A stretch of DNA of 39,866 nucleotides from Verrucomicrobiales bacterium (GTDB taxonomy: Bacteria; Verrucomicrobiota; Verrucomicrobiia; Methylacidiphilales; JAAUTS01). The DNA lies in the NCBI GenBank assembly GCA_031265365.1, contig JAISCS010000201.1, forward strand, positions 1 through 39,866, given 5' to 3'. This document shows, piece after piece, positions 1 through 39,866 of the stretch. The position numbers were made by a program, and so were the translations under genes. Under the pieces are notes generated by a model. It was not told the origin of the DNA. It made no database searches and saw nothing but the letters and a program-made list of their open reading frames with translations. Within the stretch, counting starts at the first letter, position 1, and each line of letters opens with the position of its first letter.

Positions 1-164
1 TCGCCCACACCCGGTCACTGATATCGTGTCGATGATAGTCTGCTCTCATCCATTCAGCTTAGTCCCGCTGGCTTCCAATGTACAGATTATTCGCCGATCT
101 CATGACTACACTGTCTAGCCTGAAAACCACAATCAATTATCAATCAGTGGGTTATTTTTTTAAT
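1..164. other. Left-edge intergenic stretch, nothing recognised
   Basis: No ORF, tRNA-like cloverleaf or clear promoter could be recognised here. The last 20 bases are T/A-rich and lead into the inverted repeat at 165-182. Confidence 0.5.
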
Positions 165-182
165 AATTAGGGACAGGTTAAA
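165..182 (+). repeat. Left copy of 18-bp inverted repeat bracketing udg-cutA-transposase
   Basis: AATTAGGGACAGGTTAAA here is the exact reverse complement of 2493-2510, just upstream of the transposase start. Similar GGGACAGG-type sequences are known to me around IS200-like/RAYT genes. The pair could mark the ends of a 2.3-kb unit or be two separate REP-like copies. Confidence 0.75.
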
Positions 183-244
183 TATAGTTGTCAAAAATTT
201 GACGTGCCTATTTGTGGTTATTCGTGGTTAAATGGAAAATCCAC

Positions 245-1135
245 ATGAATCAGCAATTTGAAAATACGACGATTGACTATTTGCAAACGCTCAAGGATTT
301 AGGGGTGCAAAAGGTCGAGGTCAGCGCTGAGACTATGCAGACACTCAAAACGCGCAACCAACAGGTCTCGCGTCCGGTAAAAGCTCCTGCCGAAGCTGTC
401 AGCGCCAACGCCGATGATGCCTCTAAAATTCCGGTTAGCCGCCCTGCGGTCGGGATGCCTCACGCGGAAATGGGGCTTTTCGAGGAAAAATCTCTCAACC
501 TTGGCTCTGCGGAAAAAGCTGCTGAGTTGGAAAAACTCGCCGCTGAAATCAACGCTAACCGTGAGTATCGCGCTATGTTCAAATATGCCAAAAACATGGT
601 TTTTGGCGTCGGTACGCCGGACGCGCAAATCATGTTCATCGGCGAGGCACCGGGCGCTGACGAAGACGCGCAAGGCGAGCCGTTCGTGGGACGCGCTGGC
701 CAGTTGCTGACCAAGATGATTCAGGCCATGGGTTTGCAACGCGCGAATGTTTACATCGGCAACATCCTCAAGTACCGCCCTGATATGCCGCCGGGCAGCT
801 ACGGTAATCGCAAGCCGACCTTGGAGGAAATCACCATCAGCCGCCCGTACATTTGCCGGCAGGTGCGCGTCATCCAGCCGAAAGTTTTGGTCGCGCTGGG
901 CAACACGGCGGTCGAGGGTTTGTTCAAAACCGGTCACGCGGCCATCACGCAACGGCGCGGACGCTGGACGGAATTTCTGGGCATCCCGCTGATGCCGACT
1001 TATCATCCGGCATACTTGTTACGCAACCAGTCGAATAGCGAAAAGCGCAAGGTGTGGGAAGATTTGTTGCAAGTGATGGAGCGCGTCGGCTTGCCCATCA
1101 GTGAGAAGCAGCGGCGGTATTTTTTGATGAAATAA
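245..1135 (+). CDS. Uracil-DNA glycosylase, family-4-like but without Fe-S cysteines
   Basis: Predicted to excise uracil from DNA in base-excision repair. The C-terminal two thirds match family-4 (UDGa) enzymes: active-site motif [20 protein letters not shown], then [20 protein letters not shown] and the second motif HPAYLLRN. Family-4 enzymes normally hold a 4Fe-4S cluster with four Cys (N-terminal CxxC, KCRPP, and one about 15 residues later). Here the N-terminal pair is absent, KCRPP reads KYRPD and the last site reads as Ser, so the cluster seems lost. About 100 N-terminal residues form a low-similarity extension. The ATG at 245 is preferred to the in-frame start at 212 because the extra 11 residues come from a repeat-like leader (TTCGTGGTTA). 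cutA follows 13 bases downstream on the same strand. 296 aa. Confidence 0.85.
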
Positions 1136-1148
1136 AACAAACTTGCAC

Positions 1149-1466
1149 ATGGACGCGGCTATCATCATTTTTTGCAGTGTGCCCGACACTGACAGTGGCC
1201 GCCGGCTGGCTGACATATTACTGGCGGAAAAAGCAGTGGCGTGTGTGTCAATCTCAGCGGGCGTGGAATCGCATTACGTTTGGCGGGGGAAACGAGAAGT
1301 TGCCAGTGAACGGTTGTTGCTTATCAAGACACTAGCTGATAAATATGTGGCGGTTGAAAAATTGATTTTACAAAATCACCCTTACGAGTGTCCCGAAATT
1401 ATCGCCGTCAGCGCGGAAAAAATTTCGCCGTCATACTCGGCGTGGTTGTGTGAGAATTGTCCGTAA
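1149..1466 (+). CDS. cutA: CutA1 divalent-ion tolerance protein
   Basis: A small cytoplasmic trimeric alpha/beta protein of the CutA1 family, linked in E. coli to tolerance of copper and other divalent cations; its exact role is unsettled. The sequence shows the family pattern: N-terminal beta strand, GRRLADILLAEKAVACVSI, YVWRGKREVASERLLLIKT, and HPYECPEIIAV near the C-terminus. Length (105 aa) is typical. The track starts at a TTG at 1143; the ATG at 1149 fits the family start better. It ends one base before the convergent transposase stop, so the two 3' ends abut without a terminator. Confidence 0.92.
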   Translation: MDAAIIIFCSVPDTDSGRRLADILLAEKAVACVSISAGVESHYVWRGKREVASERLLLIKTLADKYVAVEKLILQNHPYECPEIIAVSAEKISPSYSAWLCENCP

Positions 1467-2471
1467 TCAACCGAAAACCCGTCGGCGCAAACCGCGCATG
1501 GTGGCCAGCTCCAACCCACTGACGGTGACGGGGAGCGCGTGGGGAATGGCATGCTCGCGTCTGCCGGTGCGCTGATGATAACGCTCCAGTTGTCGGGTGA
1601 CAAACGCCTTGCCGCCCAATACCGCACCGTCCGTGAAGTATCTGACCCGACAACGCAATAATTCCGTCACTGGCAGCGAGCCTTGTTCCTTGATGACTCG
1701 TTCCACTTGCGCCGCGGTCAGCGTGACGGCGTTGGATTTGGCCTTGGCACCGGTGTTGTAAAGCATTTGTCGGTAGGATTTGTGCGCCGTGCCCCAGTCT
1801 GTTTGTTCCAGCGTGATGGCCAGCGACTGACGCAGTTTCTTGTTGCCGGCCACCGCCTCGGCGTAACCGCAGAAGCGATAATCCTTGGGGTCTGCGACCA
1901 AGCCTGCCCGCACCGGATTGAGGTCAATGTAAGCGGCCACGGCTCGCAACACCGGCCCGTTTTCCACCAACACGCTTTTGAACCGCTCCGACCAGAGGGT
2001 GCCGTAGCGTTGGTGCGCGTGGTTGAACCAAACCGAGAACCGTTGCTTGAGTAATTTCATGAACTGGGAGACATCGCCCATCAATGCGAATTGCCGTTGG
2101 CGCCAAGCGCGCATATCGTCATCCCCAGCGACCAGTTTTTTTTCCAGCACATCCAGCTTGGCGACTTGGTATTTGGTGGGTTGGGGATGGAGGAGTTTAT
2201 ATCGCCGCAGCAATTCGTTGTCACTGACAGCGACAGCTCGCGGCACTAACACCAGAATATGAAAATGATTGGAAAGAACGGCATAGGTGAGAATTTGCAC
2301 GCCGCAAAATTCAGCGATTTGCCACATTTGGCGGCGAAACATCTCGCGGGCGGTTTCATCAAACAAGCGCTCACCGTTCACCGTTCTAGAAATGCAATGA
2401 TATACCGCTAATCCCTCTTGAGGTGTTATCTTAATCCGCGACGTTCTCATACCAGAAAAATTTACAGCCAT
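1467..2471 (-). CDS. REP-associated tyrosine transposase (Y1/HUH, IS200-like)
   Basis: A single-strand DNA transposase of the IS200/IS605 superfamily, RAYT-like branch. The HUH metal-binding motif is seen as NHFHILV near residue 65, and the candidate catalytic Tyr lies in the YIDLNPVRAGLV segment (about residue 185), a hallmark of this family. A C-terminal extension (about residues 230-334) follows the Y1 core. Known RAYTs are single-copy domesticated enzymes that move short palindromic REP sequences. The window holds many palindromic intergenic elements, which makes this protein a candidate mobiliser, although no shared terminal sequence proves it. One copy of the 18-bp inverted repeat lies 22 bases upstream of its start. 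334 aa, apparently intact. Confidence 0.88.
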   Translation of the reverse strand: MAVNFSGMRTSRIKITPQEGLAVYHCISRTVNGERLFDETAREMFRRQMWQIAEFCGVQILTYAVLSNHFHILVLVPRAVAVSDNELLRRYKLLHPQPTKYQVAKLDVLEKKLVAGDDDMRAWRQRQFALMGDVSQFMKLLKQRFSVWFNHAHQRYGTLWSERFKSVLVENGPVLRAVAAYIDLNPVRAGLVADPKDYRFCGYAEAVAGNKKLRQSLAITLEQTDWGTAHKSYRQMLYNTGAKAKSNAVTLTAAQVERVIKEQGSLPVTELLRCRVRYFTDGAVLGGKAFVTRQLERYHQRTGRREHAIPHALPVTVSGLELATMRGLRRRVFG

Positions 2472-2492
2472 AAAATATGATTGTCAAATTTT

Positions 2493-2510
2493 TTTAACCT
2501 GTCCCTAATT
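2493..2510 (-). repeat. Right copy of 18-bp inverted repeat
   Basis: TTTAACCTGTCCCTAATT is the exact reverse complement of 165-182. It sits between the transposase start and the feoA promoter. Confidence 0.75.
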
Positions 2511-2533
2511 TTTTAATTTTTATTAAAAAAATA

Positions 2534-2577
2534 TTGACGCTATATGGGAATACTTTATTGTTGAGATTAGGTCTCAA
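2534..2577 (+). promoter_or_regulatory. feoA promoter with Fur-like palindrome
   Basis: A TTGACG -35-like hexamer at 2534 is followed by T/A-rich sequence with possible -10 hexamers. The palindrome TTGAGATTAGGTCTCAA (2561-2577) would overlap the -10/start region. TTGAGA/TCTCAA arms resemble Fur-family boxes, and the gene behind is an iron gene, so iron-dependent repression is inferred. Confidence 0.5.
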
Positions 2578-2584
2578 TATTGGC

Positions 2585-2899
2585 ATGCAAACTTTGCTCA
2601 GTTCTGTTCGTTGTGGCACCAAAGGCGTCGTCACCGCCTTGGACGACTTTTTGCCCGCTACCAAACGGTTGCGGCGACTGGGCATCCATGAGGGAATGCC
2701 GGTGGAGGTGTTGCATGGCGACGACCCGATGATGATTTTGTGCCATCGCTCGAAAATTGCCGTCAGCCGCGATAGCCTCGATGCCGTCACTATCAGTGTT
2801 AAAAAGCACTCTTGCGAGGAGTGTTATTTTCCTGCCGCGTTTTTCAACTTGTTCCGCTTCAAAACCAAACTGGATTCGGGTTCTGCCGATAAAATATAA
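2585..2899 (+). CDS. feoA: FeoA-domain protein (first copy)
   Basis: A small SH3-like FeoA-domain protein, a cytoplasmic partner of the FeoB ferrous iron transporter. Recognisable segments are GTKGVVTALDD, TKRLRRLGIHEGMPVEVLHGDDPMMI and SKIAVSRDSLDAVTISV. It continues past the usual 75-80 residue domain with a Cys-containing tail (SCEECYF). The ATG at 2585 directly follows the Fur-like palindrome; the track start at 2534 is the TTG of the predicted -35 box and is unlikely. It is not next to feoB: a porin follows, and a second feoA precedes feoB at 13707. It may therefore serve as a regulatory or assembly subunit, which is inference. 104 aa. Confidence 0.85.
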   Translation: MQTLLSSVRCGTKGVVTALDDFLPATKRLRRLGIHEGMPVEVLHGDDPMMILCHRSKIAVSRDSLDAVTISVKKHSCEECYFPAAFFNLFRFKTKLDSGSADKI

Positions 2900-2938
2900 A
2901 TCGTGAATCAAAACCAAAAGCAAGGACTAAAATTTTTT

Positions 2939-2969
2939 ATTATTGAGATTGACGCTCAGTCTCAATAAT
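2939..2969. promoter_or_regulatory. Fur-like operator upstream of the porin
   Basis: Perfect 10-bp arms ATTATTGAGA and TCTCAATAAT flank an 11-bp spacer that contains TTGACG, a candidate -35 with TAGTTT about 16 bases later as -10. The arms carry the same TTGAGA half-site as the palindrome before feoA. The match suggests co-regulation of feoA and the porin. Confidence 0.5.
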
Positions 2970-3057
2970 GTAGTTTTCCATTCTTATCGCGGTCAGCGGG
3001 TGCTGGCGGTGGCAAATGGATAATCCAAAAAAACAGAAAGAAAAAAGAGAGAATAAA

Positions 3058-4245
3058 ATGAAAGAACAATGGACAAAAATTATCGGCGGCGCGCTGGGCA
3101 GCGCGTTGTTGGTTTCGACTGGCCTCGCTGACGGTGGCGCTCCGGCGCCCTCGGCGAAGGATTTGTCGAAGGCGGTCGAAAAAGTAAATTACGTCGAAAC
3201 TGATACGGCGGGCGTCAAGCTCTCCGGTTATGTGGATGTCGGTTACATTTACAATTTCATCGGCAAAGGCAGCTATGCCATGTCGCGCGGCTACAATGCG
3301 TCGGACAGCCACAGCGGCGGTGACTTCAATGTCAACGCGGTCAAATTCACGCTGGAAAAATCGCTGACGGAGAAAAACGAATGGCAGGCGGGTTTCCGCG
3401 TGGACACGTTCGTCGGCAAGGACTGGGCGGAGTTCGTGCCCGGCGCCGGCAGTGACGCGAGCACGCTGTTCCTGCAACAGGCCTACGTGGAATTCCGCGT
3501 GCCGGTGGGGAACGGGTTGGATGTGCAATTCGGCAAAATGGGTTCCATCCTCGGCTTCGAGGCGGACGAGCGGCCGGCGAATTTGAACATCACGCAAGGG
3601 CTGAACGCGACCATTGACCCCGGTCCGTCGCCCGGTGTGCTGGCGACTTACCACGTCACCGACAGCGTTGACGTCATGCTCGGTGTCAACAACGGCGGCG
3701 GCTTGGACAACAATCCGGGCTTGGACACGAGTGGCGACGGCTACGGGTTCACCGGCGGCGTGAATTTTCACCACGACAATTTTGAAACACAACTCACCGG
3801 CTGCATTGAGCCGTGGGGCAACGAGGCTTACACGAGCGACAACGTCACCGTGTACGGCGTGAATTGGTGGACGACTTGGTCGCCAAAATTCGCCGCTGAC
3901 CATCTGCTGCTGGCGTTCAACGCGTCGTATTGGTACGCGAAAAATCTCGACCCGTCGGTGACGGATTATCCGGGCAGCTTCGCCACGGCGGCGCTGTACG
4001 CGAAGTACCAGTTCACCGACTTGTTCAGCCTCGCGGGACGCGGCGAGTACGTGAACGCCAACGACGGTGAAACGAATAATTACTGGTCGTTCACGCTGAC
4101 GGCGGGCTTCAACGTCGCGGAGAATTTGCTCCTGCGCGCGGAGTACCGTTACGACACGGGCAAAGACGTGGTGTACAATTATGACACCGAAACCGGCAAC
4201 CACAGCGGGCACACAGTGGCGCTGGAGGCGGTGTACACTTTTTGA
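3058..4245 (+). CDS. Outer-membrane beta-barrel porin, Bbp2/OmpL-like
   Basis: A predicted exported outer-membrane barrel of the putative beta-barrel porin-2 family (PF07642-like). A signal peptide is visible (MKEQWTKIIGGALGSALLVS, cleavage near ALADG-type residues). The mature part starts GVKLSGYVDVGYIYNF and alternates amphipathic strands, with family segments QFGKMGSILGFEADERPANLNIT and LDTSGDGYGFTGGVNF, and ends in the aromatic-terminated strand VALEAVYTF typical of BAM substrates. The start at 3058 follows a purine-rich RBS region; the track's upstream 14 residues are lysine-rich leader. It lies between Fur-like operators and the FTR1 permease, so a role in iron entry across the outer membrane is inferred. 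A paralogue is at 12010. 395 aa. Confidence 0.85.
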   Translation: MKEQWTKIIGGALGSALLVSTGLADGGAPAPSAKDLSKAVEKVNYVETDTAGVKLSGYVDVGYIYNFIGKGSYAMSRGYNASDSHSGGDFNVNAVKFTLEKSLTEKNEWQAGFRVDTFVGKDWAEFVPGAGSDASTLFLQQAYVEFRVPVGNGLDVQFGKMGSILGFEADERPANLNITQGLNATIDPGPSPGVLATYHVTDSVDVMLGVNNGGGLDNNPGLDTSGDGYGFTGGVNFHHDNFETQLTGCIEPWGNEAYTSDNVTVYGVNWWTTWSPKFAADHLLLAFNASYWYAKNLDPSVTDYPGSFATAALYAKYQFTDLFSLAGRGEYVNANDGETNNYWSFTLTAGFNVAENLLLRAEYRYDTGKDVVYNYDTETGNHSGHTVALEAVYTF

Positions 4246-4271
4246 TGTGTCGCGCAACAGTCGGCGGGTTG

Positions 4272-4304
4272 CGCGGGTTCTTGCCTGATTGGCGAGAACT
4301 CGCG
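4272..4304. terminator. Hairpin between porin and FTR1 gene
   Basis: CGCGGGTTCTTGCC and GGCGAGAACTCGCG form a 14-bp stem with two mismatches around a 5-base loop. No T-run follows, so it may be an mRNA stabiliser or attenuator that separates high porin expression from the permease. Confidence 0.45.
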
Positions 4305-4342
4305 CGGCCCGCGGGCTGAATTCACCAACGAAAAATAATCCT

Positions 4343-6268
4343 ATGAGGTCATGGCGCATTTCCATCTTAGCTTGGCTCATCGGCTGCGGCGCGGCTTGGG
4401 GGCAGGGGGATTATCAGGCGTTCGTGGATGAGATTAAAAACCGGCTCGACCATACGACACGGTTGTACGCTGACGGTGACTCGGCCGGGGCGCGGGAGAT
4501 GGTGCAGTCGGCGTATTTCGAGGTGTTCGAAAATTTGGAGGGGCCGATTCGTATCAATATTTCCGCGAAACAAAGTTATGCGATGGAGGCGATGTTCGGC
4601 GAAATCCGCCGGTTGATTGGCGCGGGGGTCAAGCTCGAGGTGGTGCAAGGGAAAACCGATTGGCTCAAGGCGCAGCTCGACGCGGCGCTGCCGGTGTTGC
4701 GCGACGGGCATCAGCTCCGGGCGGAGAGTCGCGACGTGACGGTGGCCGCTGACGGTGACATCATTGAGGCGTGGCGCGAGTGTCTGCGCGGCTTGGAGAA
4801 CGATTTGGCGGCGGCGGTGACGGCGTACCAGGACGGCGAGTTCAAGGCGGCGCGGTTGAAAATCGAGCGGACGTGGTTCGCCAATTTCAAAAATTCCGAG
4901 CTGGAAATCAGCGTGCGGTTGCACCGGTCGCGCGCGGCGGCGGCGGAGATTAACCAGCGTTTTTCCAGATTGTTGAAACTCGCCGCTGACGGTGACGCGG
5001 GCATCACGACGGTTGGTTATGAAATCACGCGGTTGTTGGACGACCTCGCGGAGTTGCTGCCGGGGCTGCCGGCGGCGCGTGAGGAGGTGACGGTCAGCGA
5101 CGCGGACGCCGGCGCGGCATCGTCAGCGGACTGGCGCGCGGTCGGCGCGCAACTCAACGCCGCCTTCGCCGGCGCGATTGAGCAGTATCAGCGCGGCGAC
5201 GCGAAGGGCGCGGCGGCGGCGGTGCAGGACGCTTACTTTGACCTGTTCGAGGCGTCGGGGATGGAGAGCAAAATCGGTGCGCGCGACGCGGCGTTCAAGA
5301 CGCGGCTGGAAAATTACTTCACCCGCACGGTGGCGCTGATGAAGGCGGGGCGGCCGGCGGCGGAGTTGCGCGAGCAGGCGGCGGCATTGTCAGCGGACCT
5401 CGCGGCGGCGGCGGCGCTGCTCGGCGGGCGCGGCGCGGGCGGGGCGGCGGGGATGTTCATCTACAGCCTGACCATCATTTTGCGCGAGGGCCTGGAGGCG
5501 CTGCTCATCATCGCGGCCATCGTGGCGTATTTGGTGAAGAACGGGCACACGGCCAAGCTCGCCCTGGTGCGCAACGCGGTGCTGTGGGCGCTGGCGCTGA
5601 GCGTGGCGACGGCGCTGGGGTTTCATCTGCTGTTCGTCAACGCGGGGCAATACCGCGAGGTGTTCGAGGGCGTGACGATGCTGGTCGCGGTGACGGTGCT
5701 GTTCTCGATGAGCTACTGGCTGTTGTCCAAAGTCGAGGCGCGGCGGTGGCGGGCGTATTTGGAAAAGAAAGTCTCGCTGGCGCTGACCAAGGGGTCGCTC
5801 GCCGGGCTGTGGCTGACGTGTTTCCTGGCGGTGTACCGCGAGGGCGCCGAGACGGTGCTGTTTTATTACGCGCTGGCGGGCGACGCGCGCGGCGCGGCGG
5901 ACTACGGGTACCTGGCCGCGGGCCTGGCGACGGGCGGCGCCGCGCTGGCGGCGGTGTATTTCATCATGCGGCTGACGGTGACGCGCCTGCCGCTGAAGCC
6001 GTTCTTCCTGTGCACCGGCGGCTTCATGTACGCGATGGCGCTGGTGTACGCGGGCAAGGGCGTGCGCGAGTTGATTGAGGGCAAAGTGTTCCAGCCGACC
6101 GCCGCGCCGTTCGCCCCCGAAGTTGACTGGCTGGGCCTCTACCCGTACTGGGAGACGCTCACGCCGCAACTCATCCTGATTTTGGCCGCTTTGGTAGCGC
6201 TCTGGCACTTGTGCCGCGGCGCGGCGGCCATTAAAACAAACCAGAAAATAGAAATAAAACACACATGA
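4343..6268 (+). CDS. FTR1-family iron permease with periplasmic repeat domain
   Basis: An inner-membrane high-affinity iron permease. The membrane part (about residues 365-630) has the two REXXE iron-relay motifs, REGLEALLIIAAI and YREGAETVLFYYAL, in separate helices as in Ftr1/EfeU. A signal peptide (ISILAWLIGCGAAWG) and a 340-residue periplasmic region precede it. That region holds three degenerate repeats around YADGDSAGAREMVQSAYFEVFE, YQDGEFKAARLKIERTWFANF and YQRGDAKGAAAAVQDAYFDLFE. This architecture is the long FTR1 form found with P19 proteins. The ATG at 4343 starts just before the signal peptide. The P19 gene starts inside its stop codon (ATGA overlap), implying translational coupling. 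Three copies of the GCTGACGGT motif encode ADGD in the repeat region. 641 aa. Confidence 0.93.
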   Translation: MRSWRISILAWLIGCGAAWGQGDYQAFVDEIKNRLDHTTRLYADGDSAGAREMVQSAYFEVFENLEGPIRINISAKQSYAMEAMFGEIRRLIGAGVKLEVVQGKTDWLKAQLDAALPVLRDGHQLRAESRDVTVAADGDIIEAWRECLRGLENDLAAAVTAYQDGEFKAARLKIERTWFANFKNSELEISVRLHRSRAAAAEINQRFSRLLKLAADGDAGITTVGYEITRLLDDLAELLPGLPAAREEVTVSDADAGAASSADWRAVGAQLNAAFAGAIEQYQRGDAKGAAAAVQDAYFDLFEASGMESKIGARDAAFKTRLENYFTRTVALMKAGRPAAELREQAAALSADLAAAAALLGGRGAGGAAGMFIYSLTIILREGLEALLIIAAIVAYLVKNGHTAKLALVRNAVLWALALSVATALGFHLLFVNAGQYREVFEGVTMLVAVTVLFSMSYWLLSKVEARRWRAYLEKKVSLALTKGSLAGLWLTCFLAVYREGAETVLFYYALAGDARGAADYGYLAAGLATGGAALAAVYFIMRLTVTRLPLKPFFLCTGGFMYAMALVYAGKGVRELIEGKVFQPTAAPFAPEVDWLGLYPYWETLTPQLILILAALVALWHLCRGAAAIKTNQKIEIKHT

Positions 6269-6786
6269 ATAAACTAATAATCGCCGCCGCGGCCGGATTG
6301 CTCGCGGCCGGCATCACCGTCAACGCCTTTGAGGAAGTCCCCATCGGCGAGGCGCAGACGGCCAACGAAATGGAAATCGCCGCCGTCTATCTGCAACCGA
6401 TTGACATGGAACCAGCCGGCATGGGCCTGTCCGCCGCGAAGTCGGACATCCACCTGGAGGCTGACATCCACGCCGTCGAGGGCAACAAAAACGGCTTCGG
6501 CGCCGGCGAATGGATACCGTACCTGACCATCAACTACACGTTGGTCAACAAGGACACGGGCAAGGAGCAAAAGGGCGCCTTCATGCCGATGGTCGCCGCC
6601 GACGGCCCCCACTACGGCGCGAACATCAAGATGCCCGGCACCGGCAACTACAAGCTCACCTACAGCATCGAGCCGCCGTCCAAGGCCGGCCTCCACCGCC
6701 ACACCGACAAGGAAACCGGCGTCGGCAAATGGTGGAAGCCGTTCGACGTGAGCTATGAGTTCAAGTACACCGGGTTGAAAAAATAG
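6265..6786 (+). CDS. P19/Tp34-type periplasmic iron-binding protein
   Basis: A periplasmic metal-binding protein of the P19/Tp34/FetP family (Iron_transport, PF10634-like), which in other bacteria binds copper and iron and feeds the FTR1 permease. A signal peptide is seen (MNKLIIAAAAGLLAAGITVNA). Likely ligands are a Glu/Met/His set: ANEMEIAAVYLQ, MEPAGMGL, DIHLEADIHA, MPMVAADGPHYGANIKM and GLHRHTD. Length (173 aa) fits the family. Its ATG overlaps the FTR1 stop by four bases. In Campylobacter jejuni the order is also FTR1-like, P19, then membrane protein and ABC genes, which supports a shared uptake system. Confidence 0.93.
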   Translation: MNKLIIAAAAGLLAAGITVNAFEEVPIGEAQTANEMEIAAVYLQPIDMEPAGMGLSAAKSDIHLEADIHAVEGNKNGFGAGEWIPYLTINYTLVNKDTGKEQKGAFMPMVAADGPHYGANIKMPGTGNYKLTYSIEPPSKAGLHRHTDKETGVGKWWKPFDVSYEFKYTGLKK

Positions 6787-6803
6787 CCCCGCGCTGTTTT
6801 TCA

Positions 6804-6877
6804 ATCCGCAGATGACGCAGATTTTCGCCGATTAACTTTTCCAAAAAAATCCGCGTCTATCTGCGTAATCTGCGGAT
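6804..6877. repeat. Inverted repeat of the ATCCGCAGAT family
   Basis: Two 19-base arms, ATCCGCAGATGACGCAGAT and its near-perfect inverse at 6859-6877 (one mismatch), fill most of the gap between the P19 and FtrD-like genes. A run of A follows the right arm. It may terminate or stabilise the mRNA. Confidence 0.75.
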
Positions 6878-6892
6878 AAAAAAACGCCGACC

Positions 6893-8569
6893 ATGAGCTA
6901 CTTCTTCGCCACGATTCTCGACCTGTTCCTGCCAGTCGCATTGCTGGCCGGGGTGGACCGGGCGCGCGGCGGCGGGGCGGCGCCGTCCGCGCGGGCGACG
7001 GCGCTGACCCTCGGCGCGGCCTTCGCGGCGGGGCTGGCGCTGGCGTGGCGGTTCGACAACACCGTCGCCGCCGTGCTGTGGTGGTCGGGGCTGGGGCGGA
7101 CGCTGGCCGTGGCGGCGCTGCTGGTGACGCAAGGCACCCACGCCCGCCGCGCCGGCCTCGCGCTGGTCGCGCTGACCGTCACCGGCGCCGCCTTCACCTG
7201 GGGGCGCGACCCCAACCTGCGCCTGCTCGCGGTCACCCACGTCATGAACACCGCGCTGCTGCTCAACCTCGCCGCCATCGCCGCCGCCCTCGCGCTGCTG
7301 GCGACCCTCGCCGGCCAATGCCGGCGGCTGGTCCAACTATGCCCCGCCGCGCGCTGGCCGCTGGCGGCGACCCTCGGCGCGCTGGTGCTGCTGCCGGCGG
7401 CGGGCGACGGATTGCTCGCGGCGATGAAGCTGGATTTTTTGGAACTAACCGCCCGCCGGCTGACCCTGGTCGCGCTGGCGACGAATTTCCCGTGGGCGCG
7501 CACGGCCCTGGCGCTGGGCGCGGTGGCGGCGGCGGTGACGCTGGCGGCGTGGCGCCGCCTCCGCCCGCTCAAACAAGCCGTCGCCCGCGCCGCCGCCGCC
7601 GGTGACGCGCTGGAACGCCGGCGCCGGCTGGCGGAATGGCGCGGCGCGCGCCGCTGGACGGCGGCGTCACTGGCGGCGCTGGCGCTGGCGGCGGCGGCCG
7701 GCGGGTACTGGCACGGCATCGCCGCGCGACCGCTGGCGTTGTCCCGCGCGCAACGGGTCCAGTTGAACGCCGACGGCGAGGTGCGCCTGCCCGGCGCGCT
7801 GACGACGCTGGCCGACGGCCGGCTGCACCGCTTCGAGTGGGTCGCCGACGACGGCAAAATCGTGCGCTTCTTCGTCATCAACCGCTTCGCCGGCACCGCC
7901 AGCCCGACGGTGGTGTTCGACGCCTGCATGTTGTGCGGCGACCTCGGCTACGCGCAGGAGGACGGGCAAGTGGTGTGCATCGCGTGCGGCGTGCGGATTC
8001 ATCCGCCGAGCGTCGGCAATGCCGGGGGCTGCAACCCGATTCCGTTGAACGCGTGGGGAGTGGAGGATGGCGACATCGTCATCCCGCAGGCGGCGCTGGA
8101 TGAGGGGGCGAGGTATTTCACTACGTATGAGAAGGATGGGCGGGTGACGGGGAGCGGGGGGCCTGGGAACGCGGGGGCAAGCCAACGACTTAATTGCTTA
8201 AGCAATCGGCTTAATTGCTTAAGCAACCGGCTTGATTGCTTAAGCAACCGGCCTGATTGCTTAAGCCTGAAGCTCGCGGACTTAAGCCCGCAACAGCCCC
8301 GAACGCTGAACTACCCCGTCGCTTCGCGCCACCCCTTCACGGAAGGGGAATTAGCTCGCGCAAGGGGCATAAGCGATGAGGTTGGTCTCCGCGTTAGCGA
8401 TTCCCCTTCCGTGAAGGGGTGTCCGCGCAGCGGACGGGGTAGTTCAGCGTTAATTTGGAATTTCGATTTTGAGATTTGGGATTTATTTGGAGTTTGGAAT
8501 TTGGAATTTGGAATTTCCCCCACCAGCCCGCCCGGCGCCCAACCGCAAAAGAAAGCGCCGCCATGCTGA
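6893..8569 (+). CDS. FtrD-like Fe-S-containing membrane protein (DUF2318) with repeat-derived tail
   Basis: An inner-membrane protein with many hydrophobic helices over residues 1-275 and a DUF2318/FtrD-like domain at about 335-395. The metal-cluster region reads FDACMLCGDLGY, QVVCIACGVRIHPPSVG and GGCNPIPL, five cysteines typical of this family. In Brucella FtrABCD and Campylobacter P19 systems such proteins are thought to handle electrons during iron uptake. The domain ends near residue 425. Beyond it the frame runs through four 21-bp tandem repeats (RLNCLSN, NRLDCLS), then an inverted-repeat element (PSVKGCPRSGRGSSA) and low-complexity sequence, adding about 130 residues. The stop overlaps the next start as ATGCTGA, so coupling to the permease is kept despite the insertions. 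558 aa as annotated. Confidence 0.85.
   Translation: MSYFFATILDLFLPVALLAGVDRARGGGAAPSARATALTLGAAFAAGLALAWRFDNTVAAVLWWSGLGRTLAVAALLVTQGTHARRAGLALVALTVTGAAFTWGRDPNLRLLAVTHVMNTALLLNLAAIAAALALLATLAGQCRRLVQLCPAARWPLAATLGALVLLPAAGDGLLAAMKLDFLELTARRLTLVALATNFPWARTALALGAVAAAVTLAAWRRLRPLKQAVARAAAAGDALERRRRLAEWRGARRWTAASLAALALAAAAGGYWHGIAARPLALSRAQRVQLNADGEVRLPGALTTLADGRLHRFEWVADDGKIVRFFVINRFAGTASPTVVFDACMLCGDLGYAQEDGQVVCIACGVRIHPPSVGNAGGCNPIPLNAWGVEDGDIVIPQAALDEGARYFTTYEKDGRVTGSGGPGNAGASQRLNCLSNRLNCLSNRLDCLSNRPDCLSLKLADLSPQQPRTLNYPVASRHPFTEGELARARGISDEVGLRVSDSPSVKGCPRSGRGSSALIWNFDFEIWDLFGVWNLEFGISPTSPPGAQPQKKAPPC
8186..8269 (+). repeat. Four 21-bp tandem repeats in the FtrD-like gene
   Basis: Units begin at 8186, 8207, 8228 and 8249 with near-identical sequence around the 12-bp palindrome TTGCTTAAGCAA. 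The 21-bp unit keeps the frame and encodes seven residues (RLNCLSN type). Confidence 0.9.
8302..8452. repeat. REP-like inverted element (family A), outer AACGCTGAAC
   Basis: Left arm 8302-8352 and right arm 8400-8452 are about 50 bases each and near-perfect inverses. Each arm contains a small inner hairpin CCCCTTCACGGAAGGGG. The element lies inside the 3' part of the FtrD-like ORF. The same arm sequence recurs at 13384, 25851, 28516 and 39654. Confidence 0.9.
8454..8517 (+). repeat. Low-complexity TTTGGAAT-type run
   Basis: Repeats of GGAATTT/TTTGGAAT and GATTTGGGATTT lie just after the inverted element and before the permease start. They are still in the FtrD-like frame (WNLEFGI). They seem to be filler repeat DNA. 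Confidence 0.6.
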
Positions 8570-9786
8570 CCCAAATGATTTTCCACTCCTGGCACCGCAA
8601 CCCGCGCCGCACCGCGCTGACGGTAACCACCGTCTTCCTCGCCACCGCCCTCATCTCCGCCCTGCTCGCCATCACCGTCAGCGTCGGCGACCAGATGGCG
8701 CGCGAGTTGAAATCCTACGGCGCCAACATCCTGCTGGAACCCGCCGTGGACGGCGATTACCTCGACACCCAAGACTTGCCGCGCATCAAGGAAATCTTCT
8801 GGCGCCACAACATCCTCGGCTTTGCCCCCCTGCTGGCCGGCACCGTCACCGCCGACGACGGCGGCGAGGTGGCCATCCTCGGCACGTTCTTCGACCAGCC
8901 GCTGCCGGTGGAGGGCGAGGACGATTTCCACACCGGCCAAAAAATCATCGCCCCCTATTGGCGGATTGACGGCGCGTGGCCCGACGACGCGCGCCCCGAG
9001 GCGCTGGCCGGCGCGCGCCTGGCGGAGCGACGGGGCTGGCGCGTCGGGCAGACGCTGACGCTGGCCGGCGCGCGGCCCGTCGTCCTCAGCGGCATCCTGG
9101 AGAGCGGCGGCGAGGAGGACGAGTTGCTGGTCGTGCCGCTGGCGCTGGCGCAGGAGTTGCTGGGGCGGCCGGGCCGGGCGGACGCGGCGCGGGTGTCGGC
9201 GCTGACGGTGCCGGAGAACCGCCTGTCCGCCAAGGCCCGCGCCAACCGCGACGCGCTGACGGCGGAGGAGTATGACGTGTGGTATTGCACCGCCTACGTG
9301 TCGTCCATCGCGCACCAGCTTGAGGAGGCGCTGCCCGGCGCGCGCGCGCGGCCGGTGTGGCAGGTCGCGGCGTCGGAGGGCGTGATTGTCGGCAAGGTGC
9401 AACTGCTGTTGCTGGTGGCGACGCTGGCGGCGCTGCTGGCGGCGGCGATGGGCGTGGCCGCGCTGACCGCCGGCGCCATCCTGGAGCGCGCGGCGGAAAT
9501 CGCCTTGCTGAAGGCGCTGGCCGCGCGCCCGCGCCACATCGCGCTGTTGTTCCACGCGGAAGTCACCGTCAGCGCCCTGCTCGGCGGCGCGCTCGGCTGC
9601 GGCGCGGGCTGGCTGCTGGCGCGGCATTTGGGGCAAACTTTGTTCGGCGCGCCGCTGGCGATGGCGTGGATAACGGTGCCCGGCGTGCTGGCGCTGGCGG
9701 TGGCGATTGCCCTGCTCGGCGCGTGGCTGCCGGTGAGGCAAATCGCGGCGCTCGCGCCGGCGGAGGTGTTGCATGGCCGGCGCTGA
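8563..9786 (+). CDS. ABC transporter permease, FtsX/MacB-type (first)
   Basis: An inner-membrane permease subunit of a MacB/LolC-like ABC complex. It shows the family layout: an N-terminal helix (TALTVTTVFLATALISALLAITVSV), a large extracytoplasmic domain (about residues 40-270), then three C-terminal helices with the FtsX signature (ERAAEIALLKALAARPRHIALLFHAE). The ATG at 8563 is chosen over the track start at 8476, which reads low-complexity repeat. It overlaps the FtrD-like stop (ATGCTGA) and overlaps the second permease by 14 bases. In Campylobacter P19 clusters two such permeases and an ATPase follow P19; their substrate is not settled. 407 aa. Confidence 0.9.
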   Translation: MLTQMIFHSWHRNPRRTALTVTTVFLATALISALLAITVSVGDQMARELKSYGANILLEPAVDGDYLDTQDLPRIKEIFWRHNILGFAPLLAGTVTADDGGEVAILGTFFDQPLPVEGEDDFHTGQKIIAPYWRIDGAWPDDARPEALAGARLAERRGWRVGQTLTLAGARPVVLSGILESGGEEDELLVVPLALAQELLGRPGRADAARVSALTVPENRLSAKARANRDALTAEEYDVWYCTAYVSSIAHQLEEALPGARARPVWQVAASEGVIVGKVQLLLLVATLAALLAAAMGVAALTAGAILERAAEIALLKALAARPRHIALLFHAEVTVSALLGGALGCGAGWLLARHLGQTLFGAPLAMAWITVPGVLALAVAIALLGAWLPVRQIAALAPAEVLHGRR

Positions 9787-10918
9787 CCCCATGTTCCGGC
9801 GGCTGGTGTGGCGCGCGCTGCGGTGGCGGCGCGGGCGCGCGGCGGTCGTGTTCGCGGCGCTGACGGTGGGCGCGGCGATTGTCTGCGCGCTGGCGGCGGT
9901 GTATTTCGACATCCACGCCGGCATGAGCCGCGAGCTGCGGACCTTCGGCGCGAACTTTTACCTCGGCCCCGCCGGCGCGGGCGGCGCGACGTGGGCGGAG
10001 GCGGATTTTAACCACCTCATCGCCGGCGCCCCGCCGGGCCTGGTCGTCGCCGCCAGCCCGTGCCTGCTCGGCACCGCGCAAGTCGGCGCGCGCCGCGTCG
10101 CGCTGGCCGGCGTGAGCTTCGAGGGCCTGCGCCCGCTGGCCGCGTACTGGCAGGTGCGCGGGGCGTGGGTCGCCGCTGATTTTGACGACCGCAACGCCAT
10201 GCTCGGCGCGCGCTTGGCGGAGGAACTGGAGCGCGGCGTCGGCGACGAACTCACGCTGACCAACGACTTGGCGGATGACGCGGCCAAGCCCCTCCGCGTC
10301 AAAGGCGTGGTCGAGACCGGCGACGCCAACGACCGGCGGCTCATCGTCAGCCTCGCCCTCGCGCAAGAGTGGCTCGGCCAGCCCGGCCGCCTCAGCCACG
10401 CCCTGCTGCGCGTGGACGGCCCGCCGGAGCGCGTCGCGGCGTGGGCGGCGGACGTGCGCCAGCGCTACCCCGCGCTCGACGCCAAGCCCATCCTCCGCAT
10501 CGCCGCCGCCGAGGGGTTGGTGTTGGACAAAATCAAGGGCCTGATGGGGCTGGTCGCGCTGGTCATCCTCGCGCTGGCGACGCTGTGCGTGAACACCGCC
10601 CTGACCGCCAGCGTCAGCGCGCGCGCCGTCGAGTTCGCCCTGCAACAAGCCCTCGGCGCCCGCCGCCGCGCCATCGTCGCCCAAATCCTCGCCGAGACCC
10701 TGCTCACCGCCGCCGCCGCCGCCGCCGCCGGGCTGGCGTTGGGCTGGGTGCTCGCGCAACTCATCGGCCGCGCCGTCTTCGCCGCCGCGATAACCTTCCG
10801 CGCCCCGGTGCTGCCGCTGACCGTCACCCTGGCCCTGGCGGCGGCGCTGCTCGCCGTCATCCTGCCCATCCGCCGCGCCCTGCAAACCGAGCCGGCGCGG
10901 ATTTTGAAAGGGGAATGA
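9773..10918 (+). CDS. ABC transporter permease, FtsX/MacB-type (second)
   Basis: Second permease of the same complex, homologous in layout to its neighbour: N-terminal helix (AALTVGAAIVCALAAVYFDIHAGM), extracytoplasmic domain, and three C-terminal helices with SARAVEFALQQALGARRRAIVAQILAE. The two would form a heterodimer with the ATPase at 11038. Its start lies within the end of the first permease. A possible alternative start is the ATG at 9791 (MFRRLVW). 381 aa. Confidence 0.9.
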   Translation: MAGADPMFRRLVWRALRWRRGRAAVVFAALTVGAAIVCALAAVYFDIHAGMSRELRTFGANFYLGPAGAGGATWAEADFNHLIAGAPPGLVVAASPCLLGTAQVGARRVALAGVSFEGLRPLAAYWQVRGAWVAADFDDRNAMLGARLAEELERGVGDELTLTNDLADDAAKPLRVKGVVETGDANDRRLIVSLALAQEWLGQPGRLSHALLRVDGPPERVAAWAADVRQRYPALDAKPILRIAAAEGLVLDKIKGLMGLVALVILALATLCVNTALTASVSARAVEFALQQALGARRRAIVAQILAETLLTAAAAAAAGLALGWVLAQLIGRAVFAAAITFRAPVLPLTVTLALAAALLAVILPIRRALQTEPARILKGE

Positions 10919-10928
10919 AGATGAGGAC

Positions 10929-11030
10929 GTTTTTTGGTTTTCTGGTTTTTTGGTTTTCTAGTTTGGCGCGATACCGCGTAACCCAAAAACCAAGAAACTA
11001 AAAAACCAGAAAACCAAAAAACCAAAAAAC
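10929..11030. repeat. T-rich/A-rich long hairpin before the ATPase gene
   Basis: A pyrimidine-rich arm of GGTTTTCTGGTTTTTT type (from 10929) pairs with its purine-rich inverse (about 10995-11026) around a short GC-rich loop. It fills the permease-ATPase gap and could act as an attenuator, or be another repeat insertion. Confidence 0.6.
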
Positions 11031-11037
11031 TAAACCC

Positions 11038-11688
11038 ATGAACATCATCGAAACCCACAACCTAACCAAATCCTTCGGCTCCGTCATCGCCGTCAACGAC
11101 CTCACCATCAGCGTCCGGCGCGGCGAGTTCGTCGCCTTCATGGGCGCCAGCGGCTCCGGCAAAACCACCTTGCTCAACATCCTCGCCTGCCTCGACACCT
11201 TCACCAGCGGCGAGGTGTTCATCGACGGCCACAACCTCGCCGCCCTCGACGAGGAAGGCCGCCGCGTCCTGCGCGCCAACAAAATCGGCCTGGTGTTCCA
11301 ACAATTCCACCTCATCCCCTACCTCACCGCGCTGGAAAACGTCATGCTCGCCCAACACTTCCACAGCGTCACCGACGAGCCGGCCGCGCGGCAAATCCTC
11401 GGCGACGTCGGCCTGGCCCACCGCCTGCACCACCGCCCCGGCGCCCTCTCCGGCGGCGAGCAACAGCGCGTCTGCATCGCCCGCGCCCTGGTCAACGAAC
11501 CGCCCATCCTGTTCGCCGACGAACCCACCGGCAACCTCGACGAGGAAAACGAGTGCAACATCCTGGCCTTGCTGCAAGACCTGCACCGGCGCGGCCGCAC
11601 CGTCGTCCTCGTCACCCACAACCCCGACCTCGCCGCCCGCGCCGACCGCATCATCCGCCTGCACCACGGGAAAGTTTTTGAACCATGA
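11038..11688 (+). CDS. ABC transporter ATP-binding protein, MacB/LolD-type
   Basis: The cytoplasmic ATPase of the FtsX-like complex. Motifs in order: Walker A GASGSGKTT (about residues 37-45), Q-loop FQQFHLIPYLTALENV, signature LSGGEQQR, Walker B ILFADEPTGNLD and H-loop VTHN. Length (216 aa) is that of MacB/LolD ATPases. It follows the two permeases after a hairpin-rich gap and closes the cluster. Its stop sits in an ATGA that starts a repeat-derived ORF. Confidence 0.95.
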   Translation: MNIIETHNLTKSFGSVIAVNDLTISVRRGEFVAFMGASGSGKTTLLNILACLDTFTSGEVFIDGHNLAALDEEGRRVLRANKIGLVFQQFHLIPYLTALENVMLAQHFHSVTDEPAARQILGDVGLAHRLHHRPGALSGGEQQRVCIARALVNEPPILFADEPTGNLDEENECNILALLQDLHRRGRTVVLVTHNPDLAARADRIIRLHHGKVFEP

Positions 11689-11694
11689 ACTCCA

Positions 11695-11993
11695 GCCACG
11701 AAGACGCCAAGCCGCGAAGGTTAAAAATATTTATGCACACCTCAATCATGAAACCGCTAACCTTAATCCTAACCCTCCTCACCGCCCTGCCGCTGACCGT
11801 CACGGCGCGGGATTGCTGCGCCAATTCCCCGTCCGCAGGGGGCTGGCGGCGGAAGTCGGCGGAGAATTTCACCGTTAAAAAGCCCGCCCCCAGCGACCCG
11901 GGTATCTCCCGTAGCGGCCCAAGACACACTCAAAACGCCCGCCCTCGCCCATCAACCATCAAAAAACACTTCGCGCCTTAGCGTCTTCGTGGC
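11695..11993. repeat. Inverted-repeat element (GCCACGAAGACGC family)
   Basis: Arms 11695-11719 and 11969-11993 are inverse copies over 25 bases with two mismatches. They enclose a duplicated porin leader. A related half copy (TCTTCGCGGCTTCGTGACC) is seen near 30880. Confidence 0.75.
11733..11981 (+). pseudogene. Duplicated signal-peptide leader of the downstream porin
   Basis: The first 32 residues (MHTSIMKPLTLILTLLTALPLTVTA, then RDCC) nearly repeat the start of the porin at 12010 (MHPAIMKPLTLILTLL, HDCC), also at DNA level. After that the frame goes into unrelated Arg/Pro-rich sequence with no barrel strands. It is probably a truncated duplicate. If translated, it would be a short exported peptide with a CC motif. 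The in-frame ATG at 11685 overlaps the ATPase stop but would read repeat sequence. Confidence 0.6.
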
Positions 11994-12009
11994 CTGAGTT
12001 AAAAAAATT

Positions 12010-13356
12010 ATGCACCCCGCAATCATGAAACCACTAACCCTAATCCTAACCCTCCTCCCCGCCCTGCCGCTGACCGTGACGGCGCACGATTGTTGTGAAA
12101 ATACCGCGCCACCCCCTCTCTGCGAGAGGGGAATTAGCTCGCACAGGAGCAGTGTCCATGCGGATTGCCCCAGCGTCAGCAATTCCCTGGGAACGCGGGG
12201 CTCCCGCCCCGACTGCTGCGCCCTCGACCACGTGCCGTCCCCCGTCGCCACCGCCCCCGCCGGCGTCAAACTCAGCGGCTACGCCGACCTCGCCTACCTC
12301 TACAACCTCGGCACCCCCTCGGCGGCGCAAGGTTACGCCACCGACCGCCGCCCGCGCGGCAACTTCAACGTCAACCAACTCCAACTCGCCCTCGCCAAGC
12401 CGCTGACCGACGCAAACCAATGGCAAGCCGGCTTCGCCGCCGCCGTCCTGCTCGGCGAGGACTTCGCCGCCATGAGCGGGCGCGACCGCGGCGCCAGCTC
12501 GCTCTACCTCCAGCACGCGCACCTTGACCTCCGCGTCCCCCTCGGCCGCGGCCTCGACGTGCAACTCGGCAAACTCTGCTCCGTCATGGGCTACGAAAGC
12601 GACGAGCGCCCCGCCAACCTCAACATCACCAAAGGCGCCAGCACGCTGTTCGACCCGTGCTCCGCCACCGGCGCGTTCCTCAGCTACCCCGTCACCGACT
12701 GGCTGACCGCGCAAGCCGGCGTCCACAACGGCAGCGGCGCCGACGGCAACCCCGGCTTCGACACCAGCGGCGACGCCTACGCCTTCCTCGCCAGCCTGCG
12801 CCTGCACAACCGCGCCCACACCCTCGCCACGCAACTCACCGTCCAATACGCCCCCTGGGGCGAGGCATGCCCACACCACGCCAACCACGCCAGCGCCATG
12901 TGCGCCCCCGACAACACCAACGTCATCGGCCTCAACTGGTGGCTCAACTGGCTCCCCGCCCGCGCCGACAGCAAACTCCTGCTGGCGCTCAACACCTCGC
13001 TATGGAGCTGGGACAACACCATGGTCATGCCCATGCCGATGCCCGCGACCACCGCCACCTACAGCGCCCTCGCCGCCTACGCCAAATACCAATGCACCCC
13101 ATGCCTCAGCCTCGCCGCCCGCGCCGAATACGTCCACACCCACAACGGCGAATACAACGCGGCGCGCGGCACCTCCTACTTCTGGAACAATGGCCGGCGC
13201 GACGACGACCTCTACACCCTGACCCTGACCGCCGCCCTCAACCTGGCGGAAGACCTACTCCTCCGCACCGAATACCGCCTAGACACCGGCGCCCGCGTCG
13301 CCACCACCCAAGACCTCGCCCACCTGCTAGCCCTCGAGGCGGTGTACAGTTTTTGA
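12010..13356 (+). CDS. Bbp2-like outer-membrane porin with Cys/His/Met-rich segments
   Basis: A paralogue of the porin at 3058. Shared segments include GVKLSGYADLAYLYNL, QLGKLCSVMGYESDERPANLNIT, FDTSGDAYAFLASL, the NWW stretch and the terminal strand LALEAVYSF. A signal peptide is clear (MKPLTLILTLLPALPLTVTA). Unlike its paralogue, it carries likely metal ligands: HDCC at the mature N-terminus and later DCC, a loop ACPHHANHASAMC, a Met-rich loop MVMPMPMP and QCTPCLS. This suggests metal binding at the cell surface or periplasmic side (inference). About 35 residues after the signal peptide (LCERGISSHRSSVHAD and on) come from a degenerate family-A repeat inserted in frame. It follows the FTR1/P19/ABC cluster. 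448 aa; the ATG at 12025 is an alternative start. Confidence 0.82.
   Translation: MHPAIMKPLTLILTLLPALPLTVTAHDCCENTAPPPLCERGISSHRSSVHADCPSVSNSLGTRGSRPDCCALDHVPSPVATAPAGVKLSGYADLAYLYNLGTPSAAQGYATDRRPRGNFNVNQLQLALAKPLTDANQWQAGFAAAVLLGEDFAAMSGRDRGASSLYLQHAHLDLRVPLGRGLDVQLGKLCSVMGYESDERPANLNITKGASTLFDPCSATGAFLSYPVTDWLTAQAGVHNGSGADGNPGFDTSGDAYAFLASLRLHNRAHTLATQLTVQYAPWGEACPHHANHASAMCAPDNTNVIGLNWWLNWLPARADSKLLLALNTSLWSWDNTMVMPMPMPATTATYSALAAYAKYQCTPCLSLAARAEYVHTHNGEYNAARGTSYFWNNGRRDDDLYTLTLTAALNLAEDLLLRTEYRLDTGARVATTQDLAHLLALEAVYSF
12106..12215. repeat. Degenerate family-A repeat inside the porin gene
   Basis: A CCCCTCTCTGCGAGAGGGG hairpin followed by AATTAGCTCGC matches the left-arm end of the 8302 element. 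The other arm is decayed (AATTCCCTGGG) and merges with GGGGCTCCCGCCCC. It is in frame within the porin. Confidence 0.6.
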
Positions 13357-13383
13357 GTCAGACGTTCGCCGGAATAAACCCTA

Positions 13384-13537
13384 AACGCTGAAACACCCCG
13401 TCGGCTCGCGCCGCCACCCCTCTTCGAGAGGGGAATTAACGCTTACAGGGAACAGGGTCGATGAGGTTTGTTTCGGCGTAAGCAATTCCCCTCTCGAAGA
13501 GGGGTGGCGGCGCGAGCCGACGGGGTGTTTTAGCGTT
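13384..13537. repeat. REP-like inverted element (family A), 54-bp arms
   Basis: Arms 13384-13437 and 13484-13537 are near-perfect inverses, with the same outer AACGCTGAAACACCCCGTC and inner GGGGAATT order as at 8302. It fills the gap after the second porin and could act as its terminator. Confidence 0.9.
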
Positions 13538-13557
13538 ATAGATAACAATTCCTCATA

Positions 13558-13615
13558 ACATAGGCCGACCCGTCATCCTGGGCGCAGCGCCGCAGGTGCG
13601 TAGTCGAAGGAGCGG
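13558..13615 (+). repeat. Half copy of the CGTCATCCTGAGCG family
   Basis: Sequence CGTCATCCTGGGCGCAG followed by TAGTCGAAGGAGCGG matches the left arm of the element at 28689. No matching right arm is seen before feoA, so it is a partial copy. Confidence 0.6.
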
Positions 13616-13690
13616 TTGGGGCAAGGTCAGCGGATTAGTCGCTCGCCCCAAGCCATGGTGAAAAAAATGGACAGGAAATTAAAAAAACCT

Positions 13691-13706
13691 AGTTTGAGAC
13701 TAAATC
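13691..13706 (+). promoter_or_regulatory. Possible Fur-like half-site before feoAB
   Basis: AGTTTGAGACTAAATC contains the TTGAGA half-site shared with the palindromes at 2561 and 2939, placed immediately before the feoA start. Only one arm is clear, so this is weak. Confidence 0.3.
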
Positions 13707-13934
13707 ATGAAACACCTCAACGAACTCGCCATCGGCGACCGGGCCGGGATTATCGCCGTCAACGCCGGCGGTGGCCGCGCGCCGCGCTTGCTGGCGTTGG
13801 GCCTGTTGCCGGGCGTGACGGTGGAAGTCGCCGGCGTCGCGCCCTTCGGCGACCCGCTGACGGTGAAGGTGCGCGGGCGCCCCGTGAGCTTGCGGCGCGC
13901 GGATGCGGCGTTGGTGACGGTGGAACAATTATGA
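13707..13934 (+). CDS. feoA: FeoA, ferrous iron transport accessory protein
   Basis: A 75-residue SH3-like FeoA protein of standard size, with the family segments LNELAIGDRAGIIAV, RLLALGLLPGVTVEVAGVAPFGDPLTVKV and VSLRRADAALVTV. It acts in the cytoplasm with FeoB. Its stop overlaps the feoB start as ATGA, showing tight coupling. It carries one GCTGACGGT motif that encodes PLTV. The first FeoA copy (2585) is longer and separate. Confidence 0.95.
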   Translation: MKHLNELAIGDRAGIIAVNAGGGRAPRLLALGLLPGVTVEVAGVAPFGDPLTVKVRGRPVSLRRADAALVTVEQL

Positions 13935-16126
13935 CGCCCCACCCGCTTATCGCCATCATCGGCAACCCGAACACCGGCAAGTCCACCATCTTTAACAAGC
14001 TCACCGGCAGCCGGCAGCGCGTCGGTAATTATCCGGGCGTCACGGTCGAGAAGAAAACCGGCCGCCTCACCATCGGCGGGCGCGCGGCGGTGTTGTTCGA
14101 TTTGCCCGGCGCTTACAGCCTCGCCGCCGCGTCGCCGGACGAGCGCGTCGCCGTGGATGTGTTGACGGGACATTCCGATTGCCCGCGGCCCGACCTCGTG
14201 ATTTGCGTCGCCGACGCCGCCAATCTGCAACGCAACCTCTTCCTCGCCATGCAAATCGCCGACTTCGGCCTGCCGATGGTGCTGGCGCTGAACATGACCG
14301 ACGAGGCGGCGAAGCTCGGCATCACTGTCAGCGCTGAAAAACTTTCCGCCAAACTCGGCCTCCCCGTCGTGCCGATGGTCGCGGTGAAAGGCCGGGGCCT
14401 CGACGAACTCAAGGCCGCCATCGCCGTCGCGCTGGAGCAACCGGCGCCGCCGCTGACGATGGCGTGGCCGCCCGCCGTGGACGAGGCGCTGGGGATAATT
14501 GAACATGGATTATCGAATATTGATAATTTGGAAAAAACCGCCGACGCCGCGGGCCAAACAACTAATCCATCATCAATAATCCATCATCAATTAACCCGCC
14601 CCGAACTGCGCCGCGTGTTATTCGACGCCGATTCCGCGCTGCCCGACCGCGCCGGCGTCCGCAAAGACCGCCTCGCCCCGCTGCTGGTGACGGCGCGTGA
14701 ACGTTTGTTCCAAGCCGGCATGAATCCGCTGGCGGCGGAGGCGCTCATCGTATACCAACACCTCGGCGCGTTGCTCGCTGATGTTGAAACACACACCGCC
14801 ACGGGCCGCGCGCCATTTTCCGATCAGCTCGACCGCGTGCTCACCCACCGCGTCTGGGGCCTCGTGATTTTCCTCGGCGTGATGTGCGTCGTCTTCCAAT
14901 CCATTTACGCGTGGGCGGCGCCGCTGATGGACGCGATTGAACGCCTGGTCGGCGCCGTGCAGGAACCGGTCGGCGCGTGGCTGGCCGGCTCGCCCGCGTT
15001 GCAAAGTTTGCTCACGGACGGGGTCATCGCCGGCGTCGGCAGCGTGCTCGTGTTTTTGCCGCAAATCCTCATTTTGTTTTTCTTCATCGCGCTGCTGGAG
15101 GACTCCGGATACATGGCGCGCGCGGCGTTCTTGATGGACAAGCTCTTCAGCTGGTGCGGGCTGAACGGCAAGAGCTTCGTGCCCATGCTCAGCGGCTTCG
15201 CGTGCGGCATCCCGGCGGTGCTGGCCGCGCGCACCATCGAGGACCCCAAGTCGCGGCTGGCCACCATCCTCATCGCGCCGCTGATGAGCTGCTCCGCGCG
15301 GCTGCCGGTGTACGTCATCATGATTGGCGCGTTCATCGAGCCGGTGTACGGCGCGCGCTGGGCCGGCTTCGCGCTGTTCGCCATGCACCTGCTGGGGCTG
15401 GCGCTGGCGCTGCCGCTGGCGTGGCTGTTCACCAGGTTTTTGCTGCGCGGCCAGTCGCAGCCGTTCCTGCTGGAGCTGCCGCCGTACCGTTGGCCCGCGC
15501 CGCTGAACGTGCTGTGGCGCATGTGGGAGCGCGGCGGGCAATTTGTCAAGCGCGCCGGCACCATCATCTTCGCCGTGTCCATCATCATCTGGGCGCTGTG
15601 TTATTTCCCGCGACCCGCCGAGGTTGAGGAACAGGCGCGCGGCCAATTTCACGTCGCCGCCGACCCCGGCCTGCAACACGCCATTGACAGCGCGTATCTT
15701 GAGCAAAGCTACCTCGGTCGCGCCGGCAAATTCATCCAGCCGGTGTTCGCCCCCGCCGGCTTTGATTGGAAAATCACCGTCGGCGTGCTGGCCAGCTTCC
15801 CCGCGCGCGAAGTCATCGTCAGCACGCTGGGCATCATCTATAATCTCGGCGCTGACGTTGACGAGGAAAGCGAGCCGCTGCGCGAAAAAATGGCGACGGA
15901 ACAATGGACCACCGGCGCGCTGGCGGGCACGCCGGTGTTTAACGTCCCCGTGGCGCTGGCGGTGATGGTCTTCTTCGCCCTGTGCCTGCAATGCGGCGCG
16001 GCGGTGGCCGTCATCATCCGCGAGGTCGGCTTGAAATGGGGCGTGTTCAGTTTCTGTTACCTGACCGCGCTGGCGTGGGCGGGCGCGGTGCTGTGCTACC
16101 AAATCGGCATGAGGATTTTCGCATGA
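13931..16126 (+). CDS. feoB: FeoB ferrous iron transporter
   Basis: An inner-membrane Fe(II) transporter with an N-terminal G-protein domain. G motifs seen: G1 GNPNTGKST, YPGVTVEKK (switch region), G3 DLPG, G4 NMTD. A helical linker follows, then the membrane domain with GYMARAAFLMDKLF, the Cys-containing helix FVPMLSGFACGIPAVLAARTI, LMSCSARLPVYVIMIGAF and FFALCLQCGAAVAVI. Length (731 aa) is typical. The true start is the ATG at 13931; the track's 105 extra residues read the feoA region in another frame. The last codon overlaps a small Cys-rich membrane protein gene, completing feoA-feoB-accessory. A stretch at about 14510-14590 is locally AT-rich and repetitive (ATTATCGAATATTGAT, CATCATCAAT) and falls in the G-domain/membrane linker. 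Confidence 0.97.
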   Translation: MTPHPLIAIIGNPNTGKSTIFNKLTGSRQRVGNYPGVTVEKKTGRLTIGGRAAVLFDLPGAYSLAAASPDERVAVDVLTGHSDCPRPDLVICVADAANLQRNLFLAMQIADFGLPMVLALNMTDEAAKLGITVSAEKLSAKLGLPVVPMVAVKGRGLDELKAAIAVALEQPAPPLTMAWPPAVDEALGIIEHGLSNIDNLEKTADAAGQTTNPSSIIHHQLTRPELRRVLFDADSALPDRAGVRKDRLAPLLVTARERLFQAGMNPLAAEALIVYQHLGALLADVETHTATGRAPFSDQLDRVLTHRVWGLVIFLGVMCVVFQSIYAWAAPLMDAIERLVGAVQEPVGAWLAGSPALQSLLTDGVIAGVGSVLVFLPQILILFFFIALLEDSGYMARAAFLMDKLFSWCGLNGKSFVPMLSGFACGIPAVLAARTIEDPKSRLATILIAPLMSCSARLPVYVIMIGAFIEPVYGARWAGFALFAMHLLGLALALPLAWLFTRFLLRGQSQPFLLELPPYRWPAPLNVLWRMWERGGQFVKRAGTIIFAVSIIIWALCYFPRPAEVEEQARGQFHVAADPGLQHAIDSAYLEQSYLGRAGKFIQPVFAPAGFDWKITVGVLASFPAREVIVSTLGIIYNLGADVDEESEPLREKMATEQWTTGALAGTPVFNVPVALAVMVFFALCLQCGAAVAVIIREVGLKWGVFSFCYLTALAWAGAVLCYQIGMRIFA

Positions 16127-16293
16127 GTGGCTGGCTCGACATCGTCATTGTCAGCGTCCTGGTCATCTGGGCGCTCGTCTATGTCACGCTGAGCGTGCTC
16201 AAAAAATTCAAACGCCCCGCCTGCGGCGAGGACTGCGCCTGCGCCGCGAAGAAATTGCGCCCGCCACGCAAGAAATTTTGGTTCCGCCGCTGA
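16123..16293 (+). CDS. Small Cys-rich membrane protein linked to FeoB
   Basis: A 56-residue protein with one N-terminal membrane helix (WLDIVIVSVLVIWALVYVTL), then a basic Cys-rich tail with ACGEDCACAAKK. It resembles FeoB-associated Cys-rich membrane proteins (PF12669-like), which are thought to aid Fe(II) uptake. The ATG at 16123 overlaps the FeoB stop (ATGA); the track's longer ORF reads feoB out of frame. The stop lies in a CGCTGACG sequence. Confidence 0.8.
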   Translation: MSGWLDIVIVSVLVIWALVYVTLSVLKKFKRPACGEDCACAAKKLRPPRKKFWFRR

Positions 16294-16399
16294 CGTTCAT
16301 TTACGCCAGCCATTCCCTTCTCCTCGCGGAGGGAAATGACCGCGCTACGTTCAACCCAAATTTGTTTTTCTTCCGCGCGTTCCGTGGTTTAATGAACCG

Positions 16400-17092
16400 G
16401 TGATTGAGTTGGTCGTGGCTCGTTATCGGGAAGATTTGGCGTGGACGCGAAACGTGCCCGCCGGGGTGCGCGTAACCGTTTACAACAAAGGCGGGCCGCT
16501 GCCGCTGACCGCCACGCCGCTGCCGAATATCGGGCGCGAGGCACACACATACTTGCAACACATCGTCAGCCGCTACGATTCACTCGCGCCGCTGACGGTG
16601 TTCGCGCAAGGCCGGCCATTCGACCACGCGCCGGATTTGCACCGCGTTCTGCGCGCCGCCGCTGACGGTGCCCTCACCGTCAGCGATTTCAAATGGCTCG
16701 GCTTCCTCGTGGACACGGATGACCGGCGTGGCCGGCGGCTGTTCGTGCCGTGGAGCAAAAATGTGACGCGCGAGGAATTGCCGCTGGACGAGTTTTACGA
16801 AAAATTATTCGGCCAGCCGTCGCCGGAAACTTTCCGCTTCCACGGCGGCGCGCAATTCATCGTCAGCGCCGGTTGCGCGCGGCGGCGCCCGCTGGAATTT
16901 TACCAACGCGCGCTGGCGCTGACCGTCAGCGAGCCATTGGCGGCGCATTGCCTGGAGCGCGTCTGGGACCAAATATTCAACGTCAGCGGCGTGAGCGAGG
17001 AATTGATGCAGGGCCGCGAAACGGTGTATTTGAAAAAAATCAAAGGCAGGAAAGCCGCGGGCGACCCCTCTGATAAATTACTCAATGATTGA
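16400..17092 (+). CDS. DUF3431 domain protein
   Basis: Matches DUF3431 proteins by ELVVARYREDLAWTRNVP, VYNKGGPLP, LPNIGREAHTYLQHIVSRYDSLAPLTVFAQGRPFDH and a C-terminal Trp/Tyr-rich part. The family is widespread in fungi and some bacteria, has been loosely linked to glycosyltransferases, and has no proven reaction. No signal peptide or membrane helix is seen. The start is a GTG at 16400 just before the conserved first strand, without a strong RBS, so it is uncertain. Three GCTGACGGT motifs fall in a 270-base stretch, two of them as an inverted pair. The last codons lie inside a perfect hairpin. 230 aa. Confidence 0.8.
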   Translation: MIELVVARYREDLAWTRNVPAGVRVTVYNKGGPLPLTATPLPNIGREAHTYLQHIVSRYDSLAPLTVFAQGRPFDHAPDLHRVLRAAADGALTVSDFKWLGFLVDTDDRRGRRLFVPWSKNVTREELPLDEFYEKLFGQPSPETFRFHGGAQFIVSAGCARRRPLEFYQRALALTVSEPLAAHCLERVWDQIFNVSGVSEELMQGRETVYLKKIKGRKAAGDPSDKLLND

Positions 17093-17115
17093 GTAATTTT
17101 GCCCAGCGATTGGGC
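17075..17115 (+). terminator. Tandem hairpins at the end of the DUF3431 gene
   Basis: AAATTACTCAAT and ATTGAGTAATTT (17075-17099) form a perfect 12-bp stem around a single G, followed by TTTT. A second stem GCCCA/TGGGC (17101-17115) is followed by ATTTTG. The stop codon TGA lies within the first stem. Confidence 0.7.
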
Positions 17116-17195
17116 ATTTTGTTGATTCCATGGAATATATAACGAAGAACCATATTCATGTTCATTCGGGTTCATTCGTGGTAGGGTTTGGGCTT

Positions 17196-17789
17196 ATGTT
17201 TAGCGGTATTATTGAGGAGACGGGGGTGTTGAAAAACATCGAGCGGGGCGCGGGGGCGGTGACGCGGTTCACCGTCGGCGCGGAGGCAACGGCGGCGGGG
17301 GTGCGCGTGGGCGACAGTGTGGCGAATAACGGTTGTTGTTTGACGGTGACCGGCGGCGGCGGCGGCGAGTTGCGCTTCGATTTGCTGGAGGAAACGTTGC
17401 GCGCCACCAACCTCGGCGCGCTGCGGGTCGGCGCGCTCGTCAATCTGGAACGCTCGTTGCGCGTGGGCGACCGCATCGGCGGGCATTTTGTCACGGGGCA
17501 CGTGGACGGCACGGCGCGCGTCACCAAGTGGGAAAAAGCCGGCGCTGATTATGAGTTGGAAGTCGAGGTGCCCGCCGGCCTTGGCAAATACCTCGTGCCG
17601 AAGGGCTGCATCGCCCTGGACGGCATCAGTCTCACCGTCGGCGGCGTCAGCGGCGACCGGTTCAACGTGTGGATTATCCCGCACACGCTGGCGGTGACGG
17701 CGTTGCGCGACCGCAAGGTGGGTGACCGGCTGAATATTGAGTTCGATATGCTGGCGAAGTATACGGAGAGGTTGTTGAAGGGGAGTTGA
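17196..17789 (+). CDS. ribE: Riboflavin synthase alpha chain
   Basis: Catalyses dismutation of two 6,7-dimethyl-8-ribityllumazine molecules to riboflavin. The duplicated lumazine-binding barrels are clear: MFSGIIEETGVL at the start, GDSVANNGCCLTVT in the first half, GGHFVTGHVDGTARV at the middle, and GCIALDGISLTVGGV plus NVWIIPHTLAVTAL in the second. Length (197 aa) is normal. The ATG at 17196 begins exactly at MFSGI; upstream residues in the track come from a leader with the TTCATTCGTGG repeat. No FMN riboswitch could be seen. The stop TGA is the first TGA of a repeat element (GTTGACGCAGAGACG). Confidence 0.95.
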   Translation: MFSGIIEETGVLKNIERGAGAVTRFTVGAEATAAGVRVGDSVANNGCCLTVTGGGGGELRFDLLEETLRATNLGALRVGALVNLERSLRVGDRIGGHFVTGHVDGTARVTKWEKAGADYELEVEVPAGLGKYLVPKGCIALDGISLTVGGVSGDRFNVWIIPHTLAVTALRDRKVGDRLNIEFDMLAKYTERLLKGS

Positions 17790-18166
17790 CGCAGAGACGC
17801 GAAGGACGCAAAGGTTCGCAAAGGATTTCTTTTGAGTTTTGTGGTTCGGAGTTGTCGGTTGGCTTGCCCGGAGGCTTTTTTGGGTCAGACTAAACGTCGG
17901 TTGGCTTGCCGGAGGCTTTTTTAGGACAGACTAAGTGTCGGGTGGCTTGCCGGAGGCTTTTTTAGGCCAGACTAAGTGTCGGTTGGCTTGCCGGAGGCTT
18001 TTTTAGGCCAGACTAAGTGTCGGTTGGCTTGCCGGTGCTTTGTTCATACCAGCTTAAACATCGGAAAGTTTGGCTTTGGCGGAGCCTGATTCTACTGATT
18101 ACTGTGCTGAACCCAAAAAATCTTTGCGAATCTTGGTTTCTTTGCGTCTTTGCGTCAAAAAATCTC
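17787..18166. repeat. Inverted-repeat element (TTGACGCAAAGACGC family) enclosing a tandem array
   Basis: Left arm about 17787-17832 and right arm about 18116-18166 are inverse copies of a sequence like TTGACGCAAAGACGC with an inner TTCGCAAAGATTT part. A compact two-arm version without cargo lies at 23354-23451. This fills the 413-base gap between ribE and the zinc-ribbon gene. Confidence 0.75.
17854..18064 (+). repeat. Five 41-42-bp tandem repeats
   Basis: Units start at 17854, 17896, 17937, 17978 and 18019; the first is 42 bases and the last is degenerate. The core is GGCTTGCCGGAGGCTTTTTT followed by AGGCCAGACTAAGT. There are no unique spacers, so it is not CRISPR. Each unit has a short GCCGGAGGC hairpin plus T-run, so the array might act as a weak repeated terminator. 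Confidence 0.9.
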
Positions 18167-18202
18167 TCGCACAGACGCGGCGCGCTTGCTAATCTTGCCG
18201 CC

Positions 18203-18913
18203 ATGTTGGCGACTTTGGGGCAATTACTTATCTTGCAGGAGCGCGATGTGCGGTTGCGGCGCGCGCAAATCGAACTGAACCACCTTCCCGTCGAGGAACA
18301 ACAAATCGCCGCGCGACTGGCGACGCAGAGCGCGGAGTTTGAGCAGTTGAAGCAGCGGGCGCGGCACATCGAGAGCGAGCGCAAGCAGCTTGAATTACAG
18401 GTCGCCGACAAGGAGACGGCGATTCGCAAGTTCCAAACCCACCAGGCGCAGACCAAGAAGAACGACGAGTATCAGGCGATGGGGCATGAGATTGAGCGGG
18501 CGCGGAAGGATATTGACGGGTTGGAGGAGCGGGAGTTGGTCTTGATGGACCAGTATGATGAGGCGCAGAAGGCGGTGCAGACGGAGAGTTTGAAGGTGAA
18601 GGAATACGAGCGGGTCGCCGCCAATCAACAGGTGGAGTTGAAGAGGAAAAAGGCGGTGTTGGAGGAGCAGACGGGGGCGCTGGCGGTGGCCGTCGCGGAG
18701 TTGCAACAGCAAATCCCGTCCGCCGAGTTGTCCACCTACCGCCGCATCCTGCAAAGCAAGGGCGACCTCGCCATCGTGCCCATCATCCACGGCAACACCT
18801 GCAACGGCTGCCACATGAAAATCACGCAAGCCACAGTCAGCGCCGCCCGGGCCGGCAACAAAATCACCCACTGCGACGACTGCGGGCGCATCGTTTATTG
18901 GCCGCAGCCGTGA
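18203..18913 (+). CDS. Coiled-coil protein with C4 zinc ribbon (DUF164/CdsZ-like)
   Basis: A cytoplasmic protein with a long antiparallel coiled coil (about residues 10-180, rich in E/Q/R/L heptads such as EFEQLKQRARHIESERKQLEL) and a C-terminal four-Cys zinc ribbon, CNGCHMK and HCDDCGRIVYW. This is the layout of the C4-type zinc-ribbon family that includes Chlamydia CdsZ/CT398. Members bind partner proteins; the role here is unknown. The ATG at 18203 is chosen because the upstream 62 residues in the track lie in repeat DNA. 236 aa. lpxC-fabZ follows after a hairpin. Confidence 0.85.
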   Translation: MLATLGQLLILQERDVRLRRAQIELNHLPVEEQQIAARLATQSAEFEQLKQRARHIESERKQLELQVADKETAIRKFQTHQAQTKKNDEYQAMGHEIERARKDIDGLEERELVLMDQYDEAQKAVQTESLKVKEYERVAANQQVELKRKKAVLEEQTGALAVAVAELQQQIPSAELSTYRRILQSKGDLAIVPIIHGNTCNGCHMKITQATVSAARAGNKITHCDDCGRIVYWPQP

Positions 18914-18918
18914 GTATC

Positions 18919-18943
18919 AATTCCCCTTCACGGAAGGGGAATT
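18919..18943 (+). terminator. Hairpin with family-A core between zinc-ribbon gene and lpxC-fabZ
   Basis: AATTCCCCTTC and GAAGGGGAATT form an 11-bp perfect stem with loop ACG, followed by TTGTTTT. The stem is the inner hairpin of the family-A repeats, here alone and placed like a rho-independent terminator. Confidence 0.7.
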
Positions 18944-18987
18944 TTGTTTTGCTTCCCGCGCCAAAGTCACTAGCATGGGCCTCGCTT

Positions 18988-20298
18988 ATGCCAGTCATTA
19001 ACCAAACCACGATTGAACACGAGGCCTCGCTGGTGGGGACCTCCCTGCACACGGGTAACAAGGTCAACCTCACCATCAAGCCCGCTGACGCTGGCACGGG
19101 TTATGTGTTCAAACGCATGGATTTGCCCGACGCGCCCGCCATCGGCGCCGGCGTGGAGTTGGTCAGGCAGGTGGAGCGCTCCACCACCATCAGCGAGGGG
19201 GCGGTCAAGATTCATACCATCGAGCATTTGCTTTCGGCGTTGCGCGGGCTGGGGATTGACAATGTGTTGATTGAGATGGACTCGAACGAGCCGCCCATCG
19301 GCGACGGCAGCGCGGATTTGTTCGTGCAGCTTATCGCGCAGGCGGGGCGCAAGGAGTTGGCGGCGACGCGCACGTATTTCGAGTTGCGCGAGCCGGTGTA
19401 TGTGTATGGCAAGGACGATTCTTACATGGTCGCGCTGCCGCACGACAGCTTCAAGGTCACCTGCACCAACGCCAATCACACCGGCTTGCACACGCAGTAT
19501 TTCAGTTACACGCTGGCGGCGGACACTTACGCGGCGGAGATTTCCAAGGCGCGCACGTTCGTGTTTTACGAGGAGGTGCGGCCGCTGTTGGAGAAGGGGC
19601 TGATCAAGGGCGGCAGCCTCGAAAACGCCGTGGTCATCAAGGGCGAGAGTTTGCTCAGCAAGGAGGCGATGCGTTATCCCGACGAATTTGTGCGCCATAA
19701 GATTCTCGACATCATCGGCGACCTCGCGCTGTTCCCGGTGCACCTCAAGGCGCACATCATCGCCGCCAAGCCGAGCCACGGGTTGAACGTGGAGTTGACC
19801 AAGGCCATCGCCAAGGAGTACAAGCGGTACCTCAGCCAGTTGATGCCCGTCGAATACATCCCCGTCGGCGAGGGGGCGCTGGACACGCGGGAGGTGATGC
19901 GCATCCTGCCGCACCGGTTCCCGTTCCTGATGGTGGACCGCATCCTGAAATTCGAGGGCGAGACGCGCGCGACGGGCTGCAAGAACATCACCATCAACGA
20001 GCCGTATTTCCAGGGGCATTTTCCGAACCATCCGGTGATGCCCGGCGTGTTGCAAATCGAGGCGATGGCGCAGGTGGCGAGCATCCTGATGTTGCGCCGC
20101 GCGGAGAACGTGGGGCGCATCGGTTTCTTCATGAGCGCGGACAAGGTGAAATTCCGCAAGCCGGTGATGCCGGGCGACACGCTGATTATCCAGGCCGAGT
20201 TGACCAAATCACGCGGCAAAATCGGCAAGGCGGTCGGGCAATGCACCGTGAACGGCGAGGTCGTCTCCGAGTGCGAGCTAAGTTTCGTGGTGCAATAA
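18988..20298 (+). CDS. lpxC-fabZ: Bifunctional LpxC-FabZ (UDP-acyl-GlcNAc deacetylase / hydroxyacyl-ACP dehydratase)
   Basis: A fusion of two lipid-pathway enzymes. Residues 1-290 are LpxC, the zinc deacetylase that commits to lipid A: HTIEHLLSALRGLGIDN (zinc His and catalytic region), EPPIGDGSADLF and RHKILDIIGDLALF (His/Asp zinc ligands). Residues about 300-436 are FabZ: LPHRFPFLMVDRIL, GHFPNHPVMPGVLQIEAMAQ (active-site His and Glu) and FRKPVMPGDTL. LpxC-FabZ fusions are known in Bacteroidota and some PVC bacteria. The ATG at 18988 begins MPVINQTTIEHEASLVGTSLH, the normal LpxC start. lpxA follows 36 bases on, so the two probably form one unit. 436 aa. Confidence 0.96.
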   Translation: MPVINQTTIEHEASLVGTSLHTGNKVNLTIKPADAGTGYVFKRMDLPDAPAIGAGVELVRQVERSTTISEGAVKIHTIEHLLSALRGLGIDNVLIEMDSNEPPIGDGSADLFVQLIAQAGRKELAATRTYFELREPVYVYGKDDSYMVALPHDSFKVTCTNANHTGLHTQYFSYTLAADTYAAEISKARTFVFYEEVRPLLEKGLIKGGSLENAVVIKGESLLSKEAMRYPDEFVRHKILDIIGDLALFPVHLKAHIIAAKPSHGLNVELTKAIAKEYKRYLSQLMPVEYIPVGEGALDTREVMRILPHRFPFLMVDRILKFEGETRATGCKNITINEPYFQGHFPNHPVMPGVLQIEAMAQVASILMLRRAENVGRIGFFMSADKVKFRKPVMPGDTLIIQAELTKSRGKIGKAVGQCTVNGEVVSECELSFVVQ

Positions 20299-20334
20299 AG
20301 CTATGAGCCATGAGTTTTGAACTTTGAGATAAAT

Positions 20335-21102
20335 ATGATTCATTCCACCGCTATCATCTCCCCGCAGGCCGAAATCGGCGCTGACGTTGACATCGGGCCG
20401 TATTGCGTCATCGGCGACCATGTGCGGCTCGGCGACCGCTGCCGCCTCATGAGCCACGTCAACATCGAGGGCCACACCGTCATCGGCAGCGGCAACCTGT
20501 TCCACCCGTTCAGCACCATCGGCGGCAAGACGCAGGACATGAAATACCAGGGCGAGCCGACGTGGCTCGAACTGGGCGACAACAACGAGTTCCGCGAGTT
20601 CACCAGCGTCAACCGCGGCACCGGCGCGGGCGAGAAGACCGTCATCGGCAGCGGCAACTTGTTCCTCACCTACAGCCACATCGCGCACAACTGCGTTGTC
20701 GGCAACCATTGCATCTTCTCCAACAACGGCACGCTGGCCGGGCACGTCACCGTCGAGGATTACGTCATTATCAGCGGCCTGTCCGCCGTGCATCAATTTT
20801 GCCGCGTCGGCCAGCACGCCATGATTGGCGGTTGCACGAAGATTGTGCAGGACGTGCCGCCGTATTTCATCGCCGACGGCAACCCCGCCACCGTCCGCGC
20901 GGTGAACAGCGTGGGGCTGCAACGGCGCGGCTTCACCGAAGAGCAAATCTCCGTCATCCGCCGCGCCCGCCGCTCATTGTACGATGAAAACCTCAACACC
21001 ACGCAGGCGCTGACGTTGCTGGATGAAGAACTCGGCGCGCACCCCGAAGTGCAAGTCCTCATCACCTTCGTCCGCAACAGCCAGCGCGGCATCATCCGCT
21101 AA
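20335..21102 (+). CDS. lpxA: UDP-N-acetylglucosamine acyltransferase
   Basis: The first enzyme of lipid A synthesis, transferring 3-hydroxyacyl chains from ACP to UDP-GlcNAc. The left-handed beta-helix hexapeptides are clear (IHSTAIISPQAEIGADVDIGPYCVIG). The LpxA-specific segment HPFSTIGGKTQDMKYQGE and catalytic-region HIAHNCVVGNHCIFSNNGTLAGHV are present, followed by HQFCRVGQHAMIGG and the C-terminal helical part. Length (255 aa) is typical. The start MIHSTAI at 20335 is preferred over the track's 20317. Confidence 0.96.
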   Translation: MIHSTAIISPQAEIGADVDIGPYCVIGDHVRLGDRCRLMSHVNIEGHTVIGSGNLFHPFSTIGGKTQDMKYQGEPTWLELGDNNEFREFTSVNRGTGAGEKTVIGSGNLFLTYSHIAHNCVVGNHCIFSNNGTLAGHVTVEDYVIISGLSAVHQFCRVGQHAMIGGCTKIVQDVPPYFIADGNPATVRAVNSVGLQRRGFTEEQISVIRRARRSLYDENLNTTQALTLLDEELGAHPEVQVLITFVRNSQRGIIR

Positions 21103-21130
21103 TGGTCGGGGAACGCGCGCGATTAACGTA

Positions 21131-21208
21131 GCACAGGCAATCCTGCCTGTGTATTGGCACCAACGACCCCGCCGCTGCCGATGAAAACACAGGCAGGATT
21201 GCCTGTGC
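21131..21208. repeat. Inverted repeat with 22-bp perfect arms (CACAGGCA family)
   Basis: Arm 21131-21152 is the exact inverse of 21187-21208, and each arm is itself partly palindromic (ACAGGCAATCCTGCCTGT). It lies between the convergent lpxA and Dabb genes and may serve as a bidirectional terminator. Confidence 0.85.
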
Positions 21209-21224
21209 CATGTTGATTGAAGCG

Positions 21225-21545
21225 TCACGAATAAGCGATATCCTTGCCCGGCTCCATCTCGAAATTCAGCGCGGTCTCCCGCTCGACGAATCGTTCGAGA
21301 ATCTGGTGCCGGAACTTGATATACACCGCCTCATCCTCGGCGACGCGGAGTTTCGCCAGGCTCTCCGTGTCGAACGCGAAAAAGACTTGGTAACCGTCAG
21401 CGGCGGCGTCGATGCGTTTGCCGACGCGCAGGTTCATGATTTCGGAAATCTTCAGCAGCCGGATGCGTGTCTCGACCATCAGGTTTTCCACTTGCTCAGG
21501 CTGGACGCCGGCCTTCAGTCCCAAAAAATGAATGTGTTGCACCAT
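21225..21545 (-). CDS. Dabb (stress-responsive alpha/beta barrel) domain protein
   Basis: A 106-residue ferredoxin-like dimeric alpha/beta-barrel protein: MVQHIHFLGLKAGVQPEQVENLM, ISEIMNLRVGKRI, YQVFFAFDTESLAKLRVAEDEAVYIKF. These fit the Dabb family (PF07876-like). Such proteins are cytoplasmic and often of unknown substrate. It is divergent from the bactofilin gene, and convergent with lpxA. Confidence 0.8.
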   Translation of the reverse strand: MVQHIHFLGLKAGVQPEQVENLMVETRIRLLKISEIMNLRVGKRIDAAADGYQVFFAFDTESLAKLRVAEDEAVYIKFRHQILERFVERETALNFEMEPGKDIAYS

Positions 21546-21673
21546 AAATTATTCCGCTGCCAGACAACTATCATCCGCGATGAGGGGGCGGGCTGTCAAG
21601 CCGCTTGCGCCGGCAAAAAACGCCGCTGACGGTGGAATGTGCTGGACTTTGCGCGCGATTCGGCTTAAATACC

Positions 21674-22195
21674 ATGATGTTATCCGACGTATTTGGAAGA
21701 AAAAACAATGAGTCTGCCGAACCGCAGGAGAAAAAAAACGAATCGAAAAACGCCGCGTTTATGGAATCAAACCGCAAATCATCGTCCGTCGCCGTCATTT
21801 CCGAGGATGTGGAATTCAAGGGCGTGCTGAGCTTCACCAACCAACTGGAAATCCACGGTCGCTTCGAGGGCGAAATCCAAACCGTCGGCCCGCTGCTCAT
21901 CGGCGAGAGCGCCGTCGTCAAAGCCTCGGTCAAGTCCGAGTCCAAGGTGGTCATTCGCGGCAAGGTGCAGGGCAACATCCACGCCAAGGACAAGGTCGAG
22001 GTGCTTGGCAACGCGCAACTGTACGGCGACGTCCGCGCGCCGAAGTTCAGCCTGGCGGAAACGGCGGTCTTCGTCGGCAAGAGCGACACGTTGGGCGGCA
22101 AGGCGCCGGCTAACGATTTCGCCAACATTTTCTCCCGCTTGGACAAAGTCGCCAAATCCGCCTCGACCACACCGCCGACGTCCGCGACGAAGTAA
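21674..22195 (+). CDS. Bactofilin
   Basis: A bactofilin (polymer-forming cytoskeletal protein, DUF583). After a charged N-terminus (residues 1-35) comes the right-handed beta-helix core from VAVISEDVEFKGVLSFTNQLEIHGRFEGEI through LLIGESAVVKASVKSESKVVIRGKVQGNI to VEVLGNAQLYGDVRAPKFSLAETAVF. An unstructured Ser/Thr/Ala-rich C-terminus follows. Bactofilins form filaments that shape the cell or position wall enzymes. The ATG at 21674 or 21677 (MMLSDVFG) starts the protein; upstream track residues cover a GCTGACGGT motif. 173 aa. Confidence 0.88.
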   Translation: MMLSDVFGRKNNESAEPQEKKNESKNAAFMESNRKSSSVAVISEDVEFKGVLSFTNQLEIHGRFEGEIQTVGPLLIGESAVVKASVKSESKVVIRGKVQGNIHAKDKVEVLGNAQLYGDVRAPKFSLAETAVFVGKSDTLGGKAPANDFANIFSRLDKVAKSASTTPPTSATK

Positions 22196-22201
22196 TTATA
22201 A

Positions 22202-22260
22202 CTCGCGCCAAGCCGCCAAGACGCAAAGTTAACCTAAAAAACTTAGCGGCTTGGCGCGAG
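22202..22260. terminator. Bidirectional hairpin between bactofilin and SOD genes
   Basis: CTCGCGCCAAGCCGC (22202-22216) and its exact inverse (22246-22260) form a 15-bp stem around an AT-rich loop containing GACGCAAAG. It sits between convergent genes. Confidence 0.75.
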
Positions 22261-22271
22261 ATTCCCAAAAG

Positions 22272-22883
22272 TTATTTCACCGCCGCGTAATTCTGGCCGA
22301 TAACGTCCCAGTTAAGGACCTGCCAAATCGCCTTGAGATAATCGGGCCGGCGGTTCTGATATTTCAAATAATACGCGTGCTCCCAGACATCCACGCCGAA
22401 CAGCGGCGTGCCGCCGTCCATCAACGGGCTGTCCTGATTGGCGGTGCTGGTGACCGCCAGCTTGCCGTCCCGGCCGACCATCAGCCACGCCCAGCCGCTG
22501 CCGAAGCGGGCGGCCCCGGCTTGCTCCACCGCGGTTTTCAGCGCGTCGAAATCGCCGAAGGTTGACTGAATGTCAGCGGCCAGCCCGCCGGTTGGGACCT
22601 TCGCGCCGCCGGGCGTCAGTGTCCGCCAAAACAAACTGTGGTTGGCATGACCGCCGCCGTTGTTCCGCACCGCCGCGCGGATGGCCTCGGGGACGGCGTC
22701 GAGGTTGGCAATCAACTCCTCGACGGGTTGGGCCGCGAGAGCCGGCTGGGTCCCCAGCGTCTTGTTCAGATTGTTAACGTAAGCAGCGTGATGCTTGTCG
22801 TGATGGATTTCCATCGTCAGCGCGTCGAGATGCGGCTCAAGCGCGCCAAAGGCATAGCCGAGGGGAAGTAATATATAAGCCAT
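22272..22883 (-). CDS. sodA: Superoxide dismutase, Mn/Fe family (Mn-like)
   Basis: Dismutes superoxide. Metal ligands and family motifs are seen: [14 protein letters not shown] (first His), [13 protein letters not shown] (second His), GSGWAWLM, and [19 protein letters not shown] (Asp and third His). GGGHANH and the Gln in [11 protein letters not shown] favour the Mn type over Fe. No signal peptide is seen, so it should be cytoplasmic. The start [20 protein letters not shown] at 22883 is the normal family start; the track adds nine residues. 203 aa. Divergent from panD. Confidence 0.95.
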
Positions 22884-22995
22884 AATTTTTCTTTGATTGA
22901 TAACCTTCATTAACCTAACACAATTCAGCGCCAGCGCCAGCTTTTTTTAATTTGGCAAGGCGCGGGTTCTTGAATTAAGATACCCACTGTAAATT

Positions 22996-23334
22996 ATGAT
23001 TCGCTCATTGTTGAAATCCAAAATTCACCGTTGCGTGGTGACCGCGGCCAACGTCAATTACGAGGGCAGCATCACCATCGCCGAGGACTTGATGCAAGCG
23101 GTTGACTTGTGGGAAGGCGAGAAAGTGCTCGTCTCATCCGTCACCAGCGGCTCGCGCCTCGAAACCTACGTGCAGAAAGGCACGGCGGGCAGCGGCGCCA
23201 TCATCATCAACGGCGGCGCGGCCAACCTGATTCACCAGGGCGAAATCCTCTCCATCATGTGCTTCACGCAATCGGCGACCCCCATCGTCCCCAAGCGCAT
23301 CCTGTGCGACCGTCACAACAACATCATCCGCTGA
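22996..23334 (+). CDS. panD: Aspartate 1-decarboxylase proenzyme
   Basis: Makes beta-alanine for pantothenate and coenzyme A. This pyruvoyl enzyme self-cleaves at Gly-Ser, here YEG/SITI (about residues 23-24). Other hallmarks are KSKIHRCVVTAANVNYEGSIT, the ETYVQKG strand and NGGAANLIHQGEILSIMCF. Length (112 aa) is typical. The stop lies in CGCTGACG. A compact inverted-repeat element follows and separates it from the convergent beta-helix gene. Confidence 0.96.
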   Translation: MIRSLLKSKIHRCVVTAANVNYEGSITIAEDLMQAVDLWEGEKVLVSSVTSGSRLETYVQKGTAGSGAIIINGGAANLIHQGEILSIMCFTQSATPIVPKRILCDRHNNIIR

Positions 23335-23353
23335 CGCTCATCCCTCGAAGTTA

Positions 23354-23451
23354 TTTTGACGCAAAGAACGCAAAGTCTCGCCAAGTTTTTTTGAAAAGGC
23401 ACCCTAAAAAATCTTTGCGAAACTTTGTCCCTTCGCGTCTTTGCGTCAAAA
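23354..23451. repeat. Compact inverted-repeat element (TTGACGCAAAGACGC family)
   Basis: Left arm TTTTGACGCAAAGAACGCAAAG and its inverse at the right end enclose about 50 bases that also pair in part. The right end overlaps the beta-helix gene: the complement TTTTGACG supplies its last Phe codon and TGA stop. Confidence 0.8.
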
Positions 23452-25692
23452 TTTTTTCCCCGGCGGCAGCGGCACTGGCGGATAAGTCACGGACAGCGCC
23501 TTGGCGCGCCATGCCGCCGCGCCGTACACGCCGGCGCGCGTGTAATCAAACGGCTTGAAGCCGAGCTTCAACGCCGGCGAATCGGGCCGCAGCCGGAAGT
23601 CGCGCGCGGCGGCGTCCACGAACAGCGGGTCGGCGATGACGCTGCCGCTGTCGCGCCCCTGCCCGACCCACGGCGGTTGTTGACCGTCAGCGGGCGCGGG
23701 GTTGAGCGCGCGCAGCGGCAGCGCTTGCCACTCGGCGAACGGTTTGTTGATGAACTTGACCGGCTGGCCGCCGGCGTTCCAGTAACAATTATCCCGCATG
23801 ATTTCGCGCCCGTTGCCCCAGTCGCCGGCCAGCAGCGGGCTGGCGTTGTCCCACCACACGATGTTTTTTTCAAACGTGAAGGATAAATGATTTTCCGACC
23901 TGGTGAATTGCAACTGCTGCTCGCGCGCGGCGGCGAAAATGTTGTTCCGCAACACATTCTCGCGCCCGTAATGCTGGTGAAAGCCGCCGCTCTTGGTGTC
24001 GTACACGAGGTTGTTCTCGAACACAATGCCCGCGCTGCCCTCGTCCGGGTAAATGCCCCAGCCGCCGTAGGCGTAACTGTGGATGTCGAAAAACACGTTG
24101 TCATGCACCGTCGTGCCCGGCTGCGGGCCGAGCGTGTAAATGCCGCCCATGTCGCTGAGCAAGCCCTTGCCGAGATGATGCACGCGGTTGAACGCGACCT
24201 CGTTCCGCTGGCAGCGGCTCGCCGCGTAACCCCAGCGCCAGCCGACGCTGATGCCGGTGTAATACCAGTCGGCGATTTCATTGTGCGTGATTTTGTTGTC
24301 CGGGCTGGCGCCAATCCACACGCCGACCGCGCACGGGAAAATGTGCCCGCCGCCGCGGATGATGTTGTTGTCAACGACCACGCCGCCGGTGAGCATCCAA
24401 TCCTCCGGCGCCTCCGTCTCGCCGATACGCACTCCGCCCGCGCCGAGGTCTTCCAGCAAGCACTCGCTGACCGTGACCTCGCGGCAAGCGCGCCGCGCCC
24501 ACACGGCGTAAGTGCCGATGTGCCGCACCACGCAATCGCTGACGGTGACGCCGCGCGCCCCGTTGAACTCAATCACCGCGCCAATCGGCGCCGCCGCCTG
24601 CGCCGGCTCGAACCCTTGCGGCGGCGTGAGCCATTGCGCGTGCTCGAACGTCAAACCCTTAAACGTAATATGTTCCGCAAACCGCCCCGCCGTCGGGTCG
24701 CCGCCGATGGCGATGAATTTCCCCGCCACCGGCGCGACAACCTCGGCGCTAACCATGTCCTCGTCCGGCAACGGCAGGTAGGACAGCGTCCCGTCACGCG
24801 CCAAAAACCACTCGCCCGGCGCGTCCAGAAACTGCCGCGCGTTTTCAAGAATAAATGGCGTGTCCTTTTTCCACGGACTCCACGGCCACATCATCTCGCC
24901 CTCGGTTATCACCGCGTGGCGCTGACGGTCGACGGTGACGAAGCGGCGCGTCACGTCCCAGTTGTGATATACCACCAAGTTCACATCGCGCAGTTCATCG
25001 TCAGCGAGGCCGTCCAGCGCGGCGAAATCCGCGTCGCGCAACAACGCCGTGCGCCGCCCGCGCCGGTCACGGTCGGCGGTGCCGGCGATTTTTTCCTCCG
25101 CCACGTCGCGCAAGTGAAACCAAAACTCATTCGGCGTCCGCGCGCGCGTGGCCCGTCGGCCATTGACCCACAGTTGCTCGAAATACCACTTGCCCGCCGC
25201 GACCTCTGGCACCTTTATCCACCAGACCCCGTCAGCGCCTCGCTGCCATTTGCTGACAGGGATGTCCTCGCCAAGCCTGTCCCTGTACACTTCGCCGGCA
25301 GTGACGAGTTTGTTGCCGATGAGCTTGCCGCCGCTGAAGACGGGACGCGCCCCCGCCGCCGCCTCGTAAGAAACATTGCCGTCAGCCTCGCCCAACTCAA
25401 GCGGCTCGGTCATGCGATAATACCCGTCCGCCACCACCACCCGCGCCATCTCCGAGCGCGCCAACCGGCTCTCCGCCCGCGCCTGACGAATCGCATCCCG
25501 CGCGCCGGTCAGCGAGGCAAGCGGTCCATCCCCATCCTTGGAACCAGACCGCGCCATCGTGCCGCTCCAACTGTCATACCCATCCGGCGCGATGAAGAAA
25601 TCCATCCCTGCCGCCGTTGACCATCCCAGCGTCAGCGCCAGCCACACCCCACCGCTGACGGTGAGCCGACGAAAGATTTTCACGCGCGACAT
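23446..25692 (-). CDS. Secreted right-handed parallel beta-helix protein (GH141-like)
   Basis: A predicted exported polysaccharide-active protein. A signal peptide follows [20 protein letters not shown]. The mature start, [15 protein letters not shown] with [15 protein letters not shown], is typical of parallel beta-helix glycosidases/lyases. Helix coils are marked by repeated [29 protein letters not shown] and [24 protein letters not shown], and an insert lies at about residues 120-280. The layout resembles GH141 (known fucosidase/xylanase activities), but catalytic residues could not be assigned. The ATG at 25692 is chosen for the signal peptide; ATGs at 25698 and 25716 are possible. Its stop codon comes from a repeat element. 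748 aa. Confidence 0.7.
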
Positions 25693-25850
25693 GGCCATCA
25701 CTATAACATTGGGCATGGCCCAAGCGACAGGACAAAATTCCCGGTAGCGCTTCAGTTTGCGGAAATTAACGCAACGGCGCAAAGACGCAAATATTATTGG
25801 TTCTATCCCGTGAACAGAGGAATGGCAGTGGCGTGAGGTAAGCGCAGTAT

Positions 25851-25971
25851 AATTCCCCTTCCGTGAAGGGGTGGCGCGGAGCGACGGGGTAGTTCAGCGT
25901 TTGGGGCGAGGTCCCGGTTAACGCTGAACTACCCCGTCCGCTCCGCGGCCACCCCTTCACGGAAGGGGAAT
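25851..25971. repeat. REP-like inverted element (family A), outer AATTCCCC
   Basis: Arms 25851-25901 and 25920-25971 are near-perfect inverses. Compared with 8302 and 13384 the arms are in the opposite arrangement: AATTCCCC outside, CAGCGTT inside. Confidence 0.9.
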
Positions 25972-26007
25972 GCGCTGGCGCAGAAGGCCGGGGTGGTGAG
26001 GGGAGGC

Positions 26008-26044
26008 GGCGTCAGCGCTGCCACTGCTAACAGTGAGGAACCAT
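26008..26044 (+). repeat. GGCGTCAGCGCTGCCACTGC repeat, copy 1
   Basis: About 37 bases ending in GAGGAACCAT. Other copies are at 28887-28923 (same strand) and 39581-39617 (opposite strand). Confidence 0.75.
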
Positions 26045-26133
26045 ATTTTTATTTTTAGCATGACCCGACGCGGGCAACCACCAAGCATTTTGCACTTGGT
26101 GTTTTGACTTGCATGACGTATCTTCCAACCGCC

Positions 26134-26358
26134 ATGAAAAAGATGAACCTCACCGCGGTATTGGAACGGGAAAACGACGGCTTTGTCTCGCTCTGCCCTG
26201 AACTGGATGTTGCCAGCCAAGGAAACACGGTCAAGGAAGCCGTCACTAACCTGCGCGAAGCCGTCGGCCTCTTTTTGGAAACTGCCGATACTGCTGAGAT
26301 TGAGGAACGGTACAAGGGCGAGGTTTTCGTCACCCACTTCGAGGCAGTCTATGCCTAA
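26134..26358 (+). CDS. hicB: HicB-like antitoxin
   Basis: A 74-residue HicB-family partial RNase H-fold protein: MNLTAVLERENDGFVSLCPELDVASQGNTVKEAVTNLREAVGLFLE. HicB neutralises the HicA mRNA interferase. Here it precedes hicA (B before A), and the hicA start at 26351 overlaps its end. Because hicA is broken soon after its start, this is effectively an orphan antitoxin. The ATG at 26134 (MKKMNL) is preferred; the track start is a TTG. Confidence 0.82.
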   Translation: MKKMNLTAVLERENDGFVSLCPELDVASQGNTVKEAVTNLREAVGLFLETADTAEIEERYKGEVFVTHFEAVYA

Positions 26359-26425
26359 ATTGGGAATTTTCTCCGGACGGGAAATCTGCCGGATTTTGGC
26401 AGAGCCACATGGTAATGCAATCATG
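26351..26425 (+). pseudogene. hicA toxin remnant
   Basis: MPKLGIFSGREICRILAEPHG matches the HicA N-terminus (usually SGREVCRILxxxGF). After about 21 codons the similarity stops in a small inverted repeat (CCACATG/CATGTGG) and an inserted CGTCAT-family element. No RQRGSHxxM-type part with the catalytic His is seen downstream. The toxin is therefore probably dead. Confidence 0.6.
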
Positions 26426-26436
26426 TGGAATAGGCC

Positions 26437-26580
26437 ACGTCATGCTGAGCGAAGTTGCATAGCAACGCAGTCGAAGCATCGGGTTGCTCGGGCGAACGGC
26501 GTTGACCGTAGCGCTGGTGTGCGGTGGGACCAACCGATTCCTCGACTGTAACAACTACGTTATTGCGCTCGGAATGACGG
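26437..26580. repeat. Inverted-repeat element (CGTCATCCTGAGCG family) next to hicA
   Basis: CGTCATGCTGAGCGAAGTTGC on the left pairs with the inverse at the right end (GCGCTCGGAATGACG). It includes CAGTCGAAGCATCGG, shared in pattern with 13573 and 28689. Confidence 0.7.
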
Positions 26581-26718
26581 GGCATGCTTACTGACGGCAT
26601 GATTATTTCACCGATAACGGCGAGGAACCTAAAAACGAATAGCATAAGAGGAATTAAATCACTCGCATTTTAGCATTGTCCTTTCGCGGCTTGGATTTTA
26701 GACTGCCCGCCTTCAATT

Positions 26719-28506
26719 ATGCGCGTGGTGTTTGTTTGTACCGGAAACGTTTGCCGCAGCCCGATGGCGGAGGCGTTGTTCCGTGACTTGACCAAGGCGG
26801 CGGGTGGGTTCACCTCGGCGTCGGCGGGTATCGGCGCCGCTGACGGGCAGCCGCCCAGCACGCATTCCGTCGCGGCGATGCGCGAGCTGGGCATTGACAT
26901 CAGCGGACAGCGCAGCCGGATGATTACGCCGGAGTTGGTCGCTGACGCTGACTTGATTGTGGCGATGACGTTCGGGCACCATGATGTGTTGCAAATGTTG
27001 TTCCCGGAGGCGGCGGACAAAATGTTTCTGTTGCGCGAGTTCGAGGAGGCCGCTGATGGTGAGTTGGAAATTGACGACCCCATCGGGCTGTCGCTGGAAA
27101 CGTACCGCGTCTGCCGCGACCAAATCCGCGCGGCGGTTCAGGCGCTGGCGGCGGCGTTGCTGGAGCCGGGCCGACCCGCTGACGGTGCCCCTTTCCGCGA
27201 TGACGCCAATCGCGCGCGCCGCCGCCGGACCATTGAAAAAATCAAATCGAAAATCAACATGAGCACCTCAAATCCCAACCTGCAACACGCCGACCCTGAG
27301 ATTTTCCGCGCCATCAGCGGGGAAAAGGAGCGGCAATTCAACAACATCGAACTCATCGCGTCGGAGAATTTCACCAGCCGCGCGGTGATGGAGGCCCAGG
27401 GTTCCTGCCTGACCAACAAATACGCGGAGGGTTATCCGGGCCGGCGCTGGTACGGCGGTTGCGAGTTCGTGGACGTGGTGGAGCAACTGGCGATTGACCG
27501 CGCGAAGGCGGTGTTTGGCGCGGAACACGCCAATGTGCAACCGCACTCCGGCTCGCAGGCGAACACGGCGGTGTATTTCTCCGTGCTGCAAGTCGGCGAC
27601 CGCATTCTGACGATGGATTTGGCGCACGGCGGGCATTTGACGCACGGGCACAGGATGAATTTTTCCGGCAAGTTGTTCGAGGTGCGGCATTACGGCGTCA
27701 GCCCCGCAACCGAGGCGATTGATTATGACGAGTTGCGGAAAGCGGCGGAGGAATTTCGCCCGAAAATGATTACCGTCGGCGCGTCGGCATACTCGCGGAT
27801 TATTGATTTCAAGCGGATGGGCGAGATTGCGCGGTTGGTGGGCGCGTATTTGTTCGCGGACATCGCGCACATCGCGGGCCTGGTCGCCGCCGGTGAGCAT
27901 CCGTCGCCGGTGGAGCACGCGGATTTTGTGACGACGACGACGCACAAGACCTTGCGCGGGCCGCGCGGCGGGTTGATTTTGTGCCGCGCGAAATACGCGA
28001 AGGAAATTGACGCGACAGTGTTCCCCGGCTTCCAAGGCGGGCCGCTGATGCACGTCATCGCGGCGAAGGCGGTGTGCTTGGGCGAGGCATTGCGGCCGGA
28101 GTTCAAGACCTACCAGCAACAAGTCCGGCGCAACGCCAAGGCGTTGTGCGAGGGCATGAAGAAGAACGGCTACCGCATCGTCAGCGGCGCGACGGAAAAC
28201 CACGTCATGCTGGTTGACGTGCAGCCGCAGGGGTTGACCGGCAAGGAAGTGCAAGAGGCGCTGGACCAGGCGGGCGTCACGGTGAACAAAAACGCCATTC
28301 CGTTTGACCGGCAGTCGCCGTTCAAGGCGGGCGGCGTGCGGCTCGGTACGCCGGCGGTGACCACGCGCGGGATGAAGGAGGACGAGATGTTTGACATCGC
28401 CAACTTCATTCACGAGGGCATTCAACAGCGCGGCGACGCGGCGGCACTGTCAGCGTTGCGGAAGAAGGTGCACGCCTTCACCGCGAATTATCCCCTGCCG
28501 GGGTAA
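26719..28506 (+). CDS. glyA: LMW phosphatase fused to serine hydroxymethyltransferase
   Basis: One open frame joins two proteins. Residues 1-148 are a low-molecular-weight phosphatase: P-loop [13 protein letters not shown] and the DDPIG acid motif. The residue before the second Cys is Val, whereas arginine phosphatases such as YwlE have Thr, which favours a tyrosine-type enzyme. Residues 181-595 are serine hydroxymethyltransferase (glycine/serine and one-carbon metabolism, PLP): [44 protein letters not shown] and the PLP-Lys motif [13 protein letters not shown]. The 32-residue basic linker has no stop and contains a GCTGACGGT motif. An ATG at 27259 (MSTSNPNLQ) could start SHMT alone, so both a fusion and separate SHMT are possible. 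Confidence 0.9.
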
Positions 28507-28515
28507 CCATTCCCC

Positions 28516-28672
28516 AATTCCCCTTCCGTGAAGGGGTGGCCGCGTAGCGGACGGGGTAGTTCAGCGTTCGGCGTATGGAGCGCGGACATCCCGTCCGCTG
28601 CGGACAAGATGTCCGCGCTCCATACACTAAAACCCTCGGCCCTAGCGCCCACCTCTTCACGGAAGGGGAATT
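28516..28672. repeat. Family-A element with nested GGAGCGCGGACATC palindrome
   Basis: The left arm 28516-28568 matches family A; the right arm is partly decayed (CACCTCTTCACGGAAGGGGAATT). Between them, TATGGAGCGCGGACATC and its inverse (28574-28625) form a separate palindrome, so one element seems inserted in another. Confidence 0.8.
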
Positions 28673-28688
28673 ATAGTAGTTCCTCATA

Positions 28689-28864
28689 CCATTGGCCGAG
28701 TACCACGTCATCCTGAGCGCAGCCCTGAAGGGGCGCAGTCGAAGGAGCGGCCCAGCACGGACCAACAGGCTGATGACAACTAATCCGCTGACGTTCACCA
28801 CACCGCTCCTTCGACTACGCACCTACGGCGCTACGCTCAGGATGACGCGGTACTCGGCCAATGG
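28689..28864. repeat. Inverted-repeat element (CGTCATCCTGAGCG family), full copy
   Basis: Ends CCATTGGCCGAGTACC and GGTACTCGGCCAATGG are perfect inverses. Inside are CGTCATCCTGAGCGCAG and GTCGAAGGAGCGG with matching inverses. Confidence 0.85.
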
Positions 28865-28886
28865 CGTAATGAAATGCTATAGTTCC

Positions 28887-28923
28887 GGCGTCAGCGCTGC
28901 CACTGCCAACAGCGAGGAATCAT
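28887..28923 (+). repeat. GGCGTCAGCGCTGCCACTGC repeat, copy 2
   Basis: Matches 26008-26044 with a few changes, ending GAGGAATCAT. It lies 45 bases before the next gene. Confidence 0.75.
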
Positions 28924-28967
28924 TTTTTACTGGCAAAAATTTTTGTCCGTGCTAATAGTAAGACGTT

Positions 28968-29522
28968 ATGTGGAAGCTGATTAGAAACCTCATCATTGCC
29001 GCCACGTTGATTGGCATCGGCTGTTGTCTGCTTAATCTTTACCATTTGCCGCCGGAGGTGACGGACGCGGAGGAGACGCTCAAGAATTTGCTGGTCAAGA
29101 TGGCCGGCGGTTTGTTCATCGCCGGCGGCGCGGCGGTGCTGTTGTGGCCGGTGGCCGGCGTGGTCGGGTCTTATTTCGAGTCGCTGTTCTGGGCCAAGGG
29201 CGGCAATGTTGACGCGCCGCCAATGTACAAACTCGCGGCCTGGCTGGTTGAGCAGGGGCGCTACGGCGAATCGCTGGCGGAGTACCAGAAAATCACCAAG
29301 CACGACAAGCGGGCGACGCTGGCTTACGAGGGGCAGTTGTTCGTCATGGTGCAGGCGATGGGCATGGGCGGCACACCCGCCGTGCAAAAGCTGCTGGCGG
29401 CGGCGCGCAAAAACGTGACGCCGGAGGAGTTGCCGCATCTGGATTGGTTTTATGAGCAACTGCTGGCCGGCAATCCTGAGGTGTGCGCCCGCCCGCCGCA
29501 CGTCGAGGAAATCATCGAGTAA
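28968..29522 (+). CDS. Membrane-anchored TPR-like protein of unknown function
   Basis: Not assigned to a named family. Two N-terminal hydrophobic segments are seen (IIAATLIGIGCCLLNLY and GGLFIAGGAAVLLWPVAGVVGSYF), then a soluble helical part with a TPR-like unit (MYKLAAWLVEQGRYGESLAEYQKITKHDKRATLAYEGQL) and a further helix pair. It probably faces the cytoplasm and may act as an assembly scaffold (inference). 184 aa. The DUF1015 gene follows 82 bases later in the same direction. Confidence 0.75.
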   Translation: MWKLIRNLIIAATLIGIGCCLLNLYHLPPEVTDAEETLKNLLVKMAGGLFIAGGAAVLLWPVAGVVGSYFESLFWAKGGNVDAPPMYKLAAWLVEQGRYGESLAEYQKITKHDKRATLAYEGQLFVMVQAMGMGGTPAVQKLLAAARKNVTPEELPHLDWFYEQLLAGNPEVCARPPHVEEIIE

Positions 29523-29604
29523 CGCCGCTGACGGTGCCGGTCAGCGCCGGCGGGTGCATTTTCAACTTTGCATTTTTCACTTGGCACTTTAATCTTTCCA
29601 CCCT
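29523..29604. other. Short gap with inverted GCTGAC pair
   Basis: GCCGCTGACGGTGCCGGTCAGC (29525 on) places a full motif copy beside an inverse partial copy, which gives a small hairpin followed by GCGCCGGCGGG. This may serve as a terminator, as paired uptake sequences do in Neisseria. Confidence 0.45.
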
Positions 29605-30822
29605 ATGCGAATCCGTGCTTTTCAGGGGCTGCGGCCCGAACCCGCGCAAGCCGCGCAAGTGGCGTGTGTGCCATACGATGTCATCAACAGCGAAGAGGCG
29701 GCGCAACTGGCCGCGGGGAACCCGCTCAGCCTGTTGCACGTCATCCGGCCGGAGATTGATTTGCCCGCCGGCACTGACCCGCACGCCGACGCGGTGTACG
29801 CGAAGGCGGTGGAAAATTTCCAGGCGTTCCAAGCCAACGGCACCCTGCGGCGCGAGAGCGGGCCGGTGATTTTCTTGTACAAACTCCGCATGGGTAATCA
29901 CGAACAAACCGGCGTGACGGCGGTGTTTCACACGGACGATTACAACAACGATGTCATCAAGAAGCACGAGAAGACGCGCCGGGACAAGGAGGACGACCGC
30001 GCGCGCATCACGCACGAGTTGAGCGCGAACCCGGAGCCGGTGTTTTTGACGTACCGGGACGCGCCGGAGATTGACGCGCTGGTCGCCGCGACCGTCAGCG
30101 GCGCGCCGTTGTACGATTTCACCGCGCCCGACGGCGTGCAACACACGGTCTGGCGCGTCGCCGACGGTGACGCCTTCGTCAGCGCGTTCGCCAAGGTGCC
30201 GCGCGGCTACGTCGCCGACGGTCACCACCGCAGCGCCAGCGCCGCGCGCGTGGGCCGCGAGCGCCGTGCCGCCAACCCGGCGCACACCGGCGGCGAGGAT
30301 TACAACTGGTTCCTCGCCACGATTTTCCCCGCCTCGCAATTGCGTGTGCTGCCGTACCACCGCGTCGTCGCCGACCTGAACGGGCTGACCGCCGGCGGCT
30401 TCCTGGAAAAAGTCCGCGCCATCTTCACCGTCAGCGAGAACGCCGCGCCCTCACCGTCAGCGCCGACGAACGTCAGCATGTATCTCGGCGGCAAGTGGTA
30501 CAATTTGCACTGGCCGACTGACGCCGCCGCCGACCCCGTGGCGCGCCTCGACGTCAGCGTGCTACAGGAAAAACTACTCGCGCCGGTGCTGGGCATTGAC
30601 GACCCGCGCACCAGCCGGCGCATCGACTTTGTCGGCGGCATCCGCGGCACGGCGGAGCTGGAGCGGCGCGTGAACAGCGGCGGCGCGGCGGTGGCGTTCT
30701 CGCTGTATCCCGTCACCGTGCAACAACTGATGGCCATCGCCGACGCCGGCCAAATCATGCCGCCGAAGAGCACCTGGTTCGAGCCGAAGCTGCGGTCGGG
30801 TTTGTTCATCCACACGTTTTGA
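29605..30822 (+). CDS. DUF1015 family protein
   Basis: A 405-residue DUF1015 (PF06245-like) cytoplasmic protein, widespread in bacteria and archaea and of unproven function. Family segments: MRIRAFQGLRPEPAQAAQVACVPYDVIN, the Lys/Asp-rich IKKHEKTRRDKEDDR, YVADGHHRSASA and the end TWFEPKLRSGLFIH. It is sometimes found near serine-pathway genes; here a fused glyA is two genes upstream. Three GCTGACGGT motifs lie within it, two of them 26 bases apart encoding different frames (FTVS and SPSAP). Confidence 0.9.
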   Translation: MRIRAFQGLRPEPAQAAQVACVPYDVINSEEAAQLAAGNPLSLLHVIRPEIDLPAGTDPHADAVYAKAVENFQAFQANGTLRRESGPVIFLYKLRMGNHEQTGVTAVFHTDDYNNDVIKKHEKTRRDKEDDRARITHELSANPEPVFLTYRDAPEIDALVAATVSGAPLYDFTAPDGVQHTVWRVADGDAFVSAFAKVPRGYVADGHHRSASAARVGRERRAANPAHTGGEDYNWFLATIFPASQLRVLPYHRVVADLNGLTAGGFLEKVRAIFTVSENAAPSPSAPTNVSMYLGGKWYNLHWPTDAAADPVARLDVSVLQEKLLAPVLGIDDPRTSRRIDFVGGIRGTAELERRVNSGGAAVAFSLYPVTVQQLMAIADAGQIMPPKSTWFEPKLRSGLFIHTF

Positions 30823-30996
30823 CATAAACAGAACCCCGACCTCGAAGACCCGAAGTTATTGGCAAATATTTCCTCGTGTCTTCGCGGCTTCGTGACCGGA
30901 GTTTGTTAAATTCAGATTCTTCCACTGAATCAGGTAAACTTTAATATTTTGGAGTGTCCAATGGGTTTGCATTCTTTTAATGTGGATGGATAATTC

Positions 30997-31965
30997 ATGA
31001 AACGGCCGACGCTTGGCGATATTTTGTGGCGGGTGACCCTTAAGGTACTGAGGGCGATTGGTGTTTTTTTCAAACACCGCCCCAGTCTCGCGGTGTCTTT
31101 GGCGCTGCATGTTGGATTATTAGTTTTACTTGGTTATTGCATAACATTGTCCGCCCCTCAAAATGCGCCTCGGTATTTTAGTCCTGCCATTGACGAAATG
31201 CGGGTTTTGGATGAGACCGAGCCTTTGTTACCGGTGATTGACGACGCTGACGGTGACACGCATGAAGCGGCTGACAGGGGAGTAGAACCCGTTTTGCTCG
31301 ACGCTACCACACAATTCAATTCGTTGTCGAATATTGTTGCCGTGGCAGGGATTAACACGCCGGCGATTTTGCCGTTTGGCGCGGGAGACGGTTCAGTACA
31401 GGGAATCGGCGGAACGCGGAGTGGCACAGGCCGAACCATTAAGAACAAAGGCATGGGAAAATTGTTCGGCTTGGAGGTGGGCAACGCGGGGTTGGTGGTG
31501 TTGCTGGATAATTCCGACAGCATGAAAACGGTGGCGGCGCAGGTGCGGAAACTAGTCGAACGAGAGTTTCCAACGGCGCTGTGCATGGAGTTGAGCGGCG
31601 CGTTGTTTTGCGATGAGAAAAATCTGGACAAACTTGGCAGAAGCAAAAAAATCGGCGAGCCGTTGCTCGGTTATTATCGGTCGGGTTTGGCAAAATCCGT
31701 CATTTCGCTGACCGTGAATCATCTGCAAACTTGTCAAACCGCACCGGAGTCGGTTTATATGATGAGTGATTTTGAAGATTATGTGGATTTTCCATCGGTG
31801 AACGAGTTTGGCGCTTTGCTGGCGGAGAAGAAGGTCAAATTTTTTGCACACAGTGTAGGGCAGCGACCACCGTCAGCGATTACCCGATTGTGCCAACAAA
31901 CGGGCGGGGCGGTATTGCTGTTGCCGCCGGAGAAATTACCGGAAGTGACCGATGAAAAAGAGTAG
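30997..31965 (+). CDS. Membrane protein with VWA-like domain
   Basis: An N-terminal helix (SLAVSLALHVGLLVLLGYCITLS) resembles TonB-type anchors. A Gly/Asp-rich linker (about residues 60-145) follows, then a von Willebrand A-like domain starting GNAGLVVLLDNSDSM, where DNSDS fits the DxSxS metal site. It continues to MMSDFEDYVD and VKFFAHSVGQRPPSAI. The ligand is unknown. The rhodanese gene overlaps its last 14 bases. It heads a small operon with rhodanese and MauE-like genes. 322 aa. Confidence 0.75.
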   Translation: MKRPTLGDILWRVTLKVLRAIGVFFKHRPSLAVSLALHVGLLVLLGYCITLSAPQNAPRYFSPAIDEMRVLDETEPLLPVIDDADGDTHEAADRGVEPVLLDATTQFNSLSNIVAVAGINTPAILPFGAGDGSVQGIGGTRSGTGRTIKNKGMGKLFGLEVGNAGLVVLLDNSDSMKTVAAQVRKLVEREFPTALCMELSGALFCDEKNLDKLGRSKKIGEPLLGYYRSGLAKSVISLTVNHLQTCQTAPESVYMMSDFEDYVDFPSVNEFGALLAEKKVKFFAHSVGQRPPSAITRLCQQTGGAVLLLPPEKLPEVTDEKE

Positions 31966-32422
31966 TGTCATGAAAGATTTGCTGGGAGCCGTGGCGTTGT
32001 TTTTAATGTGCGCGGCGGCGGGCTGGGGTATCTTCAAGTTCCATTGCTGGCGCGGGCATAATCCATTCACACAGCTTGAATTTAAACTGCCGGACAGGCC
32101 GGAAATTCGCGTGATTGATTATGACGAGGCGAAACGTCTGGTCAATCACGTTGATATTTTGGTGTTGGATGCCCGCGCATCCTTATTTTACGAGAGCGGG
32201 CATTTGCCGGGAGCGATTTCCTTGCCGCGTGGGACAGTGGAAACCGACCCGTCCGGCGTCGTCGAATGGTTGCGCGGAAAAAACAAAAAAGCGTTTTTGG
32301 TTTATTGCTCGGACGCGCAATGCGAGGACAGCAAACGGGTGGCGCTCCTGCTTAATCAACAGGGCTTGACGCCACTCCTGATTTACACAGGCGGCTGGGC
32401 GGAGTGGAACGGGAGACGCTGA
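31952..32422 (+). CDS. Membrane-anchored rhodanese-like protein
   Basis: An N-terminal helix (LLGAVALFLMCAAAGWGIFKF) anchors a periplasmic rhodanese domain: VIDYDEAKRLVNHVDILVLDARASLFYESGHLPGAISLP, active-site loop VYCSDAQCEDSKRVALLL, and LIYTGGWAEWNG. The loop has two Cys (CSDAQC), suggesting redox or sulfur-transfer chemistry. Known rhodaneses move sulfane sulfur or serve redox roles; the substrate here is unknown. It starts inside the VWA gene and is followed at once by the MauE-like gene. 156 aa; the ATG at 31970 is an alternative start. Confidence 0.85.
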   Translation: MKKSSVMKDLLGAVALFLMCAAAGWGIFKFHCWRGHNPFTQLEFKLPDRPEIRVIDYDEAKRLVNHVDILVLDARASLFYESGHLPGAISLPRGTVETDPSGVVEWLRGKNKKAFLVYCSDAQCEDSKRVALLLNQQGLTPLLIYTGGWAEWNGRR

Positions 32423-32424
32423 CA

Positions 32425-32835
32425 ATGAGCAAGGCGACATTAATATTGCGGTGGGTTTTGGGATTGGTGTTTGTGTACGCGGGAGTGATGAAAATCATGG
32501 CTCCGACGGACTTTGTCGCGAGTTTACAAACGTTCCGATTTATTCCCGTGTGGTTGATTAAGCTGGCGGTGATGACTTTTCCGATGTTTGAATTGGTCAC
32601 AGGAATTTTGCTGTGTTTGCGAATTTGGTTCAAACCGGCGTTGTGCGCGGTGAACGGGATGTGCCTGTTGTTCTTGGCGGCGCTGACGGTGGCATTGATA
32701 CGGGGCGAACCGGTGGATTGCGGCTGTTTCGGCGCGGGGCAAATATCCATCGCTCATGTCTGGCTGGCGCTGGGGCGGGATGTGCTGTTATTGGCGGCTG
32801 GTTTGTTTTTATATATCAGGGCGCTTCGGCGTTGA
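32425..32835 (+). CDS. MauE/DoxX-like redox membrane protein
   Basis: Four hydrophobic helices (LILRWVLGLVFVYAGVMKIM, LIKLAVMTFPMFELVTGILL, ALCAVNGMCLLFLAALTVAL, LALGRDVLLLAAGLFLYI) and the loop DCGCFGAG place it with MauE/DoxX-type proteins. These are linked to disulfide chemistry or maturation of periplasmic enzymes. It follows the rhodanese gene by two bases. Its last 20 bases overlap the opposite-strand ligase/hydrolase gene. A GCTGACGGT motif encodes ALTV in helix three. 136 aa. Confidence 0.82.
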   Translation: MSKATLILRWVLGLVFVYAGVMKIMAPTDFVASLQTFRFIPVWLIKLAVMTFPMFELVTGILLCLRIWFKPALCAVNGMCLLFLAALTVALIRGEPVDCGCFGAGQISIAHVWLALGRDVLLLAAGLFLYIRALRR

Positions 32836-34300
32836 GGACATAGTCAGCGAGGTCGTCCATGATGGCTTGCCACTCGGACGCGGTGAAGTAATGGGAGTAA
32901 TCGGGCAGAAGTCGCCATTGCACGGGGAGATTTAATCGTTCCGCCTCCGCTTTGAGTTTCAGCCCTTCTTGATAAGACACCAGAAAATTATATTGCCCGT
33001 GGATGAAATACAGCGGGCAGGTAATCTTGGCCAAATTTTTGCGCGGGGATTCGTCTTCCTCCGGCCACTCGTAAGCGCTGCCGAGTAAAATAATACCGGC
33101 GAGCCGGTCGGTTTTGCCCGCCGCCGCCAACGCTGACCGTGTGCCAGAATTCACACCGAACACGAAAATGGGCGTGTGGTCGGGAAAAGCGACACGCGCT
33201 TTTTCAATCAGGCGGGAAATTTGCGCGGCGGAATTGGCGTTGTTGTCCGTGGCGTTGACAGCCAAGGCGGCGATGCCGTGACTGGCCAAATAACGCAATG
33301 TGTCGCGACCGAGTTTCTGGATATTTTCCCCCTTGTCCATCGAATACACCACCGCCGCCCTGACCGGCGCGCGATTGGGCGCGACCAATACCGCCTGATT
33401 ATCATCAAAAAACGCGACTCGTGCCGGCAATTGCCTCGCAAAGAAACAGCCCGCCGCATAAATCCCGCCGCACACCAACAGCGCCCCCGCCGAAACCCAC
33501 AACCCAATTTTAAAAAAAGCTCCGCGTCTCCGCGTCTCTGCGCGAGATATTAAAAATTGTCCAAACGCCACCGCCAGTATCAGCGGCGACACCCAAGCGA
33601 TTTCCAGCAACGTCAGCGTGTACGTGAATTGCCCCGCGATTTGAAAACAAACCTGCGCCGCCGCCAGACACGCCGCCAGCAAACTTTGTCCTCTGACCGC
33701 CAGCCAAGAGGAACAAACGATGCTGCTCCAAATAATGAGCAAATAAAGCCACAAAACCGGCAAACCCAGTTCGGCGGCGAGGCAGAGATAGTTGTTGAGC
33801 GCGCCGGGATATTTGGCGGTTAATTTCGACGGCTGGTGCCAAGTCCAGTAATAATCGCTGAACTTTTGCCAACCAATGCCGCCGATTGGCTGCTGGGAAA
33901 TAACCGCCGTCGCTCCCTTATAAACAATCAGCCGATTATGCACGGAACCTTCCGCAAAGTCACCACTGGACAAAACCCGTTCTGTGCCGGAGGGCAACAA
34001 TAATAAATTGAATGCGAAGGCCAGCATCATCCAGATTACCGGCCATCGGTAACCGCGGATGATGACCAGTAAAAAAATCAGGCTGGCACCATAGGCCACC
34101 CACGCGCCACGGGAATAAGTATGGGCCAGTAAATTCGATAAATACCAAACACTGACGATGGCGATAAGTTTTGGCGACCAGTGCAACTTCTTGTTAAAAA
34201 ACAACGCCGAGCACAGTAACGCCACCCCCAGCAACACCGCGCAGGTATTGGGCGAATCCCAAAAACCTTGGAAACGGACGTGCGTATGGTAAAAAAACAC
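32816..34300 (-). CDS. O-antigen-ligase-like/alpha-beta-hydrolase fusion, N-terminus shortened
   Basis: The N-terminal half (residues 1-270) is a Wzy/WaaL-type membrane domain: RFQGFWDSPNTCAVLLG at the very start, AHTYSRGAWVAY, GGIGWQKFSDYYW and LGLPVLWLYLLII. Such ligases normally have several helices before the SPN motif; here only about ten residues precede it, so the 5' end seems lost. Upstream in-frame codons (SYNPFV) continue the similarity until a stop without a standard start; a GTG at 34300 is used. Residues about 300-494 are an alpha/beta-hydrolase domain, but the nucleophile elbow reads FGVNSGT (Asn for Ser) and the acid motif HGQYNFLV (Asn for Asp), so it is probably inactive. It interrupts a block of plus-strand redox genes. 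Confidence 0.7.
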   Translation of the reverse strand: MFFYHTHVRFQGFWDSPNTCAVLLGVALLCSALFFNKKLHWSPKLIAIVSVWYLSNLLAHTYSRGAWVAYGASLIFLLVIIRGYRWPVIWMMLAFAFNLLLLPSGTERVLSSGDFAEGSVHNRLIVYKGATAVISQQPIGGIGWQKFSDYYWTWHQPSKLTAKYPGALNNYLCLAAELGLPVLWLYLLIIWSSIVCSSWLAVRGQSLLAACLAAAQVCFQIAGQFTYTLTLLEIAWVSPLILAVAFGQFLISRAETRRRGAFFKIGLWVSAGALLVCGGIYAAGCFFARQLPARVAFFDDNQAVLVAPNRAPVRAAVVYSMDKGENIQKLGRDTLRYLASHGIAALAVNATDNNANSAAQISRLIEKARVAFPDHTPIFVFGVNSGTRSALAAAGKTDRLAGIILLGSAYEWPEEDESPRKNLAKITCPLYFIHGQYNFLVSYQEGLKLKAEAERLNLPVQWRLLPDYSHYFTASEWQAIMDDLADYVLNAEAP

Positions 34301-34357
34301 GAAAGGATTATAGCTATAAATTTTTTGTGATTCTAGTATTTTTCTTTTATTTCATGG

Positions 34358-34386
34358 TTGACACAGATTAAAAAGTTGGCATTTTT
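34358..34386 (+). promoter_or_regulatory. Possible promoter of the DUF1573 gene
   Basis: A consensus -35 TTGACA at 34358 lies 40 bases before the start codon. At 17 bases spacing the -10 is poor (ATTTTT). Confidence 0.3.
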
Positions 34387-34397
34387 CTTTTATTCAG

Positions 34398-35429
34398 ATG
34401 CAAATCGCGCGTTCAAAAATCGGTTGGGTGGCCGTGGCAATAATTGCCATTGGCGTGGTTGCGTGGAGTATTGGCGCGCGATTTTTTGGCGAGTCGCTAA
34501 AAATAACTCCTAATAGTTTGGAGTTGGGGAACGTGTGGGATGGACAGACCGTTAAAAAATCCGTGGTGCTTAAAAACACCTCATGGAAAACTCTCAAGAT
34601 TGAGGATGTCAAATCGGATTGCGGTTGCACGGTGCCAAGTTTGCCGGAGACGGAATTGAAGCCCGGCCAGTCCATGCCGATGTTGGTCGAGTTCAACGCG
34701 CCGGTTATTTTTCAGCAACAAAATAGTGCTAAAAATGTCGCACTCAAGGTTTCGGGGAAAAATTACATGTTGCCGGTGAAAGCGGTGGTTCGCCCGAGAG
34801 TAGAGGTTTCGCAAGTGATTTTTGACTTAGGTGAATTGGATAAGGCGGAGGAAAAAACAATCTCAACGATTTTCATCAACCGACAGAATGAATCATGGAC
34901 TCCGAAGATAGCATCCAAACCGGCGGGAGTGGAGGTTGAGTTAAAATCCTTGGGAGAAAACCAATTTGAGCTTGGTGCTAAGATAGGTAAACTGGCGTTG
35001 CTGGATGGCGCATGGTCGGAAGAAGCGGTTACCGTGGATTTGGGACATGAGCATGAAATTTCCGTTTTGTTAAGCGGCAGTCGCAAATCCGACATTGTGA
35101 TAGAGCCGCCGGTGATTAATTTCGGCATGGTGCAACCAAATCAAAGAAAACAAGTTTCCGTTTCTATTAGCCACAAAATGCTAGGCAAAAAATTTAAAGT
35201 CAAGGAAATGTATATTGCTTCATCATCATTCAAAGTTAAAACTGAACTGAATCAGATGGCTCCGGGGCAATATATTTTGGAGGCAAATTGGGTGGGAGAC
35301 AAAATAGCGGAGGGAGAAGTTCAAAAAATGACTTTGCTATTCGCTACTAATGATATAGAACAAAATCAAATTTTCGTAACAGTTTTAGGTATGGTGCCTA
35401 AAAACAGTACGGAATGTTGCAATAAATAA
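34398..35429 (+). CDS. DUF1573-domain membrane-anchored protein
   Basis: An N-terminal helix (GWVAVAIIAIGVVAWSIGARFF) leads to Ig-like strands. The DUF1573 signature is visible as LGNVWDGQTVKKSVVLKNTSWKTLKIEDVKSDCGCTVP, and two further Ig-like units follow (FDLGELDKAEEKT; NFGMVQPNQRKQVSV). The protein should sit outside the inner membrane. DUF1573 genes are often found with MauE-like or peptide genes, as here. The function is unknown. Lower GC than genes upstream. 343 aa. Confidence 0.85.
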   Translation: MQIARSKIGWVAVAIIAIGVVAWSIGARFFGESLKITPNSLELGNVWDGQTVKKSVVLKNTSWKTLKIEDVKSDCGCTVPSLPETELKPGQSMPMLVEFNAPVIFQQQNSAKNVALKVSGKNYMLPVKAVVRPRVEVSQVIFDLGELDKAEEKTISTIFINRQNESWTPKIASKPAGVEVELKSLGENQFELGAKIGKLALLDGAWSEEAVTVDLGHEHEISVLLSGSRKSDIVIEPPVINFGMVQPNQRKQVSVSISHKMLGKKFKVKEMYIASSSFKVKTELNQMAPGQYILEANWVGDKIAEGEVQKMTLLFATNDIEQNQIFVTVLGMVPKNSTECCNK

Positions 35430-35454
35430 TAAACAGAGAGATAAGGGTAATAAT

Positions 35455-35793
35455 ATGAAAAAAATAATACTAATGTCGTTCGCGATTATTTCTGGTGCGT
35501 GTGCATACGCAGATACTTGTTATACAACATATTTTGCTGCATATCAATTCCAAGCTCCTATACAAGGAGAGCCTTGTCATTTTTTATATATGTGGCAGCA
35601 TGGGCGTTGTGGTGCGGTTGCTAATGAGGGTGCGTATTGCAGTATAATTCAAGATAATAGTCTTATGAATGAATATGTAATATTTAATCAAAATAGCAAC
35701 GGAGATTGCTTGGATGATATATTATATATTTTTGAATCAAGCGCAGGATCAATAAATGTGCCCCAATTAGTGGGTGGTTGTAAAGAGCCATAA
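35455..35793 (+). CDS. Small secreted Cys-rich protein, unknown
   Basis: A clear signal peptide (MKKIILMSFAIISGACAYA) precedes about 93 residues with six Cys (DTC, EPC, GRC, AYC, GDC, GGC), enough for three disulfides, and several aromatics (YTTYFAAYQF, FLYMWQHGRC). No family was recognised. A purine-rich RBS (AGAGAGATAAGG) precedes the start. The gene is AT-rich. It follows the DUF1573 gene and may be a substrate of the nearby redox proteins (inference). Confidence 0.7.
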   Translation: MKKIILMSFAIISGACAYADTCYTTYFAAYQFQAPIQGEPCHFLYMWQHGRCGAVANEGAYCSIIQDNSLMNEYVIFNQNSNGDCLDDILYIFESSAGSINVPQLVGGCKEP

Positions 35794-35824
35794 TGTTATT
35801 TATAAACATAAAAACAATATAATC

Positions 35825-36868
35825 ATGAAACACTATTTGTTATATGTAATAATAATTTTTATTTCTGCCAATAATTTATTTTCCGATATTAATATTGGAC
35901 AAACACTTCTAAATAATGATAAAATTATTTCATCTGGCGAATTTTCTGTTACTAGAAATATAAAAATTGAGCCAACCATAACCACAGAGTCCGAATTGGT
36001 CGAATTCCAAAGTGAATTAAGAAAACGGCTTAATAAAACTGTTTCTAGCGCAATATCTAAAACATCAAATGAAAACAAAAAAAATACAGAATTAGCAATT
36101 AAAGAAATGGCTAAAACTAGGGCAATGGAGTTGAAAAATGGGGTTGATAATACTGCTAATTTTACCATTAAATTTTCAGGTACGGATAATGTAAAAATTA
36201 TTTCCCACAGTAATAAAAGCCGATACGACAACTTTTATTATCGTTCATCGGGCATAACATATCAATATAAACCTGATAATAATATTATTATAATTTCTCA
36301 AGAAAAGAAATGGGGGAATATTGGAGGACCAATATACGAAAATTGGCGTTTTGCAGGGCGTGGAATATTAAATCATTTAGAAGATTTTAATTCAAAAATT
36401 AGTGTTTTAACAGAAACTGATAATGAATTATTGATTGGTTTTTTTTCAAAAAAACATAAGGATAATATCACCTTCTCTTTAAGAAAGGATTTAGGCTATT
36501 TATGGGATAAATATATTATTGAAGAAGAGAAAATGTTTTTTAAAAAAGAAGGCCAATTTTGTGATTTCCAGTATATTTCAGGAATTTTATTTCCAACTAA
36601 GTATATAGAAACAGAAACTAGAAACAAAAAACTTCGGTACACAATAACTGACACCTTAAAAGATATAATATTAAATAAAAATTATGAAATAACGGAATTT
36701 ATTCCACGAGGGTTTCCAATATGTAATGTTCAGGACAATCGCTTTTCCCCTCCATTTTTTTATTTAGCAAAAGGTAGTCTGCCTAGTGAAGAAGAATTAA
36801 TAAAAATGCGCACCAATGAAACTTATTTACAGAATTATAATGATTTGATAAGAAAATTAGCAAGATAA
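35825..36868 (+). CDS. Secreted protein of unknown function, AT-rich
   Basis: A signal peptide (KHYLLYVIIIFISANNLFS) precedes about 330 residues rich in Asn, Lys and Ile, with Tyr-rich stretches (NFYYRSSGITYQYKPDNNIIII). No family recognised. The pattern of short beta strands would fit an outer-membrane-lipoprotein-like or beta-sandwich fold, but this is a guess. The ATG at 35825 is chosen because upstream codons overlap the previous gene. Its very low GC and AT-rich codons set it apart from the rest of the window. 347 aa. Confidence 0.65.
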   Translation: MKHYLLYVIIIFISANNLFSDINIGQTLLNNDKIISSGEFSVTRNIKIEPTITTESELVEFQSELRKRLNKTVSSAISKTSNENKKNTELAIKEMAKTRAMELKNGVDNTANFTIKFSGTDNVKIISHSNKSRYDNFYYRSSGITYQYKPDNNIIIISQEKKWGNIGGPIYENWRFAGRGILNHLEDFNSKISVLTETDNELLIGFFSKKHKDNITFSLRKDLGYLWDKYIIEEEKMFFKKEGQFCDFQYISGILFPTKYIETETRNKKLRYTITDTLKDIILNKNYEITEFIPRGFPICNVQDNRFSPPFFYLAKGSLPSEEELIKMRTNETYLQNYNDLIRKLAR

Positions 36869-36880
36869 ATTAATGAATCA

Positions 36881-38059
36881 TTACCAATTTTCAAAATATT
36901 TTCTAAAAATATTTTCTTTCCATTCAAAGTTTTTTGGCCGATCTTTAGAAAATTTTAAGAATTGTTTTTTTTGTTTAAATGAAAAAATATACCATGCAGG
37001 TATCTGTCTATCTCTGTGGTTGTTGTCTATATTATATTTAGCGTCTACCAGCTTATAGCCCCACATTGTTTTTCTGTAGCCAAACGTAATTAAATATAAT
37101 TGGAATCCGAAGCCATAATCCAAATTTCGAGGTAAATCATTCATCAAATCCTTCCCATTGATTACCAGAAATCGAGTGTTGCCAATAATACAAAAATTAA
37201 CATCGAAATTCGGAGTTAATGGATCAGGGCAAAACCAAATTGGAAAAGTCTCAGTATAACGCGGTGTAATGTTTTGAGGAGTCTTTGCATTAGAGACAAC
37301 AGCAGAAAAGTTTTTGCCAAATTGTTTTTGTAACCATGTCAGGTGGTTACTGTCAGCGGGAGCACTAGGTACCCATGGTTTCCAATCTTCTTTTGAACGA
37401 TATTCCAACCATATCTTACCGCCTTTTTCATTAGCAATCGCCGGAGCCATGACAATGCGGGAAGCTATGCCAACAGAACGCAAAGCAGCCACACCCAGAA
37501 TAGCAAGGTCTATTTCCGTACCCGCTTTCCCTTTTAACGTGGTCAACGGGTCAAGGTCACCTTTAGTGCCGATGGGATAGGTGTTTCCTTCATCTTCCAA
37601 TCGCACTTCTTTTCGCAGCCATTGAAACACGATATTGGCTGTTTGGTCAATGTCAGCGGCATCCTTGACCAAGGGATTTAATATTTCATGCAAAACCTGT
37701 CGCCAGTTTGAATGCGCGGTGCGTTCGTAGCGAATGCGTAAAGCAAGCAAGTACTCTTGATAGGCTTGGTACGGAATGAACGAGTAATATTTGTTTTTGA
37801 CACTTTGCGAGAGTTGTATGTGTTTAATCACCACATCCGGCGGAATGTTCAATTTGTCGGTGCGGCTGAAAGTCCGTACCAGATAAGCGGCGTCACGATT
37901 GAAATTGTCATCCGGCTCGGCTTGGCCAAGATATTTTTTCAGTTCATCCACGTACTGCTCCGCTTCGGTTGAGGCGTAACCGTCGGTGAATTGGCTATGC
38001 GCGATTTGCGGTATCATGGGCAGCGTGATTAACACAAGGTACTGTAAGATATGTTTCAT
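36881..38059 (-). CDS. Exported transglutaminase-like protein lacking the catalytic triad
   Basis: A signal peptide (MKHILQYLVLITLPMIPQIAHS) precedes a helical region and a transglutaminase-like core. Compared with the active paralogue directly upstream (38062), the Cys segment GKCFEMNLLMIALLRSIG reads GKAGTEIDLAILGVAALRSVG. The HSWVEYW segment reads KIWLEYR, and HLDAGA reads WVPSAP. Cys, His and Asp are therefore all missing, so it is likely a binding or structural pseudo-enzyme. The ATG at 38059 lies two bases after the upstream stop, so the two are coupled. Its 3' part (36.9-37.2 kb) is AT-rich. 392 aa. Confidence 0.75.
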   Translation of the reverse strand: MKHILQYLVLITLPMIPQIAHSQFTDGYASTEAEQYVDELKKYLGQAEPDDNFNRDAAYLVRTFSRTDKLNIPPDVVIKHIQLSQSVKNKYYSFIPYQAYQEYLLALRIRYERTAHSNWRQVLHEILNPLVKDAADIDQTANIVFQWLRKEVRLEDEGNTYPIGTKGDLDPLTTLKGKAGTEIDLAILGVAALRSVGIASRIVMAPAIANEKGGKIWLEYRSKEDWKPWVPSAPADSNHLTWLQKQFGKNFSAVVSNAKTPQNITPRYTETFPIWFCPDPLTPNFDVNFCIIGNTRFLVINGKDLMNDLPRNLDYGFGFQLYLITFGYRKTMWGYKLVDAKYNIDNNHRDRQIPAWYIFSFKQKKQFLKFSKDRPKNFEWKENIFRKYFENW

Positions 38060-38061
38060 TT

Positions 38062-39522
38062 TTACTTGGTTTTCTGTGGAAACTGGAAAATATTTTCCGC
38101 TACTTGTTCGTGCAAATAAAGCTCGGTTTCCCGTCCGGCGATAACTTTTACCGTGTCCCATACCAGTTTCCCGTCAACTGCCGCGCTGACCAAATAGGGG
38201 TAAACCTTGGTGTTGTCCGCCAGTTCAAACACGACTTCCCCTGACCGCTGGGCGGAGTATTGTTGCGCTACCGTGCGCCAAGTGCCGTAATTGAAGGTGT
38301 AAACGGTGTAGCAGATGGGTTTGACCGTGCTGCCGGCGGCGGTGACCTTCAGCAAAGCCGGTTTGGTATACGAGGCAGTGATGTTCTCCATGAGTTCCCA
38401 TCTTTCCCGTCCGTGCAAATCCCGCTCCGTGGGAAAGCCAGGCAGGGCGTACACCACGGAATAAGACTGGCTGTTGGCCATCAGCCAGTCGGGGTTTGCC
38501 CCGGCGTCCAGATGCCCCCATTTGGCGTTCTGACTGTCCCAGTATTCCACCCATGAATGGTACAAATCCGTTTGGCCCGTCCAGTAGGGAATGACCACGA
38601 AGCGTGCCGGCACGCCGATGGAGCGCAACAGGGCAATCATCAGCAGGTTCATCTCGAAGCATTTGCCCTCTTTCGTTTTCAACAACTGGCGCGGGGCCAT
38701 GTCGCGGTATTCGCCGGAGCCGGGGGTGAATTTCATGAACGCCGTCCCGCCGGTGTTGCCTTTGTACAACCACTTATGGGCAATCAAGGCGGCTTCCTTG
38801 GTGTCGGTGCAGTTAGCGACCAGCGGGGCGAGGGTTTCGTAAAACTCCTTGCGCCAGTCGTCCAAGTCCTCGTCCGTGATACGGTAAGGCAAGACGTATT
38901 CCATCCATAATTTTTCGTCAAGTTCCTTGCCATTGCCCCAAACCGTTTCTTTTTTGACTTTCAGGTAGTAATTGACCGTGTTGAGCAAATGTTCGGCGGT
39001 GATGTTGACCAAGTCGTAGGGCGGCGCGGAAGTAATCAATAATTTCATTTCCGGCGTGTTTGACTGCGCCAACGCCTGTTCCAACTCAGGCCGGTTTTCC
39101 CCCGCGCGTATCAAGGCTTTTTCCAAGGGAGACACCGCGACGGTTGGGGAAGCAACAGGCTGGGAAGATGCACTGACGCTTGGCACGGGGGATGGCGTCG
39201 ACTGGGCGGTTGTTCCGGTCGCTGACGGTGACACATTCCGGTAGTTTTTCCATGTGCCGCGCGCGGGTTCCTTGGGCGGCGCGGGTTTCAGCAAAGGGTC
39301 GTCCGGGAAAAATTCCCTCAGACTATCCTCCGCCAGCAATGTTTTCGGGATGCGCGTGGAGCCGCCGGAAACAGCCAGCCTTAAATAATCGCCGTCAACT
39401 TCGACTTGCAAGCCTTCCAGCGCGGTGCCGTTTTTCAAATGCACCACTTTGGCATAAACCGGGTAAAACAGAGTTTGGCAAACGATTAGCAGGCTAACCG
39501 CGATTAACTTGCGGACAGGCAT
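38062..39522 (-). CDS. Exported transglutaminase-like cysteine protease-fold protein
   Basis: A signal peptide (MPVRKLIAVSLLIVCQTLF) precedes a small beta domain (VVHLKNGTALEGLQVEVDGDYLRLAV), a Ser/Pro/Thr-rich linker (about residues 95-135), a helical region and a transglutaminase core. The core has the Cys-His-Asp set: EGKCFEMNLLMIALLRSIGVPAR, YHSWVEYW and WGHLDAGANPDW. A C-terminal beta domain follows. It probably acts on peptides or proteins in the periplasm; the substrate is unknown. The ATG at 39522 is chosen for the signal peptide; the track adds 38 residues read from a repeat. A coupled inactive paralogue follows. 486 aa. Confidence 0.82.
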   Translation of the reverse strand: MPVRKLIAVSLLIVCQTLFYPVYAKVVHLKNGTALEGLQVEVDGDYLRLAVSGGSTRIPKTLLAEDSLREFFPDDPLLKPAPPKEPARGTWKNYRNVSPSATGTTAQSTPSPVPSVSASSQPVASPTVAVSPLEKALIRAGENRPELEQALAQSNTPEMKLLITSAPPYDLVNITAEHLLNTVNYYLKVKKETVWGNGKELDEKLWMEYVLPYRITDEDLDDWRKEFYETLAPLVANCTDTKEAALIAHKWLYKGNTGGTAFMKFTPGSGEYRDMAPRQLLKTKEGKCFEMNLLMIALLRSIGVPARFVVIPYWTGQTDLYHSWVEYWDSQNAKWGHLDAGANPDWLMANSQSYSVVYALPGFPTERDLHGRERWELMENITASYTKPALLKVTAAGSTVKPICYTVYTFNYGTWRTVAQQYSAQRSGEVVFELADNTKVYPYLVSAAVDGKLVWDTVKVIAGRETELYLHEQVAENIFQFPQKTK

Positions 39523-39580
39523 TTGTTTATGTTTAAGATAAAAAAACAGGTCAGATTGGTCAAGCAATATCATGATTTCT

Positions 39581-39617
39581 GGTTCCTCGCCGTTAGCAGT
39601 GGCAGCGTTGACGCTGG
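39581..39617 (-). repeat. GGCGTCAGCGCTGCCACTGC repeat, copy 3
   Basis: The reverse complement matches 26008-26044 and 28887-28923 with several changes. It lies just upstream of the transglutaminase gene. Confidence 0.65.
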
Positions 39618-39653
39618 GACCAACGCCGCCGACCACACTCCCCGCGCTTATTC

Positions 39654-39757
39654 ATTCCCCGTCCGTGAAGGGGTGGCGCGGAGCGCCGGGGTAGTTCAGC
39701 GTTTGGTGCTCTTCCCCTTGGACCGCTAAACTACCCCGTCGCTCCGCGCCACCCCTT
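39654..39757. repeat. REP-like inverted element (family A), last copy
   Basis: Left arm 39654-39703 (ATTCCCCGTCCGTGAAGGGG to CAGCGTT) pairs with the right arm 39723-39757, which lacks the terminal hairpin part. Confidence 0.85.
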
Positions 39758-39816
39758 GTCTGTTTGGAATAGTGTATCATCGTTTTTAATGGCCACTGGA
39801 GTGGTCGTTAACCAAG

Positions 39817-39846
39817 GAGCCCGTGCGACGGCCGTCGCACGGGCTC
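39817..39846. repeat. 30-bp perfect palindrome
   Basis: GAGCCCGTGCGACGG is followed directly by its exact reverse complement. It might be a terminator of a gene outside the window, a protein-binding site or part of another repeat element. Confidence 0.8.
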
Positions 39847-39866
39847 GGCGGCGGTGAGTGCGCGCA

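Follow-up and report, generated by a model that had tools for sequence, protein, structure and literature searches.

A BBP2-family porin with conserved cysteine, histidine and methionine loops as a candidate outer-membrane channel of a combined Fet and Feo iron locus

Iron-transport genes around porin B

The window, i.e. the whole stretch of DNA analysed here, comprises 39,866 nucleotides of a Verrucomicrobiales contig (genome G000). It carries a run of iron-transport genes, all encoded on the forward (+) strand. The run starts with a gene for a FeoA-domain protein (feoA1, 2585..2899; Pfam PF04023, E=2.6e-10) and is followed by porin A (3016..4245, with an alternative ATG at 3058; PF07642, E=3.9e-45), a BBP2-family protein that is devoid of metal-ligand loops. 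Next are the ORF of an FTR1-type, FetM-like iron permease (4289..6268; PF03239, with an NCBIfam EfeU/FTR1 match below the cut-off), the periplasmic iron transport protein P19/FetP (6265..6786; PF10634, E=6.8e-72) and an FtrD-like (DUF2318, FetA-like) membrane protein (6893..8569; PF10080). Two FtsX-like permeases, an ORF resembling FetB (8476..9786) and a FetC-like gene (9773..10918; PF02687 and PF12704 in both), precede a FetD-like ABC ATPase (11038..11688; PF00005). Porin B (12010..13356), a second feoA gene (feoA2, 13707..13934; PF04023, E=4.2e-18) and the gene of the ferrous iron transporter FeoB (13931..16126; FeoB_N, E=2.2e-57; TIGR00437 above its cut-off) complete the locus.

FeoA and FeoB, the two parts of a Feo system, are thus both encoded here, and the first six Fet genes (FTR1, P19, DUF2318 protein, permease, permease, ATPase) follow the fet order. 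The seventh place is occupied by porin B, the only gene between the ATPase and feoA2, and not by a thioredoxin or FMN-binding protein gene. Porin B is probably transcribed together with the iron locus; this is not certain because about 320 bp, containing a duplicated cassette, separate it from the ABC gene.

The same gene order is found in G004, a second species of the genus. One contig carries the end of feoA1, feoA2, a palindrome, porin A, FTR1 and P19, and another carries FtrD, FtsX, FtsX, ABC, porin B and feoB; the two separate contigs are presumably continuous. In a member of the same family (G006), a palindrome is directly followed by two FeoA-like reading frames, recognized by eye, and feoB. 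From this plain feo locus it follows that the Fet cluster and the two porins of the window are located within the equivalent of a feo locus. Outside the genus, no linkage between BBP2 and Fet clusters could be demonstrated: P19 is seldom found in the phylum (in 1 of 388 drawn genomes and in 4 of 116 relatives), and the cluster of genome G024 has no porin. A relative (G001) has four tandem BBP2 porin genes (contig C19, L045 5089-10725).

A perfect TTGAGA-N5-TCTCAA palindrome, a Fur-box-like candidate operator, was located by sequence search upstream of feoA1 (2561..2577), and two overlapping copies, offset by 6 bp and with 2 mismatches each, directly upstream of porin A (2943..2965). The motif was first spotted by eye and then tested. 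Its exact form occurs once in the whole G000 genome and once in G004, in both cases within the iron locus; the G004 copy takes the same place before porin A (L040 2237-2253). The palindrome preceding feoA in G006 is also exact, and near matches precede feoB in G001 and FTR1 in genome G003. A further copy, recognized by eye where a flavodoxin-like gene of G001 begins, would fit an iron-responsive regulator. No classical E. coli-type Fur box was found, and no strong copy of the palindrome lies directly before porin B.

Several other features of the window were recorded. Tandem 21-bp repeats at 8179-8283 encode LNCLSNRLNCLSNRLDCLSNRPDCLSLK, a repeat-derived, Cys-bearing stretch towards the C-terminal end of the FtrD-like ORF. 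The segment 11038-13356, with the ABC ATPase and porin B, has C-rich third codon positions and a strongly negative GC skew. This composition is not shared by porin A, FtsX and FeoB, nor by the orthologous porin B. A 41-bp unit forms a tandem array of about 5 copies at 17868-18072, and an ORF at 26719-28506 fuses a low-molecular-weight protein-tyrosine-phosphatase domain to serine hydroxymethyltransferase.

Porin B, its N-terminal segment and its ligand loops

The porin B ORF (12010-13356, +) is open and encodes 448 aa. Residues 86-430 match the BBP2 profile (PF07642, E=6.1e-37) with 128 bits, compared to a curated cut-off of 26.2. BBP2 is the only Pfam domain of the protein, which has no TonB-dependent receptor barrel with plug of the OprC type; a profile search of the PDB returned no relative by sequence. 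A preliminary description of this DNA had listed four Cys/His/Met strings in porin B, and the ORF translation contains all of them at the reported coordinates: HDCC (residues 26-29, 12085-12096), DCC (residues 68-70, 12211-12219), ACPHHANHASAMC (loop 1, A286-C298, 12865..12903) and MVMPMPMP (loop 2, M338-P345, 13021..13044). The accompanying statement that the paralogue porin A (3016/3058-4245) has none of them is borne out by the alignment, in which all matching places hold gaps or unrelated residues. The N-terminal strings and the loop strings are two different things with separate origins.

The HDCC string belongs to a 5' cassette that also encodes the signal peptide (12001..12108) and is absent from the orthologue. 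It is 85% identical to an upstream duplicate with leader, signal peptide and RDCC that runs into a short dead-end ORF (11724..11831). Similar leaders and signal peptides are found on unrelated genes in G000 and G003, as if such cassettes were exchanged between surface-protein genes. Downstream of HDCC, an 84-bp palindromic dispersed repeat (12104..12187) encodes the cysteines C38 and C53; its dozens of genomic copies are mostly 73-84% identical. A hairpin repeat of about 35 bp (12185..12220) encodes the residues ending in GSRPDCC and has copies on contigs C14, C40, C84 and C167 that are 89-100% identical. Typical copies read GCCCCG-CTGGTGCG, and the equivalent in porin B is GCCCCGACTGCTGCG. 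At 12104-12220, two dispersed palindromic repeats are hence translated in frame within an intact porin ORF and yield new protein sequence. Between porin B and feoA2 (13384-13537) lies a near-perfect 54-bp inverted repeat with a 46-bp spacer, which seems to be a complete copy of the dispersed palindromic repeat. The orthologue has an ordinary N-terminus that starts with MKIKIPGCFIVGAMALPLMLTAAPNDGLERAVAQVDRVATSAIKLSGY and follows the plan of porin A; porin B instead has the signal peptide, HDCC and a linker. Given the duplicated cassette and the inserted repeats, the N-terminal cysteines arose in a single species by local rearrangement. The earlier suggestion that HDCC and DCC are metal ligands was accordingly rejected.

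The two loops behave differently from the N-terminal segment. Porin B and its G004 orthologue share 66% protein identity overall and 67% in the barrel (the core average). Identity is higher at the loops, with CPHHANHASAMC conserved at 11/12 positions, NTMVMPMPMPA at 10/11 and EYVHTHNGE at 9/9. Among family-variable columns, identity is 89% within the two loops (19 columns) and 54% elsewhere (26 columns); this comparison is of one pair of sequences, porin B and its single orthologue among the collections searched, from draft genomes that are about 77% complete. The orthologue reads ECPRHANHASAMC in loop 1 and MIMPMPMP in loop 2, so that the pair shares the patterns CPxHANHASAMC (2 Cys, 2-3 His, 1 Met) and NTMxMPMPMPA, in which MxMPMPMP supplies 4 Met. 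Residues common to both are C287, H290, H293, M297 and C298 of loop 1, M338, M340, M342 and M344 of loop 2, C190 (12577..12579) and C217 (12658..12660) on either side of the family-conserved segment GYESDERPANLNITKGA, and H376 and H378 of the HTH motif that starts the next variable loop (13135..13143). Not conserved are H289, which is Arg in the orthologue, and C362 and C365 of the string YQCTPC.

When the barrel residues were shuffled, a Met cluster this dense had p=0.0007 in porin B and p=0.0003 in the orthologue; for the C/H/M cluster the values were p=0.008 and p=0.02, respectively. At loop 1 as at loop 2, each of the 29 other homologues in the alignment shows at most one Cys, His or Met. 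At the DNA level, the loop-1 pattern is present in G000 and G004 only, among 190 genomes. An MPMPMP-encoding string is common (114 of 286 genomes), so this string alone proves nothing. Scans of genomic and viral contigs, with patterns that may have been too narrow, yielded no further porin B relatives. In the phylogenetic tree, porin B and its orthologue form a fully supported clade of two on a long stem, and this clade is sister to porin A and another paralogue of the same genome.

Both ligand loops are probably extracellular according to topology rules. Short conserved turns (NWxPKFADDK, YQFTDxFSL, FNVxENLL) alternate with long variable loops in the family alignment, and the C-terminal strand of outer-membrane barrels generally ends in the periplasm; the placement follows from these two points. 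An AlphaFold model built from two sequences (pLDDT 38) showed no more than a strand pattern and was not used for geometry.

The preliminary description had proposed a metal-capturing porin. Judged by the refuting conditions which that description had set, this idea survives for the loops, since the ligands are conserved in a syntenic orthologue and lie in variable extramembrane loops rather than in the barrel wall, and it is strengthened by the iron-transport operon context, of which the description had said nothing. As for the N-terminal clusters, it was abandoned. Metal binding by the loops is predicted from their residue pattern.

Candidate role and alternative readings

The best explanation of these observations, to which we give about even weight, is that porin B is the outer-membrane channel of the Fet/Feo locus and carries metal-docking loops. 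As a BBP2 beta-barrel, it would be dedicated to the combined Fet (FTR1-P19-FtrD-FtsX2-ABC) and Feo (FeoA-FeoB) iron import. The soft-metal ligands of the two presumably extracellular loops could together create a low-affinity site at the mouth of the pore where Fe(II) or Cu(I) docks and becomes concentrated, and the ion would then pass through the barrel to periplasmic P19 and on to the inner-membrane permeases. The N-terminal Cys clusters stand outside this mechanism. The broader proposal, that the merged Feo-Fet locus encodes its own selective metal importer of the porin type, independent of TonB and with an extracellular Cys/His/Met docking site, and that this is the missing outer-membrane part of Fet, is put forward tentatively and with less than even confidence. 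Little is known of the route by which ionic iron or copper crosses the outer membrane, and a cluster-encoded porin with conserved ligand loops is a concrete candidate, testable by mutation of a handful of residues.

As to the metal, the chemistry of the loop ligands, in particular of the Met loop, suggests Cu(I), whereas the gene context suggests Fe(II). The loops might thus take up Cu(I) instead of iron and serve to metallate P19. Chan et al. are said to have found that the copper site of P19/FetP is required for iron transport, which makes copper capture a real alternative. Four closely spaced Met together with Cys and His are Cu(I)-type ligands, comparable to the methionine track of OprC (PMC8610252). 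However, the annotated genes of the locus include no copper gene, and feoA, feoB and FTR1 all indicate iron. This reading is possible but rather unlikely.

It is unlikely that the cysteines are purely structural. Exactly four Cys are kept, in two plausible loop-flanking pairs that could be disulfides: C287-C298 would close loop 1 and C190-C217 would tie the strand ends around GYESDERPANLNITKGA. The His and Met residues would then be incidental and porin B a general channel or one for another substrate, but the conservation of M338-M344, H290, H293, M297 and HTH within variable loops would be left unexplained.

An ordinary BBP2 porin whose odd loops arose through compositional drift is quite improbable. 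It is true that C occupies 75% of the third codon positions in porin B and the adjoining ABC gene and that the GC skew there is strongly negative, which makes codons for His (CAC), Pro and Ala more likely. The orthologue, in contrast, retains the loops without any such bias (C at 45% of third positions), which is why the C-rich composition cannot be their whole cause. Finally, a second functional metal site at the N-terminus, as the two CC pairs and two more Cys within the short mature N-terminus might indicate, is highly improbable in view of its missing match in the orthologue and its origin from a duplicated cassette and dispersed repeats.

Relation to known systems

Porin B resembles the BBP2 family (PF07642, OmpL-like putative beta-barrel porin-2) in its profile match over the barrel and its C-terminal YSF. 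It differs in its Cys/His and Met loops, which are absent from every other aligned member. Most porins are unspecific, which counts against a dedicated role of porin B. The general porin OmpC of E. coli is encoded outside the feo operon. OmpC is reported to take part with Feo in ferrous uptake and in this respect would parallel porin B; no ligand loops of OmpC are noted in the available part of that source (PMC7315122).

OprC of P. aeruginosa provides a precedent for metal capture by Met/Cys/His sites of an outer-membrane protein: its Cys, His and Met ligands and its methionine track serve ionic copper (PMC8610252). Residues of these kinds are present in porin B as well. As a TonB-dependent transporter, OprC has 22 strands and a plug, whereas porin B has neither a plug nor a TonB domain. 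The likeness would be a functional parallel at most, and porin B is not a member of that group.

The closest arrangement is that of fetMP-fetABCDEF, the P19 system of C. jejuni (CJJ81176_1649-1656), where FTR1, P19, a DUF2318 protein, two permeases and an ATPase are encoded in the order seen in the window (PMC6083913, PMC10783030). Its seventh gene encodes a thioredoxin or FMN-binding protein, in contrast to the porin of the window, which in addition has a second porin at the head of the cluster and places the whole between feoA and feoB. Since the first seven products are taken as the minimal system (PMC6083913) and the seventh gene is here a porin, the window locus is a variant of the fet cluster. 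In the Fet model, iron crosses the outer membrane by a transporter yet to be identified, and no cluster-encoded receptor is apparent (PMC6083913, PMC10783030). Because the published models have no outer-membrane component, porin A and porin B are good candidates for this part of the Fet system.
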